NCBI RefSeq assembly: GCF_000341285.1
Contig: NW_005178450.1
Span: 50,828 to 114,827 of the forward strand
Direction: 5' to 3'
DNA length: 64,000 bases
Source: Galdieria sulphuraria
Lineage: Eukaryota; Rhodophyta; Bangiophyceae; Galdieriales; Galdieriaceae
In this document: piece by piece, positions 1-64,000 of the stretch
How the letters are laid out: each line of letters starts with the position of its first letter
How positions within the stretch are numbered: position 1 is the first letter of the stretch
Translations under genes and position numbers: made by a program
Notes under the pieces: generated by a model
Told to the model about the DNA's origin: nothing
Seen by the model: only the letters and a program-made list of their open reading frames with translations
The model's database searches: none

Positions 1-1078
1 CTGTGTTCAGTTGCTTGCGGCGTTGACAGAAGAGGAAGTGATGGTGAACCGATTCATAGAAAGAGGTGGTTTACATGTTCTCTTTTCGAAAAATGTTATA
101 AGATGGATTGCCGTGAAGGAGTCAGATGAGTCCAATTCGTTGCAAGTATCTTCATCATTGTTCAGTTTTCGAGGACTGGTAAGAAATCTTGTGCAGGATG
201 CCCAAGTTTTAGAAGATGGAATGAAAGATTCCATTCGATATATTTTGAAGTCACGTTCTTTGGTCAACCCTAGCTTTCTGATTGTTCATTCGTTGCCCAT
301 GATTGCCAAGAATCCTGTCGTTTATTTGAAAGCATTGGCAAGAATGACTAGCGTGAAGAAAGTGGGCAATGGCTACAAGTTGGAATTATCTCAGACAGCA
401 ACTACACAAGATGCTTTGCAATTCCGTGATACCTATTCCATTTCTTTTCGATTGAGACAAGTATTGCAACATTTGTGGGAATTGTTGGAGCCGAAGAATC
501 AAGTGGATGAAGAAGAGTGGGATAAGACTTGGGCTCACAAGTACGATTGGAGTGTCGAAGCAGTTCATCCAGCGTGTTGTAAAACAATGTTTTATGTATT
601 ACATGATTTGGTGGATACTTTTCCTTGTGTAGCTCAAGCGGTAATTGTTTTAAGTCAACACAAAACACCTTCCTGGATTGCAACGATCATTGAACATTAT
701 ATCGGTTGGAATAGAAAGGAAGCATCTACTGGAAGTGTAGGATATGCAGCCAGTTTGTTTCTGTTATCGTTGTTGGATCGAGAAGAAGAAGCAATCGTTG
801 CACAAATGGTGGAAGTTGTGGGTCATTGGTTATTTAAAGAGATGCAACATCCAAGAGTGGAGAAAGTAGCGGGTATTTGTCGTTTGGTGAGTGCAGTTCA
901 ACGTTTGAAAGTGCGATATAAGTTGATATCCGATGGGTTTACCGATATTTTGTTGCTGTTATTGGAAAAGTTTTCACGAGAGCACTCGACGAGAAGAATG
1001 GATGAAGAGATAGAAATGATCGTTCATTGTTTGCAGTTGTTGGGAGAAAGTTCCATTTCGATGCATGCAGAAAGTTGA
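1..1078 (+). CDS. HUWE1/UPL1-like protein, C-terminal fragment (partial at left edge, no HECT)
   Basis: An open frame enters from the left edge and stops at a TGA at 1076-1078, giving about 355 visible residues. The first codon of the gene is not in the window. The helical, armadillo-like sequence recalls the middle of plant UPL1/UPL2 and animal HUWE1 E3 ligases, for example the stretch NPVVYLKALARM and the later region around HPRVEKVAGICRL. In those giant proteins this part lies well before the catalytic HECT domain. Here the protein ends, and the next gene on the opposite strand starts 47 bp on, so no HECT can follow unless through a very long intron. It could be a HECT-less relative, a split gene or another armadillo protein. 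Family assignment is by eye and only moderately safe. Confidence 0.4.
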   Translation, partial: CVQLLAALTEEEVMVNRFIERGGLHVLFSKNVIRWIAVKESDESNSLQVSSSLFSFRGLVRNLVQDAQVLEDGMKDSIRYILKSRSLVNPSFLIVHSLPMIAKNPVVYLKALARMTSVKKVGNGYKLELSQTATTQDALQFRDTYSISFRLRQVLQHLWELLEPKNQVDEEEWDKTWAHKYDWSVEAVHPACCKTMFYVLHDLVDTFPCVAQAVIVLSQHKTPSWIATIIEHYIGWNRKEASTGSVGYAASLFLLSLLDREEEAIVAQMVEVVGHWLFKEMQHPRVEKVAGICRLVSAVQRLKVRYKLISDGFTDILLLLLEKFSREHSTRRMDEEIEMIVHCLQLLGESSISMHAES

Positions 1079-1125
1079 AATAAAATGAGAAAATCATGTG
1101 GATCATGTTTCACACAAATAGAGCT

Positions 1126-3147
1126 TTAAGCCTTTTTCAGTCGTCGTTTCCATGAAAGAAATAAATTCTTATTAGGCAATGTCTCTGCGGATGATGAATG
1201 GTCATCATCGCTCGTCGACTGAAAATGAACCAACCTTGATAATATGGATACACTATGATGATGCTTCGAAGGATCATCATCCTTTCTCGTCGGTTGATGA
1301 CCAGGTTTCGATAAAAACGACTCGGTAGAAGCTTCCTTTACCTTGTGTTGTGGCATCGATAGACAATATTGCTTGATGGATTCCCGAGTAGAAGATTTCC
1401 ATCGACGACAAACATAATAATGAACGGGGATAACACCTTCACGAATAATACCCCATTGTTTTAAATGTTTTGTAAAACTTGTAGCTGTCACTTTGGTTCC
1501 TGGCTGGAGAGTCAATGCAACATGGACTCGATCGTTGACCAGGAAACTTTTCACTTTGTCAATGGAGGGAATGAGTTGTAATAGGAAATCGATTTCTGCC
1601 AAACTAAATGTGGATTTTCCAACTCGAAAATATTGAGGTTCATCATCATCATATTTCCACGGCAAATGTAAACTTGAATCTCTTTTGGCATGAATAGGTA
1701 AAGGTAACTTCACGATAGAAGACGATGGGCAACTTACAAGTTGTGAAGACAAAGTGTCTAAAGTGGGTGGTACTATAGGAAGCGAAGTGGCTTTCAATCC
1801 AGTCGAAGGAGGTTCTGAGGAATCCATGGTGAGAACTTGGTTTTCTTCTTCGCGAATATCATTGCAGAGTTTTCTACTTTCCTCTAATTGTCGATATGAT
1901 TGCAATGTTTCTATGGGTTGTAAATGACCAACGTGGTTGCGCTTTACTATCCATCCGGTTTTCATGTACAATATGGAATCATTCAAATGGCAGTGGTCAG
2001 TCAAGGAATCTTTAGATAGGATATCTCCAGATATCCACATTTCGCCTTGTTCTGATTCGATATCGCGGGAATCGGGGTTAACTAATAAGACTTGAATGTT
2101 TTCAAATGGTTGTCCGATTTCCCAATATTCATATTCATTTTCTATTGTTGCAACAGTCTCCACGAGATATTGAAAGGTTAACCTCAATGATGATATCAAT
2201 CCAACGATGAGGAAAAGAGGACACGATAACGAATGACGAATGGTAAACAAAGATTGCATTTGAGACCTTACAAAAGGACTCGAAGAGAGACACCAAACAC
2301 ACTTCAACTGATTGTAGATATTAACAGCTTTGGGATGCGTCAACAAACTTGATAATTCAGGCAACGGTGCTGCTAACCAAGTAATACCAAAGGAAGTAGC
2401 TTGGTTGATCACAGACTCTGGATGAAGGATTGTTTCCCGAGCTATCAGTATGGGACAACCGTTGGTAAGAGCCACCAATACATTAGTTATGAGCATATGA
2501 ACAGAGACTGGATGACCAACCAGACATACAATATCATCGGATTGCGGTCCATGAGATGAGGAAACCATATGAATTGCCAAGCAAATTTGTTCATGAGTAA
2601 AGGAAACTATTTCATTGGAAAACGTTTCTTCCATTTGGTCCACCAAAGCAAGATAATTGGGTTCAATCTTATAATGTCGTTCTTCAAATGACATTGTCTT
2701 CAACTCGTGCAACTCCATTTTTGTACCCTCGTTGATGGTCTGTTTCACTCGGATAACATGTAATTCAAGTTCTGAAGCTATTTTATGCCCCATCATGGAT
2801 ACTTGACTACCATCTTTGTTCGAAAAAAGGATGGTTTTCAAGTTGCGAGTAAGAATAATCGACTTGAGTTCTTCTTCGCTACAATTCAAAGGTATAGGAT
2901 GTACAACAACACCCACCCAAACACAAGATAAAAACATAATGATATAGTCCAGTTCATCTTCCACATAAAGTGCCACAGATATCCCTGGAGTGAACCCAGC
3001 TAACCTCAACAAGGCAGCGTTTTGTTCAATCTCCCTATGCAAGTCGGAATGGGATAACTTTCGTTGATGTGCACCGTTTGAAATAACTGCCAATTTGGAA
3101 GCATATTCGGCTCTAGGAAGTTGTCGAAGAGACTGCAGTAGTGGCAT
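1126..3147 (-). CDS. Degenerate adenylate-forming (AMP-binding, acyl-CoA synthetase-like) protein
   Basis: Single-exon gene of 673 residues. The N-terminal 80 residues look like the start of acyl-CoA synthetases and DIP2-type adenylation domains (L-H-x-E-I-E, then GVVVHPIPLN, which resembles the A2-A3 region). A later GEMWISGDIL matches the A7 motif of the superfamily, and residues near 530-640 look like the small C-terminal domain. The Ser/Thr/Gly-rich ATP-binding loop (A3) is not recognisable, and the TGD of motif A7/A8 reads TGWIV, so key ATP-contact residues seem lost. Between residues about 450 and 520 lies a low-complexity linker. The protein is therefore probably non-catalytic or has a changed chemistry. 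Substrate unknown. It converges with the gene to its left (stops 48 bp apart). Confidence 0.55.
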   Translation of the reverse strand: MPLLQSLRQLPRAEYASKLAVISNGAHQRKLSHSDLHREIEQNAALLRLAGFTPGISVALYVEDELDYIIMFLSCVWVGVVVHPIPLNCSEEELKSIILTRNLKTILFSNKDGSQVSMMGHKIASELELHVIRVKQTINEGTKMELHELKTMSFEERHYKIEPNYLALVDQMEETFSNEIVSFTHEQICLAIHMVSSSHGPQSDDIVCLVGHPVSVHMLITNVLVALTNGCPILIARETILHPESVINQATSFGITWLAAPLPELSSLLTHPKAVNIYNQLKCVWCLSSSPFVRSQMQSLFTIRHSLSCPLFLIVGLISSLRLTFQYLVETVATIENEYEYWEIGQPFENIQVLLVNPDSRDIESEQGEMWISGDILSKDSLTDHCHLNDSILYMKTGWIVKRNHVGHLQPIETLQSYRQLEESRKLCNDIREEENQVLTMDSSEPPSTGLKATSLPIVPPTLDTLSSQLVSCPSSSIVKLPLPIHAKRDSSLHLPWKYDDDEPQYFRVGKSTFSLAEIDFLLQLIPSIDKVKSFLVNDRVHVALTLQPGTKVTATSFTKHLKQWGIIREGVIPVHYYVCRRWKSSTRESIKQYCLSMPQHKVKEASTESFLSKPGHQPTRKDDDPSKHHHSVSILSRLVHFQSTSDDDHSSSAETLPNKNLFLSWKRRLKKA

Positions 3148-3725
3148 AGTTTAACAAGTCATCAGAAAATCCACAAAAATCCATATCTTTTGGGAAAATC
3201 TTAGTTGTAGTAGGATGGGACATTCTCACGTGTCCTTTGGTACAGGGATTTTTTATGACACGTATTATTCTGTGCCAAGTAATCGAATAATGTTCCTTTA
3301 ACGGAAGAATAGGAAGTGTCTGTTATAGGTATTGTTTACCTCCCACAATTCCTATTATATTCAATATGAATATTGGGTACAAATAATAATCTTCATCAAT
3401 ATGAAACAACGTGCTTGTTGGATTTCTCCGAGGCCTATCAAAAGGATATAGAGACTTTTATAAATTTGATGAAGCAATAATAGCATCACTATTCTCCTAT
3501 CAATGATGATAAAAGACTGAAGTGAGCAGTTGGTCAAAATTTTTGGTTAAAGATTGGAACACTTACATTGCTTCTTTTTGTATACTCTTCCTTACTCAAT
3601 CTTTCTGGAATCATCCCTCGATGGCTTTCCATCCTATCGCATTCTCGTAGACAGGATTACAGATAATCAACGAGATTCCTCTATGAAAACTTGGCATCAC
3701 TGTTCACTCAAAGACATCCAAATCA
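3148..3725. other. Intergenic region, upstream of the adenylate-forming-like gene
   Basis: 578 bp between the start of the adenylate-forming-like gene and the stop of PEX1, both on the minus strand. Short open frames here have poor coding character. A CACGTG box lies at 3227-3232, about 80 bp upstream of the start at 3147. Nothing else was recognised. Confidence 0.5.
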
Positions 3726-6700
3726 TTACTGCAAGGCAACTCGGGCCTTGTGACTTCCATGCATAGCGCTTCCATCCTTTCGTGTCATTTTCTTAGCAAT
3801 ACGTGCATATTTCTCTCTTTCTTGGATGCTCAAAGATGCCACGCTTTCTCTCAACGAATCCTTCAAGTCTTGATCTATTCCATCACCCACAACATCCTCT
3901 TCTTGCTCAGTCTCCACATGATTTACATGCAAATTCCTTTTCAATCGTTTCAAATGAGCATTGGATACAATTGACCGCAAATCAGCACCTGTGTAACCTT
4001 CCGTTGTTCTGGCAAAATACTCCAAATCTATTTTCTCAGATAATGAATTTAATAAAATGGAAAAAATTTCCTTCCTTTCTTCCATCGTTGGTATATCCAA
4101 TTGTATCCATTTATCCAATCTACCAGGCCTTAGTAAAGCAGAATCCACAAGATCTGGTCTACTTGTTGCTGCGATAACGAAAACTCCTTTTTGAAGAGGT
4201 TCAACTCCATCCAATTCTGCCAACAACGAATTGACCACTCTATCCGAAACACCAGTAGAGTCACTGCCACGTTGTGGAGCCAAACTTTCCAATTCATCGA
4301 AAAACAAAATACAAGGTGCTAAAGAAGCTGCTCTATGAAAACATGAACGAACAGCAGCTTCACTGGCACCAATATATTTGTTCAACAATTCTGGACCTTT
4401 CACGGTGATCATGCGAAGATGGAACTGTTTGGCAGCGGCTCGAACAAGTAAAGTTTTTCCGCAACCTGGAGGGCCATAGATCAAAGCACCAGAGGCCAAT
4501 CGAATAGGAGCTGAAGCAAATAATTTCGAATATTTCAGTGGCAACTCTAAAATGTCTTTAATGAGTTCCTTTGCTTGATATAAACCACCGATTTGACTGA
4601 AATCCTTAGCTTCCGACTCCTCTTCGTGGCTACTAGAAGCTTGACCCATAAATGCAACAGGTTTAAAGCCATTTAATGCTTTGGTTACGACTTCTTCTGT
4701 GATGATGCAATTTGTATCGGCAAACAAAATTAGTCGACGAACCAATCGCTGGAGATCTTTTATCGAACAACCATCTAAAGCACCTTGCAAATGCTCCCAA
4801 ACAAATGATTCTATTTGCATATCTTTCAACTCTTCTTTGAGTATTGCCATTTTATCTTCCATAGTTAAAGAATCTAAGGTAAAGGTTTCTGCAAACAAAC
4901 CAGCCTGTAAAAATTTTGTGGGATAGTTGATCAACGGTTGCTTGGAAACAAACAATATTGCGATTCCACCTAAATAAAAACATGCTTCGATATACTCGAT
5001 TACCAATGCTTCTAGGCTCTCCTTACAAACATCCCTTTCTTCAGGTGAATTTTGGGAGGAATGACAAAACATTTCTTGGCTATCAAAGAAAATAATCAAA
5101 GAGGGTCGACAACGATAAGCCAACGTAAATGTATCACGGATTCGATTGCAGGTTTGATTCCAAGGCTCTCCAGCATGGATATTCAGGTGCAAAGATATAA
5201 CTTGAACAGGATTAGGTAAGCGTTGAACAAATTTCCTTTCCAACTTGGCAACCAAGAAAGTACTTCCATAACCTGATGGACAATGAAAAAAGTGACAACA
5301 AGCTGGTTTTACGTCAAACGGAGGAGCAATGGTATCCAAATGATGCTCTTGTAACACATAAGGATCATAATATGAAAAAATAGGCGATAAATGGTCGTAT
5401 AGACACTTCAATATTTCTTGCGGAGCTTCTCCTATCACCTTCATTTGGTCTAAATACAAAACTCTTTTTGAGATAAGTTTCATTTGTTCCAAAGCAGACA
5501 GCCATTTGGAAGGCAAAGTTGCTCGATGAATGACTACATCTTGGCAGCTACGAATATCAAGGCGGTAATGAACCAAAGAAAAGTAACTATTAGATTCTTG
5601 CAATATATCATTAGATGACTTTATGCTCTTTGGCGACTCTTCAACATCACTTTTGGGATGCCACGGTTCATCATGCTTAGAAATAGGGAGTTCTTCTTCT
5701 AGTCGATGTTCATCAAAACATAAAAGAGCTTGTGCAGTTATTTGTGAGTGAGGATTGGATATCCATATACGATTCGTACAAAGTAAATGTTCAGAATGAA
5801 TGCTAGACAAAGCATCTTTCAACCACTGACGACTGCCTTCTTCATTCATATCAAGTCCTTTGTTATCCATGAAAGTGTATAAAAGTATACTTTTCGGGGT
5901 ACGAGTCTTGTCTTCTTTCACAGGAAGTGCAAATGCTCTCGAGCCATTTCTAAATCCAACAACTACTGCTTGATAAAAATGCAACATGACATGAGACAAA
6001 GGAACCGAAGAATCCAAACTGACGCGTGATATTACGTGAGCCTCTGAGTCTGTTAACTGTAAAAAGTCACCTTCACCAAGTTGTAGTGTATGGGCTGTCT
6101 TAGGATGCATGAGAACGCCATAATAATATCTTTCGTCGTAAGTGTATAAAATGCGAAATATACGGGATCTACTTTTAGAGTCCCTTGTATTCAGGCCTTT
6201 TGTTGTAGTTTTCTTTGTGTCGGAGGAACCATGACTTTCCAGAGGCAACGAAGATGGAGGTTCTACTTGAAGTATACTATCGTACTCTAACAAACTACAA
6301 GCACTTCTTGGTAAGACGTCTGTAACTACCAATAGTACTTGTGTATTTCCACTAAGTCTTATGGGAATAGTTTGACCCAGTGAAACCAACCTCACTTGAT
6401 TAAGCAATACCTCTTCAAGATAGTCCCTATGTAACGCTACAAGACTCCAGTCCTCATCACTGACAGTCTGTAGAAAAACTCGTGTGGCCTTTTGACAATC
6501 CTTTGGCGCCACTGGCTCCACTTGAACTATTTGGTCCTCTTCTAGCTGCAATACTTCGGCCAGTAGTGAGCCTACTTCAAAAGTCTGCAACTGAGAGCTA
6601 GAACTGCCACTCCATGCAACATATGCGACTCTTATTCCTTTACTGTGGTTGTTGTCTCCACTGCGAGAAAAAAGACCTCCTTGAAAACTTTGACTGACGT

Positions 6701-6917
6701 TCCAAGATATCTTCAAAGGTATTACAATAGGTTCTAAATCCACAGCCTTGGAATTTAAAAGTGGAGCTACCAAATTACGAGGAAGACTAACAAAGGTCTC
6801 TGCATCTTTTTCCTTTGATATATGAACCCTTAGTTGCATCAACTGAAATTTGAAACCCAAAAGCCAAAGGAATCTAACATCAACATTCTGATATTGAATG
6901 ACTTGGTTGACTTGCAT
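3726..6917 (-). CDS. PEX1: Peroxisome biogenesis factor 1 (PEX1), AAA ATPase
   Basis: Intronless gene for 1063 residues. PEX1 with PEX6 forms the AAA motor that pulls the PEX5 import receptor out of the peroxisome membrane. The C-terminal D2 ATPase is textbook PEX1: Walker A GPPGCGKT, the stretch GPELLNKYIGASE, Walker B LFFDELESLAPQRG, then DRVVNSLLAELDGVE and SRPDLVDSALLRPGRLDK (arginine-finger region). The D1 domain is eroded, as in other PEX1 proteins: its Walker A position reads CPSGYGSTF. The first 180 residues would hold the double-psi barrel N domain. Length is close to the usual 1000-1280. Divergent from the DHHC gene with 323 bp between start codons. Its presence implies functional peroxisomes, in line with the phytanoyl-CoA dioxygenase gene near 33 kb. 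Confidence 0.95.
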   Translation of the reverse strand: MQVNQVIQYQNVDVRFLWLLGFKFQLMQLRVHISKEKDAETFVSLPRNLVAPLLNSKAVDLEPIVIPLKISWNVSQSFQGGLFSRSGDNNHSKGIRVAYVAWSGSSSSQLQTFEVGSLLAEVLQLEEDQIVQVEPVAPKDCQKATRVFLQTVSDEDWSLVALHRDYLEEVLLNQVRLVSLGQTIPIRLSGNTQVLLVVTDVLPRSACSLLEYDSILQVEPPSSLPLESHGSSDTKKTTTKGLNTRDSKSRSRIFRILYTYDERYYYGVLMHPKTAHTLQLGEGDFLQLTDSEAHVISRVSLDSSVPLSHVMLHFYQAVVVGFRNGSRAFALPVKEDKTRTPKSILLYTFMDNKGLDMNEEGSRQWLKDALSSIHSEHLLCTNRIWISNPHSQITAQALLCFDEHRLEEELPISKHDEPWHPKSDVEESPKSIKSSNDILQESNSYFSLVHYRLDIRSCQDVVIHRATLPSKWLSALEQMKLISKRVLYLDQMKVIGEAPQEILKCLYDHLSPIFSYYDPYVLQEHHLDTIAPPFDVKPACCHFFHCPSGYGSTFLVAKLERKFVQRLPNPVQVISLHLNIHAGEPWNQTCNRIRDTFTLAYRCRPSLIIFFDSQEMFCHSSQNSPEERDVCKESLEALVIEYIEACFYLGGIAILFVSKQPLINYPTKFLQAGLFAETFTLDSLTMEDKMAILKEELKDMQIESFVWEHLQGALDGCSIKDLQRLVRRLILFADTNCIITEEVVTKALNGFKPVAFMGQASSSHEEESEAKDFSQIGGLYQAKELIKDILELPLKYSKLFASAPIRLASGALIYGPPGCGKTLLVRAAAKQFHLRMITVKGPELLNKYIGASEAAVRSCFHRAASLAPCILFFDELESLAPQRGSDSTGVSDRVVNSLLAELDGVEPLQKGVFVIAATSRPDLVDSALLRPGRLDKWIQLDIPTMEERKEIFSILLNSLSEKIDLEYFARTTEGYTGADLRSIVSNAHLKRLKRNLHVNHVETEQEEDVVGDGIDQDLKDSLRESVASLSIQEREKYARIAKKMTRKDGSAMHGSHKARVALQ

Positions 6918-7240
6918 TTATTTATTTTATTGTATTATTCTGCTTTTAAGTATTTACGTTTTATTCATAAGAGGAAATCGTCATAGAAAAAAAGGTGACT
7001 ATATACAACCATTCAGAAGGTTCTCAAAGGTGGAGTTGCGTTGTAGGTTCAAATAGCGTTTCTTCTTTTGCAGATTACAACAGACAAGTGGTATAGGCTT
7101 TCCTTTCAACTTGAGAAATAGTCCAATCTGAACGTATAAAATACAAGGTTTCAAAGAAGAATTCTGTAAAGTGGTGGTTTCTGTATCCCTGTTGTTTAAG
7201 TAGCGTTGTTTGCGTCTTTTGGAAAGAGATTTCTCCTGGA
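6918..7240. promoter_or_regulatory. Divergent promoter region PEX1 / DHHC gene
   Basis: 323 bp between the PEX1 start codon (minus) and the first ATG of the DHHC gene (plus). No ATG occurs on the plus strand before 7241. The 3' part, from about 7110, is open in the DHHC frame and would encode a hydrophobic stretch (around residues WWFLYPCC), but no start codon was found for it. No consensus element was recognised. Confidence 0.35.
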
Positions 7241-7854
7241 ATGGAGGCCATTGACTCTTGGTGGTCTCGACCATTTTTCGTTTGGTTTCATTATTTGACT
7301 TCGCTTCTTTGCTGGTTAAGTTGTGTTCTTTCAAGTCCCGGAGTTGTTATGAAGGAGACTGATGTGTCGCAATATGATATAGCGATAGTTCAACACACCT
7401 CAAAAGAATATTGTTTCATTTGTCAGGTTCCGAAAGCTCCTGGTTCAAAACACTGTTACTTTTGTAATGTATGTGTTCCAAGGTAAGAACACACAGAGTC
7501 TTTTTTATTCAGTCTATCATAATTAGTTGGGATCATCACTGCCTATGGGTTCGTAATTGTATCGGTCCTCATAATATTCATTTCTTTTCGGCATTTTTGA
7601 TACATTGTGCTTGGATGTGGTTACAGGGAGCTTATATTTGTAGTTGTATTGCTATTCAATGGACTCCTTTGGAAGATAATATTGGAAAACCATCGTTTAT
7701 TGCTTATTGGGTTGAGGTCGTAAACAACCAGTTCCAATTGGCATTGTATGCTACGCTACTTTATATAGGCGGACTAGTATTTCTCGTCTACGGTGGTTAT
7801 TATTTGTTTCTCACGTATTGTAGCAAGAAAACTAAGAAGAGAACACATAAGTGA
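7241..7854 (+). CDS. DHHC-type protein S-palmitoyltransferase, short form
   Basis: Two exons, 7241-7482 and 7527-7854, with a 44-nt GTAAGA...TTAG intron that interrupts the signature; joined they give 189 residues. DHHC enzymes attach palmitate to cysteines of membrane-bound proteins through an acyl-cysteine intermediate. The cysteine-rich domain is complete: CFICQVPKAPGSKHCYFC, then after the splice SWDHHCLWVRNCIG with the catalytic cysteine. One hydrophobic segment ending in SSPGVV precedes it and two follow (around IHFFSAFLIHCAW and LYATLLYIGGLVF). Most family members have four membrane spans and more than 250 residues, so this one is short and seems to lack the first span, unless an upstream exon was missed. 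Target proteins cannot be guessed. Confidence 0.85.
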
Positions 7855-7883
7855 TGATGTTGCAAGATTGACTCTTTAGGGTT

Positions 7884-9053
7884 CTATCGAGTAGCTCGGT
7901 ATTTTCGAACCTTTTCTAGTAACGCTTTGGCATCCTTATCCTGTTCAAAATGACTTCTCACTGGTTCCAACAGTGCATTGATACTCTTCGCAAGTGCCGG
8001 TTTCAAATCATTGGGATGCAACCTTCCATTTTCATAATCTTTATGCAGCTCTACAACAGATCGGTATGTGACGGGACCTCCATTCTCTTCACTCCTATCA
8101 ACTGAAAACTCTCCATTCCGTTCTAGTATCAAATACTGCACATATTCTAGACAGGGATTGCCTTGCACTTGTTCTGGAGGACAAAACGCTCGTTTTATCT
8201 TTCTATTCACATCTTGTTCCGAGTCTTCCATAAATATTGCAGAGTCGGGATCTGATTTACTCATCTTTTCTTGTCCTTGTTTCAAACCTGGTAACATATG
8301 GTGCGATAAAATAATAGGCTTGAACTTTTTCTTAGGCTTGATATCATCACAATATTCTCTTGCAAGCATATTAACTTTCCGCTGGTCCATTCCAAGTTGA
8401 CATATATCAGCTTTGAGAAAGAAAATATCCGCACATTGCATACAAGGATAGAATATTTGTGCAGCTGATAACTCATCGGTATCATTTCTACCCATGATTT
8501 GTGAACAACGAACAATACGAGGTAACTTGTTAACTCTTGCAATATCCATCACTCGCATCCAATATTCATTGGGTTTCCTGTTGATTTCTTCCGAAGCCCA
8601 AAGAAACTCCACTCGAGTCATATCCATTCCACAGGCTTTCCAAACTTGTATAAAATACTCACCAACCGTTTGAATTTTCTTGAGATCTCCTCCTAATTTG
8701 TTATTCAACTGCGCAAACCAATCAGCTATCCAAAACTTGAAGGTACATCCTGCAGAAGTAAGTTTGTTCACATTGATAGCCTTTTGAATCCCTTGTGCTA
8801 TATGCATTCTACCCGAAGGTTCAAAACCATCATAACAAATGATTTCCGACGAGCCTCTTCCACATAAAAGTTGCCACAGTTCGTCTTCCTGGATGCACTC
8901 TTCTCCGACGGAGCGAATCAGTTCAAACCGTTCCTTCAAGGTCTTACCGTTGACGAGAGGATCCTTGTGAACAGGCATATCCAAATCCAACCGAGTACTT
9001 TCCGTAGCTTTCGTTATTTCTTCAACTTCCTTGTCGAACTTTGGACTTTCCAT
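7884..9053 (-). CDS. YARS: Tyrosyl-tRNA synthetase, cytosolic (archaeal/eukaryotic type)
   Basis: Intronless gene of 389 residues. The enzyme charges tRNA-Tyr in the cytosol. Class I signatures are visible: a HIGH-like motif HIAQG after YDGFEPSGRM, and KMSKSDPDSAI as the KMSKS loop. The run MGMDQRK-like (QLGMDQRKVN), the GRNDTDELSAAQIFYPCMQ region and the tyrosine-binding positions are typical of the eukaryotic and archaeal branch rather than the bacterial or plastid type. Length fits the minimal archaeal form; the EMAP-II-like C-terminal extension of animal enzymes is absent. It converges with the DHHC gene (29 bp between stop codons) and is followed by PTPA after a 289-bp gap. Confidence 0.95.
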   Translation of the reverse strand: MESPKFDKEVEEITKATESTRLDLDMPVHKDPLVNGKTLKERFELIRSVGEECIQEDELWQLLCGRGSSEIICYDGFEPSGRMHIAQGIQKAINVNKLTSAGCTFKFWIADWFAQLNNKLGGDLKKIQTVGEYFIQVWKACGMDMTRVEFLWASEEINRKPNEYWMRVMDIARVNKLPRIVRCSQIMGRNDTDELSAAQIFYPCMQCADIFFLKADICQLGMDQRKVNMLAREYCDDIKPKKKFKPIILSHHMLPGLKQGQEKMSKSDPDSAIFMEDSEQDVNRKIKRAFCPPEQVQGNPCLEYVQYLILERNGEFSVDRSEENGGPVTYRSVVELHKDYENGRLHPNDLKPALAKSINALLEPVRSHFEQDKDAKALLEKVRKYRATR

Positions 9054-9342
9054 TGCTTGTGCAACAGCAATTCTTCGAATTACGATTCACGAGAAAACCA
9101 TGCAAAGATTTTTGATAAAAAGAAAAATGCAATGCTTATGAATGACGACGATAAATAGCGCCATTATTGGATTTGTCTAGGAATGTCAAACTATGAAAGA
9201 AAATTCCTTTAATGGCAAGCACTCAAATGGTTATAGTCATTATGCTCAATTGCACCCAATACTACTACCTTCCTATTTTCGTTGAAAGCAAATTACATGA
9301 AACTATGCAAAAAAGTGATTAGACTGAGAAGCAACTCTCCCT

Positions 9343-10471
9343 CTAATCAAATGGCAAAAGGGAACCAAATAGAAAATGTTGAATGACAGGAAACTTGTTC
9401 CATACTTCCGCTTGATACATTTTCAACAGGCCTTGATTGGCTTTAGGCCAGCCACCCGTTATGCAACTGATATCATACAGATATGGTGAGTGTTCAGCAA
9501 AAGGTCCGCTTTTCACTTGTTTAATGAAGTGAATGGCTCCAATATATAAATAGTCATCTTTGTACAGTTCCACTACTTGATCATTTAATACTGAACGCGG
9601 TGTGATCTCAGGATGTGAATACAACTGCGAGGAGCCCCACAAAAACGGCAAAAATGCATAATCGTCTAAACCCCAAACACCATGGCTACCTGCAGGTTCC
9701 AATTTGTATACCGTTTGTAGTTTGCGAGTTACTTTCAAATAGGTTCCAAACACTTGAAATACTAGAGCAGCTGCATCGGATTCCGAAGAAGCACCAATTT
9801 TCTTGAGACAAAGCATAAAAGCCAGAAAAGTTGCCTCGTGGCCACTACCATAGTCAATTCTCTGAGAGTTGCCAAAGCTATCTTCTAAATAGGGTGCCAA
9901 CTCTACAATACTTGGATGCAATTGCGGTGGCAAGACTTGTTCTAACAACCCATTTCAATACAACTCTACAAAAAAAAAGTGTCGTCACACTATCTCACCC
10001 AATAAATTCCTACTGTTTTCCACTAAACGCTTGTGCCAAGTCCTGAAAGCAGCATTACCAAAACGCATGGGCTACATGTACCCGGATAAGAATAAACTAG
10101 ACATAACTCTTGGCACAAAAGTTACCTGTTCTATGGGAGGAATATCATCTATCCAGTCTGAAAGCCGGTTTAACTGCTCCACAAGGGACTGTACTACGGA
10201 AGATTGAGGAACAGCGGCGGTGGTTTTCTTGTCTCGGACAGCTTCGTTTAAAGCAAGAATAAAGTTCCAAATATCCTGATAAGAAGGCCTTGAGCTCTCT
10301 CTATTGATGACAACCTATCGTAGACAACCTGAAAAGTAGAAGACTTCAAAAATTTCTCAAGATCCCTTTGGCAGTTTATTTTCCTTCAAAATCTGCGTCA
10401 ATTTATCCTTTACTGTGTCCAGGAAATACATACTTGGAAGGTATCACATATGGGTCAACATGTTCCGACAT
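9343..10471 (-). CDS. PTPA: PP2A phosphatase activator (PTPA)
   Basis: Four exons: 10430-10471, 10126-10314, 9999-10071 and 9343-9941, about 300 residues after joining. PTPA is a peptidyl-prolyl-isomerase-like chaperone that activates the PP2A catalytic subunit using ATP. Family blocks are clear: WNFILALNEAV, then RFGNAAFRTWHKRL across a splice, then DSFGNSQRIDYGSGHE (the nucleotide-contact loop), GVWGLDDYAFLPFLWGSSQL and CITGGWPKANQGLLKMY. Internal introns are 54 and 57 nt; the first is about 115 nt and its donor (GTATTT) is the least certain junction. The gene lies head to head with the PP2A catalytic subunit, its own client, with about 780 bp between start codons. Confidence 0.92.
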
Positions 10472-10563
10472 ATTGATGTTGACTATCCTCCCCAATCTCA
10501 CAAATTTTCACGAAGCACAATGGATTGGACAAGGGACAGCATACTTACTAGTGAGACTGGCAA

Positions 10564-11200
10564 CTAGATGGCTTCTATTCCATTTTGAGAGAGAGAGAAA
10601 AAGAAAGTTAGAATGCACATGTAGCAAAAGAATGAATTCTCTACTAAAATACAAAGATGCCCATTACCAATATCCCAGTAACAGAAGCCATCTTTATTAG
10701 GTGACCTGTTATCAGCAATGCAGAATTGTCATTCTCAATTGCATTTCCTTGAATAAACGTCCATTCTACCCATGCATATATTTATATATATAAGTATATA
10801 TACATATTCAAAGGCTCTGCGACTGCTTAAAAATTTCTCAATTAAAGGCAAACCAAAAGTCTGTTGATAATCTGGTTTATATTGAAGTTCCAACTTCGAC
10901 AAAAATTTGAATACGTTCAACTCTCTGTATCGAATGCTCTTATCCAAATGATTCTTTCATATTATTTACTTCCCTGTTCTACTCCTCTCCAGGTCTATCG
11001 CGAAAAATATGAATATGAAGGTCACTGGATGAGACTACAGTTGCGAAACCTTGGTTAAAACGTATTTTAACATGAAACAACCAATTGTTTTCATAGATGT
11101 TCACAAGATATTGCCATGTATCCACATAAGTCAATTGGGAGTATCTCAAAGCCGCTTTTCCTGCTGGAAACATTCCATTTGGGATTGGGCAAAGGAAAGA
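10564..11200 (-). CDS. Possible uncharacterised spliced gene
   Basis: The 780 bp between PTPA and the PP2A catalytic gene contain minus-strand blocks with protein-like composition: one near 11000-11175 (includes the run DTWQYLVNIYENNWLFHVK) and one near 10815-10940 (includes IRYRELNVFKFLSKLELQYK and GLPLIEKFLSSRRAFEY). A third block near 10565-10690 would read DGFCYWDI before a stop. Splice signals that would join them are only partly convincing, and no clear start codon was found; the first block even approaches the 5' end of the PP2A gene. No family is recognised. It may instead be promoter and 5' UTR of the flanking genes, so treat this as tentative. Confidence 0.25.
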
Positions 11201-11253
11201 CAAAAGTGGTTGAGCTGTGAACTTGGGGAGACCTTTGCCAAGAGTTTAAAAAG

Positions 11254-12309
11254 ATGACAACTTTGGACTACAGTATCCCGTCCAACACGTTCACAGGGCC
11301 TCCTTCTACTCTGCATACAGGTACTATAAAGCTGGAGAACGAAGAAGTGGAACGTTATTTATCCCAACTGCTTACAGAGTCTTGCAAACCCCTGGCGGAA
11401 GAGGAAGTCAAGAAACTCTGTGACAAAGCTCGAGAGTTTTTTATTGAAGAGTCCAACGTGCAGCCCGTTAGTTGCCCAGTAACTGTTTGTGGTGATATCC
11501 ACGGGCAGTTTCATGATCTCTTGGAACTATTTAAAATTGGCGGTAACTGTCCAGAAACGAACTATCTTTTCTTGGGAGACTATGTAGATAGAGGATATTA
11601 CTCTGTAGAAGCAGTAACTGCTCTTGTTTGTTTGAAAATTCGTTATCCACACCGTATCACTATTTTGAGAGGTAATCACGAAAGTAGGCAGATAACTCAG
11701 GTTTACGGGTTTTATGACGAGTGTCTTCGGAAATATGGGAATGCTAATGTTTGGAAATATTTTACGGACCTGTTCGATTATATGCCACTAACTGCTCTTA
11801 TTGAAGGGACTATATTCTGTCTGCACGGTGGTCTTTCTCCTTCTATTGACACTTTAGACCAAGTACGTGCACTTGATCGTGTGCAAGAAGTACCTCATGA
11901 GGGACCAATGTGTGATCGTACGTATATTACTCTTGTATGCCGTATTATTTTTTATTCTAAAATATTTTTAGTTTTATGGTCTGATCCTGATGATCGCTGC
12001 GGATGGGGAATATCACCGCGTGGCGCTGGTTATACATTTGGCCAAGACATTTCAGAGCAGTTTAATAGGACCAATAACTTGGCCCTCATCGCTCGAGCTC
12101 ATCAATTAGTTATGGAGGGCTACAATTGGTGTCATTCACAAAATGTAGTTACTATATTTAGTGCTCCCAATTATTGTTATCGTTGTGGTAATCAAGCCGG
12201 CATTATGGAGCTTGATGAATATCAGCAATATACCTTTTTACAGTTTGACCCTGCACCTCGTCGTGGAGAAGCTCAAGTGACGCGGCGTACTCCTGATTAC
12301 TTTTTATAG
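11254..12309 (+). CDS. PPP2C: Serine/threonine protein phosphatase PP2A catalytic subunit
   Basis: Two exons, 11254-11917 and 11972-12309, 333 residues. It dephosphorylates Ser/Thr residues using a two-metal centre. All metal motifs are present: GDIHGQ, GDYVDRG, and GNHES, plus the phosphatase signature LRGNHE and the LWSDP region. The C terminus TPDYFL is the invariant PP2A tail that is carboxymethylated and that sets PP2A apart from PP1. The intron (54 nt, GTACGT...TTTTAG) splits the codon before the second L of CDLLWSDP; it is a multiple of three and free of stops, so unspliced RNA would give an 18-residue insertion. The N terminus carries an extra Pro/Thr-rich 25 residues compared with plant and animal PP2A. 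Confidence 0.96.
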
Positions 12310-12740
12310 TTTTATTCTATTTTCTTTTTTTTCGTGGAATGCCATAAAGCAGTCTTTTGAAGGAATTGGGCCCTCCCCGTATTTCCACCACAATTGAGTG
12401 TTCTAGAAAATCAATTCTTTTTTCTCATTTCCGGCCTTTGCCATTATCGAAAAGAGGAAATCACTGTTTCCGGAAGGGATTCGTTATTTTTGGTTGGGGG
12501 ACAATTAGTTCGTCGTAACTGGCGAGTAGGTTCAACGAATAACCAATATGTCGTTTATCTTTCGGGGAATCAGAGGTCTAGCAAATCCTCGTTGTGGACA
12601 ACCTGTTGATTTGCCTACCGGAATAATGTACAGCCTGAAGCAAATGTCATACATTGTGCAGTTTGGTAATTCGAGTTTTCTTCATTCCCTTCCGTTCCTG
12701 ACCCTATAGTGTTGTAGCATTTTCAGTGGTTGTTATAGCA
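12310..12740. other. Intergenic region, nothing recognised
   Basis: 431 bp between the PP2A stop and the next start codon on the same strand. One short plus-strand open stretch (12394-12609) has no recognisable motif and is probably chance. A pyrimidine-rich stretch follows the PP2A stop (12308-12332), fitting a 3' UTR. Confidence 0.4.
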
Positions 12741-13268
12741 ATGTTTTCACAAGTGAGATTTTACCTCTACCGTCACTTTAAGTGTTCTTTCGGTGGCCAT
12801 TGGGATTACGCCACGAACAGTGAAGTTTCTGGTCCCGCTGGTTATTGCCGTTACTTTATTGCACTGGGGAGTATATCCATCGTATTATTAGCTTTGATTG
12901 CTGCCGCCACGTTTGGAACTTTGTACTTTGAAGTGCCCATGGACTATGTGTTTTATGGAGAATGGGGAGTCAATGCCTTTTTGTTTATTTGGTGGTAAGT
13001 TACACACGTTTGGCGTTGACTTGACCTATTTATTTTGTGTACAAGGGTTATCGGTGCTGCCATTATTACTGCTCGACGACCTTCAGATGAGTTGATGCAA
13101 CAACAGAACAACTTGCGCGAAGTTGTAGTTTCCATTGGATTTGCTTGGACTATATTCTTTTTAACGATGTCCAATATTGTGTTTAGCGTGGGAATATATT
13201 TCCAACGCAAAGCAGTTCTTTTGGAAAGGGAAGAAGCGGAAAAGGAAGCTCGAAAGAGGAAGAAGTGA
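12741..13268 (+). CDS. Small three-span membrane protein of unknown function
   Basis: Two exons, 12741-12994 and 13046-13268, joined across a 51-nt GTAAGT...CAAG intron; 158 residues. Three hydrophobic segments are clear: residues about 34-60 (FIALGSISIVLLALIAAATF), 72-97 around the splice (GVNAFLFIWWVIGAAI) and 117-143 (IGFAWTIFFLTMSNIVF). The C terminus is a charged helix rich in Glu, Arg and Lys (LLEREEAEKEARKRKK). I do not recognise the family. The layout is faintly like MARVEL/CASP proteins, but no diagnostic residues were seen. The ATG at 12741 is chosen because it gives the shortest N-terminal tail; an upstream non-ATG extension of five codons is open. Confidence 0.7.
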
Positions 13269-13529
13269 GAAGGACCACTTGCCACATTTGTGTTTTTGTG
13301 TTTGTGTGATATCTGTTTTTGCTCGAATATCCGTATCAATAAACTGCTTGAATAACTAGTCAATTGTTGCATACAAGAATTCTGTAATAGACAGAAACAA
13401 TTGGTGTCTATACTTTTATATTAAAGAAACGATAAATTTTAGCAAAATATACAGTCAACACACGAAATTGTAATTTTTTCTAAGTTTTTTTCCAGTCTCA
13501 ACCTGAGTACACTTGATCTTCTCTCCTAA

Positions 13530-13953
13530 TTAAGAGGAGGCAGCAGCGGCACCAGGCCTCTCCGCGTTCTATTCAAGGGTAAACGACTCTTTCTCTCTCA
13601 AAAACCACCAACTTACTGTCTTATTCAAGCTTCTTCGTTGCTGCAATTCCTCAGCGTCCATGGTTTCTTGGCTCTTTCTGTCAGGATAGTATCCTTCACC
13701 CATGGACCTCCAAGAGGATAAATCCTGAGAACTGTTGCCTTGCTTTGTTGTTTTCACAAACTGCCCCGACTGTCTAGCCTTTTTGGTTACTTCCTAGAAA
13801 CAAAAGGTTCAATGGAGCCACCACTACTTTCGTAATACTACGTACTTCTTTGCCGGGATTCGGGGGGCAACCATCACCAACCCACTTTAACCATGCTTCA
13901 AAACCATAGTGGGAAACACCTTTCGAGTCAACATAATGTTGGACAATACACAT
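13530..13953 (-). CDS. Small unknown protein, paralogue A of a tandem pair
   Basis: Three exons: 13846-13953, 13617-13793 and 13530-13568, 107 residues. It is clearly homologous to the gene at 14255-14724. Both first exons are exactly 108 nt, both introns are phase 0 at equivalent places, and the proteins share MC-(I/L)-V-x-HY-(V/I)-D, GVS-(H/Y)-YGF, GC-P-x-NP near residue 30 and the block YYP-x-RKSQET followed by DA-x-EL-x-QRRSL. No known domain is recognised. There is no signal peptide or membrane span; the protein is polar with many Gln, Ser and Arg. The C-terminal exon differs between the copies (here Ala/Pro-rich). Too short and spliced to be found as a single open frame. Confidence 0.72.
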
Positions 13954-14254
13954 TTTTTCAACAAACGACAAGCACACGAAAAACGAGCTCCAACAAAAAC
14001 GTTACAACCCCAAATCAGATTGGGTTTGGATTTGTCTATTTATAGCTCAAGGAAGAATTACGATCAGCCAATGAAATTTCATTTCGGTTTGTACACTGTG
14101 GACAAATTGGATTTCTCAACATGCTTCTTTATCAACTGTGTAGTATTTATTCTGTAATAGCAATTGTAGTATCTCTACGACGGAATATATCTAGTTATTA
14201 CTAGTTGTTTTCATCTTACGAAATATCAACTCTTGTTCACCACTTTTCTCAATT

Positions 14255-14724
14255 TCAGACATTGCCATCTTCTTGATTGATCAACAATTGTTGCCGTTCG
14301 GTTTCCTATTAACGTAAATATATAGATAAATGTCAAACCCCAAAAAAAGAGGACAAGATTTACAAAAACTCACGGTTTTACTGAGACTTCTCCGTTGTTC
14401 CAGTTCCACCGCGTCCGTAGTTTCTTGGCTTTTCCTTCCAGGATAATAGTCTTCTGCCATAACACGCCACGCATGGAGGTCGGTACTGGAAGCTCTTTGT
14501 TGTGAAGTATTGGAGGAAGAAGGTCGTCCAAACTGGTTTGACTTTCGACTCCGACGTAATATTTCCTATTCACACAAGTTCAGCTGCGGTAACTAGTACA
14601 CTACAGATGATTTTACTTCTTGACTAGGGTTTTTAGGACAACCTGCTAATAACCATCTCCAAAAAGCGTCGAAACCATAATAAGAAACACCATTTTCATC
14701 GATATAGTGGTGAACCAAACACAT
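14255..14724 (-). CDS. Small unknown protein, paralogue B of a tandem pair
   Basis: Three exons: 14617-14724, 14374-14565 and 14255-14305, 116 residues. Paralogue of the gene at 13530-13953, which lies 300 bp downstream in the same direction; the two are roughly half identical over exons 1 and 2. Conserved points are a Cys at position 2, a His at 6, YGF near 20, a GCP-x-NP motif, then WR-x-M-x-E-x-YYP, RKSQET and QRRSL. The middle is Ser/Gln-rich and slightly longer than in A. The splice phases match those of A, so the duplication is of the whole gene including introns. It is divergent from the bHLH gene and shares with it a 358-bp upstream region containing two CACGTG boxes. Function unknown. 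Confidence 0.72.
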
Positions 14725-14879
14725 TTGACAAAATTATCCATCGGTGTGTGATCCTTCCTATATATACAGTTTACGTCATTTATCACCTACATAGATTGAA
14801 ACTGTGAATATGAAACCTTTGCCTATGTTATTCTTCAAAATGATGGACTCAGACATCAATGCATACTAGAAGGATCGGA

Positions 14880-14896
14880 CACGTGTATGGCACGTG
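14880..14896. promoter_or_regulatory. Pair of CACGTG (G-box/E-box) palindromes upstream of the bHLH gene
   Basis: Two CACGTG hexamers at 14880-14885 and 14891-14896, centre to centre 11 bp, so on the same face of the helix. The second is embedded in the 10-bp palindrome GGCACGTGCC, the first in ACACGTGT. They lie in the 358-bp region shared by small gene B and the bHLH gene. CACGTG is the classical binding site of bHLH dimers, so autoregulation is possible. About nine CACGTG are expected by chance in 64 kb at this base composition. Confidence 0.45.
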
Positions 14897-14948
14897 CCTA
14901 AATGATCGATTTTCTTCGAAAGAGAAAGAAAGTAGAAGAGGAGAACGA

Positions 14949-14967
14949 AGAGAGAGAGAGAGAGAGA
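14949..14967. repeat. (AG)n microsatellite
   Basis: About nine AG units, followed by a G-rich stretch, roughly 115 bp upstream of the bHLH start codon. Purine-strand tracts of this kind are common in plant and algal 5' regions. Confidence 0.7.
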
Positions 14968-15082
14968 TGGGTGGGGGGACTGAGTGGTGGGACCGTTGAT
15001 GATAGTTGATCTTGTAGCTACTTTCTTATCAAGGATTGTAACTTGACCCTACAGATACAAGAAATAAAGTATATTGTGTAGT

Positions 15083-15979
15083 ATGGATCATACGAGTCTC
15101 GTTGTTCGGGAGGCTCTAAAGTCGGCACACTTGCGCAAAAGAAAGGCAACCAACGAGAGTTCCCTCAAGACCCCTCAAAACGAGTTTTCAGCTCCAATGA
15201 ACGGCGATTTTCCTTGGTTGAAAGGTACAGCAGAAACACGAGGTAGTTTGGGACCTTGTGAATCCAGTTCAAGTAACTTCTATTGCCATCCAAAAAGTGC
15301 TTTGCACAGTGGTTCAACTAGTTTGCAGTCACCGTTTTCGTTGGAGACAAAGTCAAACTCCTCTTCTTCTAGTTCAGAAGGTACTAGTGATCATAAAAAA
15401 CTAAGAAAGAAACGCGAGCGCGAGAAGAAACGAAGGCTATGCATGAACAGACTTTTTGAAAAATTGATGACTGTCATTTCTGCCGATCGATTTGTCAAGA
15501 AAGACAAGGAATCAGTGATAACGCAGACGATAGAATACGTACAGTGGGAGCAACAGCATATTACTCAACTGGAATCAGAAAATCGCTTTCTCAGGGAGCA
15601 AGTCGAAGAGTTGAGAGCGGAGAAGAACGAACTTCGCTCCGATAAGATTTATTTGAAGAACGAACTTCACAGCTTAAAAGAAGAAGTGGAAAAATTGCGA
15701 AACGATAACGTTATTTTATGGCAATCTTGTAGAAAAGGGGATGCAGTTGTGAGTGATTCTGCATTGGATGCTGCTCTTCGTGGTAACCTTTTGCAAGACT
15801 ATCTTGACAACAATGATTTCGATCCATTTTTGGGGAGTTCAGTGTTTGAGGAGGGTATTGGAGAGTTCTCTAAACCTTATGAGAAGAGTGAGAGTTCGTC
15901 ATCTCGAAGTAGAAATGTTTTGGATAGTGAAAAAGGAAAAAGAGATAATACTTTCCCGACGCATTCTCCTTGTGCTTAA
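15083..15979 (+). CDS. bHLH-leucine-zipper transcription factor resembling plant group IVc (ILR3/bHLH104/115)
   Basis: Single exon, 298 residues from the ATG at 15083. A Ser-rich N terminus is followed by a basic region (about 108-125: KKLRKKREREKKRRL), helix 1 (MNRLFEKLMTVI), a loop with KKDKESVI, helix 2 and then a long leucine-zipper/coiled coil (about 152-210). The zipper segment RAEKNELRSDKIYLKNEL closely recalls the conserved LKAEKNELREEK block of plant IVc bHLH factors that control iron-deficiency genes. The basic region has E and R at the DNA-reading positions expected for E-boxes. The C terminus is acidic. The gene ends 44 bp from the stop of a BRUTUS-like ligase, the type of enzyme that recognises these factors in plants. 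Group assignment is inference from this similarity. Confidence 0.82.
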   Translation: MDHTSLVVREALKSAHLRKRKATNESSLKTPQNEFSAPMNGDFPWLKGTAETRGSLGPCESSSSNFYCHPKSALHSGSTSLQSPFSLETKSNSSSSSSEGTSDHKKLRKKREREKKRRLCMNRLFEKLMTVISADRFVKKDKESVITQTIEYVQWEQQHITQLESENRFLREQVEELRAEKNELRSDKIYLKNELHSLKEEVEKLRNDNVILWQSCRKGDAVVSDSALDAALRGNLLQDYLDNNDFDPFLGSSVFEEGIGEFSKPYEKSESSSSRSRNVLDSEKGKRDNTFPTHSPCA

Positions 15980-16023
15980 AGTTGTGGAGGGAAAATATTA
16001 TATACAAATGGATTTCCATTTTA

Positions 16024-19000
16024 TCAAGTCTTTCGACGAGATATTCGCAATACACGCGTATTATAGCTACCACATTGCGTACATTTGTGGAAAACAAAGT
16101 GAAAGGTTACGTCACTCTGTTTTTGACAGTCATTACATTGAATATGAGATACGATACCGCGATAGAGTTGTTTGGCTTGATCACGTGCCAATAACTCATC
16201 CTTCAAAGTGTAATTAGAATTCTATTTTGGTAAAGCACTTGAAAATAAACCACTTACCAGTCTCGCAAAGTAACTAGACATGTCCTGCATTGATCGTTGA
16301 CATATGGGACAAATATAACTCTTTTTGACGTAATGATTATAACATGAAACATGCATTAAATGGCCACATTGAAGATACTTTACCGGACTAGTCGAAGTAA
16401 ATAAGTATTGATAACAAATTGGACAGTCCGACTCCATCGAATGTTCAATGCAATGATGACTCTTAGCATACTTCATGCTCATACACGCATTACATTTCAT
16501 ACAATGAAAAGAGTCAATTCCTAAGCCTTTGCCTACTCTGCAAACATTACAACTGTGACAGTGGTATATATTCCGAGCAGAATCGTCATCAAACAGTTTA
16601 CAAATGGGACAAAAATAACGTGCCATTCTCTTTGAACACTCGGGATTGCAACACCATTGAGATATTGGCTGAATACGGCCACAATGCATACAAAGCATTT
16701 CACGTGTTGCATAACGATTATCTCCAACCTTGTGGTCTTCCACTTCATCATGACAGAGTCGACAAGTGTAAAACTTGGAACAACAGACTGTTCTTATCTT
16801 TGCACCTCTCAAATAATGCGAACACCCCAATTGTCTACTTCCATCTTCCAACTCACGAAAAGTAGGTTGTAACTCACCCGGATATGTTTCCTCATACTTG
16901 CTATGATCAGTATCATCCTGAGAAGAACAAGAAGTAGGAACTGAACTTTGTTCTTCAACACTGCATAGCCAATGACGACCTTTGCTTTGAAGATAAGGTC
17001 GCAACATCAGATTCTGCATCAAATGAGTTTTTTGCTTATCCGTCAAGGTTTCATCGGATGCAATAACTCGAATGGCACTTTCTAAATCTGCTCTACTTTG
17101 AATTCGAACAGCGTCACAAGTATTTTCATAATCACTAGTTAAGCCCTTAGGAGTTTTCGGCTTCAATGAAGTTGAGGACTGACATGACTGCGCTGATTTA
17201 TTGTTTTCTTCTGTTTCTGTTTTTTCAGCACCGGAGCAAGAATTGACTCCTACAATACTCTCTTCTCCAATCGAGTATTTGGATGGAATCAAAGGAAACC
17301 AAGTACTTAACCAACGTTCAAACATAGTCGAATGAGTCACCTGAAGTATATGCTTCAGCATGTTACTCTGTTCTGACTCTGTCAGAGTACGAATGAGCCA
17401 TGGAAGCATCTCCTGAAGTCTCTCTGATGGCATCGTACCAAATATATCTGCAACGATCGCGACTTGTTCTTCTCTGGTAAAGTTTTCGATCAATTTCGGC
17501 CACAAATTTTGTTCTTCCTTATTTAAATGTCCATTCAGTTCCTCGTGTAGGGCACGAACGAGAGAACGCAACTGCTTTAAAAGTGATTGACACTCAGATT
17601 CGCAACCTGCACATTGAAGAGCTTGTAGAACTTGCAATACATTGGAAAACAATTCACGTTCCTCACAGTGTTCTCCTTCATATCGCTTAGAGATTCCAGG
17701 TAGTCTTTTCTCTAATGCGGGTAATACAATATTATCTTCTGCCTTTGAGTGATCGTTTACCTAAAATGGTCTATAAGTATATAAACTATCCATAAGTGAC
17801 AACCACAGTACCATATTTCGAAGAAAAAAGAATCTCTCGGCAATCGTTGAGATAGAGTTAGGATTAGGCGCCTCGTCAATCGCCAAGTTGGTGACGACCA
17901 CATACAACTTTTGAAGCTCACATCTTATAGCCTTATGGATACGCAATATTTCATCCACGGGGCCATTATCTTGGTCTGCTTCTTCATTCTGATACTGCTG
18001 TAGTTCTGGAATGCGAAGACACAACTCATCCCATAATAACGGCTCCATTTTTCCCTAAATTTTCATTCTATCATTGGTTGCTTCATAAAGATAACAAAAG
18101 TCGTACTCTTCTTGCAGCTTCTCCCAAAAATGCCGATATTTTCTGAAAATACTCCTTACTTGAAGAGCGCAATATGTTACAAAATAATTTTTCTCTTTCT
18201 TCCGCATCCAGCGCATTAAGCATCCAAGGAAACACGTCAGGAAGAAATTCCATTGGAATCTTCGCCATAACTCTTCGAATTAACTCGTCCTGATCTCTCA
18301 GGGAGAAATGAGAACGAACCAAAGGTAACAATCGTGCCTCCTCTTCTTCCATATGCACTATAAGATGGTTCGATATTTCTCGAACTGCTGAACTAAGTTT
18401 GGACATGGCTTCGTATCTTTTTTGCTTGTCATTTTTGTCAAAACTCGCAACTCTATTGATATGCTCCAAGATATTGCCAAACAGAAAGGATTCGTTACAG
18501 TGTTCGCTAGAAATTTCATCCAAGCCATGCATTCGTAATACAGCCCTCAACTGAGATACGAGAACTTCATCTTCTCCAAGTGAATGGAAGTTATGTACGC
18601 GTTGCAAAAACAAGATACGCGAACACAAACTTTTTATCTGAAGATTATCGCAAGGATCGAGCTCTGCACTATAAGATGCCATTGCCTGCACAGTCATGCT
18701 TAACAAATGTCTACAGATGCTTGATAAAAATAAAACACTTACTTCCAACTCCTTTCTAATCGCTTTATGTAAATGAGTTATTTCAACCAGAGGATTAATA
18801 GAGCGTTCAGCAGCCACTTGAAGACTTGGGACATTACGACACAACTCTTCCCATTGCTCACCGGAAAGCTCCTGAACTAAGGGAGCGGCTACCGACTCAA
18901 ACTGCTCCGGAGTCATATAACTACAAAATATATAAAGCCTATCAAAAAAATTGAAAATACGTACCGTTCCAATGCAACGACAAATCGGATACGTTTTTCA

Positions 19001-19984
19001 AAGTCTAATGCTCGAACTGCACAAGGAAGAAGTGTCGAAAGAGCTTTTGGACTTGTATCCATCACAACCGAAGCAAGCAAGGCTCCTTGTTCGGCAGTCG
19101 TCAAAATGTTACGAAAAAGAGGCGATAGATTTTGTTCTTCTTCTAAAAGATGTTTCTCTACATTTTCGACGAGAATGCAAAAGCTAGAACTGAGCTTCTC
19201 TAGCAAGGGCCCACGAGGGGACTCGAAAGCTGATATTGAAGTTACTTTGCCCTTTCGGGGAGACAAATTCGAGTCAGTTTCTAAAGGTGTCGAATTGGAC
19301 GATTTCTGCAGGTCATTTTCTGCTAAGGGTCGATGCTCCAAAGAAAAAGGTGTGTTCAATATTTGTTCGATGACTTGTATCGTCTCAGAAAACCAGTCAT
19401 CCAGTTGTTCATGCTGTTGATTGACCAATTCAGTTCCCAATAAATATCTTTGCTCTTCAGACTTCTCTTTGGACAGTTTCTTACAAAGAGCTGGAAGAAT
19501 TATTCTGTCCTCTGAACAGCAGTGGTCTAAAAGCAAATCTCGGCAAAAAGTTAGCCTACTACGCAATTTATCGAGTTCCTAAGTTACGTTAGGATGTTTT
19601 TCAGTAAATTTGACATCTTCGCTTACTTGGTCCGTGGTGGCAATAGTGATTTGGCGGACCTGATCTTTCAAACGTTCCAGTTCCTTCCTAAAGGCTTCAT
19701 GAAGACAAAACAGTTCCAACAATGGTTCACCAATATCCAAGATATGTTTTAAATTTCCAAAGTTTTCGTTTTCTGCTTGTTGGTTGTCCTATTTCACAAT
19801 CATGTCAAAGGAATCCCCAACAAGCCATTCGACTCACTTGTTTCAGCTTTTTGGGGGACTTTTCGTCCTCGGTACAGCAAAAATGACCTTCTCCAAATCC
19901 TGTTTTTGAAGCTCTCTTTCCTGTTGTACTTTCCGCCGTACACAAAGATACCTTGTTAGGGTTGGTAGGACTTGCAGTGGTCAT
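16024..19984 (-). CDS. BTS: BRUTUS-like iron-sensing E3 ubiquitin ligase (hemerythrin x3, CHY, CTCHY, RING, zinc ribbon)
   Basis: Eight exons: 19838-19984, 19627-19788, 18965-19578, 18743-18920, 18107-18685, 17812-18054, 16258-17760, 16024-16200; total 1200 residues, the size of plant BRUTUS. Three hemerythrin-like helical domains occupy the first 700 residues; iron-ligand patterns include LLDHCCSEDRIILPAL, NHLIVHMEEEEARLLP, NDHSKAEDNIVLPAL and ALHEELNGHLNKEEQN. The C-terminal part holds a CHY zinc finger (GCSHYLRGAK...CCSKFYTCRLCHDE), a CTCHY finger (YHCHSCNVCRVGKGLG), a RING (DCPICYQYLF...CGHLMHVSCY...CPICQ) and a last-exon zinc ribbon (CNDCQ...HKCTQCGSYNTR). In plants the hemerythrin domains sense Fe and the RING ubiquitinates IVc bHLH factors. 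The neighbouring bHLH gene ends 44 bp away. All introns are 44-57 nt. Confidence 0.93.
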
Positions 19985-20488
19985 CTTACAGGAATCGCTT
20001 CCATTTCTGTGAATTGAGATTTCGCGCAATTTTTTGGGGGAAAAGAATTTTCGTCGGCACGTGTCGTTTACATTTTCTATGCGATTTTGATTTTCGAGAG
20101 AATTTCATTTGCACCTTCTGAAACTCTCTCACATATGCATCTAAATACTTTCTCATCAGAGTCAACTACAACGCACCCAGACTTGGTAATCAATGATAAG
20201 ATTTTATGGGAAATATTTTGTAAGTTATCTGTCGATAGGAAATCGTTCTATATATGGACTGGTTGTATAAAACAGCGTCAATGACTCGCAACTTGTTTAT
20301 TCCACTAACAGAATAGTAAATGGCGAAGATGAAAATATCCAGAGGGGTTGAATAAAACTCTACAAAAGGCTTTTCATTGCAAAGAAATGACAAGAGAACT
20401 ATCATCCCTTCTACGACTATTGACAAATTCAGCGGCTTACGAATTGCCCTATTATTTAGTTGTTGACGTTCTTACAAATGTTTCTTTA
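19985..20488. promoter_or_regulatory. Upstream region of the BRUTUS-like gene
   Basis: 504 bp between the BTS start (19984) and the 3' end of the nucleostemin gene. A CACGTG box sits at 20058-20063, about 75 bp upstream of the start codon, in the context GGCACGTGTC, which is similar to the second box upstream of the bHLH gene. No other coding sequence is supported here. Confidence 0.4.
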
Positions 20489-22237
20489 TCAAGCGGTTGA
20501 AATAGGAGGATCATATGTCTCGACAACACAAGCAGAAACCTAATACATTCTCAATACTTTGTCATGCTGATAAACAGAATTGTACCTGAGCAGAACTATC
20601 TTTAGGAGGTGACGTATAATAAGGAATCTTTCCACGTGACCAATCGATTAATATGGAATGTGCTGCTGCTTGCAAATCTAAAGCACCGCCTTTTTGTAAC
20701 TTGCCTCTTTTCTTAGCAATCAATGCAAGAAACTCATCACGAGTGGAAAAAATAGGAATATTATATTGTGTGGTTAGTTTTTCAACTCCTACTTTGTCTA
20801 TAATAGCATCAATAAAAGGGAAGGGATCCTATCCATTCATATATATATATATATATATATCCATTGTGAGTTGAATGCATATGAATTGGCACCTTGTTAT
20901 ATCACCGACCTCTACATTTTGAGTGGATACAAAATTTCGAATAACCAACGATAAATGATGGTCTTCCTCATGAGACATAAATACAATTCCTGGACAGTCC
21001 ATAAATCGAATATGTTGATCGATCACAATCTCCTGATTATGTTTGGTAACACCTATTATGATTGAGATTGCAAACTTTATCAACCAATATATATACATAT
21101 TTATATTTATATATATTTACCTGGATTCGGACCCGTTTCTACTACTTGAGAACGATGCAAACAGTTGATCAGAGAACTCTTTCCAACATTGGGATAACCG
21201 ACGACTCCCACCTAATGTATTTGTGTAAAATATATTTCTTCATTTCATATGACAAGACTTACCATTACTAAAGAAGAAGAATGATGATGATGTTTGTCCG
21301 ATAAGAATCCTTTCAATAGCCGCATCAAACTTTCCGTATGTGGAGTATACTTTTTTCTTATCTAATAATACGAGAAAATTCAGATAACTGTGTTGCATTT
21401 CATTATGAAAGATTTTAGATACTTTTTCATGTGCTGCACAAAATGGTACGGTAGGATGGAATGTTGATAAGTATTCTATCCATTGAGTTGCAATGGAATT
21501 AGGAATCATATCCACTTTGTTAAGCACTAAAACGATTCTCTAAAGAATAAAAGTCAATGTTCTAGCTACTATTTGCGATAGATATTCATTGTCTTACTTT
21601 ACTTCCTCCAAAATTCGACATAATATATTGTTCTGCTTTCATACTTCGAGTTCCAAGTGGATCACGTGCGTCAATAACTTGTAAAATAATATCGCACTGG
21701 TTTACCAACTGCTTGAAATCTTTCACATGTCTTCGAATATTTCCTTTTACTAGCCACTCATAGTTATGGCTGACCAAACCAACGGAACAACTTCTAAACC
21801 ATACCTTGGGCTTCTACTTGGGTATCTTCAAGAGATGATTGCGTGGTTATTTGTTCCTCCCTATCTTGACTGTTGTCTTCCTGAGTAACCGCCGTTGCCT
21901 TTAATTTCTATTCCAAACTACAGTCAGTACTTGATCACCAGAAAGTCCTTACAGCAACTACATTGGCCAAGCGTATTCGTTTCAATGTCTGTTCTTGTTT
22001 AGCGTACTCTTCCAGAATTTGTTCTTTGTAAGGAAAAGCGTTGGGAATACCTAACCATCTACGCTTTAACATTAATCTTGAAGGATAGTGCAGCTTACGA
22101 AGTTCTTTTTCATGCTTTTTGGTTCGAGACTGTTTCTTTTGTTGTTTTCTCATCTTTCTCTTATGTTCTCTTACTTTTCTTTGTATTTTATATTTTTTAC
22201 GCAGAGTCATACGTTTACTTTTAGAATGAGGTGCCAT
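20489..22237 (-). CDS. GNL3: Nucleostemin / GNL3-type circularly permuted nucleolar GTPase
   Basis: Nine exons: 21953-22237, 21805-21907, 21598-21743, 21423-21539, 21263-21361, 21121-21211, 20910-21052, 20586-20828 and 20489-20539, 425 residues. It acts in ribosome biogenesis in the nucleolus. The basic N terminus ([17 protein letters not shown]) is the GN3L domain. The G motifs come in permuted order: [14 protein letters not shown], then G4 LNKVDMIP, then G1 [12 protein letters not shown], then G3 DCPGI. The C terminus [17 protein letters not shown] matches the family. Introns are 45-81 nt; the sixth exon's donor (GTCGGT near 20909) is uncertain, and its intron carries an AT dinucleotide run. 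Divergent from the RRM-FHA gene, start codons 82 bp apart. Confidence 0.9.
20839..20860. repeat. (AT)n microsatellite in an intron
   Basis: About eleven AT units inside the intron between exons 6 and 7 of the nucleostemin gene; a related AT-rich run lies in the preceding intron (21089-21115). Confidence 0.7.
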
Positions 22238-22319
22238 GATGAAGAGTCTCGTCCGGTAATTGTATTTCGGAGAAGTCAATTTTTCTTATGAATGATAAAA
22301 GTCACAAAGTCACTACGAA

Positions 22320-23467
22320 ATGCAACAAGTAAAACAAAAACACAAAAAATCTGACGAATACCGAGTTTTTGTTGGTAACTTGCCATTTTCATGGTTGGAA
22401 GATGCCGTGCGCAGTGTTTTCCATAGTTATGGTATTGGCAGTTTGTTCATTTCTCGATGTGTGTGACTAACGAAAACTAGGAACTGTTGTTGATGTTGAA
22501 GTTCCAAGAAAAAGAGAACAACCAGAACGGGTAAGTTATTTTTGGTTGGTTGGAATACATTGCCGTTGACGTCGAAAAGAATAGAGGTTTTGCATTTGTA
22601 TACTTTTCAAGTAGAGAAGAAGCACTTGCAGCAACAACGTTATCCGGTAGTCGTTTAGATGGCCGCATTATCAAAGTAGAATGGGCAGACGATGGCTCGG
22701 AACATAGAAAAGTGGGACATGAAGAGCTGACACAGAGACCCACTCATCCACTGGCTTCTTCACAAGTGTATGAATGGGGTGGACAACAAGTACAAAAACA
22801 AGTGAGTGGAATGAATGTCTTTTGAGTACTGGCTGACGATGAGGATTTCTCATATTTTTTGGGTGAAGAATGACAGTGTTGTATCAAAAGAGACTCCCAA
22901 CTTTATGCCTTCTGGTGCTCTTTATAAGGAACAAAGAATGACACGATATGGAAAAGAGTTAAAGTTTGTGGAGCCTTTGGATGCTAGAAAGCCTGAACAA
23001 CCTTGGCGAATGTATGTTTTCAAAAATGGCAAACTTCTAGAAGGAGAAGAAGGTGTCTTTTATATTCATCAAAAGGTGAGATAAAAACTAGGATAACTTT
23101 TATAGAGTTGTGAGAATAGCGTAGAGTAATTACTTATTTGGTCGAGATAGAGATGTGGTTGATATTCCTATTGACCATCCATCTGCTTCAAAACAACACG
23201 CTGTGTTGCAATTCCGTCAAGTGATGCCCAAAAATGGAAACAAAGTAAGCATGAAAGGAATGTTTTTTCTGATATTCGTAGTAAACAGAATGTTGTGGCC
23301 GCCAGTTGGTAATCAAACCTTATATCATGGACTTGGAAAGTACGAATGGCACTTTTTTGAATAATGAACGAATCGAGTCTTTGCGATATTATGAATTGTT
23401 GGAAAAAGACTTGTTGCGATTTGGACATTCTTCACGAGAATTTATTTTATTAACCGGTCATAAGTAA
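22320..23467 (+). CDS. RRM-FHA protein, SNIP1/DAWDLE/Pml1-like with an added RNA-recognition motif
   Basis: Six exons: 22320-22431, 22481-22530, 22580-22801, 22869-23075, 23125-23244 and 23306-23467; 290 residues. The C-terminal half is an FHA domain of the SNIP1/DAWDLE/Pml1 family: WRMYVFKNGKLLEG, then YLFGRDRDVVDIPIDHPSAS, KQHAVLQFRQ, VIKPYIMDLESTNGTF and RYYELLEKDLLRFG. These proteins bind phosphothreonine and work in pre-mRNA splicing or microRNA biogenesis. The N-terminal residues 13-90 form an RRM: RNP2 VFVGNLPF and RNP1 RGFAFVYF. Known SNIP1/Pml1 proteins have a disordered basic region instead of an RRM. The exon phases join cleanly across the RRM-FHA linker, so one gene is likely. Confidence 0.88.
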
Positions 23468-23529
23468 ATGTCAAAAGGGAAATGCCATTTTGGGGGCATA
23501 AGCTGAGTGAAATTGGACGGTTGTGAGAA

Positions 23530-23857
23530 ATGGACGAAGGAGAAGCACTGAAAAAGGAAAGAGGAAGAAGAATACGTAGATATGAGAAAATGGACAAACT
23601 CCCGGAAAATATGTTCCCAAAACGATGGTCGACGTAAGTAGGCTATTAGAGTTGTGTGAATATAAACTCTCAAGAAAACGGATAGGAAACAGAGGATTTT
23701 CTACATTTCGTTAGCAGTGATTGTGGGTCTCCTCATAAGGGACGAAGAGACTGCTTTTTATCAACGTAAGCTTGAAGAGAAGACAGAAGGATATGCAACT
23801 ACCATCGGTAGTGAAATGATTCATAAGAAACAAGGTAGAAAGGAAGAACAACAGTAG
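23530..23857 (+). CDS. Small single-span membrane protein, 91 aa, unknown
   Basis: Two exons, 23530-23633 and 23686-23857, joined across a 52-nt GTAAGT...ATAG intron. The product has a basic, Arg/Lys/Glu-rich N terminus (ERGRRIRRYEKMDKLPENMF), one hydrophobic span of about 17 residues (FYISLAVIVGLLI) at residue 40, and a polar C terminus. Length and design are like small respiratory-complex or COX-assembly subunits, for instance the xFPxRW-type entry before the span, but no family is recognised. It starts 62 bp after the stop of the RRM-FHA gene and ends 32 bp from the kinesin stop. The coding call rests on the splice junction restoring a membrane span and on the compact fit. Confidence 0.6.
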
Positions 23858-23889
23858 ATATTTGGGGTTACTTTGACCTCTTTCTTTCA

Positions 23890-25773
23890 TCAGCCAGTTG
23901 TTGACGTAAGAGACTGATTTGACGCCTTAGGAAAATAGTAGTAGAGTCTTAGAGACAAATCGTAAGAGTCGATAAATGTAATATTAGGCCGAGTTGAATT
24001 ACCTTGTCCTTTCGACGGTCTTAGTTCGATATCTCTTGCCCGTTGTCCGAAACGCAAAGTTTGAATAGTTTCAGAAAGCTCTTCTTCTTCCGGACTAAAG
24101 TTCATTCACATGTCGATTATTCATGAAAATGGCCACAAATTATTAAAATCCACAACATACCTGACATGAATGATGAGCATTGCTTTTCCACTTTTGGAAA
24201 GTGCAGGTCGCAACAAAAACGTCAAACGAGAATTACGATAAGGAATGTGTGCTTGTTGACTTCGTAAAGCTGAAAATACATCAGCTAAACATGACAATGA
24301 ACGATTGATGTGTTTGGTTTCATCCAATCGTTCACCCTGAACATGAGAATGTGTGACTCGTTCACTTCCTGCCAAGTCAGCAATGTACAAGGTTCCTGTA
24401 TTTTCAGGGCCTCCACGCAATTTCAATACACATAACAAATGACTTCGAGAACTGGAAATATTCAACAGAGTTTCACTAGTACTACGAAAATCAAGGCCAG
24501 ACTGAACAATTCTCAAAGCATCAGAATAATGGTTCATTTCCATTTCGATCGCACCTTTTGCAAATACATCTCCAGTTACAGTATCTTCACGAACGTCCAA
24601 ACTGGCCAGTGGATCATCACTTAGCAAGTCACGCACAGTTTCGTTGTATATTTCCAACATGCTGATAGTTGGAACTAGGGCCAAGTTATTATTCTCCTGT
24701 ATTTGTGTAAATATTGTTCGAATAGCTAATTCCACAACTCCACTTTTCCCATCTGACCCAAAAACGGTAAAAGTCTTCCCAGAGCCAGTGGGTCCATAAG
24801 CCATAATACAACTATGGAAGCCATCCAAAATGCTGCCAACTATAGGCTGCAATTCTTCATATAAAAAGTCCTGTGGCAGATGAGGAGGAAAGATCTGATC
24901 AAAAGTGAATGACAAAGGATTCGAATGGAAAGGTTGACATGTAATCATATCATCTCCTACAAAACCAAGCAACGGAGTACAATCTTTTCCTGTCAGTGAT
25001 GGACGAATCTGATACATCCACAAGTATCAGAAATCACATGAACCCATGCAACTATTTATGCAATACTTACACGAGCAACTACACGAAGGTTTCCCTTCCA
25101 TTCTTGAATATAACGACGCAGTCGACAATTTTCTTGTCTGCATTTGGTCCACTCTCTATGTTGGACATGGAATGTGTCTGTCAAACTGCAAAGTTGATGA
25201 TACAAATAAACGTGCATATTTTGAAGTGATGTTGCAAAGTCATTTCTCAATGCTTTTAATTCTTCCTTCCACGACTGGAGCATACCTTTATGTTGAAGAA
25301 GTGGCCTATGAGCGCTTGGAATGGACTCCATTGGTACACTACAAGATGATAGGTTTGGCAACACTGCTCCCTTTTGTTCTACCAGTCGTTCCAACTTTTC
25401 GCTGTAATCCAAAAGACTCGCAAACTCCTCTTTTTGGAAATCGAGAGACCTTTGCAAGCTTGCCAACTTTTCCTATCGCATTTCACTTTAATAGGAAAGA
25501 GATAAGCAGCAACTCCTAGCATACCTTGAGAGAGTCGTTTTCTTGTTTCAAGCATAACTGATTGTCGCTATTCGGGCCATCTTTTAATGAGAGTTCTTCA
25601 ATATATCTTGTCCAGTCACTTAAAAAGTTCTCCAACTGGTGCACTGAAGTAGCAAAGCCATCACAAGAACTTACATTCATATGTGTTTGAAATCGATTAC
25701 TCGAATTGGGCGCCAACGAAAATTGTACAAACTTTCCCACACAAGAAAATAACCAACAAAGGTATACAAACAT
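23890..25773 (-). CDS. Kinesin with C-terminal motor domain (kinesin-14 family)
   Basis: Four exons: 25525-25773, 25071-25472, 24161-25008 and 23890-24094; about 567 residues. The motor is C-terminal, preceded by a coiled coil and the neck WKGNLRVVARIRPSL, which matches the G-N-I-R-V-x-x-R-V-R-P neck of minus-end-directed kinesin-14. P-loop GPTGSGKT, switch I NISSSRSH and switch II DLAGSE with HINRSLSCLADV are intact, followed by PYRNSRLTFLL and, after the last splice, VSPEEEELSETIQTLRFGQRA. After the motor the chain continues about 40 residues. The start is uncertain: the first in-frame ATG (25773) gives an odd hydrophobic leader, and the ATG at 25680 may be the true one. Short stalk compared with most family members. 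Confidence 0.88.
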
Positions 25774-25868
25774 AACATTGCGTTGTCATCCATTTCATAA
25801 AGATATACATTTCGACTCTTTATTTCTCTACAAAAAAAAGGATGACTGATGTGCCAAAAAGTATCATT

Positions 25869-27096
25869 TCAAAAATCTGCATCCAAACGAAACTCTTGCG
25901 CTTCTCCACTATCGTTCACTACACCAGCCTTTTGATATTCTCCCACTCGCTTCTCAAAAAAGTTGGTCTTTCCTTCCAAAGAAATGAGTTCCATCCAATC
26001 AAACGGATTTCGAGACTGGAAATATTTCTCATATCCCAAAGCAACCAACAAACGATCCGCAACAAACTCAATATACTGACTCATCATATCACTATTCATT
26101 CCTATCAATGCTACCGGTAATGACTCACAAATAAACTCTTTTTCACAAGATACTGCATCGACGATAATCTACAAATATAAAAGGTCAATAAGTACGATAT
26201 TTCACTCAACAACTTACAGCTTCAATAGTCTCACGAGGTAGCTTCTCAGGCAGCAAGGAATATAGTAAACATGCAAAGTCACAATGCAAACCTTCATCAC
26301 GTGAAATAAGCTCATTAGAGAAGGTCAATCCTGGCATAAGTCCTCTCTTTTTCAACCAAAATATGGAACAAAAAGAACCAGAAAAAAATATTCCCTCTAC
26401 AGCAGCAAATGCCACTAAACGCTCAGCAAAAGAGGCAGAGGATTGGATCCATCTTAAAGCCCACTGAGCCTTTTTCTCAATACAAGGAATACGTTCCATT
26501 GCTTCAAATAAACGAGCCTTTTCTTGAGCATCTCGAATATAAGTATCGATAAGAAGAGAATAAGTTTCCGAATGAATATTTTCCATTGCTATTTGAAATC
26601 CATAAAAACATCGTGCTTCTGGAATCTGGACATCACGACAAAATCTTTCTGCAAGGTTCTCCAAAACAATTCCGTCGGAAGATGCAAAGAAAGCCAATAC
26701 GTGAGAAATGAAATGGCGCTCATCTGCATTCAATTTCTTCCAATCTTCCAAGTCACTCGATAAATCTATTTCTTCAGCAGTCCAAAAAGAAGCCTAGAAA
26801 AGAGTGATATGCAATGCAGAGGGTATTTTGATTTTTGAACAAACCTCATGTTTCTTGTACATCTTCCATATTTCCGGATGACGAATAGGGAACAAAGTAT
26901 AGCGTTCGGAGGAGCCAGAACAAAATACAAAAGGGACTTGACTCTTTGAAGCTGTCTGGTATAACTCTTTCACGGCATATGAATCTTTAGTTTCCGATGA
27001 GTCCGTCTTGATAATATTTCCTGTTTCTTGCTTATTATAGTCTTTAAGTACTGGACTCTGTACAGAGATAGAAATGTTTTCCTTGAAAGACTCCAT
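25869..27096 (-). CDS. RNR2: Ribonucleoside-diphosphate reductase small subunit (R2)
   Basis: Three exons: 26845-27096, 26218-26793 and 25869-26168; about 375 residues. R2 holds the di-iron centre and tyrosyl radical that start reduction of ribonucleotides to deoxyribonucleotides. Visible are [20 protein letters not shown] across the first splice, [17 protein letters not shown], the iron-ligand region [27 protein letters not shown], and [15 protein letters not shown]. The C terminus ends FRLDADF, the acidic tail ending in Phe that docks on the large subunit. Introns are 49 and 51 nt. The N terminus is Ser/Lys-rich and variable; the ATG at 27096 is chosen as first Met in frame. A di-iron enzyme, so iron-dependent like the bHLH/BTS module, but this is not evidence of linkage. 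Confidence 0.94.
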
Positions 27097-27221
27097 AGAA
27101 TAACCAACACAATCAATGGCGGTCTCTACCAATTCAAAAGTACAAAGAATGGCCTCCCTTTTCCTTGATTTGGAACCAACCCTCTACCATGAAGGTGCGG
27201 CAAGTCCTTGAAAGTTTATTT

Positions 27222-28783
27222 TTATACAATTTCACGTTCACGAATTCGACGTGTTCTCCTTCCTTGTCTTTGTAATGTTCGTTTTTTTTCCAAAATCGAA
27301 TTTGGACTGCGAAACAATCGTTTTTCTTCTTTTGTAAGACGCAACTCACTATCTGGTACTGGTGCTACTGGCATTCCTAGTGACAAAACTTGTCTCACAA
27401 AGACATTCAATTCCAAATGTTTCTTCCATCCACTTCCAAATATTACACGAAAACTTTGAATACGCAGTTTATCCAACCAAGTATCAAATAGTATTTCTTC
27501 ACCATTTGCCAATTGATAATGCTCGCTATCCACTTGATCTTCCAGCGCTCGGACAATGGACTTGCGCAAGCTTCTTTGTTTCTTGGGAGTTCGTTTATTC
27601 TCTTCGAATAAAGCATCTGCACTTTGGCAACGAAAACGATACAGCTGTTGCAAAATTTCTGAAACACGATATGTACGATTTTGATGTAGTCTTACAGAAG
27701 TTCCATTTTCAGCACCAACAGATGCATTTGGCCACTCTTCTATATGTTGAAAGTCCAGCTCCTTGTCGATATCTACATCCTCTTCTTCATGATGATGATG
27801 ATGATGATGATGAAGCGTCTGAGAAGGACTCTTGCAAAAGTTCTAAAATAAGCGCCATTGCTTGTGCACTAGCTAAGTTTCGTTCATCTATTGCAATGAA
27901 TGACATGGAAAAAAGTCGCTGAAATATAGTGAGTGGAGAATTCGTACCACAAAGTAAATGATACAAGTCCGTAATCGGCAAACTGGAGGCTAATAAAGTC
28001 CAACTTCGTAAAGCTTCTGCAGCCAACTCAATATCTGAGGACAAGAAATATCCAGAAATATCTCCCATCAACAACCATATATCTTCTAAATCAGTGGAAC
28101 CCACCATTCCTACACAAGCTATTGCTTCTAAACTACCCTTCACACCTCTTTTTACCATGGTCTTCAATAAAGGTCCACAGTGTTCCCAAACGTATTCGCT
28201 TGAGCTCGATTCTCCCAAAGTTAACACAACGCTAGCTAACAGAAGACAACTCAACCTTCTTTCTTCTTGTATAGTTCGATGAAAAGGTCCCTTTAACAGT
28301 GTATATACAAGCGTCTCCACACTAACCCTATGAATAAACCAAAGCCTCTTTCCATAATTGAGAGAACTAACTTACGTCTTTTCCAATAATTCTGGTCGAT
28401 AATCATTGCGAAGAGCTTCATAGGTATAACTTAAGGCTTTCAATCTCATCCACGACCTGAAACAATCACTTGACTACTTTCTCCAAAAAAACACCAAACA
28501 ACTGAAATACCTCTTATCGTTTAACCGTTCTACTGCTATTGCAAATCCAGATACCAGGTTATCCGGGAAATCATCTTCTTCGCGAATGAGGTCTTTCATA
28601 TTCTCGTCTATAATCAACTTTTCCACTTGTGCTGACAACGAGCTGCTTGTCTCTTCAGAACGCAGAGAGCTCGAGTCGTCTGAAGTTGCTTGTCTCTTCT
28701 CTATTGAATAGATAGAACAGACGTGAAATTCAACACAGTTGATATGCTGTTTCATACTTGCCTACTTTCTTTTTCTTTGTCAT
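27222..28783 (-). CDS. IFRD-like armadillo protein (interferon-related developmental regulator family)
   Basis: The gene has a short first exon from the ATG at 28783 (Lys-rich), exons near 28511-28720, 28380-28456 and 27790-28329, and a terminal region to 27222. IFRD1/TIS7/SM-20-like proteins are transcription co-regulators. Family blocks: AVERLNDKRSWMRLKAL near the N terminus, a long helical repeat region, and the C-terminal IFRD domain with TPKKQRSLRKSIVRAL and GSGWKKHLELNVFVRQVL. An intact reading frame from ELLQESFSD into the acidic EEEDVDID part was not found: the frame changes at a (TCA)8 repeat at 27789-27814 and no standard intron fits. This could be a missed junction, a real frame change or a sequence error. 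The first intron may use a GC donor. Confidence 0.75.
27789..27814. repeat. Trinucleotide (TCA/TGA)8 microsatellite
   Basis: Eight trinucleotide units inside the IFRD-like coding region (polyserine on the minus strand). The reading frame upstream and downstream of it differ by one base. Confidence 0.75.
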
Positions 28784-29066
28784 TCTTGCACAAGACCTGT
28801 CCAACTCTTTCCAAGTACCATGATTGTTAATCGTTGTACTGAAATAAATGGCTTCAGGTCGACGAATCAACAAATCTCTTAAGAGCAAATTTTGTGTGTG
28901 ATCAAAGGCAATCAAGAAATGGATGGTTTTCGTTGCATGGATATGCTACTTGACAATTTTTTTTTCTTTTGGAGAACCAAATATTTTACTTCAACTTTGA
29001 TGTCTCACGTTTCTTTGAACATGAAACACATTCATAATAACCTATCAACCTTCTTCACCTGTCTGT

Positions 29067-30974
29067 CTAATAGGCAGAGGATGTTTGGTAAGCAGATGAT
29101 GTTTGGTAGGCAGAGGGAGAATAACTTGGTGATACCGACGGATAAGGAGTAGAAGTGGCATATGGAACGTATTCATATTCTACACACTTCTCTGTTGTCG
29201 CATACTCAGGGTAACACTTTTCAATAAACTTAGGAACGGAATAGTACTTGTAGCAGGTCTGAGGAACGATCTGTTGCTCAGGAACATATTTGTAACAAGT
29301 ATCTGGTTGGATATATTGTTCAGATACCTGCATAGTACATTGCTGTTGCTTGATCTTTTGAACTTCATATTGAGCGGAACATGACTCATACTTGATCTTC
29401 TGTAGAGACACATATTTAATACATTGCTTGCTTTGTACTTCTTCCTCTGTCACATAGCGAGAACAATACTTTTGTTGAATCTTCTGTTCGGTATAATACT
29501 TGACACATTGCTTGGGTTGAATAACTTGCTGAGCTACATACTTTACACATTGTTGTTGCTGTACATATTCTTCGGAAACCGACATACTGCAGTACTTCGG
29601 TACAATAGTCGGCTGAGTTATGTAGGTAGAGCAGGTCTGATATTTCACCTTTTGGACAGAGTAATAAGTTGGACAACTTTGTTCTACAACTTGTTCCTGT
29701 GCCACTTGTGTATAACAATATTGTTGATATTCAGTAGGAACTGCTACTGTCTTATAGCAAGTCTTCTGTTCTACGGTTTGTGAAGGGTAATAGGTAGAAC
29801 ATGAGGTATATGTTACTTGTTGAACTGCTTTCTGACAATACTTGGTTACATAATAACTGGATGACTCTTGAGATTGATACTCGCCATAACCTCCGCGTTG
29901 TACCTCTTCACGAGAATAAGCAGATACCGATGGACTAGGTGTCTCATATGCTATCCCAACACATTAGTCACGAGTAATAAAAGGATATTTCCATATTACT
30001 TACCATATTCACATGGATACTGTACATACGAATATGTATAAGTTGCACATGAAGTATACGTAGCGACCTGAGTAGAATAATAGGTAGGACAGCTGTAAGA
30101 TTGAGTCTGATAAATGGTATAGGTCGTTGGGCAAGCATATTTCATTTGAGAATAAGTCACCGAAGTTGTGGGACACGGATAATAGGTAGTTTCGGAAACC
30201 GAATAATAGGTTGGGCAGCTGTATTGAGAGGTAATAGAGATATAAGAGGTTGTTGGGCAAGGATACTTGGTCTCGTACTGCTGGGTATAGTATGTGGGAC
30301 AAGGATAGTAGACAGCAGACTGAACAGTATAATATTGAGGACAGCTATAGTATGTCGCCACCTGAACTGAATAATAAGTAGGACAGGGATATTGAATCGT
30401 TGCCTGTACAGAAATCTCCGTTGGGCATGGATAATATACAGGTGACTGGACAGTATAATATTGAGGACAAGGATAGGAAGTATATTCAGTCACGCTGTAA
30501 TAAGTTGGGCAAGGATATGCTTTGCTTGTTGTAGTTGTATACACCTTGGGGCAAGAATACGGCAACACTGACTGTACTGTGGTGTATTGAGGACAGGAAT
30601 AGCTGATAGACTCCTGAACTTCATACTGATAAATCTGACACTTTTGCGCAACCACATAAGTATAAGTGCAACACTCTTTGAGTTTTTGATACTAGACGAA
30701 TCAGTTTAGAAATCTGGCGATGGAGAATATAGGAGAAGATACTTACGTAAACGCATTTGGGAGGATAACTTGTTGGTGCTGCAGAATAGATCGGAATAGA
30801 GACCTCTGTATATGAAGGTGATGTGGTAGCTGAATAAGTCGAAGTAGTTGTCTGATAGCCACCTCTATTCACAGAGTCTAAGGATTCCTGGCGCCATTCC
30901 TGTGCCACCACTGCGCTGACGATGGCAAAGCCTACAAGTAGACAGCTTAAAAACACTTTATGTATAGAAACCAT
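29067..30974 (-). CDS. Secreted Tyr/Cys/Pro/Gln repeat protein, candidate cell-wall component
   Basis: Three exons: 30747-30974, 30004-30691 and 29067-29950, 599 residues. The N terminus is a clear signal peptide (VFLSCLLVGFAIVSAVVAQ). After a Ser/Thr/Tyr linker come two repeat blocks. In residues about 90-300 the unit is roughly 14-16 residues, YPCPTYYSVQ plus four to six variable ones, repeated some fourteen times. In residues about 340-560 a related unit has one Cys every 15-17 residues but is rich in Gln, Lys and Val (for example KQCVKYYTEQKIQ). The tail is Ser/Tyr/Pro-rich with a duplicated YQTSSA. No catalytic domain is seen. Regular Cys and Tyr suggest disulfide or dityrosine cross-linking in an extracellular coat; that role is inference. 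No relative is recognised. Confidence 0.85.
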
Positions 30975-31157
30975 GAAAATAGCTGTGAGATGGGTACACC
31001 AGCACGAAGCACAAGAAATCAGCAATGTGAAAAATGTCTAGAAAAATAGTTTCCCTATTTATAGTACGCTGGAAGAGGATTTGTCGATTGAGTTGTCAAA
31101 CGCGCCTTTACCACAATTTCCTGTGGTACTTGGACTGATCCTTTCTTTATTTGCCAC

Positions 31158-31499
31158 ATGGAGGATCTGCACAAAAAGTTTCCTTTTGAGGACTGGCTTT
31201 GTAAGAAGCCTAAAATGGATGTCGCTTCGTTGATTGGGCAAATCATTCACCATGAAAATGCAACGCTGATTGGTCAACGAGTGTCGATTCATCCTTCAAA
31301 TGACGATTCACTTTTACCATTCCTTTTTTCCCATCACGATGAATCGGTTTGATTCAACCGCTCTAGAAAGAAAAGTCGTGCACTATGGAAATGGAGACAA
31401 CTTGTAACGACACTCTCTTGTAAAAGTCCATATGCCTTGCTGATGTACTCATTTTTGGTGCGTGTTGAGCAACAAATAATGAGTGAAGTTGGACAGTAA
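31158..31499 (+). CDS. Small unknown open frame with one internal TGA
   Basis: From the ATG at 31158 a 64-codon frame runs to a TGA at 31350-31352, and the same frame then stays open for another 48 codons to a TAA at 31497-31499 (includes RSRKKSRALWKWRQL). Its start codon is 183 bp from that of the repeat-protein gene, in divergent orientation. The first part (EDLHKKFPFEDWLCKK) looks protein-like. Possible readings are a 64-aa protein, an intron that removes the TGA, a decaying gene or recoding; none is supported enough. No family recognised. Confidence 0.35.
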
Positions 31500-31556
31500 T
31501 AGCGTACAAGGGTAATCTAAACTACCATTGGCTTTGAAAAGAAATATAAAATTTGT

Positions 31557-32244
31557 TTAATCATATTCCGGAATCGGACCCTTTTCAGAAACATAAATTC
31601 CGTCAAGGAACTTTCTAATATCCTTTTCCTTCACCAAGCAGGATTGATGAATATTCGCAGCTAAACATAGTGAGTATTCTTTGACCTCTTTCTTATAAAA
31701 AGAGCGCGCATGAATTACCTGATTGAGCAACTTGTTCAATATCGTTCCCTATCAATATGATCTCATCTTTCACACTTTCAGAACGACTGCACACAACTCC
31801 AGGTAACATATTGACTCTGCGCGTTCTTTTTTCGCCCAAAAAGTTGCGAATTTCCAAATAATCACCGTTGTCTGACACTGTTACGTTGATGGGAAAGTGG
31901 GCATATACCAATCGCATTTTATATCGGTAGCCTTTAGTTACTCCCGTAATCATGTTCTTGATATGGGTGCAAACTGTGTTAAGACAAGCCAAATCTTTTC
32001 GTGAACCGTGCCAAACCGTTACACGGATCCTTTTCCCTGAATTTTCTTTCACCATCTAACAGAAAAAGCGATCAGTCCTCCAAGGACTTTTTTTTCAAAA
32101 AAGTCAACTCACTTCCATATTCACGTGAGTAAGGTCCTTTACTAAAACACCTCGTGGACCTTTGACTCGAATATATCTAGAGCTTACCTCCACAGATACC
32201 CCTTGTGGTACTTTTACATATTCAGAAGAGTGTAGGTATCTCAT
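31557..32244 (-). CDS. RPL9: 60S ribosomal protein L9 (uL6)
   Basis: Three exons: 32113-32244, 31719-32055 and 31557-31660; 190 residues, the normal size. It is a large-subunit protein of the cytosolic ribosome. The sequence follows eukaryotic L9: [21 protein letters not shown], then [61 protein letters not shown] and the C-terminal [15 protein letters not shown]. The junctions are well defined (57- and 58-nt introns, GTGAGT and GTAATT donors). The start ATG at 32244 gives MRYLHSSE, a little shorter than in animals. Confidence 0.95.
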
Positions 32245-32374
32245 GGAAACAAAAATATTATGAAGTGAACAAATATAACCAATCAATCAATAATCACTAT
32301 TTTTCCGCAAGACGACGTCGAAGCTGCTTTGGATGGGACAAAAGCATTCCATGGCATTTCTCTCAAGTCCTCCT

Positions 32375-33355
32375 TTATAAAGGTTCAAAAGGTAAATGAC
32401 TAGGCTGTAACCAGTTATCAGGAGACCAAACACTATCTTTTCCTTCTAAAAGATGCAAAGAATATGCATGGCGACTTTGACTACTCTTATTCTTACAACT
32501 AAAGTGCCATAAAGCTATTGGATATTCAGTCACCCTAGTGACACTATATTTAAAGACAAGGTACCAACCTCCGTGTAATAAGATGAGTGAACCCGCTTCA
32601 CACTCTATAGGTTTATAGTTATCTAAAACTGTATAGTCACAGTCCTTGGGATTCTCCTCATAGAAATAAATACTCTTTCCATCCGGTGTTCGGCGCATCC
32701 TTTTATGAATGGCGCACTTATGAGAACCTTCCAACACCCATAAACAACCATTATCTACAGTGGCATCTTGTAACGCCCACCAAAGACCAATACAAGAAGG
32801 TGGTTGGGTATAAAGAAAAGATGAGTCTTGATGGGGTCGCACTTCTCCACCTACCCAAGGTTGTTTCAAGATGACCATGGACTGTACAGGTACTGGGATT
32901 TGAAAGCCTAACTGCAAAGCTAATGACTTGATGGAGTTGGAACGTGAAAATGAACGAAAGACTGGATCCAAATCATGTAGTGCGTGGCCTATTTTGTTAA
33001 CCATTCGTTCCTAAACAAACAGATATGGGTATAGATGTCTTTAGGATTACTTGACATCCTTGTACCTTGTCTACTTGTAGACACTCGGGATTCTTTGCAG
33101 CTTCTTCCTCAAAAAACAAACGAATACTTCGACCACTTTCAAGGAAATAGGAATCTGCAGTTTGGTTTTCCGTTGAAAAGATGGATACTTGGTCCACAGG
33201 CAAACTTTTCACCTAGTTTTGATATAAGAAGACACATAACTGGATAGTATATATACCCATTGTAGTGCTCGTGTAATCAACTGAGAACAAGTCTCATTCT
33301 TTATAAAATGAGGTATGACTTGATAACCATTTTGACTAAAGAACGACAAGTTCAT
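32375..33355 (-). CDS. PHYH: Phytanoyl-CoA dioxygenase family protein
   Basis: Four exons: 33257-33355, 33066-33212, 32569-33010 and 32375-32514; 275 residues. Fe(II)/2-oxoglutarate enzymes of this family hydroxylate phytanoyl-CoA in peroxisomes or act on other substrates. The 2-His-1-Asp iron triad is visible: H and D in RPHQDSSFLY and the distal H in ILLHGALWHFS, with the 2-oxoglutarate-binding Arg in SRHAYSLHLL. The N terminus (FSQNGYQVIPHFI) is the usual family start. The last intron (54 nt) is a multiple of three without stops, so intron-retained RNA would insert 18 residues right at the distal His. No clear C-terminal PTS1 (ends EPL); a PTS2 was not seen, so location is open. Confidence 0.9.
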
Positions 33356-33423
33356 GACAAGGAATGCCAATCCACATCATATAAATTGTCTAAGCGAATT
33401 ACATAAACCAACAGCCGTCTTTC

Positions 33424-35343
33424 ATGGAGCTGTTGTTTAAGTAAGTTATTCACCTTACTTTCTTTATATATTGTATACAAACAAGACTTAGTTATGTCAA
33501 CCAACACTCGGAAGAATACATACATCGTTTGAGAGAAGCAGTTGCTTTGGATTCTGTTAGTTCGGATCCTTGTAAACGTTCTCGATGTGTGGATATGGCT
33601 CACTATATTTGTAATTGGATCGAACGATTGGGAGGAAAATCAATCATAAAGCACGTAGGAAAACAAAAGTTTGCAGATGGACAAGTTTTAGACTATCCTC
33701 CCATCATTTTTGGAGACTTTTGTGTAGACCAACAAAGACCCGTAGTCTTGGCATATTGTCACTATGACGTACAACCTGCAGATATACAAGATGGTTGGAG
33801 ATTCAATCCTTTTGAATTGGTAGAAGAACAAGGTAAATTATATGGAAGAGGAGCAACCGATGATAAGGGTAAGAGCAGAATGGTGAATGATTGTTGGAAA
33901 GACTGAAAGAAGTGGAAAGGACCTCTTTTGGATTGGTTATGGGCCATAGAAGCTCATAGACAACTTGGTATACCACTTCCAGTCAATTTATTGGTAAGCA
34001 GATATGATGATAAATGAAAGTTGCGTGCATAGAATCGGTTAATGTAATGTTATTAGTTGTGTTTTGAAGGAATGGAAGAAAGTGGTTCGTTTGGATTGGA
34101 TAAGGTGATTGAAGAAGAATCCAAAGGAATACTCTACCATGTGAAATATGTTTGTATTACGGACAATTATTGGTAAGTGAAATGAAATATTGGAGTTTAT
34201 CGATGAGAAGAGAATGCATTAGGTTAACAGAACATCGACCTTGTCTAACATATGGTTTGAGAGGAATAGTCTATTTCCAAGTTCATGTTCGAGGTCCTCA
34301 AATGGACCTCCATTCTGGCTTATTTGGTGGTTTGGTTCATGAACCTATGAATGACTTGACTCATTTGTTAGGTACTTTGACTGATAACCAAGGAAATATT
34401 CTTATACCAAAAGGTGATTGGAATGGGACATTTGGTTTGTCTTTAGGAATTGAATCATTGCTCTAGTCATGGATAGTGTTGCACCAGTTACGAAAGAAGA
34501 AGAGTCCATTTATGAACGAATTCTATTTGACCCCGAACAACTGAGAAAAGAAGCTGGACAAGTATCCCAACTAAGAGTAAGAAGTATCATGTAACCCAAG
34601 TCGTTCCACTTTTATATTTATGAATAGGAGTCCGATAAAGTAAAACTATTGATGAACCGTTGGAGGTTTCCAAGTCTTTCTATTCATGGCATTCAAGTAA
34701 GTGTAGATCTTATATAGTATTGCAAATGTTTCCTATCTCCATTCTTTTCCAAGGGTGACTTTTCAGGACAAGGAGAAAAGACTGTAATTCCTTGTGCAGT
34801 AACTGGAAAGTAAGAAATCCTGTTTTCATATGAGATATGAATGGATAGATATTCTTGTTTTAGGTTTTCCATTCGTCTGGTTCCTCATCAACAACCGCAA
34901 GAAATTGCCCATCATGTGGAAAATTTTCTAAAGCAACAGTTTGCTCAGTTTCATTCAGGAAATGAATTGCAAGTGGAATGGAGAGGTGCATCTCCCTGGT
35001 TGGCAGATTATCACAATAGCAACTTTACAGCAGCTCGTTTAGCATTCAAGAAAGTTTATCAAGTGGAACCAGATTTGACCAGAGAAGGTGGTTCTATTCC
35101 TATAACGAATACCTTTCAAGAGTATTTGGGAGGAGAGATTTGTTTGATTCCCTTAGGTTCTCCAGATGATGGAGCTCATAGTCAAAATGAAAAGATGAAC
35201 AAGTTAAGTAGAATCTTATTTCAAATATATATATATATATATTATGTTTATCTAAAATTGGTTTGGTTACTAGACTCAATTACATTGAAGGAATCAAAGT
35301 TATTATAGCTTATATGAACGAATTGGCAAAACAAATGTCATAA
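33424..35343 (+). CDS. CNDP2: Cytosolic non-specific dipeptidase, M20 family (CNDP2-like)
   Basis: Nine short exons from the ATG at 33424 to a TAA at 35341-35343. M20 metallopeptidases cut dipeptides with two zinc ions. Motifs follow human CNDP2 closely: YCHYDVQPA (zinc His), KLYGRGATDDKG (bridging Asp), FEGMEESGS (catalytic Glu pair), TYGLRGIVYFQV with MDLHSG, PSLSIHGI, DLTREGGSIP and DDGAHSQNEK (last zinc His). Most introns are 48-70 nt; one contains an AT run near 35226-35243. Splices such as ELLF|NYVNQHSEEYI and DKG|PLLDWLW restore the family sequence. Divergent from the phytanoyl-CoA dioxygenase gene, start codons 68 bp apart. Confidence 0.93.
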
Positions 35344-35348
35344 ATGTT

Positions 35349-37004
35349 TCAAGTTTCTTTTCCTATTATATTCCATTCCAATAATACAAAAGGATGAAGT
35401 TCTTCTTGAATGGATATTCCTAATAACGAAGCATAACGATCATCACTAGTAGTAGACGAAGACTACCATTTCCACATCATAGGAAGGACTCCATCAATAA
35501 GTTGCAAACACAAAATATGATGAAATACCTTTTGATGATGCAAATATTCAGGATTGCCAGATATCCATGGAGAGGTTATTTTATCCAAAGTCTTTAGTAG
35601 TTTGCTTTGTGTCTTGGGATAAGGTAATAATAACATGGTTTCCACATTGACCTAATAAAAATTGATAAATACGGATGATTCAGTTCCCAAAAGAATAACA
35701 TTACTGGCAAACCAAATCGAAGAACGGATTCCACAAATAATCGAATAGCTTTTAAATGTGTCCAAGCAATGGCTGTTTCTGAAAAGGCAGTCGTTATCCA
35801 TTCCAAACAGCGCAATCTTAAAGACTCCAACGACTCTTCCTTTTTCATGAAGCAAATAATAAATAATTGTCTGAAACAACATTTTTCAACTCACTACTGA
35901 ATGATCAGAATGGATTCTAGTCAAAGAACTCTTGGGTGAATATTCTCTTATAGTATAACGTTTCTCTCGAGCATTCTTTTTCAACTAGACAAACAATAAT
36001 AGGAAAAAGATTTGTCTATGTTACATATCAACAACTTACTTCTTCTATACAAGAACGAAAGATAGTAATAGAATACAACACCCAATCATTATCTTGAGAC
36101 CAACGTTGAGCACTTCTTGGAACAATCAATGACGCAAGTTTCTCATAAGAAGCCAGAAAATCCTTTTCATTATCTAATCCAACCACAAATAGTTCAACAC
36201 AAAGAAGATATTAGATAGCAGCGTTCTCCATCTTACTTACATTTCGGAACAACGAAAAAGACACTAGTAAGGTGTTCTGTTTCGATACACTTTTGAGGAT
36301 CAACTAAGCCTTCTAAAGACCTGACCATCAAAGAACCCCAAGTCTTTCGTTCTTCAGCACTTGTTATCTGACCTCTCATAGCATCACTCATTTTGCAATA
36401 TGCGCGATATACTTACTTGTTTGCGTTGTGCATAATCTGTCGTTCTTTTCTTCAACTCCTCTTCAAAACTATGTACTTGTTCCAAGATAGTCTGTACAAT
36501 GTTCGTAAGTGATTCTGAAGAGGCAAACTTTTCTTCCGACCAACGAAAACCAACCACATACTTCAACAAAATAAGAACAGTTTTCAAACTAAACAGGATA
36601 ACTTACATCCAACAAGTTCTGTCCTTCTACTTTGGGAATAAACACACTAGAGTCACTCCATTCCTTGTACTGACGCAATAATCTCCATAGGGTTGCTTCC
36701 ACTGCAATATCGTCCTAGTTTTTTCAAAAAAGTTTTTTTCTGAAATTCCTCGACTTCTACTTACCTTTTGTAAGGAATCGGAAAGTGCAACCAAAGTATC
36801 CAACTTTCCAACTCGCAACTTTGGTAGAGAAAATCGATAACAGGAACAAAGTTGTTGTTCTATCGTAACCTGATTAACAGTTAAGTACCCTATAAATACT
36901 GAGAGGAAAAGTTCTCTCCATACCTTTTTATGAATTTGTTGAAAAGTATCCGTTCCAGTTTGTGAAGGAACTGAAACCAACAACAGAGGAGCTGCTACAC
37001 TCAT
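35349..37004 (-). CDS. ATP6V1C: V-type proton ATPase subunit C
   Basis: Multi-exon gene from the ATG at 37004 to a TGA at 35349-35351. Subunit C links the V1 and V0 sectors of the vacuolar proton pump and controls their reversible assembly. Recognised blocks in order: [21 protein letters not shown], then [50 protein letters not shown] and, near the C terminus, [21 protein letters not shown]. The last exon (35349-35463) is joined by a 65-nt intron and ends with [11 protein letters not shown]. The gene stops 5 bp from the convergent dipeptidase stop and starts 18 bp from the divergent PLAA start, so it has almost no private flanking DNA. Confidence 0.9.
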
Positions 37005-37022
37005 GATTTCAGAATTTTGGTT

Positions 37023-40003
37023 ATGACCAACAAAGTTCACTTTCAACTATCCGCAGAACTTGTTGGACATGAAAAGGAAGTGAGAGCTGTAAGTAGTTGA
37101 GAAGAGTGGTGAATACTATCAAACGCGCTTATCATTGTATAAACTGTACATGAACTGAATGGATATTGTAGGTTTTAGCACTTTCTGATCAAGTGCTAGT
37201 GACAGGTTCCAGAGATGAGACCTTGAAAGTTTGGAAATATGTAGAAGAAGATAAGCAGTGGAAGTTGGAAAGTTCGTTTCAAGTACACAAGGGTTTCATT
37301 AGTTGTCTAGCAGCTCTTCATACGGATCAAAGCCGTTTTCCTTTGGTCCTCTCTGGTGGTGGAGATGCAACTATCCGAGCAACGCAAGTGATTGTTTTGG
37401 TACCGATTGATGCTTTTGTTTCTGATTATGTTGTTGTATATAGAGATATTATGACTGGTTCTCAAGTAGGAATAGGTGAAGGACACAGCAACACAGTTTG
37501 TGATATACAAGTGGGTGAAGCAACTCAGTTTATGATTTCTTGTTCGTGGGATTGCACAAGTATAGTATGGAATTGGAAAGAAGAAGAAAAAGGAAATGGT
37601 AAGAATGAGATGTGATGGTCCATAAATATATTAAGATTGATTATGAATAGATATTGTTATTCGTATATTTCCTCTTATCACTTTACGTGGTCATAAAGCT
37701 TCCGTTTGGAGTGCCATTATTTTATCTTTTGGTTGCTTTCAAACAGCTTCTGCAGATAAGACTATTAAAGTATGTATGAATTATGAAAAGTTTGTAGTCA
37801 TTCACTTGGAATTGTTTTCATGTTTAGCTTTGGAATGAACGAGGTGAATGTTTAGAGACATTGTATGGACACCAAGATGTAGTTCGTTGTCTTTACAAAG
37901 TTCCCAACTCTGAAAGGATTGTTTCTGTTTCCAATGATGGTTATGCTATTTGTTGGAAGGCTTTAGGTAAGTTGAAATGATGTGAATAGCGATCGACTGA
38001 ATATATTTCATTGCATAGAACAACGACATTGGGAAATAGAACATCGTTTATTCCTTAGCAATCATTTCTTGTATAGTTTGACATATTTGTCGGCTTTGGA
38101 TTGTTTTGTTACTGGAGGAGAAGATGGCTCCGTAATCATATTTTCTTTTGAACAAGGAGTGGCTCAGACCCTATCTCATCCAAAGACTGTTTGGGCTTTG
38201 ACAACTTTGCCTGGTAGAGAAGACTTGGTAACGTGCTGTATGGATTGTATCTGTCGCATATTTACAAGTGACCAATCACGTGTAGCTGACGATGCTGTTC
38301 TGCAATCATTTCATGACAAAGCCAGTACTAAGAAAGTAAGCCCAATCTTCACATTATAGATTATTATGAACCGTCTTACTAGTTGAGTGCATCGATGGTA
38401 CAAGGAGTAGATTGGGACAAGTTGCCATTATATGAACAAGTGATAGATACTCCAGGAACTCGCGAAGGGGAATTGAAAGTTGTAAGAAAGGGAAATGAAG
38501 CGCAAGGTAGATAAACCAATGGACCATTATGTATTTATACTAAACAATAGTTGGAAAGTATTGATTTGGAGTGAACAACAATGGAGCAAATTTGGAGATG
38601 TAGTTGACAATCCACAAGAAAATAGTGGTCAAAGTGGTTATTTGGATGGTGAATATTACGATTATATATTTGACGTGGATATTGGAGATGATCAACCTAA
38701 ACGTAAACTGGGATATCGTAAAGGTGTGCGAATACATCTTAAAAGAGAAAAAGAACGTTGTCTAATACAGAAAACACGATTTAGGAGAGAATCCTTTGGC
38801 AGCTGCTCAACGTTTCTTATTGAAAGAAGAATTACCTTTGGAATATATAGACCAAGTAGCCGATTTTATCGATAGAAATACAGATTATCGTCAACGCAAT
38901 ATGGATATGGAAGGAGATCCTTTGACCGGAAGTAGTCGATATATTCCTATGGGAGATAATCGAGATAAGAATGCTTCCATCAAAGACCCATTTACAGAAA
39001 ATCGTTATCGACCATCGTCGAATAATGATACTCAGTCAGCTACAGCAGCCCAACAACAACATTTTCCTTCGAATGAGTTTATTTATTTTGGACATTCGGA
39101 TCAATTCGCAAATATGCGTAAAAAGTTGAACGAATTTAATCATCAAGTAAACGAAGATATGCGCCTGAGTGATGAAGAATGGAACCTTGTTTCAAACAAA
39201 GTGATTCAGCAATTGGAAAAAGAAAGTCAGATTGTTCATTGTATCTTTTCAGAAGAAGAATTGCAAGTGATGGAAAAATTACTGGATTGGCCAACAGAAA
39301 ATATTATTCCTGTTCTAGACATATGTAAGTAGGATTGATAAGACAGACAAAAGACCATTGAACCTTTTGCAAGTTCGATTGATGATATTGAGTCCATCGG
39401 CATCGAGTTATTTCTTTCTAAAAAAGGAAAATTTCGGTTTAGACAAAGTAAGACGACATTTATTATCCTCGAAAGCCACCATTGGAGTTGTTATTCTGGC
39501 TTGTCGTGTGATTTGTAATATGTTCTCTACACGTCTGGTTGCATTGTTGGCTTGTGAGTAAGTGAATGTTAGAAATAATCTCATATATTCTATTTCATTA
39601 TTATTTTGGATCTAGTCAATGGGAACTCATTTGTCCATTATTTCATCCATCCGTTTATGTTTCACATGCAAAATCTATTGAAGCATATTCTGCATTATTA
39701 CACAATTATGGTATCCAGTTATCCAAAGGAGGAGAAGACTTTATTGTGTCAACCAATCAATGGATGACTTGTGCAATGGAATGGCTTGAATTGTTGCATC
39801 ATAAACAAGTGCAAGACTTTTCGTCTATCTATGCTGTTTGGACAGCGTTGGGTACAATCTTTGTTTCTCATCCGAGCTTGTTACAGGAAGCTATGGAGAA
39901 ATACGCTCTATTGGATATCATGGAACGATATATGCAAAGCTCTGAAAAGATAAAAGAATGTATAAAACAGATAGAATACTTGATTGCTCAAAGTGGAACT
40001 TAA
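37023..40003 (+). CDS. PLAA: PLAA / Doa1 (Ufd3) ubiquitin-binding WD40-PFU-PUL protein
   Basis: About eleven exons; the first are 37023-37088 and 37172-37383. Doa1/PLAA binds ubiquitin and Cdc48/p97 and steers ubiquitinated cargo. The first 330 residues are WD40 repeats (for example LSDQVLVTGSRDETLKVWKY and LRGHKASVWSAII). Next comes the PFU domain (GTREGELKVVRKGNEAQ, then SEQQWSKFGDVVD and YDYIFDVDIGD) and a C-terminal PUL domain of armadillo type (IYFGHSDQFANMRKKLNEF onwards). The second intron begins GCAAGT and ends ATAG (37384-37443): a GC-AG intron of 60 nt with no in-frame stop. Size and order match the family. Confidence 0.9.
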
Positions 40004-40089
40004 TAAATGGATGGAAAGCAGTTTGTTACATAATTTCCAATTCTATGAGAGATGATGGATGAGCTCCCATTGAGAATTGATTGGTAAAG

Positions 40090-41183
40090 ATGACGTCAAA
40101 TAGCGCCTTTATAGGATACTTTAGCACAACTGGTCGTGTCCTTCATGAACCATGTCGTAGTAAGATAAGAATACTGTATTCTTCTTCTTTTGTAAGCTTG
40201 CAACGTTGTGTTCTCCCCAAGTTGTTGGTAATGAGTGTTTTCTTCTTTCCGGAATATAAATAACATTTTTTCTTTTTAGTTGTTTACAGGTAAACAAAGG
40301 ATTTCAGCTTCTGGGGAAACGGTTGTAGTTTTTGGAGGGTCGGGTCGTTTGGGAAGAAGAGTTGTTGGTGAACTGATAAAACAAAACTATCGAGTGGCTG
40401 CTGGTGGAAGAAACGTGGAAAGAACGAAACAAGTTGTTCAGGAAAGGATAGATAATGTTCAGCAGTCGAACCTTGTAGAATTTTTTGAATGCAATGTAGC
40501 AGAAAGAGCTAATTGGTTTCAGAAATGGAGTCCTGATAATGTAAAAGCAGTGGTTGCTGTTATTGGTGCAAGTGGAAGTAGTATATTGGATTTCACGCAG
40601 CCCTATAAGATTGACTATTTGGGAAACAAGAAACTAATCGATGCTACAAGAGCTTGGAACCCAAACTGTCCTTTTATTCTGGTAAGAATTGTTAATGAGA
40701 TAGGTTCTTTATGCTTGTCATGATAACATTGTTCTATTTCTATGTAAGTGTAGATTACGTCTTTAGGGACAGGAAAGCCCTTTACTGGATTCCCTGCAGC
40801 ACTACTCAATTTATATGGTGGCATATTATACTGGAAGAGAAAAAGTGAAAGATATCTTATTCAGAGTGGTCTTCCTTTTACGAGTAAGGAACAGAAAACA
40901 ACCAATGAGACGAGTTGTGTTCTCAACACTATTATTTCTTTTAGTTATTCGTCCTGGTGGTCTGGAAAGAGCAAAAGATGACTTTGGAGTGGATCATAAA
41001 GTTCGATTATATCCTGCAAATAGCCAATTTAGTGGTTCTGTGTCAAGGCTACAAGTAGCTCAAGTAATTGCAGATGCAATATCCAATCCCTATTTATCCC
41101 GTGGAAAGATAGTGGAAGTCATTGCGTTGTATGGAGCCAAGGAAATTCCTTTACAAGATCAGTGGAAGCGTATTACCGTGTAA
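40090..41183 (+). CDS. TIC62: TIC62-like NAD(P)-binding protein, plastid-targeted
   Basis: Four exons: 40090-40227, 40280-40681, 40754-40883 and 40945-41183; 302 residues. TIC62 is an atypical short-chain dehydrogenase that binds ferredoxin-NADP reductase at the thylakoid and the inner envelope. The Rossmann motif VVVFGGSGRLGRRVV (G-x-x-G-x-x-G) is followed by AVIGASGSS, YLGNKKLIDATRAWNP, ITSLGTGKPF, LYGGILYWKRKSERYLIQSG and PFTIIRPGGLERAKDD, which track plant TIC62 (IVRPGGMER...). About 55 residues with Ser, Arg and Leu before the Rossmann fold look like a transit peptide. The FNR-binding Pro/Ser repeats of land-plant TIC62 are absent, as in algae. Confidence 0.85.
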
Positions 41184-41239
41184 TTAGAAGAATAAAGGAT
41201 ATAAACATGTAAACAACACAGGATTTCAAATTACGAAGT

Positions 41240-43669
41240 TTATAACACAATAATATCATCAAAGCTTTGCGATCGCTGGCTACGATGATGAAATGGAATG
41301 GTGGTCGGTTGCACATGAATCTTTGGTGAAGCTACAGTGGTCGTTTTGGTTTTCTTCAACATCGATAAGTCTTTGGAATCTTCTCTTCTGGGAGTGCTAG
41401 CTGTAGAATGACATTTACGAAATGTACCATCATAATAACAACCAGAACTATTTGCTGTTGAAGCAGTTTCATGACCTTCAACTCTTCGAAGATTCAACGT
41501 TCGAATAGCATATTCCAAACCCTTACTGGTTTCTTTCTTGGGTGTGGAAAATTGTGAAAAATGTTCATCATCCACTTGCTCACCATAGCAACTACTGTCG
41601 TGTTGATTTTTCATCAAAGGAACATTCTCCTCTTCAAAACTTCTCATGGAATTGTTACTAACTTGACTAAAGGAAATGCTGTCTGTATCAGGCGTTGGGT
41701 TAGCTTTATCTATCTGATTACAACCAGGCGAAGGCGACAGACGATCCACATGCAACAGTGCATCTGGATTGGATTTCATGCGATGATGACGTTGTCGAGG
41801 ACTCACAATATCTAAACTTACACCAGATTTGGGAGTAACTGTAGGCTCCACAATAACAACAGAAGCTGGCAGATTCAAACTAAATCTTGCAAACTTTCGA
41901 TTGGACCTCTTTCCAGAGTCCTCAAGACACATTCGTATCAAATCCAAAACCTCTCCAAATGATATCGAAAATAGTTGTTCAAGTCCAATATCGATACTAC
42001 GTTGCACTTTCAATAATGAACTCGTTTCCCTTAACAGTTCCCTTGTCAGGTTTTCTCGCCCATATATTTTCAATATCTTTGCCAACGAAGTATTCAACTC
42101 TTTTATTCTCACTCGTTCTTCCAATATCTTCTGACAACGATGTTCTTTTGTCTCAATTAAGCGACTCACCTCCTTGGCCACCTCTTTGGCAGCAGCATAG
42201 CGTTTACTCAACTGGGAAAAGGATTCCAACTTTGATGCCTGTCGTTGGAAGTTATCCTTGCAGTCTCTCAAATATTCCCAATCAGAGTTGACCAATGCTT
42301 TCAGATGAGTAAAGATAGTGTGAGCAGCCTTAAACAATTCCCTTATATATACATTCAACTTGCTTTCACATTCAGAAAGCAAATTGAGTGAAACCTCTTG
42401 CTCCAATTTGGAATGAAAGCTTTCTAAGAAAACCTTCATTCTCTGAGTTTCTATCAAACTATCTTTAACATTTCGAGACAAAACTTCATTCTTAAAGTAT
42501 CGAAGAGATTCCTTTAGTTCAACTAGATTTTTTTGAATGTGGTACAATTCTTGGCGACAATAAAAGAATGACAACGTCTTCCCTTGAAAGTATTGGAAGC
42601 TCGATAATTGCGCTTTCAAAGGGTTGCTGCTCTTCTCAATAAAACTACTTCTCTTCTTCTCCAATAAGTTGTTACTTAGGATTCGTTTTACCCTTTCAAA
42701 GTGATCATATAAACAACTGACGTACAAATCCAGTTTCTCGACGAGTAAGGCTTGCATACCAGAGCCTCGTGAGACTTTGTTCAAAAAGTTCATACACTCG
42801 TCTACCAGAGGCTTGGCATCTATCGACGAAAAAAACAAGGCAAAGATGGCAAGTAAAATTTCGTCACAAGAATGTTTCAAACCTTCAGATTGTCGCAAAT
42901 GTTGAACGAGAGCGTTCTTCAAAATGTGGTCTTCAACTAAAAACCGGTGTACTCGTCTTTTGTCTATTTCGCTACCAAAAAAACTAAGTGTGTTTTGTTC
43001 GTGTGTAGAAAGAACCCTTCTCAATTCTATCACAGTAGAATCACAAGAATCCATTTGCTCAAAGGAAACTTCCCCCTCTTTCCAACCAACGCTAGTTCCT
43101 TGAAAACGGTTACGAGGTTTCATTCTTCTTCCCGTTTGTCTCCCATAGGTTGCTGCCTGTGTGTAGCTGTTCCTTGAAAATTGTTGAGGCAACCATCCCA
43201 GAGGAATTTGTCCTACAGTTCAGAAATGATATTAAGAGTTAGAAATGCAAATAGATATCCAGTTACCTGTCGTAGGAAAATGATGATATGTTGTTCTTCT
43301 AGTAGTGTTGGTCATATGTGCGGGCACAAATGACTCAACAGGAGTGTGGTAATTGCTTCTATCATGCGAGTTTATATTACTACCGTCACTATTGTAGCGA
43401 ATACCCCACACTAGAGGGAATCCATTATACGAAGGCATTTGTACTCCACCAACTTCTCCTGTAAAGGGACGCAAGACACCTTCTTCTATTGTTACAGGGA
43501 GATACATTAGTGGTTGAGAATTCTCGAAATTAGGATAATATGTTTGATATGTAGCTAAAGATGCCGGAGTTGAGGAACAGTTGTTATCATTCTGAGAATA
43601 GTCGTCCATCATAGTGCGATGGCGTGCTTTGTTACTGGTGCTAAGAGACTCGTGACTATAAGAAGACAT
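41240..43669 (-). CDS. Large coiled-coil protein of unknown function
   Basis: Two exons, 43267-43669 and 41240-43212, joined across a 54-nt intron; 791 residues. Residues 1-190 are Ser/Asn/Tyr/Pro-rich and probably disordered. Residues about 190-510 are helical with long heptad-like stretches, rich in Leu, Glu, Lys and Phe (for example LVEDHILKNALVQHLRQSE and LNVYIRELFKAAHTIFTHL). The C-terminal 270 residues are again Ser/Thr-rich with many potential phosphorylation sites and end in SFDDIIVL. No catalytic motif, membrane span or signal peptide is seen. I do not recognise the family; a cytoskeletal, centrosomal or trafficking role would be a guess. It converges with the TIC62-like gene (56 bp between stop codons). 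Confidence 0.75.
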
Positions 43670-43901
43670 TCTCGAATCTATCTCTGCTATGAAGTAAAGA
43701 GAAACCTCTTCAAGTCTTTCTCAATATTTTCCTGTGTGATTCAATCGAACAAACTGATAGTTCAATCCGAACATGCTTCAAAATCTGTCTATATTTGCAA
43801 AGCGAGCCATATCCGCGTCGATTCATTTTTCAATCCACCCAACCCGGGAAATTTCTCTGACGTGTTTGATTCTTCCAGGAATGAAATGTAAATGTTTTCT
43901 T

Positions 43902-44840
43902 TCAGTCATCTATCGGATAGTACAATGATGGAAACCAGTATAGCCGCTCTAAGTCTTGGTCGTCAATCCATGCAAGTTCCATTTCCAACAATCCCTTCAA
44001 CGCAAGTAAAATCCTCTCTTTGGACCACTTCAAACTTGCTGCCAACTTTCTCTCAGTTGTAAAGCCCTGCTCCTAAAAAACAGTCATATGCCATTGTATG
44101 ACATAAACAAGAATTCAATTACCTTGGAAACAGATAAAACACAAGAGTGATCGTGTGAAAGTTCACCTGGAACCGATTGAATATACCGAATGTTTCCAAA
44201 GGATACTATAGAGTACGATTTTCCCAAAACTTGAATACGTTGAACAGCTCTCTCTATATCGTCTCTACGTAAATTATATACACACATGAATATTTCGTGA
44301 ACCGTGTATCAAAGTCTCTCTTACCTGGAAATTTCGTAGCGGTTTCGCAATATGATTCGTTTGGACGTCCTTTTTGTAAACTTTTCGTCGTTATGATTAT
44401 CTAGCAACCTCTTGATTTCATCCAACAAAATCAAACCACCGTTGATGTCTCTAGTAGCGATGCAAATTTCACTGATTTTCACAGCCAGTTCATAGTAAAA
44501 GTCCCCCATACCAAGAACTTCTTCCCAAAACCCCTTTTTTGAAACCAGTGGATCAACTCCTATAGAAATACATAGTCGATGAAACTGAGCTCGAAACTCC
44601 TAAGACGGTAAGAACGACTAAAAACCTTGGAGGTCTTCACTACAAGCTTACCGGCTCATTTTCAATCTTTTTCCGGTATTTTCGGGCAAACAAAACCAAA
44701 TTCTCTCGAAAAACATCAAGCTGCTTCTGAAGTGACTCATAAAGTTCCTTTCTAAAAGAACTTGCGATGAAGTCGATTGCTTGTCTAGCTTCCTGTTCTC
44801 TTCGAAGTCCTGCAAGTCCCAATGCTTTGCCTCTCAACAT
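43902..44840 (-). CDS. SNF8: ESCRT-II subunit SNF8/VPS22 (EAP30)
   Basis: Four exons: 44652-44840, 44325-44599, 44123-44264 and 43902-44072; 258 residues, same as human SNF8. ESCRT-II sorts ubiquitinated membrane proteins into multivesicular endosomes. Family blocks: the N-terminal helix [19 protein letters not shown], then [73 protein letters not shown] and the last-exon winged helix ([19 protein letters not shown], ending WIDDQD and WFPSLY). Introns are 50-60 nt. The start ATG at 44840 yields [12 protein letters not shown] in place of the animal MHRRRGVGAGAI leader. Confidence 0.94.
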
Positions 44841-44891
44841 ATAAGAAAATTCAACTTGGCGCAATTTTCATTTTTTCCTTGCAATGAATTT

Positions 44892-45849
44892 TTATTCGTT
44901 CTTCATATTTCTACTATTTGGTGAGACGCTGCGCTTTTGATTGACTATATTACTAGCTTTCAAAACTTCATGATGTCCTTGTAGCCAGTCATTCATGTCG
45001 TTCTGGTTGGAAGATTTTTTAGAACTGATCAACTTTTTGGCCCTGGGTTTTAGTGTCGGATAAAAGAACTTATAAAATGAGAATGCAAATAACAACAGCG
45101 TCACAATAGCTACTACAGTTATGTAAAACAATCGATTGTCCACAGGGTTGCTTTCATCTTTCATAGCAAGACTAGCATTGTAAAAAGTAGTGCGAAACAT
45201 GACAGAGCTCAAGGTTCTCTCTTGATCTTTTGTCATTTCCTCTAGTGGTTCTCCGTCATAAAACAAGTCGAGTGACATGATATAGTTTGCGGGTTCAAGT
45301 TGCATATGTGGTTGAAAACGATAGGAAAAAGTCAACTCCTTTCCAGGACTTATGGTATAGTTGACGTAAAGGAGAGTGAAATTTTGCACGTAATAGTTGA
45401 ATTGTGCAGGAGAGTGTAGTGCTCCACCAATTGCTAATATTCGATATGGAAACGGACCTCCATTTGCCACTCCAACTAAGCAATCCACCAACGTTCCAGG
45501 CTGAATACCTACGATATTGATTGAGGGTAAGTTCACAAAAGGCAAGTTTGAGACACGTTCTCACTCTTTTCTTCATTCTCTATACTGAAAGAATATGCAA
45601 TTTCTATCTCGCTAGAAGAAGGAAGATTTCTGCTGAGAGGGTGAGGAGCATCGTCCCTGAAGACTTCCGCAGCACTGATCAACGTATAAGTAGGCAACGA
45701 AAGGGTTTCTTGTTGTTCACTAAACACGAAAGAAACCCAACAACAAATAACAACTACTGCAACAAAAAATTTGAGACAAAATTTATGACAACTCTATTTC
45801 TTTACTTGCCTAAAAGGAAGAGTTTCGTCCCAGTTGCATATATGACCAT
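44892..45849 (-). CDS. SSR1: Translocon-associated protein alpha subunit (TRAP-alpha/SSR1)
   Basis: Likely three exons: 45847-45849 (ATG only), 45586-45793 and 44892-45508; 275 residues. TRAP-alpha sits next to the Sec61 channel in the ER membrane. After a signal peptide (FFVAVVVICCWVSFVFS) there is an acidic Ser/Pro stretch, then the lumenal domain: GTLVDCLVGVANGG, FNYYVQNFTLLYVNYTISPG and LTFSYRFQPHMQLEPANYIM, all close to animal TRAP-alpha. A membrane span (LFYITVVAIVTLLLFAF) and a basic cytosolic tail follow. The start exon is the weakest point: no ATG lies in the signal-peptide frame, and splicing from the ATG at 45849 over a 53-nt intron with donor GTCATA is the best solution seen. Confidence 0.82.
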
Positions 45850-45944
45850 TCTAAGACACTAAATTTATCCAAGCGAGGGTTAATACCTCTCTCTCTTCAC
45901 TTTACCCAAGAAATGAATAGGTAGAGAAGGTGGTGGGTCAATTT

Positions 45945-48900
45945 TTACTCTAAACATTTCCATTTTTGGAAAAGTTCCTCAAAATGATTTCGACCTTAAC
46001 ATGGAATGAATGTTTTAAAGTAGAATTGTCCAACAAGTATCCTACCTGCAATATCTTCAGGAAGTCCTTGTACAACACAAGCAAACTGTTTCGTAACTCT
46101 AACAGCACAGAATAAAAACCGAATCAACTCCAAACAAACTCACTTACTCGTAGAGTTTACGTGCTTCCTTCTCCATGCACATGGCAATCAAACACTGCAG
46201 AAGCTGATTGAGAATATCCCATTGAGTAGAAGAAGGAATCAACTTTGACAAGGAATCAATCAAGTATTCTTCTTCACGAGGATCTCCCTAGCAAACACTT
46301 AGCACTGTTTAAACCTTCAACATCTAATAACATACAGGTTTTATCTTTTTGCTTTTGTTCTTCTTCTTTGCCTTGCGTCTTTGCCCTTTTTTAGATAATA
46401 ATGAATACAAACTTGCCTTGCTAGTGTCTGAAGACATGGTCCATTCTCCCAAACTACATGAAGAAATAAATAACAAAGTTGAAGTATTCTTGTTTTTGCT
46501 TACCTGGAGACACTTTGAGAGGAGGCATCTGATTCAGACAACGCTTCTTCTTCCAAATATGCATTCATAGACTCATTTTCAATTGTACCCATGCTTTCCT
46601 TCCTACGTCTTACTTGTTCTAATCTTTCGCAGTTATAGCGCATCTTATTTGCAACTTCTTTCCATTCTTCACAATGTTCTTGAACTGCATTTGTCAACGC
46701 TGGCTGCCATGTTGTTTCTACTACACTCCAAAAGTCTTGCAATGGCACTCGTCCCAATATACTTATTGCATCCAACCATTCTTCTATACGTATGAGTTCT
46801 TCTAAAGCACTTTGTGGATCATTCAAGTAATTCATTATTATAAATGCCGCTTCCTTGCCCTTTCCATTGAGTTTAAGGTGCTCAACAAGTGATTCCATTT
46901 CCGTAATAAAGTCCTGGTCACTATCCAATCTATCTTTGGTCAAATATGTCGTATGCTTGACATATTCTTGAGAAGAAGGCAAACGTTTCCAAAGAATCTT
47001 ATGACAGAAATAAACGACCAGCTGCCATATACATGCTCGCTTGTATTCCTCCCTCGCAGACTCATCTTGTTCAATCAGGGCATAGAAACAGGCTGCTTCT
47101 AGATGTTGCCCTTGTTGAGATAAATCCTGAGCATATGCTTGTCGAACGCGAACTAACATTTCTGGATATTCTGCAAACAACGAACAAGCAACGGAAAACA
47201 ATCGATGCTGAATAGCAAATTCCACAACTGTATCACAATCTGTAGGAAACGTAGAGAATGCAAACAAATGACGCAATGCGCTTTCCATATTTCCTATATC
47301 ATATTCGGAATCAGTTGATCTCAAAATGCATTTTGTTATTACCTAATTCTAAATCGATAAGATATTTTTGTTTCTCCGAGCAAGTATCGTTTAGTCGTTG
47401 TAATAAAGCTCCATAATAAGCCGGATCCAAATCAGAAGCTCTTTCCACAACCAAAGCTGCCAAAGGCGAGTCATATAGACGCAATGCCTCTCGAAAGACC
47501 AAAACAGAATCTTTTGTCAGCAACAATAAAAAGTCCATCAAGTCTTCGATCCATACAACATCTTTCGAATTGGATGTCGTTCTATCCAACTGCAACACTT
47601 GAAGGGCTCCAAATACATCTGGTGGCTTCTTTTGAAGAAAAGTACAAATGAGAGGGTATCGATACTTTGATTCAGGACTTGACTGCCAAAAAGCTTCGAT
47701 CAACATATTGCACCATTCATTTCGAATGGTATCCTTAGTATATTTATATTCGTCAGTCAGTCAATGCCAAGAATCTATAAGTACTCACTTCTTGTTCGGA
47801 TCCTAACATTGAAACAAAGGTATTCAAGTGTTCAGGATCCTTGAATTGCTTTATAAAATCCAAAATATTCTCCTTGAATCCTTCTGGATTCTTCTCAACC
47901 AATATATCCATAGGCAAACGATGTCGCCGACATAATCTATCATCCATAAATATTATTAAACAATCATTTGAAATGTCTCCTACCTGTAAGCTTCTCCATA
48001 TGCTCCCTGTTCGATATGTCTTTCTACAATTCTTTCAATAACCAATCGAGGAACGACACATTCCAAATTTCCTCTGGGAGCTTGTAAAATCAAGCAATTG
48101 TTTCTTTTAGCAGTTTTGTCGGTAACAAAAGTGACTATCCGAGAGAATCTATCAATAGGTCTACAATCTACCTGCTTTCCATTCCACTCCAATTTTCGGT
48201 AGATTCCTGTCGTACAAGTATTCTTTTCCAAAAAGTCCAAAATGATATTCATAGGATAACTATACAACTTGTGAAAACGACAAGTGAAGAACACAAAATC
48301 AGAAATAACTTCAAAATCAACACATTCTTCTGATATCAGTAAGAAAGAAAATCCACTATAAAAAGACTCAGCCATCGATCCTAACTGAATAGCCATCCAA
48401 AGTCTTCCATTGTCATCTAAAAATAAAACTGCCATATACTTCTTTTCATTCTTATTTGATTCCTTGTCTCTTTTGGTTATATCGATGCTTTTCAAATGTA
48501 ATATTTGATGACCTTTTAAACCTAAAGCTTGTAAAGATATATTCCAATAGCTTTTCTTATCATATTCCATAATATCTCTCAGGGAAATAGTACTTTCCAA
48601 TAAACAAATGACATATCTTTGCGAGTCAATGACTTCCTTAGATATAACCGGTTGAATATCCAAACCAATTCCTTCTATCTCTTCTGCTTTCCTAAAATTT
48701 TTCTTAAACAACAACTGATAATCCCACTTTCCCTGTTGACAACTACATAAATACATTTCTAGTCTTTCACCTATCATTAGAACCTGCAAAGAGATATCCT
48801 CATGACTATTTACCACAGGAAGCAATGCGAAAGCTTTCCACACAAGTCCTTGTTTCTGGTCAATACAAAGCGGCAACAAAAAACTATTTCGACAGGTTTT

Positions 48901-50355
48901 CGAAGACTTGTCTTGTTCGTTACTTTTGTAAATCTTATCCAAACTATTTTCCAATTGTCTTCCTTTGGTACAAGTGACTTGATTACTTTCAAAAGCTGTC
49001 TCCATAATCGCTGCATAGGGAAAATACTCCATGGCTCCATTCGATAATAACGCAAGACATCCTCCTTTGCTATCTATTTCTACTCGTTGAATGGAACAAC
49101 TACATACCAAAACAAGCGAACATAACGGTGCAGGAATAATTTGTTGGGACAACATAGTAATTGCTATTTCATTTCCATCAATAACTGCCAAGTAACAGTC
49201 ATCTTCATCAGGCCGTTTATAAATATCAAACTGCCATTGAAATATAAAACAAAATATCTTTCCATTGGTTGTCAAAACATATAAAGTATTTCGGTCGGTA
49301 GCAACCCTATCTTGTGCAATTCGAAAAGCAGCAATCTCTCCAAACTCGGAAAATATCCATTCTTGTTTCAAATACCAATGATAGTTGTTATGATAGAATA
49401 TTCTCATCTTAGTTTCATCCCCACAAACCAAAATATGGTATTGTTCTGACCATTGCAATTGTTTGCAAAATATTTCGGTATCCAAATATAAACGTCTCAA
49501 AGAAAGTCCATTGGTTTCATAAAACCGAATAACGCTTTCGTTGGAAAGACTAGCTGCTATCGCTCCTCCTATTCTTGGTTGCCAATCTATACAGCAAGAG
49601 TTGCTGTCCCAAACTTCTTCACAACTACTCTCTAATGTAAATCGCTCTCGACGAAATACTTGCATTTGGATCTTATTTCCTGAACCACAAGGATAAGTTA
49701 TTGCAACCAATGCACCATCTAAGCGCCAAGCAATATTCCAAGCACTCGGAATACTTCCAAACTGCAACAACTTATCCCAATTTTCTAGAGAACCAATGTC
49801 TTGCTGACTTAGTATGTCCCAATCCTCTGTTGCCATAAAGACTATTTGTACTTGGGACTTGCCAGTTAAAAGACATAGTATTTCACCATCTGGACTTAGT
49901 TGCATACGATGAACGCCTTGTGGGAAGATACCTATGGTTTCTACTTGCCCAAAACCTTCCAATAGCACGTCTCGCTGATTATTGCTCGATCGGTAGTTGA
50001 AGAGACAAGGAATCTGGTAGATCTCTCCTGAGCAAAGTGATAAAATAACAGAGTCGGATTCTTCCAAGTACAAAAAGCTCGATATACTATTGGCCAACTG
50101 ACAATCTACTATGTGGGTCGTCTTCACAAAGGAAGACTTGGAAAAGTCCCATAATAATCCACTGTCAAACGTTGACGCTAGTTGTTGAGCAGCAAAAAGA
50201 AATAGAGAACAGGATTCTTCACCATAAGACTTGATACCCAAAGTAAATATTGCATTTTTGGAACTGGAAACTTGTAGGCAAGATAAAAATTGTATAGAGA
50301 GATCACTCTCATTTACAAGTGTCGAGGAGATGTGTCTACAGACCCAATTTTGCAT
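45945..50355 (-). CDS. ELP1: Elongator complex protein 1 (ELP1/IKI3/IKAP)
   Basis: Six or more exons; the first (about 47982-50355) encodes the double WD40 propeller half, later ones the helical half. Size near 1330 residues fits ELP1, the scaffold of Elongator, which makes wobble-uridine modifications (cm5U type) in tRNA. Diagnostic runs: GVHRMQLSPDGEILCLLTG, PSAWNIAWRLDGALVAITYP, the block NYHWYLKQEWIF, and VVPRLVIERIVERHIEQGAYGEAYR at the end of the first exon, then RRHRLPMDILVEKNPEGF and the TPR-like LEAACFYALIEQDESARE. A Lys-rich patch (KKGKRRKAKKKNKSKK) near 46380 is the nuclear-localisation/tRNA-binding-like basic segment found in ELP1. The final exons near 45945-46300 are small, and their junctions are less sure. 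Confidence 0.9.
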
Positions 50356-50608
50356 GATTCAACCTATCTACTGTACAAAGCAAACGCCCTATTCCAAAAT
50401 CCTCATCATTTCGACAAACTGTTTCTCATCCAAAGATGAAATGGGAAAGGATGAGAACATAAAGAGATATTTGGGTGGCGCAGTTTCGGAGATAGCATCA
50501 GCAACCATATGGAGATAGCAGTGATAATAGTACGTATAATTGCTTTCATAAACCAGCTAAAGCTCACCTAAAATGGGTTTTTAGACGCTAAGTATTTATC
50601 TCTTTATC

Positions 50609-51349
50609 ATGTTTAGTATTTGCTCTGCTTCCGTTCTTCTAAAGAGAGGTCGAAGAGGTCTTATTTTAGAGAACCGGTTTCCTCCTCCTTCCAGACAAGG
50701 AGCTTACAACTCTTTAGGAATGCCTTCAACAACCGTTTTTGGCTTCCTTCCCTCGCATTCTTCAAAACTTGATGAGGTAGCTCCAGAATTGGCTTATGGA
50801 GATAAACACTCTTTTTATAAAGTTCGACCACAGTTGAGAGAGTTGTTCAAGTATTGCAAAGGTGTAGCACCTACTCAGGATGCATCGGTTTGTAAGTATG
50901 CAGATATAGAGAATGCAATCTCGCTATCTACCACCAGTTGTTGTTCAACCTCACCGGAAGAGACCAAGTTACACTTGGAGGAAGAGGAAGTAATTGTGGA
51001 AGCTCAAAAAAAGCCTTCACAAAGGATGGTCGAGAACAATGGAAGGAATATTTTGGAACGGACATTATTTGCAGTGTATTTAAAAGGAAAGGATGAAGAA
51101 GCTGAATGGTTATTTGACCAAATATTGAGGGATCATAATATTTGTGTTATATGTTTAGACGATTTCGAAGTTAACTGTTCTATACGAATGCTTCATTGTG
51201 CGCATTTTTTCCATAGCAACTGTCTTCGTCAATGGCTTTCTAAATCTACGCAATGTCCGTTATGTAAGGATAGTGTTTATCTGCTGCAGAATGTGGAAGA
51301 GACAAACAGAGCTATTCCATATCGTATAGACAATAACAGCAGCCAATGA
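50609..51349 (+). CDS. RING-H2 finger protein, probable E3 ubiquitin ligase
   Basis: Single exon, 246 residues. The C-terminal third carries a canonical RING-H2: CVICLDDF, then CAHFFHSNC and CPLC, with the C3H2C3 spacing typical of ATL/RNF-type ligases. The remaining N-terminal 160 residues have a Ser/Arg/Pro-rich leader (first 30 residues, which may target the protein to plastid or mitochondrion) and an acidic Glu-rich patch (LHLEEEEVIVEAQKK) but no membrane span. Substrate and pathway cannot be deduced. Start codons of this gene and ELP1 are 253 bp apart in divergent orientation. Confidence 0.82.
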   Translation: MFSICSASVLLKRGRRGLILENRFPPPSRQGAYNSLGMPSTTVFGFLPSHSSKLDEVAPELAYGDKHSFYKVRPQLRELFKYCKGVAPTQDASVCKYADIENAISLSTTSCCSTSPEETKLHLEEEEVIVEAQKKPSQRMVENNGRNILERTLFAVYLKGKDEEAEWLFDQILRDHNICVICLDDFEVNCSIRMLHCAHFFHSNCLRQWLSKSTQCPLCKDSVYLLQNVEETNRAIPYRIDNNSSQ

Positions 51350-51994
51350 GGAGACTGCAGTCATGCGAATTTAACTTACAAACGACAGATTTGGAGGAAC
51401 TATCTTTGCATACCTTCAGATGTTGTGCATTAAAAAATGAGAAATGACGCTACGATCAACCCTTTGAGAGTTGTTATAACAAAACGAAACGAATCATTTG
51501 TATACGTAACTTATCACTTTCGACAAGTGTTAGATATACCTCATTAAAGATAATTGTCAAGACGTTTGTTGTCAATGGAAAAGATATTTTTCATTCATTG
51601 CTCATGTTCAAATACTGCAAGTCTTTTCAAAATGCAAACCTGTTAACAACTATCCATCATCTATTCAAAGAAAATTTCTTCGTCGTTCCCAACTGGAACG
51701 AAAGTCGTTTGTGACGAATAATAAAGACAAGTTACAAGGACAACCTACACTTGTTCTGAAAACTAGGCACTTATGCCACGGGAGTCTGTTAGATTGTTTT
51801 TCACAACATACTCCTGCCAGATAGTTTTACCTAGTGCCAAGAAAGAGTTGCCTCGAGGAAGCCAGAAGCTTTATATTGTTTAGCTTATTGGTGTCGAAAG
51901 AGGCGTACAACTTTACAAAAAGAAATAAACAGACTCCTCTATTGTTGCTTGAACGACTGTCACTTAAAGTGGTGGTAGCTCAAGCAAACTGACT
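51350..51994. other. Intergenic region, nothing recognised
   Basis: 645 bp between the RING-H2 stop (plus) and the GUCD1 stop (minus), one of the longest gene-free stretches. It is convergent, so no promoter is required here. No long open frame, repeat or tRNA-like fold was recognised by eye. An unannotated small RNA cannot be excluded. Confidence 0.4.
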
Positions 51995-52870
51995 TTAAGA
52001 AGGTTTGTGAAAACCGTGAACAACAATAAGGTCTTCATCTGTTCCATATGACTTTCTACACAACTCCAACACGTCACTTCGCACTATACAAAATCCTAAA
52101 AGGCTCTATTTAACACAAACTTCACACAAAGTTCACATACTTTGACAACTAGCTGGGTCTGAATACCAGAAAATATCCTTTCGAGGACAGTAACCCCAAA
52201 GTATGATATAGTGACCCAAAAAACCAGGAAAACACAACTTTTTAAACCAACTCAAAGCTGACGTCTTGCGTTGACACAGTTTACACTTCAAAAGTCTCTT
52301 ATCCACTAACAATAATAATAACTCCCCTTTTTCTGCGTTTTTCTGGAAAACCGTATTATTTGAATATTTTCGTACAAGGCAATCTCTCTTTAGTCTTTTC
52401 TTTAACTCTTCAAGAGAAACTGACTGTCTCAGAATTTTCAGGTTCTGCGACTTTGCCACTCCAAATAAGCGCTGAACTCTGACTCTATCTTCTTGAAAAT
52501 GAGGCTGATAGAACTCTTGCTTGCTGTATTCCAATCTTACTCCCCATGTAACGGTGTAATAAGTTAATTGCAACCCATAGCTGTGCAATAAGAGGACCAG
52601 GTCAATGGTCCAAACACTTTGAGTCCAAAGCTTTTCGTAAAGTTCATTGACCGGAACCTGCAAGCCATAGTAACGCAAAATCATATAAGAACACGCTACT
52701 CCACAGTCCCAGCAAAATCTCTGTCTCCAGTGAGGTACCAAGGGAACCCAGCTCTCCCACTCTTCTTCTTCTTCTTCTCCCTGGTCTATAGCGGAGACTT
52801 TGGTATTTGTCGAAGAGCCAACTATTGGGCAGTTTTTCACAGCAAAAGTTTCAGAAATAAACTGCATCAT
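51995..52870 (-). CDS. GUCD1: GUCD1-like protein (guanylyl cyclase domain-containing 1)
   Basis: Two exons: 52141-52870 and 51995-52095, joined across a 45-nt intron; 276 residues. The match to animal GUCD1 and plant GC1 is strong: RQRFCWDCGVACSYMIL, then VWTIDLVLLLHSYGLQ, TYYTVTWGVRLEYS, GHYIILWGY, WYSDPASC and, in the small second exon, CRKSYGTDEDLIVV. In fold this family is a papain-like or C39-like peptidase relative; the WDCG Cys and the GHY His and DP Asp could form a catalytic triad. The earlier guanylyl cyclase label is historical. The second exon is only recognised through the family C terminus, since the first frame closes one residue after the splice. Confidence 0.88.
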
Positions 52871-52916
52871 GGTTGGTTGTCTACATACAAGATATAGATT
52901 TGCCTATAAAATTCAT

Positions 52917-54666
52917 TTATTGACAACCCCACAATCGATTATGATTATTAGATTCGAATTGCCAAATCAGACGTCTTTGAAAATGACTCGTTTTGGTTTC
53001 ATACTTTACAAATTTGGCAGTAGAATAGTCCATTTTGGGCTCCTTTACAAGAAAGCTTAATATACTGAATCCTGTTAGAGTTTCATCGGGAATCATAAAA
53101 TTAACATCGATGACACTGTACAACATCCTTCAAAAGAAATCACAAGTCTCCAGATAATAACAAAATAAACTTACTTTCTTGTGTCCAATGGAGTATCAAA
53201 TACGATATCTACACTTGACTTATATTCTCTGTCAGAAACAGCTTTCTTCAATTCCCAAGTAAACCATTTTTGTTCTTTGGACCATTTCCACTTTCCTCCA
53301 TTGGAGGAAGACTTGACTTGGTAAGGTCTCTGAGGCAACTCTACTGTTACAGTGACTTGTTCAGCTTTCCATTCAAAAAGTTTCATTTGGTTGGATAGGT
53401 TGCTCTTAACCTATTTATCCAAAAAAGAATGTCCAATATAATTGTCTATACCTTATTCCATAACGATATATACTCCTTACCTTCAATTCTAAGGTGGCTT
53501 CCATCCCTCTTTCTTTAAAATATCCTATTCCTTCCACCAATAAGGGTGACTTGGATTTAGATGAACGATATTCAAGCAAAGTAAATGTTCCATCGGGAGG
53601 AACAAAGGACAAAGCATCCAACTCTTCCACTAGTTTCAAATCAACACAAGGATGATATCGAACATCGTCCAAAGTAATAGACTCTGATGATACACCAACA
53701 ACTCCAGCAATACCTCGTAAGTCAGTATCTGGACTACCTTTGTGGGGAATCACTTGCGACTGTTTTGTCAGTTTACTATTGATAAGCATTCGACATTCTG
53801 GCATCCCACTTGTAAAATTATGTAAAACCAAGGTACCGTGTACTTGAGATAAGATCTCTTTTCCAGATGAAGAATAAATACATTCCAAGTGTTCTGTAAT
53901 ATCAATAAATACCTAAAAATAGAAAATATCTTCTACAAGGATACGCTGTTATTCTATACTTACTTCATTACGGTTGTAAAATAACCCTCGTGGACGCCAT
54001 GATACTTTACTTAGAGCTTCTTGTAAGCTAACCAAAGAAGTATCGTTCTTACGAGCCTCTTTCAAAACGGGAATTTCAGTGGGTTCCAAATAAGATGACC
54101 TTTCGAAGGACTTTTTTAGTCTTTTAAAGATGGTTGTTTCCTTTGCTACATATTCTTTCCATATATACAAAACTTCAAGAGGAAGGTCTTGAGGAAAGGA
54201 AAATAGCAACGAATACATGATAATAAGAAAACAGTTTAAAACACACTCTCTGCTTTCTATAAGAGCTAACAAGAGTCTATCTTCCTCTTTTGTTGCTCCT
54301 GTAATGTGTTCAATAAACGAAACGGGAACAGCATAAGCTTCGATGAGATTAGCGAGTTTTCTACAAAACGCAAGATTTGCCATTGCATTTTTTCTCTTGT
54401 TTGAAACTGCCAATAATCTTAAAGAAGGAGTAGTTGCAAAAACCACTGAATACAAAACCACTCTTTCAGTTTCTATGATGGGTGGAGGATGGGCATTATG
54501 TTGTCGGTATGCTACGAGGAACTTCTCTACAGCTCCAGCACTAGGCGATCCAGTTAGTCGACGAGTTTCAACCTCTAATATAGCAAACAAACCATAAAGC
54601 TCCATCAACTTCAAGTTGTACCAGAGACTTGCCAAAAGAGTCCAACAGATGAATACCAACAAACAT
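52917..54666 (-). CDS. Clathrin-adaptor (AP) complex medium (mu) subunit
   Basis: Six exons: 54622-54666, 54245-54572, 53964-54187, 53481-53912, 53175-53410 and 52917-53127; 491 residues. Mu subunits read tyrosine-based sorting signals. The longin-like N domain starts MFVGIHLLDSFGKSL and runs through LRLLAVSNKRKNAMANL; the mu-homology domain is clear at WRPRGLFYNRNEVFIDITEHL, then SGMPECRMLINSKL, SFVPPDGTFTLLEYR, RPYQVKSSSNGGKWKW and PDETLTGFSILSFLVKEPK. The order of domains is complete. Which AP complex (AP-1 to AP-4) cannot be decided by eye; the divergent N domain argues against AP-1 and AP-2. The third intron (54188-54244, 57 nt) is in frame and stop-free. Confidence 0.87.
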
Positions 54667-54730
54667 AAAAACTTAAGCAAAAACAAGTTGCCAATAATAT
54701 TCGAAATGCAATTGGGCTTTTTATTTGTCT

Positions 54731-57700
54731 TTAGGAGTGCATTAACGGAGTGGTTTCTTCCAAATGAGTAACTCTTCTTCCAGAAAGACTCCTATGAATG
54801 AAAGTCCACAATAATAAGGATAATATCATCACAACTCCTATTAACCAAGGAAGTGTTGAAACCCTCAAAGAATTTGTAATACTACTATACTGTCGATCAC
54901 TAGTATTCATCAAGGGTACTTTTACCGATAAAGGATTGGAAGAGTCATCACCCAATAGTTTAGTTTCCGTATCCATTGCTGCGACCATATAATATATAGT
55001 TCGTTCGTTTCCTAACCCATTATTGTTATTATTATTATCATTAGGATTGGCATCTTTTCTTATCCAACGTTGAATAGGACGTATGAAAGTTTGTCTGATG
55101 GTAATGTCTTGTTTCCATTCTATGCCTGAATTGCTAATCATATCATTCTTAATATTATTATTATTATTATTATCTAAAGATTCAAGTCGAATTCTGGCAT
55201 GACTAGGAATCCATTTCCTTGGAAACAAAATTCCAGGATATCCTTGACTTGGATCGGAAGGCCAAGGATGGGACTGATTCAGGGAATTGGATTCTTCAGA
55301 AAAAGGAGCCTCATTTGAAGTATCTCCAACAGTTCCTGGAACTAAGAGTCGTGGCTTTGTCTCTTCTCCAGCCAAGAAGGAATCCACAATGTCATTCCAT
55401 TGCGTATCCCAAGTTTCTCCTACAACTTCATATCCTCGACTGGGTAATAAACTTCTACTAACAAGATACGTCACTTTCCTTTCTGTTCCATCTGCATAAG
55501 GTGCAACAGGATCCCATTGTAAGATTACGGTAATATTTGGTTTATGAACATTTCGATCAACCCTAGCTTGCAATCCTATCAGAGCTGGAGGTCGTCTTTC
55601 TAGAGCTTTTCTCCAGGCATTCTTATCTTCAGGAACTAAAATGCAAGTCTCCCAAGGCTCCAAGTTGAACCTTATGTAACCATCTTTAGGATTCGATACG
55701 ACACGTTCCTTTACTTGACCCATGAAATCATACAAACCTAATCCTTCTGGAAGGTTGATACTTCGAATGTTGATTCTTATTTGTTGTCTCTTTTTCCATC
55801 CTTCTCTTCCTCTATTGATGGCTACCAATGCAATATCTGTAGTTCGAGGATCACCACGAAGAACAACTAAAATTCCTCTAGAGTCATCCATAACCAAAGG
55901 TTGAATAGACCCTGTTCGAAGTGCTCGAATTTCTCTTCTTGCCTTTAATAACAATTTGACATGACTTTGGGTAATATTCTGTCCTTGTTCAGTTCTTAAA
56001 TGTTTTGCCCAAGGAGTTCCACTTGCATCCAACCAAGGAAAACTAAGACGACAATAAGGATCATCCTCCCATAACTGAGTAACTCCCAGATTCTGAGGAC
56101 CCACTAAACCAACTTCATCTCCATAATAAATCATAGGAACTCCAGCCAAAGTCATAAGTAAAGAAAATGCTCCTCTCAATCTAGCTAAAGCATCTGACCA
56201 GTCATAGTCCTCATGAAAGATACTTGGATCATTTTTTTGTGCCTGATGATCCAAAACAAAGACTGCTCGACTAGTGTCATGACTAGATAACATATTCAAC
56301 ATGGAATACCACGCCTCGGGAGCATACAAATCTGAAAGTTGTTCTATAGTATATATAAACTGAGAAGGACTCATAGGAGATACCGGATCATTCTGTCCCC
56401 ATATATGATCATTATCTAAATATTGACTATCTCTCCAAAAGGATAATACATAAGTCATCAGTTGATAGTTTGTAGTGGAATCCCATTCAAAGCCGTGATT
56501 GATATAGTCTCCCGTCCTTGAATGGTTCATTTTCTATTTCAAGTTCTCAATTTGATTACTTACCAATGCCAAGCTTCACCAACAATAAAGGCATCTGATT
56601 TGACTTGCTTTACAGCTGTTCGGAATCCTGACCAATACTCATGACTGATTTGCTGAGGAGAATCCAATCGAAACCCATCCGCAATTCGACACCAACGTTT
56701 AGCAATGGAATCATTGGCTCGAAAGAAAAAGTCTTGAACTTCTCTTCTATAAGTTACTAGAGCTGGGAGATTCTCATAAACACTCCACCATGACTCATAC
56801 CAAAGATGATCATAACAAGGACCATCTTTTGAAGGAATAAAGTGATACCAAGAATGATAAGGAGAGTCAGGAAAAGCACAAGCTCCCTTTGTGGGAGGAT
56901 AATAGCGACGAAATCGATCAAAATATTTAGAGTCACTACTAGAAGTTCCAAAAACGCCATCCAAAAGGATATGCATTCCTTTAGAATGAATGACTTGTGC
57001 CAGTTGTTCAAATAATGCATTGTCTCCCAATCTTTCTTCAACATCTTCCCAAGAAGAAGTATCATAACCATGACAACTAGGACTTTGAAAGATTGGCATC
57101 AAATAGATCACATCTATACCCAAGTCAGTCAAGTAATCTAATTTATCTAGAATACCTTGCAAGTCACCGCCATAATATTGATTTTCATAAGCATATTGGA
57201 AAGGTGAGTTGGGAATGGAAGGATCATAAGGCAATTCATTCCATTCTTGATGTTGAAATATTCGACGACCATAACAAAAAGTGGTTTGGTTGTTAGGATC
57301 GTTGGAAAGATTGCCGTTGCGGAATCGATCAGGGAATATATGATAGAAAGCTATGGCATCTTTGACCCAGTTAGGTGTTTGAAATTCAGGACTATAAACT
57401 GCCAAACTCCAACGAGACTCCCAAGGCCCAAAATCAGTTCTTGCAGTTCCTATTCCAAAAGGCTTATTCTGATATACATAAAAGAATTCTCCTCCTTTCC
57501 ATACACAACGAAAAGCATAAAAAAGTACACCTTCGATAGGTCCAGCAGATAGAGTTGTTTCCCACCAATCATACTTGGCGTTTCCATTAGTCAGATTCAT
57601 TGAGATCAGTTGTTCTTGTTGACGACCACCATTATAAAATATGACTTGTGCTCCAGTCAATTCTCCTGCTGCAGCACGAAGACGTACTACAAACTGTGAA

Positions 57701-58017
57701 CCTCTTGGAATGGGACCTGTTGGATCTCTATAAAGTGGATCACGACAATCATGTTTCACTGCCCCTGTTGCTGCACCTATTGGGAGTCCTGCTGTTCCAT
57801 TTCTATCGCTACTTGTTCGATGGAAATAGACGTTCCAAAACCAATAAATCAAACCCAATAAGAGTCCCCATCCTATGATGTGAACAAATACTCTGAAGTA
57901 TTTAGAAGATGGAACGTAGGAAGTATGCATATTATATCCAACGTTTTCACTATCCGACCAAAAAGACAAGCCACCGTTCTTCTTATCGCTATTGGGACTT
58001 TTCCCAAATGCTTTCAT
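54731..58017 (-). CDS. Membrane-anchored GH13 alpha-amylase-family enzyme with two membrane spans
   Basis: Two exons, 56564-58017 and 54731-56516, 47-nt intron; 1079 residues. Glycoside hydrolase family 13, nearest to neopullulanase/cyclomaltodextrinase-like members (GH13_20/21). Catalytic residues are present: nucleophile D in GFRLDSP, acid/base E in VGEAWHW, and D in SSHDTSRA; region I IDVIYLMPIFQ is also clear. A membrane span near residue 45-70 (GWGLLLGLIYWFW) follows a short cytosolic tail, and a second span near the C terminus (LPWLIGVVMILSLLLWTF) is followed by a 25-residue tail ending LMHS. The large loop between would face the outside or the ER/vacuole lumen. Two poly-Asn stretches (AAT repeats near 55020 and 55170) occur in the C-terminal part. 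Its start codon is 12 bp from that of the divergent NHLRC2-like gene. Confidence 0.87.
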
Positions 58018-58029
58018 ATCTCGTTTTGA

Positions 58030-60553
58030 ATGCAAAGACTTTTTGTCCACTTTATCACTTACTTTGTTGACAACTATCACAATTCTTTGAACAAATGTCG
58101 CAAGAGTCAACAGAATATACTTTCTAGATACTTGAGACTATTACGTTGCAATCCTGGATACTTGCCTTGCCTTCATCGTTTACCCAAGTCTCCTGCGCAT
58201 CAAACCCAACACAACTCATTGTTCCTGAATATGCAAGAAGATAGTAATGATAGAGAACAACTTGCAGAAGATCCAGTCTCTGGTTCAAGTATTCAAGAGA
58301 ACCATGGAGAACAGGTGTCTGATCCTTGGGCAGTATCAAGGAGAGAAGCAACCAGGGCATTTCTAGGATTGGTAAGAACAATGGTATTATGAGTTGTGTC
58401 TAAATGGATAATTAATGCGCAGTTTTTGGTAACTTCGTTGGGAATTGTCTTCCATCGCTCCAAACTGTTAAGACGGTTCTCCTTTGCAGCCTTCTTCGGA
58501 CATTTGAGAAATCGAATACCAACAGATAAGCAAAGTCTTTGGCGTTTTACTTTTCATGTACAAAAGGCATATCGTCTATTGAATATTTCAACTTTGCGTT
58601 GGATAAATGTTGAAGAACCTCCTCCCATTTTGGATAACAAGCTACTTGTTGTATTCTTATGGCGTTCAAGTGATATTTCCAATCCCGATTATGTTCGAGT
58701 TTTACAAAGAATATCTGTCTCCTATCCTCAAGTTGCTGTAGTTGCCATTCATACTCCCAAATTTGATTATGAGATTGATTCTCATTTTGTTCGTATTGCT
58801 TTGGAAGTAAGTTGATTGATATGAAATATTGATGCCATATTGGTATGTTTGAAGAAGGGTTTTGATATGAATTTTCCTTGTGCCTTGGATTCGGATTGGC
58901 AAGTTTGGAAGTCGATTGGTGCAAAGGATTGGCCTACTGTTCTTGTATTAGACCCAAACTATCATATTTTATTTGCTATTCCAAGTGAGTGTTGGAAGTT
59001 CATTCCTAATCTTATTTTGATATTTGAAACATAGAAAACAAATTCCATCTTTTGGAAGATTGTATTACTACAAGTCTCGACTATTTTTCAGAATATCCAT
59101 TTGTAAAGGGAGCTATTGCCAAGACTATAAAGTTCTCTTTGGATCCAATGGAGCGTGCTTCACCACTTTGTTCACCTGGAAAGATTGCCTTGGACTTGAA
59201 AAATGGTAATTATCTAAAACCCATCTATTGCATTTTTCAGATGACTTGTTTCATTTTTAGGTCGCCTCTTTATTTCTGATTCTGGTCATCACAGAATATT
59301 GATTGTCACTATGGAAGGCCAATTTTTGGATCAAATTGGCGGATTGAGGGTAGAGGATGACTTTATATTATCTGAAAAGGAAAGTATGGGATGGAAGGAT
59401 GGAAGTTTTGAAGAAACTAGATTTCGTAATCCTCAAGGAATGATATACAATGAAGAATATGATGAGTTGGTCATTGCAGATATGTGGAATGATGCCATAA
59501 GAATTGCTCATTTGAAACAACGACAAGTAAGAACTACAGTTCTTCATTCCAAAAGTATTGGAGTTTTGTCGTTTTCAGGTAAACAGAGTTGTGTTATTGG
59601 ATAGCTAACCATAATATGGACTCATAACAAATGATTCAGGGACATCGGAATGTACTTTTAGGTATCCTATGGATGTTACTATTTATGAGAATACTATTTT
59701 TGCAGTAGCAGCAGGTTCTAATGAGGTATGGTCAATAATGATTTGGGTATGAATATATTCATCGATTGGTTTATTAGATTTGGAGTTTGAATCCCTCAGG
59801 AGAGGTCAAGTTGGTCTGTGGAAATGGCAAGTATCCTTCTGGTCATATAGATACAGAAGGTGACTTGTCTCGAGTAAGAAATCTATTTGATTATATCATT
59901 TTTATAAATAATGGAATTTAGGCAAGACTTTGTGCTCCTAGTGGAATTACTGTTTCTCCTAATGGAACATTATATGTTGTCGATTCCGATTCAAGTATCA
60001 TAAGATGGCTTTCTATGACTAAGAATCAAGTGGGTACTTTAGTTGGTGGTGATGCTATCTTTACTGGCAATTTAAGTGCGTAAGTGAATAGATAAATCTC
60101 TTTTCCATTCGAATGACAATATATACTTGTTGAGTTTTGGAGATAGAAATGGTGTGTCTTCCTCTGTTCGTTTACAAAGGCCAATGGGAATTTGTTATAT
60201 GGATAAAGATCAGTTAATAGTAGCGGATACTTTTAATCATAAACTAAAGTGTATTCATACTATACAAAGAGACTGCAGATGGCTATGTGGTGATTCTCAG
60301 TTGGGATATGTAGATGGACCTAAGACGGTAAGGAACATATCATAGTTTTGTATACTTGTGATGATGACTGAATAAGTATTGATATTAGTATGCCAAGTTC
60401 CATTGTCCTTGTGATGTTGCTTGGGATCCTATTTCGCAACGTTTATATATTGTCGATAGAGAGAATCACGTGATTCGTTGGATGGATTGGAATAGTAATG
60501 GAATAGTTCATACTTTACAATTATTTGGATTTCCTACTTGGTGGTTTCATTAA
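58030..60553 (+). CDS. NHLRC2-like protein: membrane span, degenerate thioredoxin fold, NHL repeats
   Basis: About nine exons. After a basic N terminus (possible organelle targeting; a second in-frame ATG lies near 58228) there is one membrane span (FLGLFLVTSLGIVF). Then comes a thioredoxin-like domain (LLVVFLWRSSDISN, later DWPTVLVLDPNYHILFAIPS) and a beta-propeller of NHL repeats: RLFISDSGHHRILIV, FRNPQGMIYNEEYDELVIADM, APSGITVSPNGTLYVVDSDS, PMGICYMDKDQLIVADTFNHK and CDVAWDPISQRLYIVDRENH. The order matches human NHLRC2 and the lumenal half of plant SOQ1. Where those have a Cys pair in the thioredoxin active site, this protein reads WRSSDISN, so redox activity is unlikely. It ends at 60551-60553, 25 bp before the RPC9 start. 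Confidence 0.83.
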
Positions 60554-60578
60554 AAGTGGATATCAATCTATAGGAAAT

Positions 60579-61123
60579 ATGAAAATATTACAAGCAACGG
60601 AAGAGTTGGTCACTAATCTAGAAGTATTGGAATGGTCACAACGTTATATAGAAAACACAGAACAAACCAAAGAACACAAATTACCTAATAACTTGAAACA
60701 GTTGATGACACCGTTAACCCAATATTTGCAAGACACTCCAGCTGGTAAGTGAATACACTGAAGCACTATATATCTTTTTCTCACTATTATTATTATTATT
60801 TGTCTATACAGGAACGCAGTGCTCTTCTAGTCTACAGTCTTTGTTTACACAATTAGAAAAGTTTCAGTTGACAGTGGGTGAACTACAAATGATCGCCAAC
60901 CAAAGACCCAATAGTGTATTACAACTATTGTGTATTTTATTTGACTGTGAAAGAAGGTTTACTGAAGAAGAAATGGCAGTAAGTTGGGTTTCTACTTTCT
61001 CTCTCTTTCCTATTGGTGATCTTGTTATTTGCTTAGGGAATATTACAAATTATTGACACTACTTTAGAGCCAAGTCCTATCAAAGGAGAAGTGGATATGC
61101 AGTCTACTCCTAATAGCTTGTAA
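60579..61123 (+). CDS. RPC9: RNA polymerase III subunit RPC9 (CRCP/Rpc17)
   Basis: Three exons: 60579-60744, 60812-60978 and 61037-61123; 139 residues. RPC9 pairs with RPC8 in the stalk of RNA polymerase III (equivalent of Rpb4/Rpb7). The N terminus MKILQATEELVTNLEVLEW is like the family M-K-V-x-E-A-x-x-A-x-L-S-x-x-E-V. The HRDC-like C-terminal domain is clear: LEKFQLTVGELQMIANQRP followed by FTEEEMAGILQIIDT across the last splice. Introns are 67 and 58 nt. The gene starts only 25 bp after the NHLRC2-like stop on the same strand, so transcripts may overlap or initiation lies within the upstream gene. Confidence 0.82.
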
Positions 61124-61337
61124 GAGGAGTTGTTGAAGGTGGGAATAGGTATTTGACTCATAATAACTTGTTACGTTTTGTAAATTACTTGTTGCCATAC
61201 ATATTGTTTCGTTACCAAGACTCTGTTCAAAACATTCTCACTTCCTTTCTATTTCAGTAAGAAAACCATTACATTTATGGAAATTTGTATTGTATTTTGA
61301 GTGAACGACAGACATTCAATACCAATAATTGTTTGAT

Positions 61338-61849
61338 ATGTCACTTTTTGGGACTCTCTATAAAAGGTTGGCTCAAGTCAGTTTGAGAAATCAACTTTTA
61401 GGGAATAGCAGAAGGTGTTCTAGTGCTTCCAAAAGTGCAGTGGACAAGCATCAAGGTAACTTTCTCTTGTTACTTGTATTTACCCATCCCACTAATTGCT
61501 TTCCAAGATGCTTTGAAAAAGAAAGAAGAAGAAGAAGAAGTTCAATGAACCCGGAGGTTTACTTTTTGGAGAAGAGCCTCCGCCTCCTGGTCAAAAACGA
61601 CAATGGGAAGAATGGGAAGCTCCGTGGTATACTGTTTTAGTATTAGTTACTTTCTTTGGAGTTTACGGTTTATATCAAAGACCTCCAGATACTTCTTATG
61701 TAAGTATTCAACTATAATGTGTCGAATCTTCTTCAACTGCCCCATTTTCTTAGCATTTGGCTAGAGAAGAAGCAATCCGTCGTTTGCAACAAGAAAAAGA
61801 TACTTCTCCGTTGTTGTTGGAAAGTAACAATAAAAGTGCAGAAAACTAA
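61338..61849 (+). CDS. NDUFB11: Mitochondrial complex I subunit NDUFB11 / ESSS
   Basis: Spliced gene. The first exon starts at the ATG at 61338 (Arg/Ser-rich, a likely mitochondrial presequence); later exons encode GGLLFGEEPPPPGQKRQWEEWE, a membrane span (WYTVLVLVTFFGVYGLY) and, after a 54-nt intron (61700-61753), HLAREEAIRRLQQE. The order L-F-x-E-x-P-x-P-P-G...W-E-x-W-E then TM then L-A-x-x-E-A-x-x-R-L is characteristic of plant and fungal ESSS subunits. The join of exon 1 is not settled: a purine-only tract (61517-61539) makes several acceptors possible. Stop codon at 61847-61849, 2 bp from the convergent eIF2B-epsilon stop. Confidence 0.8.
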
Positions 61850-61851
61850 TT

Positions 61852-64000
61852 CTACTGGTTCATATCCTCCATTCTCGAAGAAATGGAATCTTCATTTTCT
61901 GAGCTGGTTTCTTCAGCTTCTAAAAGCCAATCCACAAAAGGCTTTAGTTGTTGTATGAGTACCGCTTGACCGTTTAACTTGTCTTCCTCGGAAACCCAGT
62001 CTATTATCCAGTCTTCCGATAAAACATCACAATCATACAATAACTGAACAAGAAAAGAAAAATATTTTCGATAGTTTGGCAATCGCTAAAGTAACAACTT
62101 TCAGAGTAGCTGTCTTGTCGATATAAAGAAATCTTACAAACCTCACAATATTCCTTCCAGTATTTCAGTAACCACATACCATCCGATGAATGCATACAAA
62201 ACTTGATTAAGACACCAGACCAATGACGAACAAATAATATCCATTGTTGAGTAACTTGTTGTTGAGTAAGGCCTTCTTGGACGTCGAGCTTATTTAACAA
62301 GAGAGGAAATATAACTCTCAAAATATGAGAAGAAGTAACATCCAATGCCAATTTCAATGCATTCAGTTCCAACACGGCAGTTTCTGGAGAATGTTGTTCT
62401 TCCAAAGCACGTTGGAACGTATCCTTTATCTCTTGACGCACAAGGTTTCTTTCCGTAGGAGGTGAAAAACTCGAAGAAGACTTGAAAGCTAAGGAATCAG
62501 GTGTCATACCCAATTCTGCGGCTTCTCTGTCCTCTTCAATGGCAATGTCTTCAGATTCGTTCCTTTCTATTTCTTCCAATTCGTCAATGGATGACTCGTC
62601 ATCTTCCTCTGCTTTATGAGTTTCTTCTTGCCATTGGATGCAATGATGCTTACTTTCATCTTGTATAGTTGTTTCCTTCTCATTTCTATCAAATAAGTTG
62701 GATTCCATATTGAAACTTCCCATTCTTTCCAACAAGACTCTCTCATCCATAGTTTCCTTTCGATAAGGATGTTCTCGAAGAATAATACGTGAATGGTGAG
62801 GAATATGTGATTTTGCTTTTACAACCACAAAGGAATCTACTATACAGCCTTCAGAAATCTCACAATCATCATTTAAAACCACATTATCTGCAATAAGTGA
62901 ACCCACAACGCGAACATTACTTTTCAAAATACTATGGGACCATATAATACTATCTTTAATATGACAGTTCGGACCAATCGTCACATTATCTCCAATGACA
63001 GAATGAACTATCACGGCATTCTCATCTATGCGAGTATTTTCACCCAAGACTGTACATCTTCCAATATACGAAGACCAAGCCAAGCTACAACTCGATGCAA
63101 TATATTTAGGACCACGTCGATACTCATATTTCGTCGTTTTGAAAGGAAACCGTTCAACTGTCCAAGGATAACTCCAGCGATGAATAAAGGCAAAACATAC
63201 ATAGAAATAACTTTCCATGTTCGTTATTCGACAAGCAAAATCTGCACTTCCACTCAAAATGTGGCCATAGATTTGATTGCCTAATAGTTCTCCTTCACCA
63301 CCGTCAATCTTTCCTCGGATAAAGTCGCGAATGTTATCATAGTCAAAGTTCTCTCTAAACTCTACAAGAACTTCAGGAGCACAAATATCGATACCACAAT
63401 CTTCTAAACTAGAAAATATCTCCACTCTAGAGGAATATTCGGTCAAAGTTGTAATACCAGGAATAACTATTTTGTCTTTCCTATCATAGGAATACTGAAT
63501 GATTTGTCCATTTTCCAACCTGGCAATATCACACGAGCTACTGATACTTCGAAGTCCAAAACAACTAGTTAATACCCAACTTTTGCTTCTTTCTCTTCTA
63601 GCTCGGTGTTCCTGACAAATAAGATCGGATAAACTTATTGAAAGCAAAAAGATTGCACTTACTTTAACAACATCCAAAAGATTAAAGGTGAAAAATGCTC
63701 CAGGAAATATTAGAATAAAGTCACTTTGTGGTCTCCAATCTCCTCGACTGTCAAGCTATCCAAAGTGTGAATTGGTTCAAACTCATAGAAAGATCCACAA
63801 CTTACTTCTCTTATGGCATCTCCTGCAACCAACCACTGACTATTGGTGAGAAAATGCAAATTCATATCAAAGTTCAAGGTTTTCACAAATTTCGCTAAAG
63901 TTTCCTTTATATGCTCGCGACAGATAATCACGCAATCCTTTACTTCTGCTTGTAAGAGAGCTTCCAGCTGATATTGGAGTAAGCTAACGTTTACAATAGG
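61852..64000 (-). CDS. EIF2B5: Translation initiation factor eIF2B subunit epsilon (5' end beyond window)
   Basis: Partial; runs off the right edge. Exons seen: 63806-64000, 63663-63755, about 62142-63611 and 61852-62043. eIF2B-epsilon is the catalytic guanine-exchange subunit for eIF2. The N-terminal nucleotidyltransferase-like domain begins in the last exon shown (PIVNVSLLQYQLEAL, then WLVAGDAIRE). Next are DFILIFPGAFF, LDVVKEHRARR, the CGIDICAPEVLVEFRENFDYD block and a left-handed beta-helix of hexapeptide repeats (YIGRCTVLGENTRIDENAVI and on). The C-terminal HEAT/W2 domain ends with AA-box acidic residues around WIIDWVSEEDK and LKPFVDWLLEAEE. One intron (63612-63662, 51 nt) is in frame and stop-free. 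The region 62480-62600 is very acidic. Confidence 0.93.

Follow-up and report, generated by a model that had tools for sequence, protein, structure and literature searches.

A tail-to-tail pair of BRUTUS-like ligase and bHLH genes in Galdieria sulphuraria as a candidate minimal iron switch

A hemerythrin E3 ligase gene converging on a bHLH gene

The window, a 64,000-nucleotide stretch of the genome of the acidophilic red alga Galdieria sulphuraria, contains a bHLH gene (15083–15979, + strand) and a BRUTUS/HRZ-type (BTS-like) gene (19984–16024, – strand) that converge tail to tail, their stop codons at 15979 and 16024 being separated by 44 bp (15980–16023), exactly as given in an earlier sequence-only reading. 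In our splice model the BTS-like gene has 8 exons on the – strand: exon 1 with the start codon (19838–19984), exon 2 (19627–19788), exon 3 with most of the first hemerythrin domain (18965–19578), exon 4 (18743–18920), exon 5 with most of the second hemerythrin domain (18107–18685), exon 6, in which the third begins (17812–18054), exon 7 with part of the third hemerythrin domain and the CHY, CTCHY and RING regions (16258–17760; splice model and Pfam), and exon 8 with the stop codon and most of the zinc ribbon (16024–16200). Exons 4 and 5 flank an in-frame intron of 57 nt (18686–18742, – strand), removal of which yields a product of 1200 aa that differs by 1 residue from the G. sulphuraria protein P0006. 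Pfam, run on a 1219-aa, 7-exon version still containing this intron, found Hemerythrin in 5 stretches (E 2.6e-23) and placed zf-CHY, zf-RING_2 and zinc_ribbon_6 all over the cut-off, while the CTCHY was identified by alignment to Pirh2. All 18 of the expected hemerythrin ligand positions, which we assigned by alignment and the pattern H..HxxxE..H..HxxxE, are kept, and together these results bear out the proposed three hemerythrin domains with CHY/CTCHY/RING. The domain content supports placing the ligase in the BTS/HRZ hemerythrin E3 type, with iron binding and E3 activity as predicted properties.

Plant BRUTUS is thought to sense iron and to tag proteins for destruction; in the FBXL5–IRP2 pair of animals, a single hemerythrin domain is carried by an F-box protein, FBXL5, whose target is an RNA-binding protein. 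Like the BRUTUS/HRZ/BTSL proteins of the green lineage, the Galdieria ligase carries three hemerythrin domains, CHY, CTCHY, RING and zinc ribbon in identical order; unlike them it is red-algal, comes from the sole zf-CHY locus found in an exon-by-exon search of the whole 12.05 Mb Galdieria genome, and adjoins its candidate target. A 2019 review (PMC6381054) describes the family for the green lineage, and a 2025 paper (PMC12022348) for the green lineage with mention of diatoms too. Red-algal copies already carry the name BRUTUS in databases.

The bHLH-zipper factor is a single-exon ORF of 298 aa (HLH E 3.2e-6), with the bHLH domain at aa 108–154 (15404–15544, + strand; Pfam PF00010) and a continuous zipper after it at about aa 157–208 (15551–15706, + strand), which includes ELRAEKNELRSDK and was placed by alignment to provisional reference sequences. 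Its basic motif EKKRR provides Glu9/Arg12/Arg13, and the offset of KNELR from the basic-region Glu matches that of the provisional ILR3, bHLH104 and bHLH115 sequences. Against provisional sequences of Arabidopsis IVc factors the protein scores 33.5–39.8 bits, compared with 17.7 bits for a MYC2 piece and 4.5–21.7 bits for its three siblings in the genome (4 HLH loci exceed the Pfam cut-off in the exon-by-exon search), in agreement with the ILR3/bHLH104/115-like character first attributed to it. The Galdieria bHLH profile aligns gap-free to the provisional bHLH115 and bHLH104 sequences. Of 20,000 heptad-preserving shuffles, 287–554 reach the zipper score and 890–4,223 its identity, so the zipper by itself is weak evidence. 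The PF23177 model (bHLH_IRO3) scores 14.4–19.0 bits in all 4 complete orthologs (E 0.0017–0.045; curated cut-off 27 bits), generic coiled-coil models score as high on the bHLH, and the 3 sibling bHLHs give no PF23177 match at E 1; a precomputed annotation with a newer version of the model lists bHLH_IRO3 for the 4 complete orthologs. We treat the protein as IVc-like, a candidate relative of the plant IVb/IVc groups. It resembles the plant IVc factors (ILR3, bHLH34, bHLH104 and bHLH115, provisional sequences) in its bHLH with continuous zipper and KNELR offset and, in part, in its C-terminal end (PxA), and differs in being one factor where plants have four, in carrying an extra conserved post-zipper block (24 of 25 residues at aa 216–240) and in ending SPCA where they have PVA/PAA.

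Adjacency within Galdieria

The homolog searches returned four further bHLHs, from G. partita, G. phlegrea and two metagenome proteins. By consecutive gene or protein numbers the BTS/bHLH adjacency recurs in G. partita (g2675/g2676) and in G. phlegrea (JGI 2188/2187), the two genomes outside the window's species in which linkage was checked. The suggestion that the linkage is conserved therefore holds for both other checkable Galdieria species, but its extension to an old red/green-lineage unit is unsupported, as the searches gave no bHLH relative beyond Galdieria or Galdieria-like sequences. In Cyanidium caldarium the BTS gene is CDCA07G2184, and the searches brought up no bHLH relative from this alga; searching the BTS and bHLH alignments against genome_contigs and viral_contigs found nothing. 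The BTS and bHLH genes of Arabidopsis are not known to be linked.

For one of four bHLH genes to adjoin a single BTS gene has a chance of about 0.1%, if there are about 6,500 genes (our own estimate). The two genes may nonetheless be chance neighbours, the ligase sensing iron, the bHLH not being its target, and the adjacency being inherited in Galdieria like any gene order. That linkage was checked within one genus is in keeping with this, as are the flanking genes, a phosphatase and a kinesin (Pfam) and, by our own reading, a GTPase and an RNA-binding protein, none of them an iron gene; elsewhere in the window, a further convergent pair of ORFs (1078/1126) has its stops 47 bp apart, so a spacing of about 44 bp is nothing special here. 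We nevertheless judge chance neighbours unlikely, because, quite apart from the linkage, the iron pathway is indicated by the IVc-like sequence, by the PxA tail and by the clustering of G-boxes. The tail-to-tail arrangement itself is probably compact gene packing retained in one genus, or the outcome of mild selection for co-inheritance, and the iron-switch mechanism proposed below can do without it. The short gap between the stops had also prompted the idea of antisense control through overlapping 3' ends, which is compatible with any other reading; we dropped it as unsupported and very improbable, given the similar spacing at ORF pair 1078/1126.

An invariant tail and a possible Pirh2-type pocket

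The bHLH ends in FPTHSPCA (codons and stop at 15953–15979, + strand), our proposed ligase-binding tail or C-degron from the ortholog alignment, in which all 4 complete orthologs share each of the 8 residues, compared with 16 of the preceding 50. This count covers the 4 complete of the 5 bHLHs found, two of the four being metagenome proteins, and leaves out the G. phlegrea model P0005, which skips the basic region, ends differently and looks mis-annotated. Plant IVc bHLHs are reported to end in PAA/PVA (PMC9226616), with which SPCA agrees in P at –3 and A at –1, its –2 residue being Cys.

Arabidopsis ILR3 and bHLH104 are reported to lose binding to BTS, but not to BTSL1, when their last 25 aa are removed, and those 25 aa by themselves bind BTSL1 and not BTS. 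PYE, which lacks a C-terminal PAA, binds BTSL1. IMA1 also binds a RING plus zinc ribbon portion from which the CHY part is missing, and BTSL1 binding has been mapped to 14 aa lying between CTCHY and RING, not to the Pirh2 alanine pocket (PMC9226616). Several contact regions are reported in Arabidopsis, which, with the conserved block at aa 216–240, would suit a common iron pathway in which another part of the bHLH (zipper, helix or post-zipper block) is contacted by the ligase and SPCA serves another purpose, such as co-activator contact. We consider this rather unlikely, since the last 8 residues are invariant behind a variable stretch and match the position of the plant PAA/PVA, and since the plant tail deletions abolish binding to BTS itself.

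Pirh2 (7ynx), the closest relative with a solved structure, grips a C-terminal alanine. The ligase shares 44% identity with Pirh2/RCHY1 over CHY-RING and conserves the residues gripping the terminal carboxylate and backbone (Y23, R41, R54, D94 and R109), and 7 of the 10 pocket residues examined are present in at least 115 of 120 BTS-type proteins. Galdieria matches Pirh2 at 11 of the 21 contact positions mapped and departs from it at the other 10. Unlike Pirh2, the BTS-type proteins have V, I or L in place of Q99 (120 of 120, Galdieria included) and V, I or M at the A159 position, and the Galdieria ligase adds a hemerythrin sensor. Set against the Pirh2 substrate end A/S-X-A-A, S-P-C-A fits at –4, –3 and –1 but has Cys at –2, where small residues lower Pirh2 affinity 16- to 32-fold, with no trial of Cys mentioned there. 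With Cys at this position, the Galdieria pair may work like a Pirh2-type pair, but we do not file it as a member.

The single CHY-finger locus and the conserved core pocket residues could also be explained if the main task of the ligase were Pirh2-like quality control of alanine-tailed proteins, its hemerythrin domains tuning it to iron or oxygen, with the bHLH as one of several substrates that end in Ala by chance. This appears quite improbable to us: the core pocket residues are equally conserved in the land-plant members of the 120, and plants are reported to have 3–4 further RCHY1 homologs (PMC6381054), which suggests that these residues have their role in the BTS branch itself. They may also serve zinc-finger folding, and the Pirh2-like groove is the least certain step of the mechanism that we favour. 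It is possible, although we would not give it even odds, that BRUTUS-family ligases read a C-terminal-alanine degron via the Pirh2 pocket, that the Galdieria pair with its SPCA is an ancestral one-ligase, one-factor iron switch predating the red/green split, and that the flowering-plant IMA/FEP peptides, which end in APAA, are later decoys.

An IMA-like decoy peptide in the Galdieria genome is not claimed. H-x-P-C-A-stop (x mostly S, T, R or C) occurs at 3 places, namely in the bHLH gene and in two frames of 25 codons (HCPCA) and 37 codons (HSPCA), against about 1.4 expected by our estimate and 0 in the reversed control.

G-boxes and the proposed switch

There are 7 G-boxes in the 7.2 kb at the locus, compared with 11 in 160 kb of background. 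The motif scan places two of them, as CACGTG-TATGG-CACGTG, at –203 and –192 of the bHLH ATG (14880–14896) and one at –79 of the BTS ATG (20058–20063), within ACACGTGC read on the – strand; others lie inside BTS exon 8 (16182–16187) and exon 7 (16701–16706). The diatom low-iron promoter motif ACACGTGC, found near –200, has the same G-box core; in Galdieria, ACACGTGC stands at the BTS promoter and the bHLH pair of G-boxes at –203/–192.

The gene structure, the metal ligands, the adjacency in Galdieria, the invariant tail, the core pocket residues and the G-box cluster are the observed basis for reading the locus as a minimal iron switch, a hemerythrin E3 ligase together with the bHLH activator that it destroys, to which we assign a probability of roughly 0.6. 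In such a switch, the diiron centres in the three hemerythrin domains would hold the ligase in its active state when iron is sufficient, and the CHY-CTCHY-RING part would then grip the neighbouring bHLH via its C-terminal tail, the terminal alanine most likely sitting in the Pirh2-like groove, so that the bHLH would be ubiquitinated. When iron is short, the bHLH would survive, dimerise and bind the G-boxes at its own and the ligase promoters, perhaps also those at some NRAMP genes, turning on iron uptake plus its own destroyer. Ligase–bHLH binding, ubiquitination, iron control and the targets are what we infer from that basis. The likeness to plants hints at an old iron switch shared by plants and red algae. 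The locus bears on how BRUTUS recognises its targets and on the age of the plant iron switch, and supplies a specific candidate tail and pocket in a putative one-ligase, one-factor system; a transformable member of the genus is reported in G. partita (PMC13353863). If the proposal is true, the ligase–bHLH pair is far older than land plants and the plant IMA peptides are degron mimics.

Among ten iron-transport candidates, two, both NRAMP, have a G-box at most 500 bp upstream of the putative first in-frame ATG; FTR1 iron permease has no match in the Galdieria genome. A large G-box regulon is unsupported, as neither paired G-boxes (gap up to 30; 3 in 12.05 Mb vs 4 for the reversed pattern) nor CACGTGTC (108 vs 115 reversed) are commoner than their controls. 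Since the choice of CACGTGTC followed inspection of these sites, finding it at them adds no independent evidence. The octamer related to the diatom low-iron motif is not enriched genome-wide in Galdieria. The bHLH pair is one of the three G-box pairs; of the other two, one lies within an ORF and one roughly 55 bp upstream of the frame for a HAD hydrolase. The two palindromic GACACGTGTC sites examined fall in a coding frame and near frames that we read as protein kinase.

The convergent gene pair

The reading of the locus that we favour, with a probability of roughly 0.6, is that the BTS-like hemerythrin E3 ligase would act as an iron sensor and degrade its neighbour, a bHLH activator serving as its substrate, via the bHLH tail, with feedback acting on the promoters of both genes. 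The bHLH gene is a plus-strand open reading frame of 298 aa (15083-15979), and the minus-strand ligase gene (19984-16024) encodes 1200 aa in 8 exons separated by 7 GT-AG introns of 44-57 nt, among them an in-frame intron (18742-18686) revealed by comparison with shorter deposited relatives. The tail-to-tail arrangement noted in the sequence-only reading is confirmed, with the two stop codons 44 bp apart on opposite strands. The closest named proteins to the ligase all come from Galdieria: a G. sulphuraria RING protein differs by 1 residue, and identity is 88% (full length) to G. partita and 65% to G. phlegrea.

That reading had also raised the possibility of conserved linkage, which holds in all three Galdieria species with both genes identifiable (this one included), the comparison being confined to this genus. 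The ligase g2675 and bHLH g2676 of G. partita are consecutive and share the same longest contig (266,876 bp), while JGI proteins 2187 and 2188 of G. phlegrea are the bHLH (its model apparently broken) and the ligase, respectively. A gene order inherited within a single genus argues only weakly for function; the linkage is real, yet it is the least informative part of the locus evidence. In the part of the openly accessible literature that was searched, neither BRUTUS-bHLH linkage nor an IVc-type bHLH in red algae is mentioned.

Elsewhere in the window, an AMP-binding enzyme frame (1126-3147, minus strand) is likewise convergent with an open reading frame (41-1078), with 47 bp between stops. 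A small duplication immediately precedes the bHLH gene: a 94-nt stretch is present twice (13610-13703 and 14367-14460, 74% identical), with related minus-strand reading frames in the two copies.

Identity of the bHLH

The G. sulphuraria genome (12.05 Mb, 102 contigs) contains four HLH loci above the Pfam cut-off. Against provisional reference sequences of Arabidopsis ILR3, bHLH115 and bHLH104 (plant clade IVc), the window bHLH scores 33.5-39.8 bits, compared with 17.7 for a piece of MYC2 and 4.5-21.7 for the three sibling loci. With a profile built from all four complete orthologs (the window bHLH, that of G. partita and two metagenome proteins), the same three references reach 40.6-42.0 bits, MYC2 19.5 and the siblings 3.2-22.7; this profile aligns to bHLH115 and bHLH104 gap-free across ~100 residues. 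Additionally, the distance from the basic-region glutamate to the KNELR motif is the same in the Galdieria protein as in the references. The zipper alone is weak evidence, because among 20,000 heptad-preserving shuffles its score was reached by 287 to 554 and its identity by 890 to 4,223. Pfam bHLH_IRO3 gives a sub-cut-off match in 4/4 complete orthologs and 0/3 siblings, a score that some generic coiled-coil models equal. By its scores against these references the protein appears IVc-like, and is not a proven IVc member.

The bHLH tail and a possible Pirh2-like pocket

The C-terminus FPTHSPCA is identical at 8/8 residues in all four complete orthologs, compared with 16/50 for the 50 residues preceding it; the sibling frames end in NRI, IKQ and KDI (later exons possible). 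On another contig (C52), a 37-codon open frame ending ...LLIHSPCA-stop resembles this tail, such ends occurring at about chance expectation.

In a yeast two-hybrid study (PMC9226616), Arabidopsis IMA1 and IVc bHLHs have PAA/PVA ends, and deleting the final seven residues of IMA1 abolishes its binding to BTSL1. Removing the last 25 residues of ILR3 and bHLH104-C abolishes BTS binding and leaves BTSL1 binding intact, which makes the tail important for BTS itself; those 25 residues alone bind BTSL1, not BTS. The study also reports that bHLH binding requires CHY + CTCHY, that for IMA1 a fragment with just RING and zinc ribbon is also enough, and that BTSL1 has an essential site of 14 residues lying between its CTCHY and RING domains, where the IMA1 PAA was docked.

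Pirh2, as described in PMC10148881, binds a free C-terminal alanine, holding the carboxylate by Y23 and R41 and the backbone by R109, and prefers A/S-X-A-A ends in which position -3 is Ala or Pro. SPCA, the end of the Galdieria bHLH, agrees with this at -4, -3 and -1 and differs by its Cys at -2, and so is not a strict Pirh2 motif. When the pocket was mapped by alignment onto the best 120 of 319 BTS-type relatives, R41, R54, Y100, R109 and S155 were kept in 120, Y23 in 119 and D94 in 115; in this set the Q99 position is V, I or L throughout, L92 is replaced by F in 78 and retained in 34, and I110 is V in 80. The Galdieria ligase is identical at 11/21 contact positions (taken from PMC10148881 and mapped by alignment); of the 10 that differ, most line the stretch of the groove for positions -2 to -6. 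A bolder reading, which we offer tentatively and consider somewhat doubtful, is that the bHLH tail would sit in this Pirh2-like pocket and that such binding would be the general, ancient mode of the BTS family. The plant binding map is only partly compatible with such a pocket. The literature searched contained no paper connecting BRUTUS to C-degrons; a 2019 review noted the similarity to RCHY1 and a lack of conservation in plants of the residues by which RCHY1 contacts another target (PMC6381054).

Two further BTS-like proteins, P0056 (tig00021464_g21750) and P0116 (tig00021464_g21727), share a contig prefix, are annotated as 815 and 778 aa long and carry two hemerythrin units by reading of their sequences. 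From the id style we take their source to be the glaucophyte Cyanophora.

G-boxes at the locus and across the genome

The feedback proposed in our favoured reading would act on promoters that carry G-boxes. The window holds 12 CACGTG sites (mean of 100 shuffles 6.46, with 12 reached in 3), seven of them within 14501-21700, where the reversed hexamer is absent: two precede the bHLH gene (-203 and -192), one precedes the ligase gene (-79), two fall within ligase exons and two lie farther out past the ligase start, where the neighbouring gene is. The background is 11 sites in 160 kb (16 x 10 kb from other contigs) with a maximum of 2 per 7.2 kb, and the Poisson P for seven is 9e-7 against it or 1.1e-5 against the shuffle mean, for a 7.2-kb region picked after looking. 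In Arabidopsis, regions with E- or G-boxes are bound by IVc factors and by PYE (PMC6345679), and the octamer ACACGTGC, common to diatom low-iron genes near -200 (PMC3491386), is also present at the Galdieria ligase promoter.

Genome-wide, neither paired G-boxes (3 versus 4 for the reversed control) nor the related octamer CACGTGTC (108 versus 115 reversed) is enriched. Among 10 iron-transport candidates (4 NRAMP, 3 ZIP, 2 ferric reductases and 1 multicopper oxidase; no FTR1 iron permease was found in the whole genome) only two, each of them an NRAMP, carry a G-box in the 500 bp preceding the first in-frame ATG. Together these counts speak against a wide G-box regulon. One CACGTGTC site (3227) lies 80 bp upstream of the ATG of the AMP-binding enzyme frame. 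The sole other G-box pair in the genome with the 5-bp spacer of the bHLH promoter pair (contig C45, 46132-46148) precedes a HAD hydrolase frame by ~55 bp.
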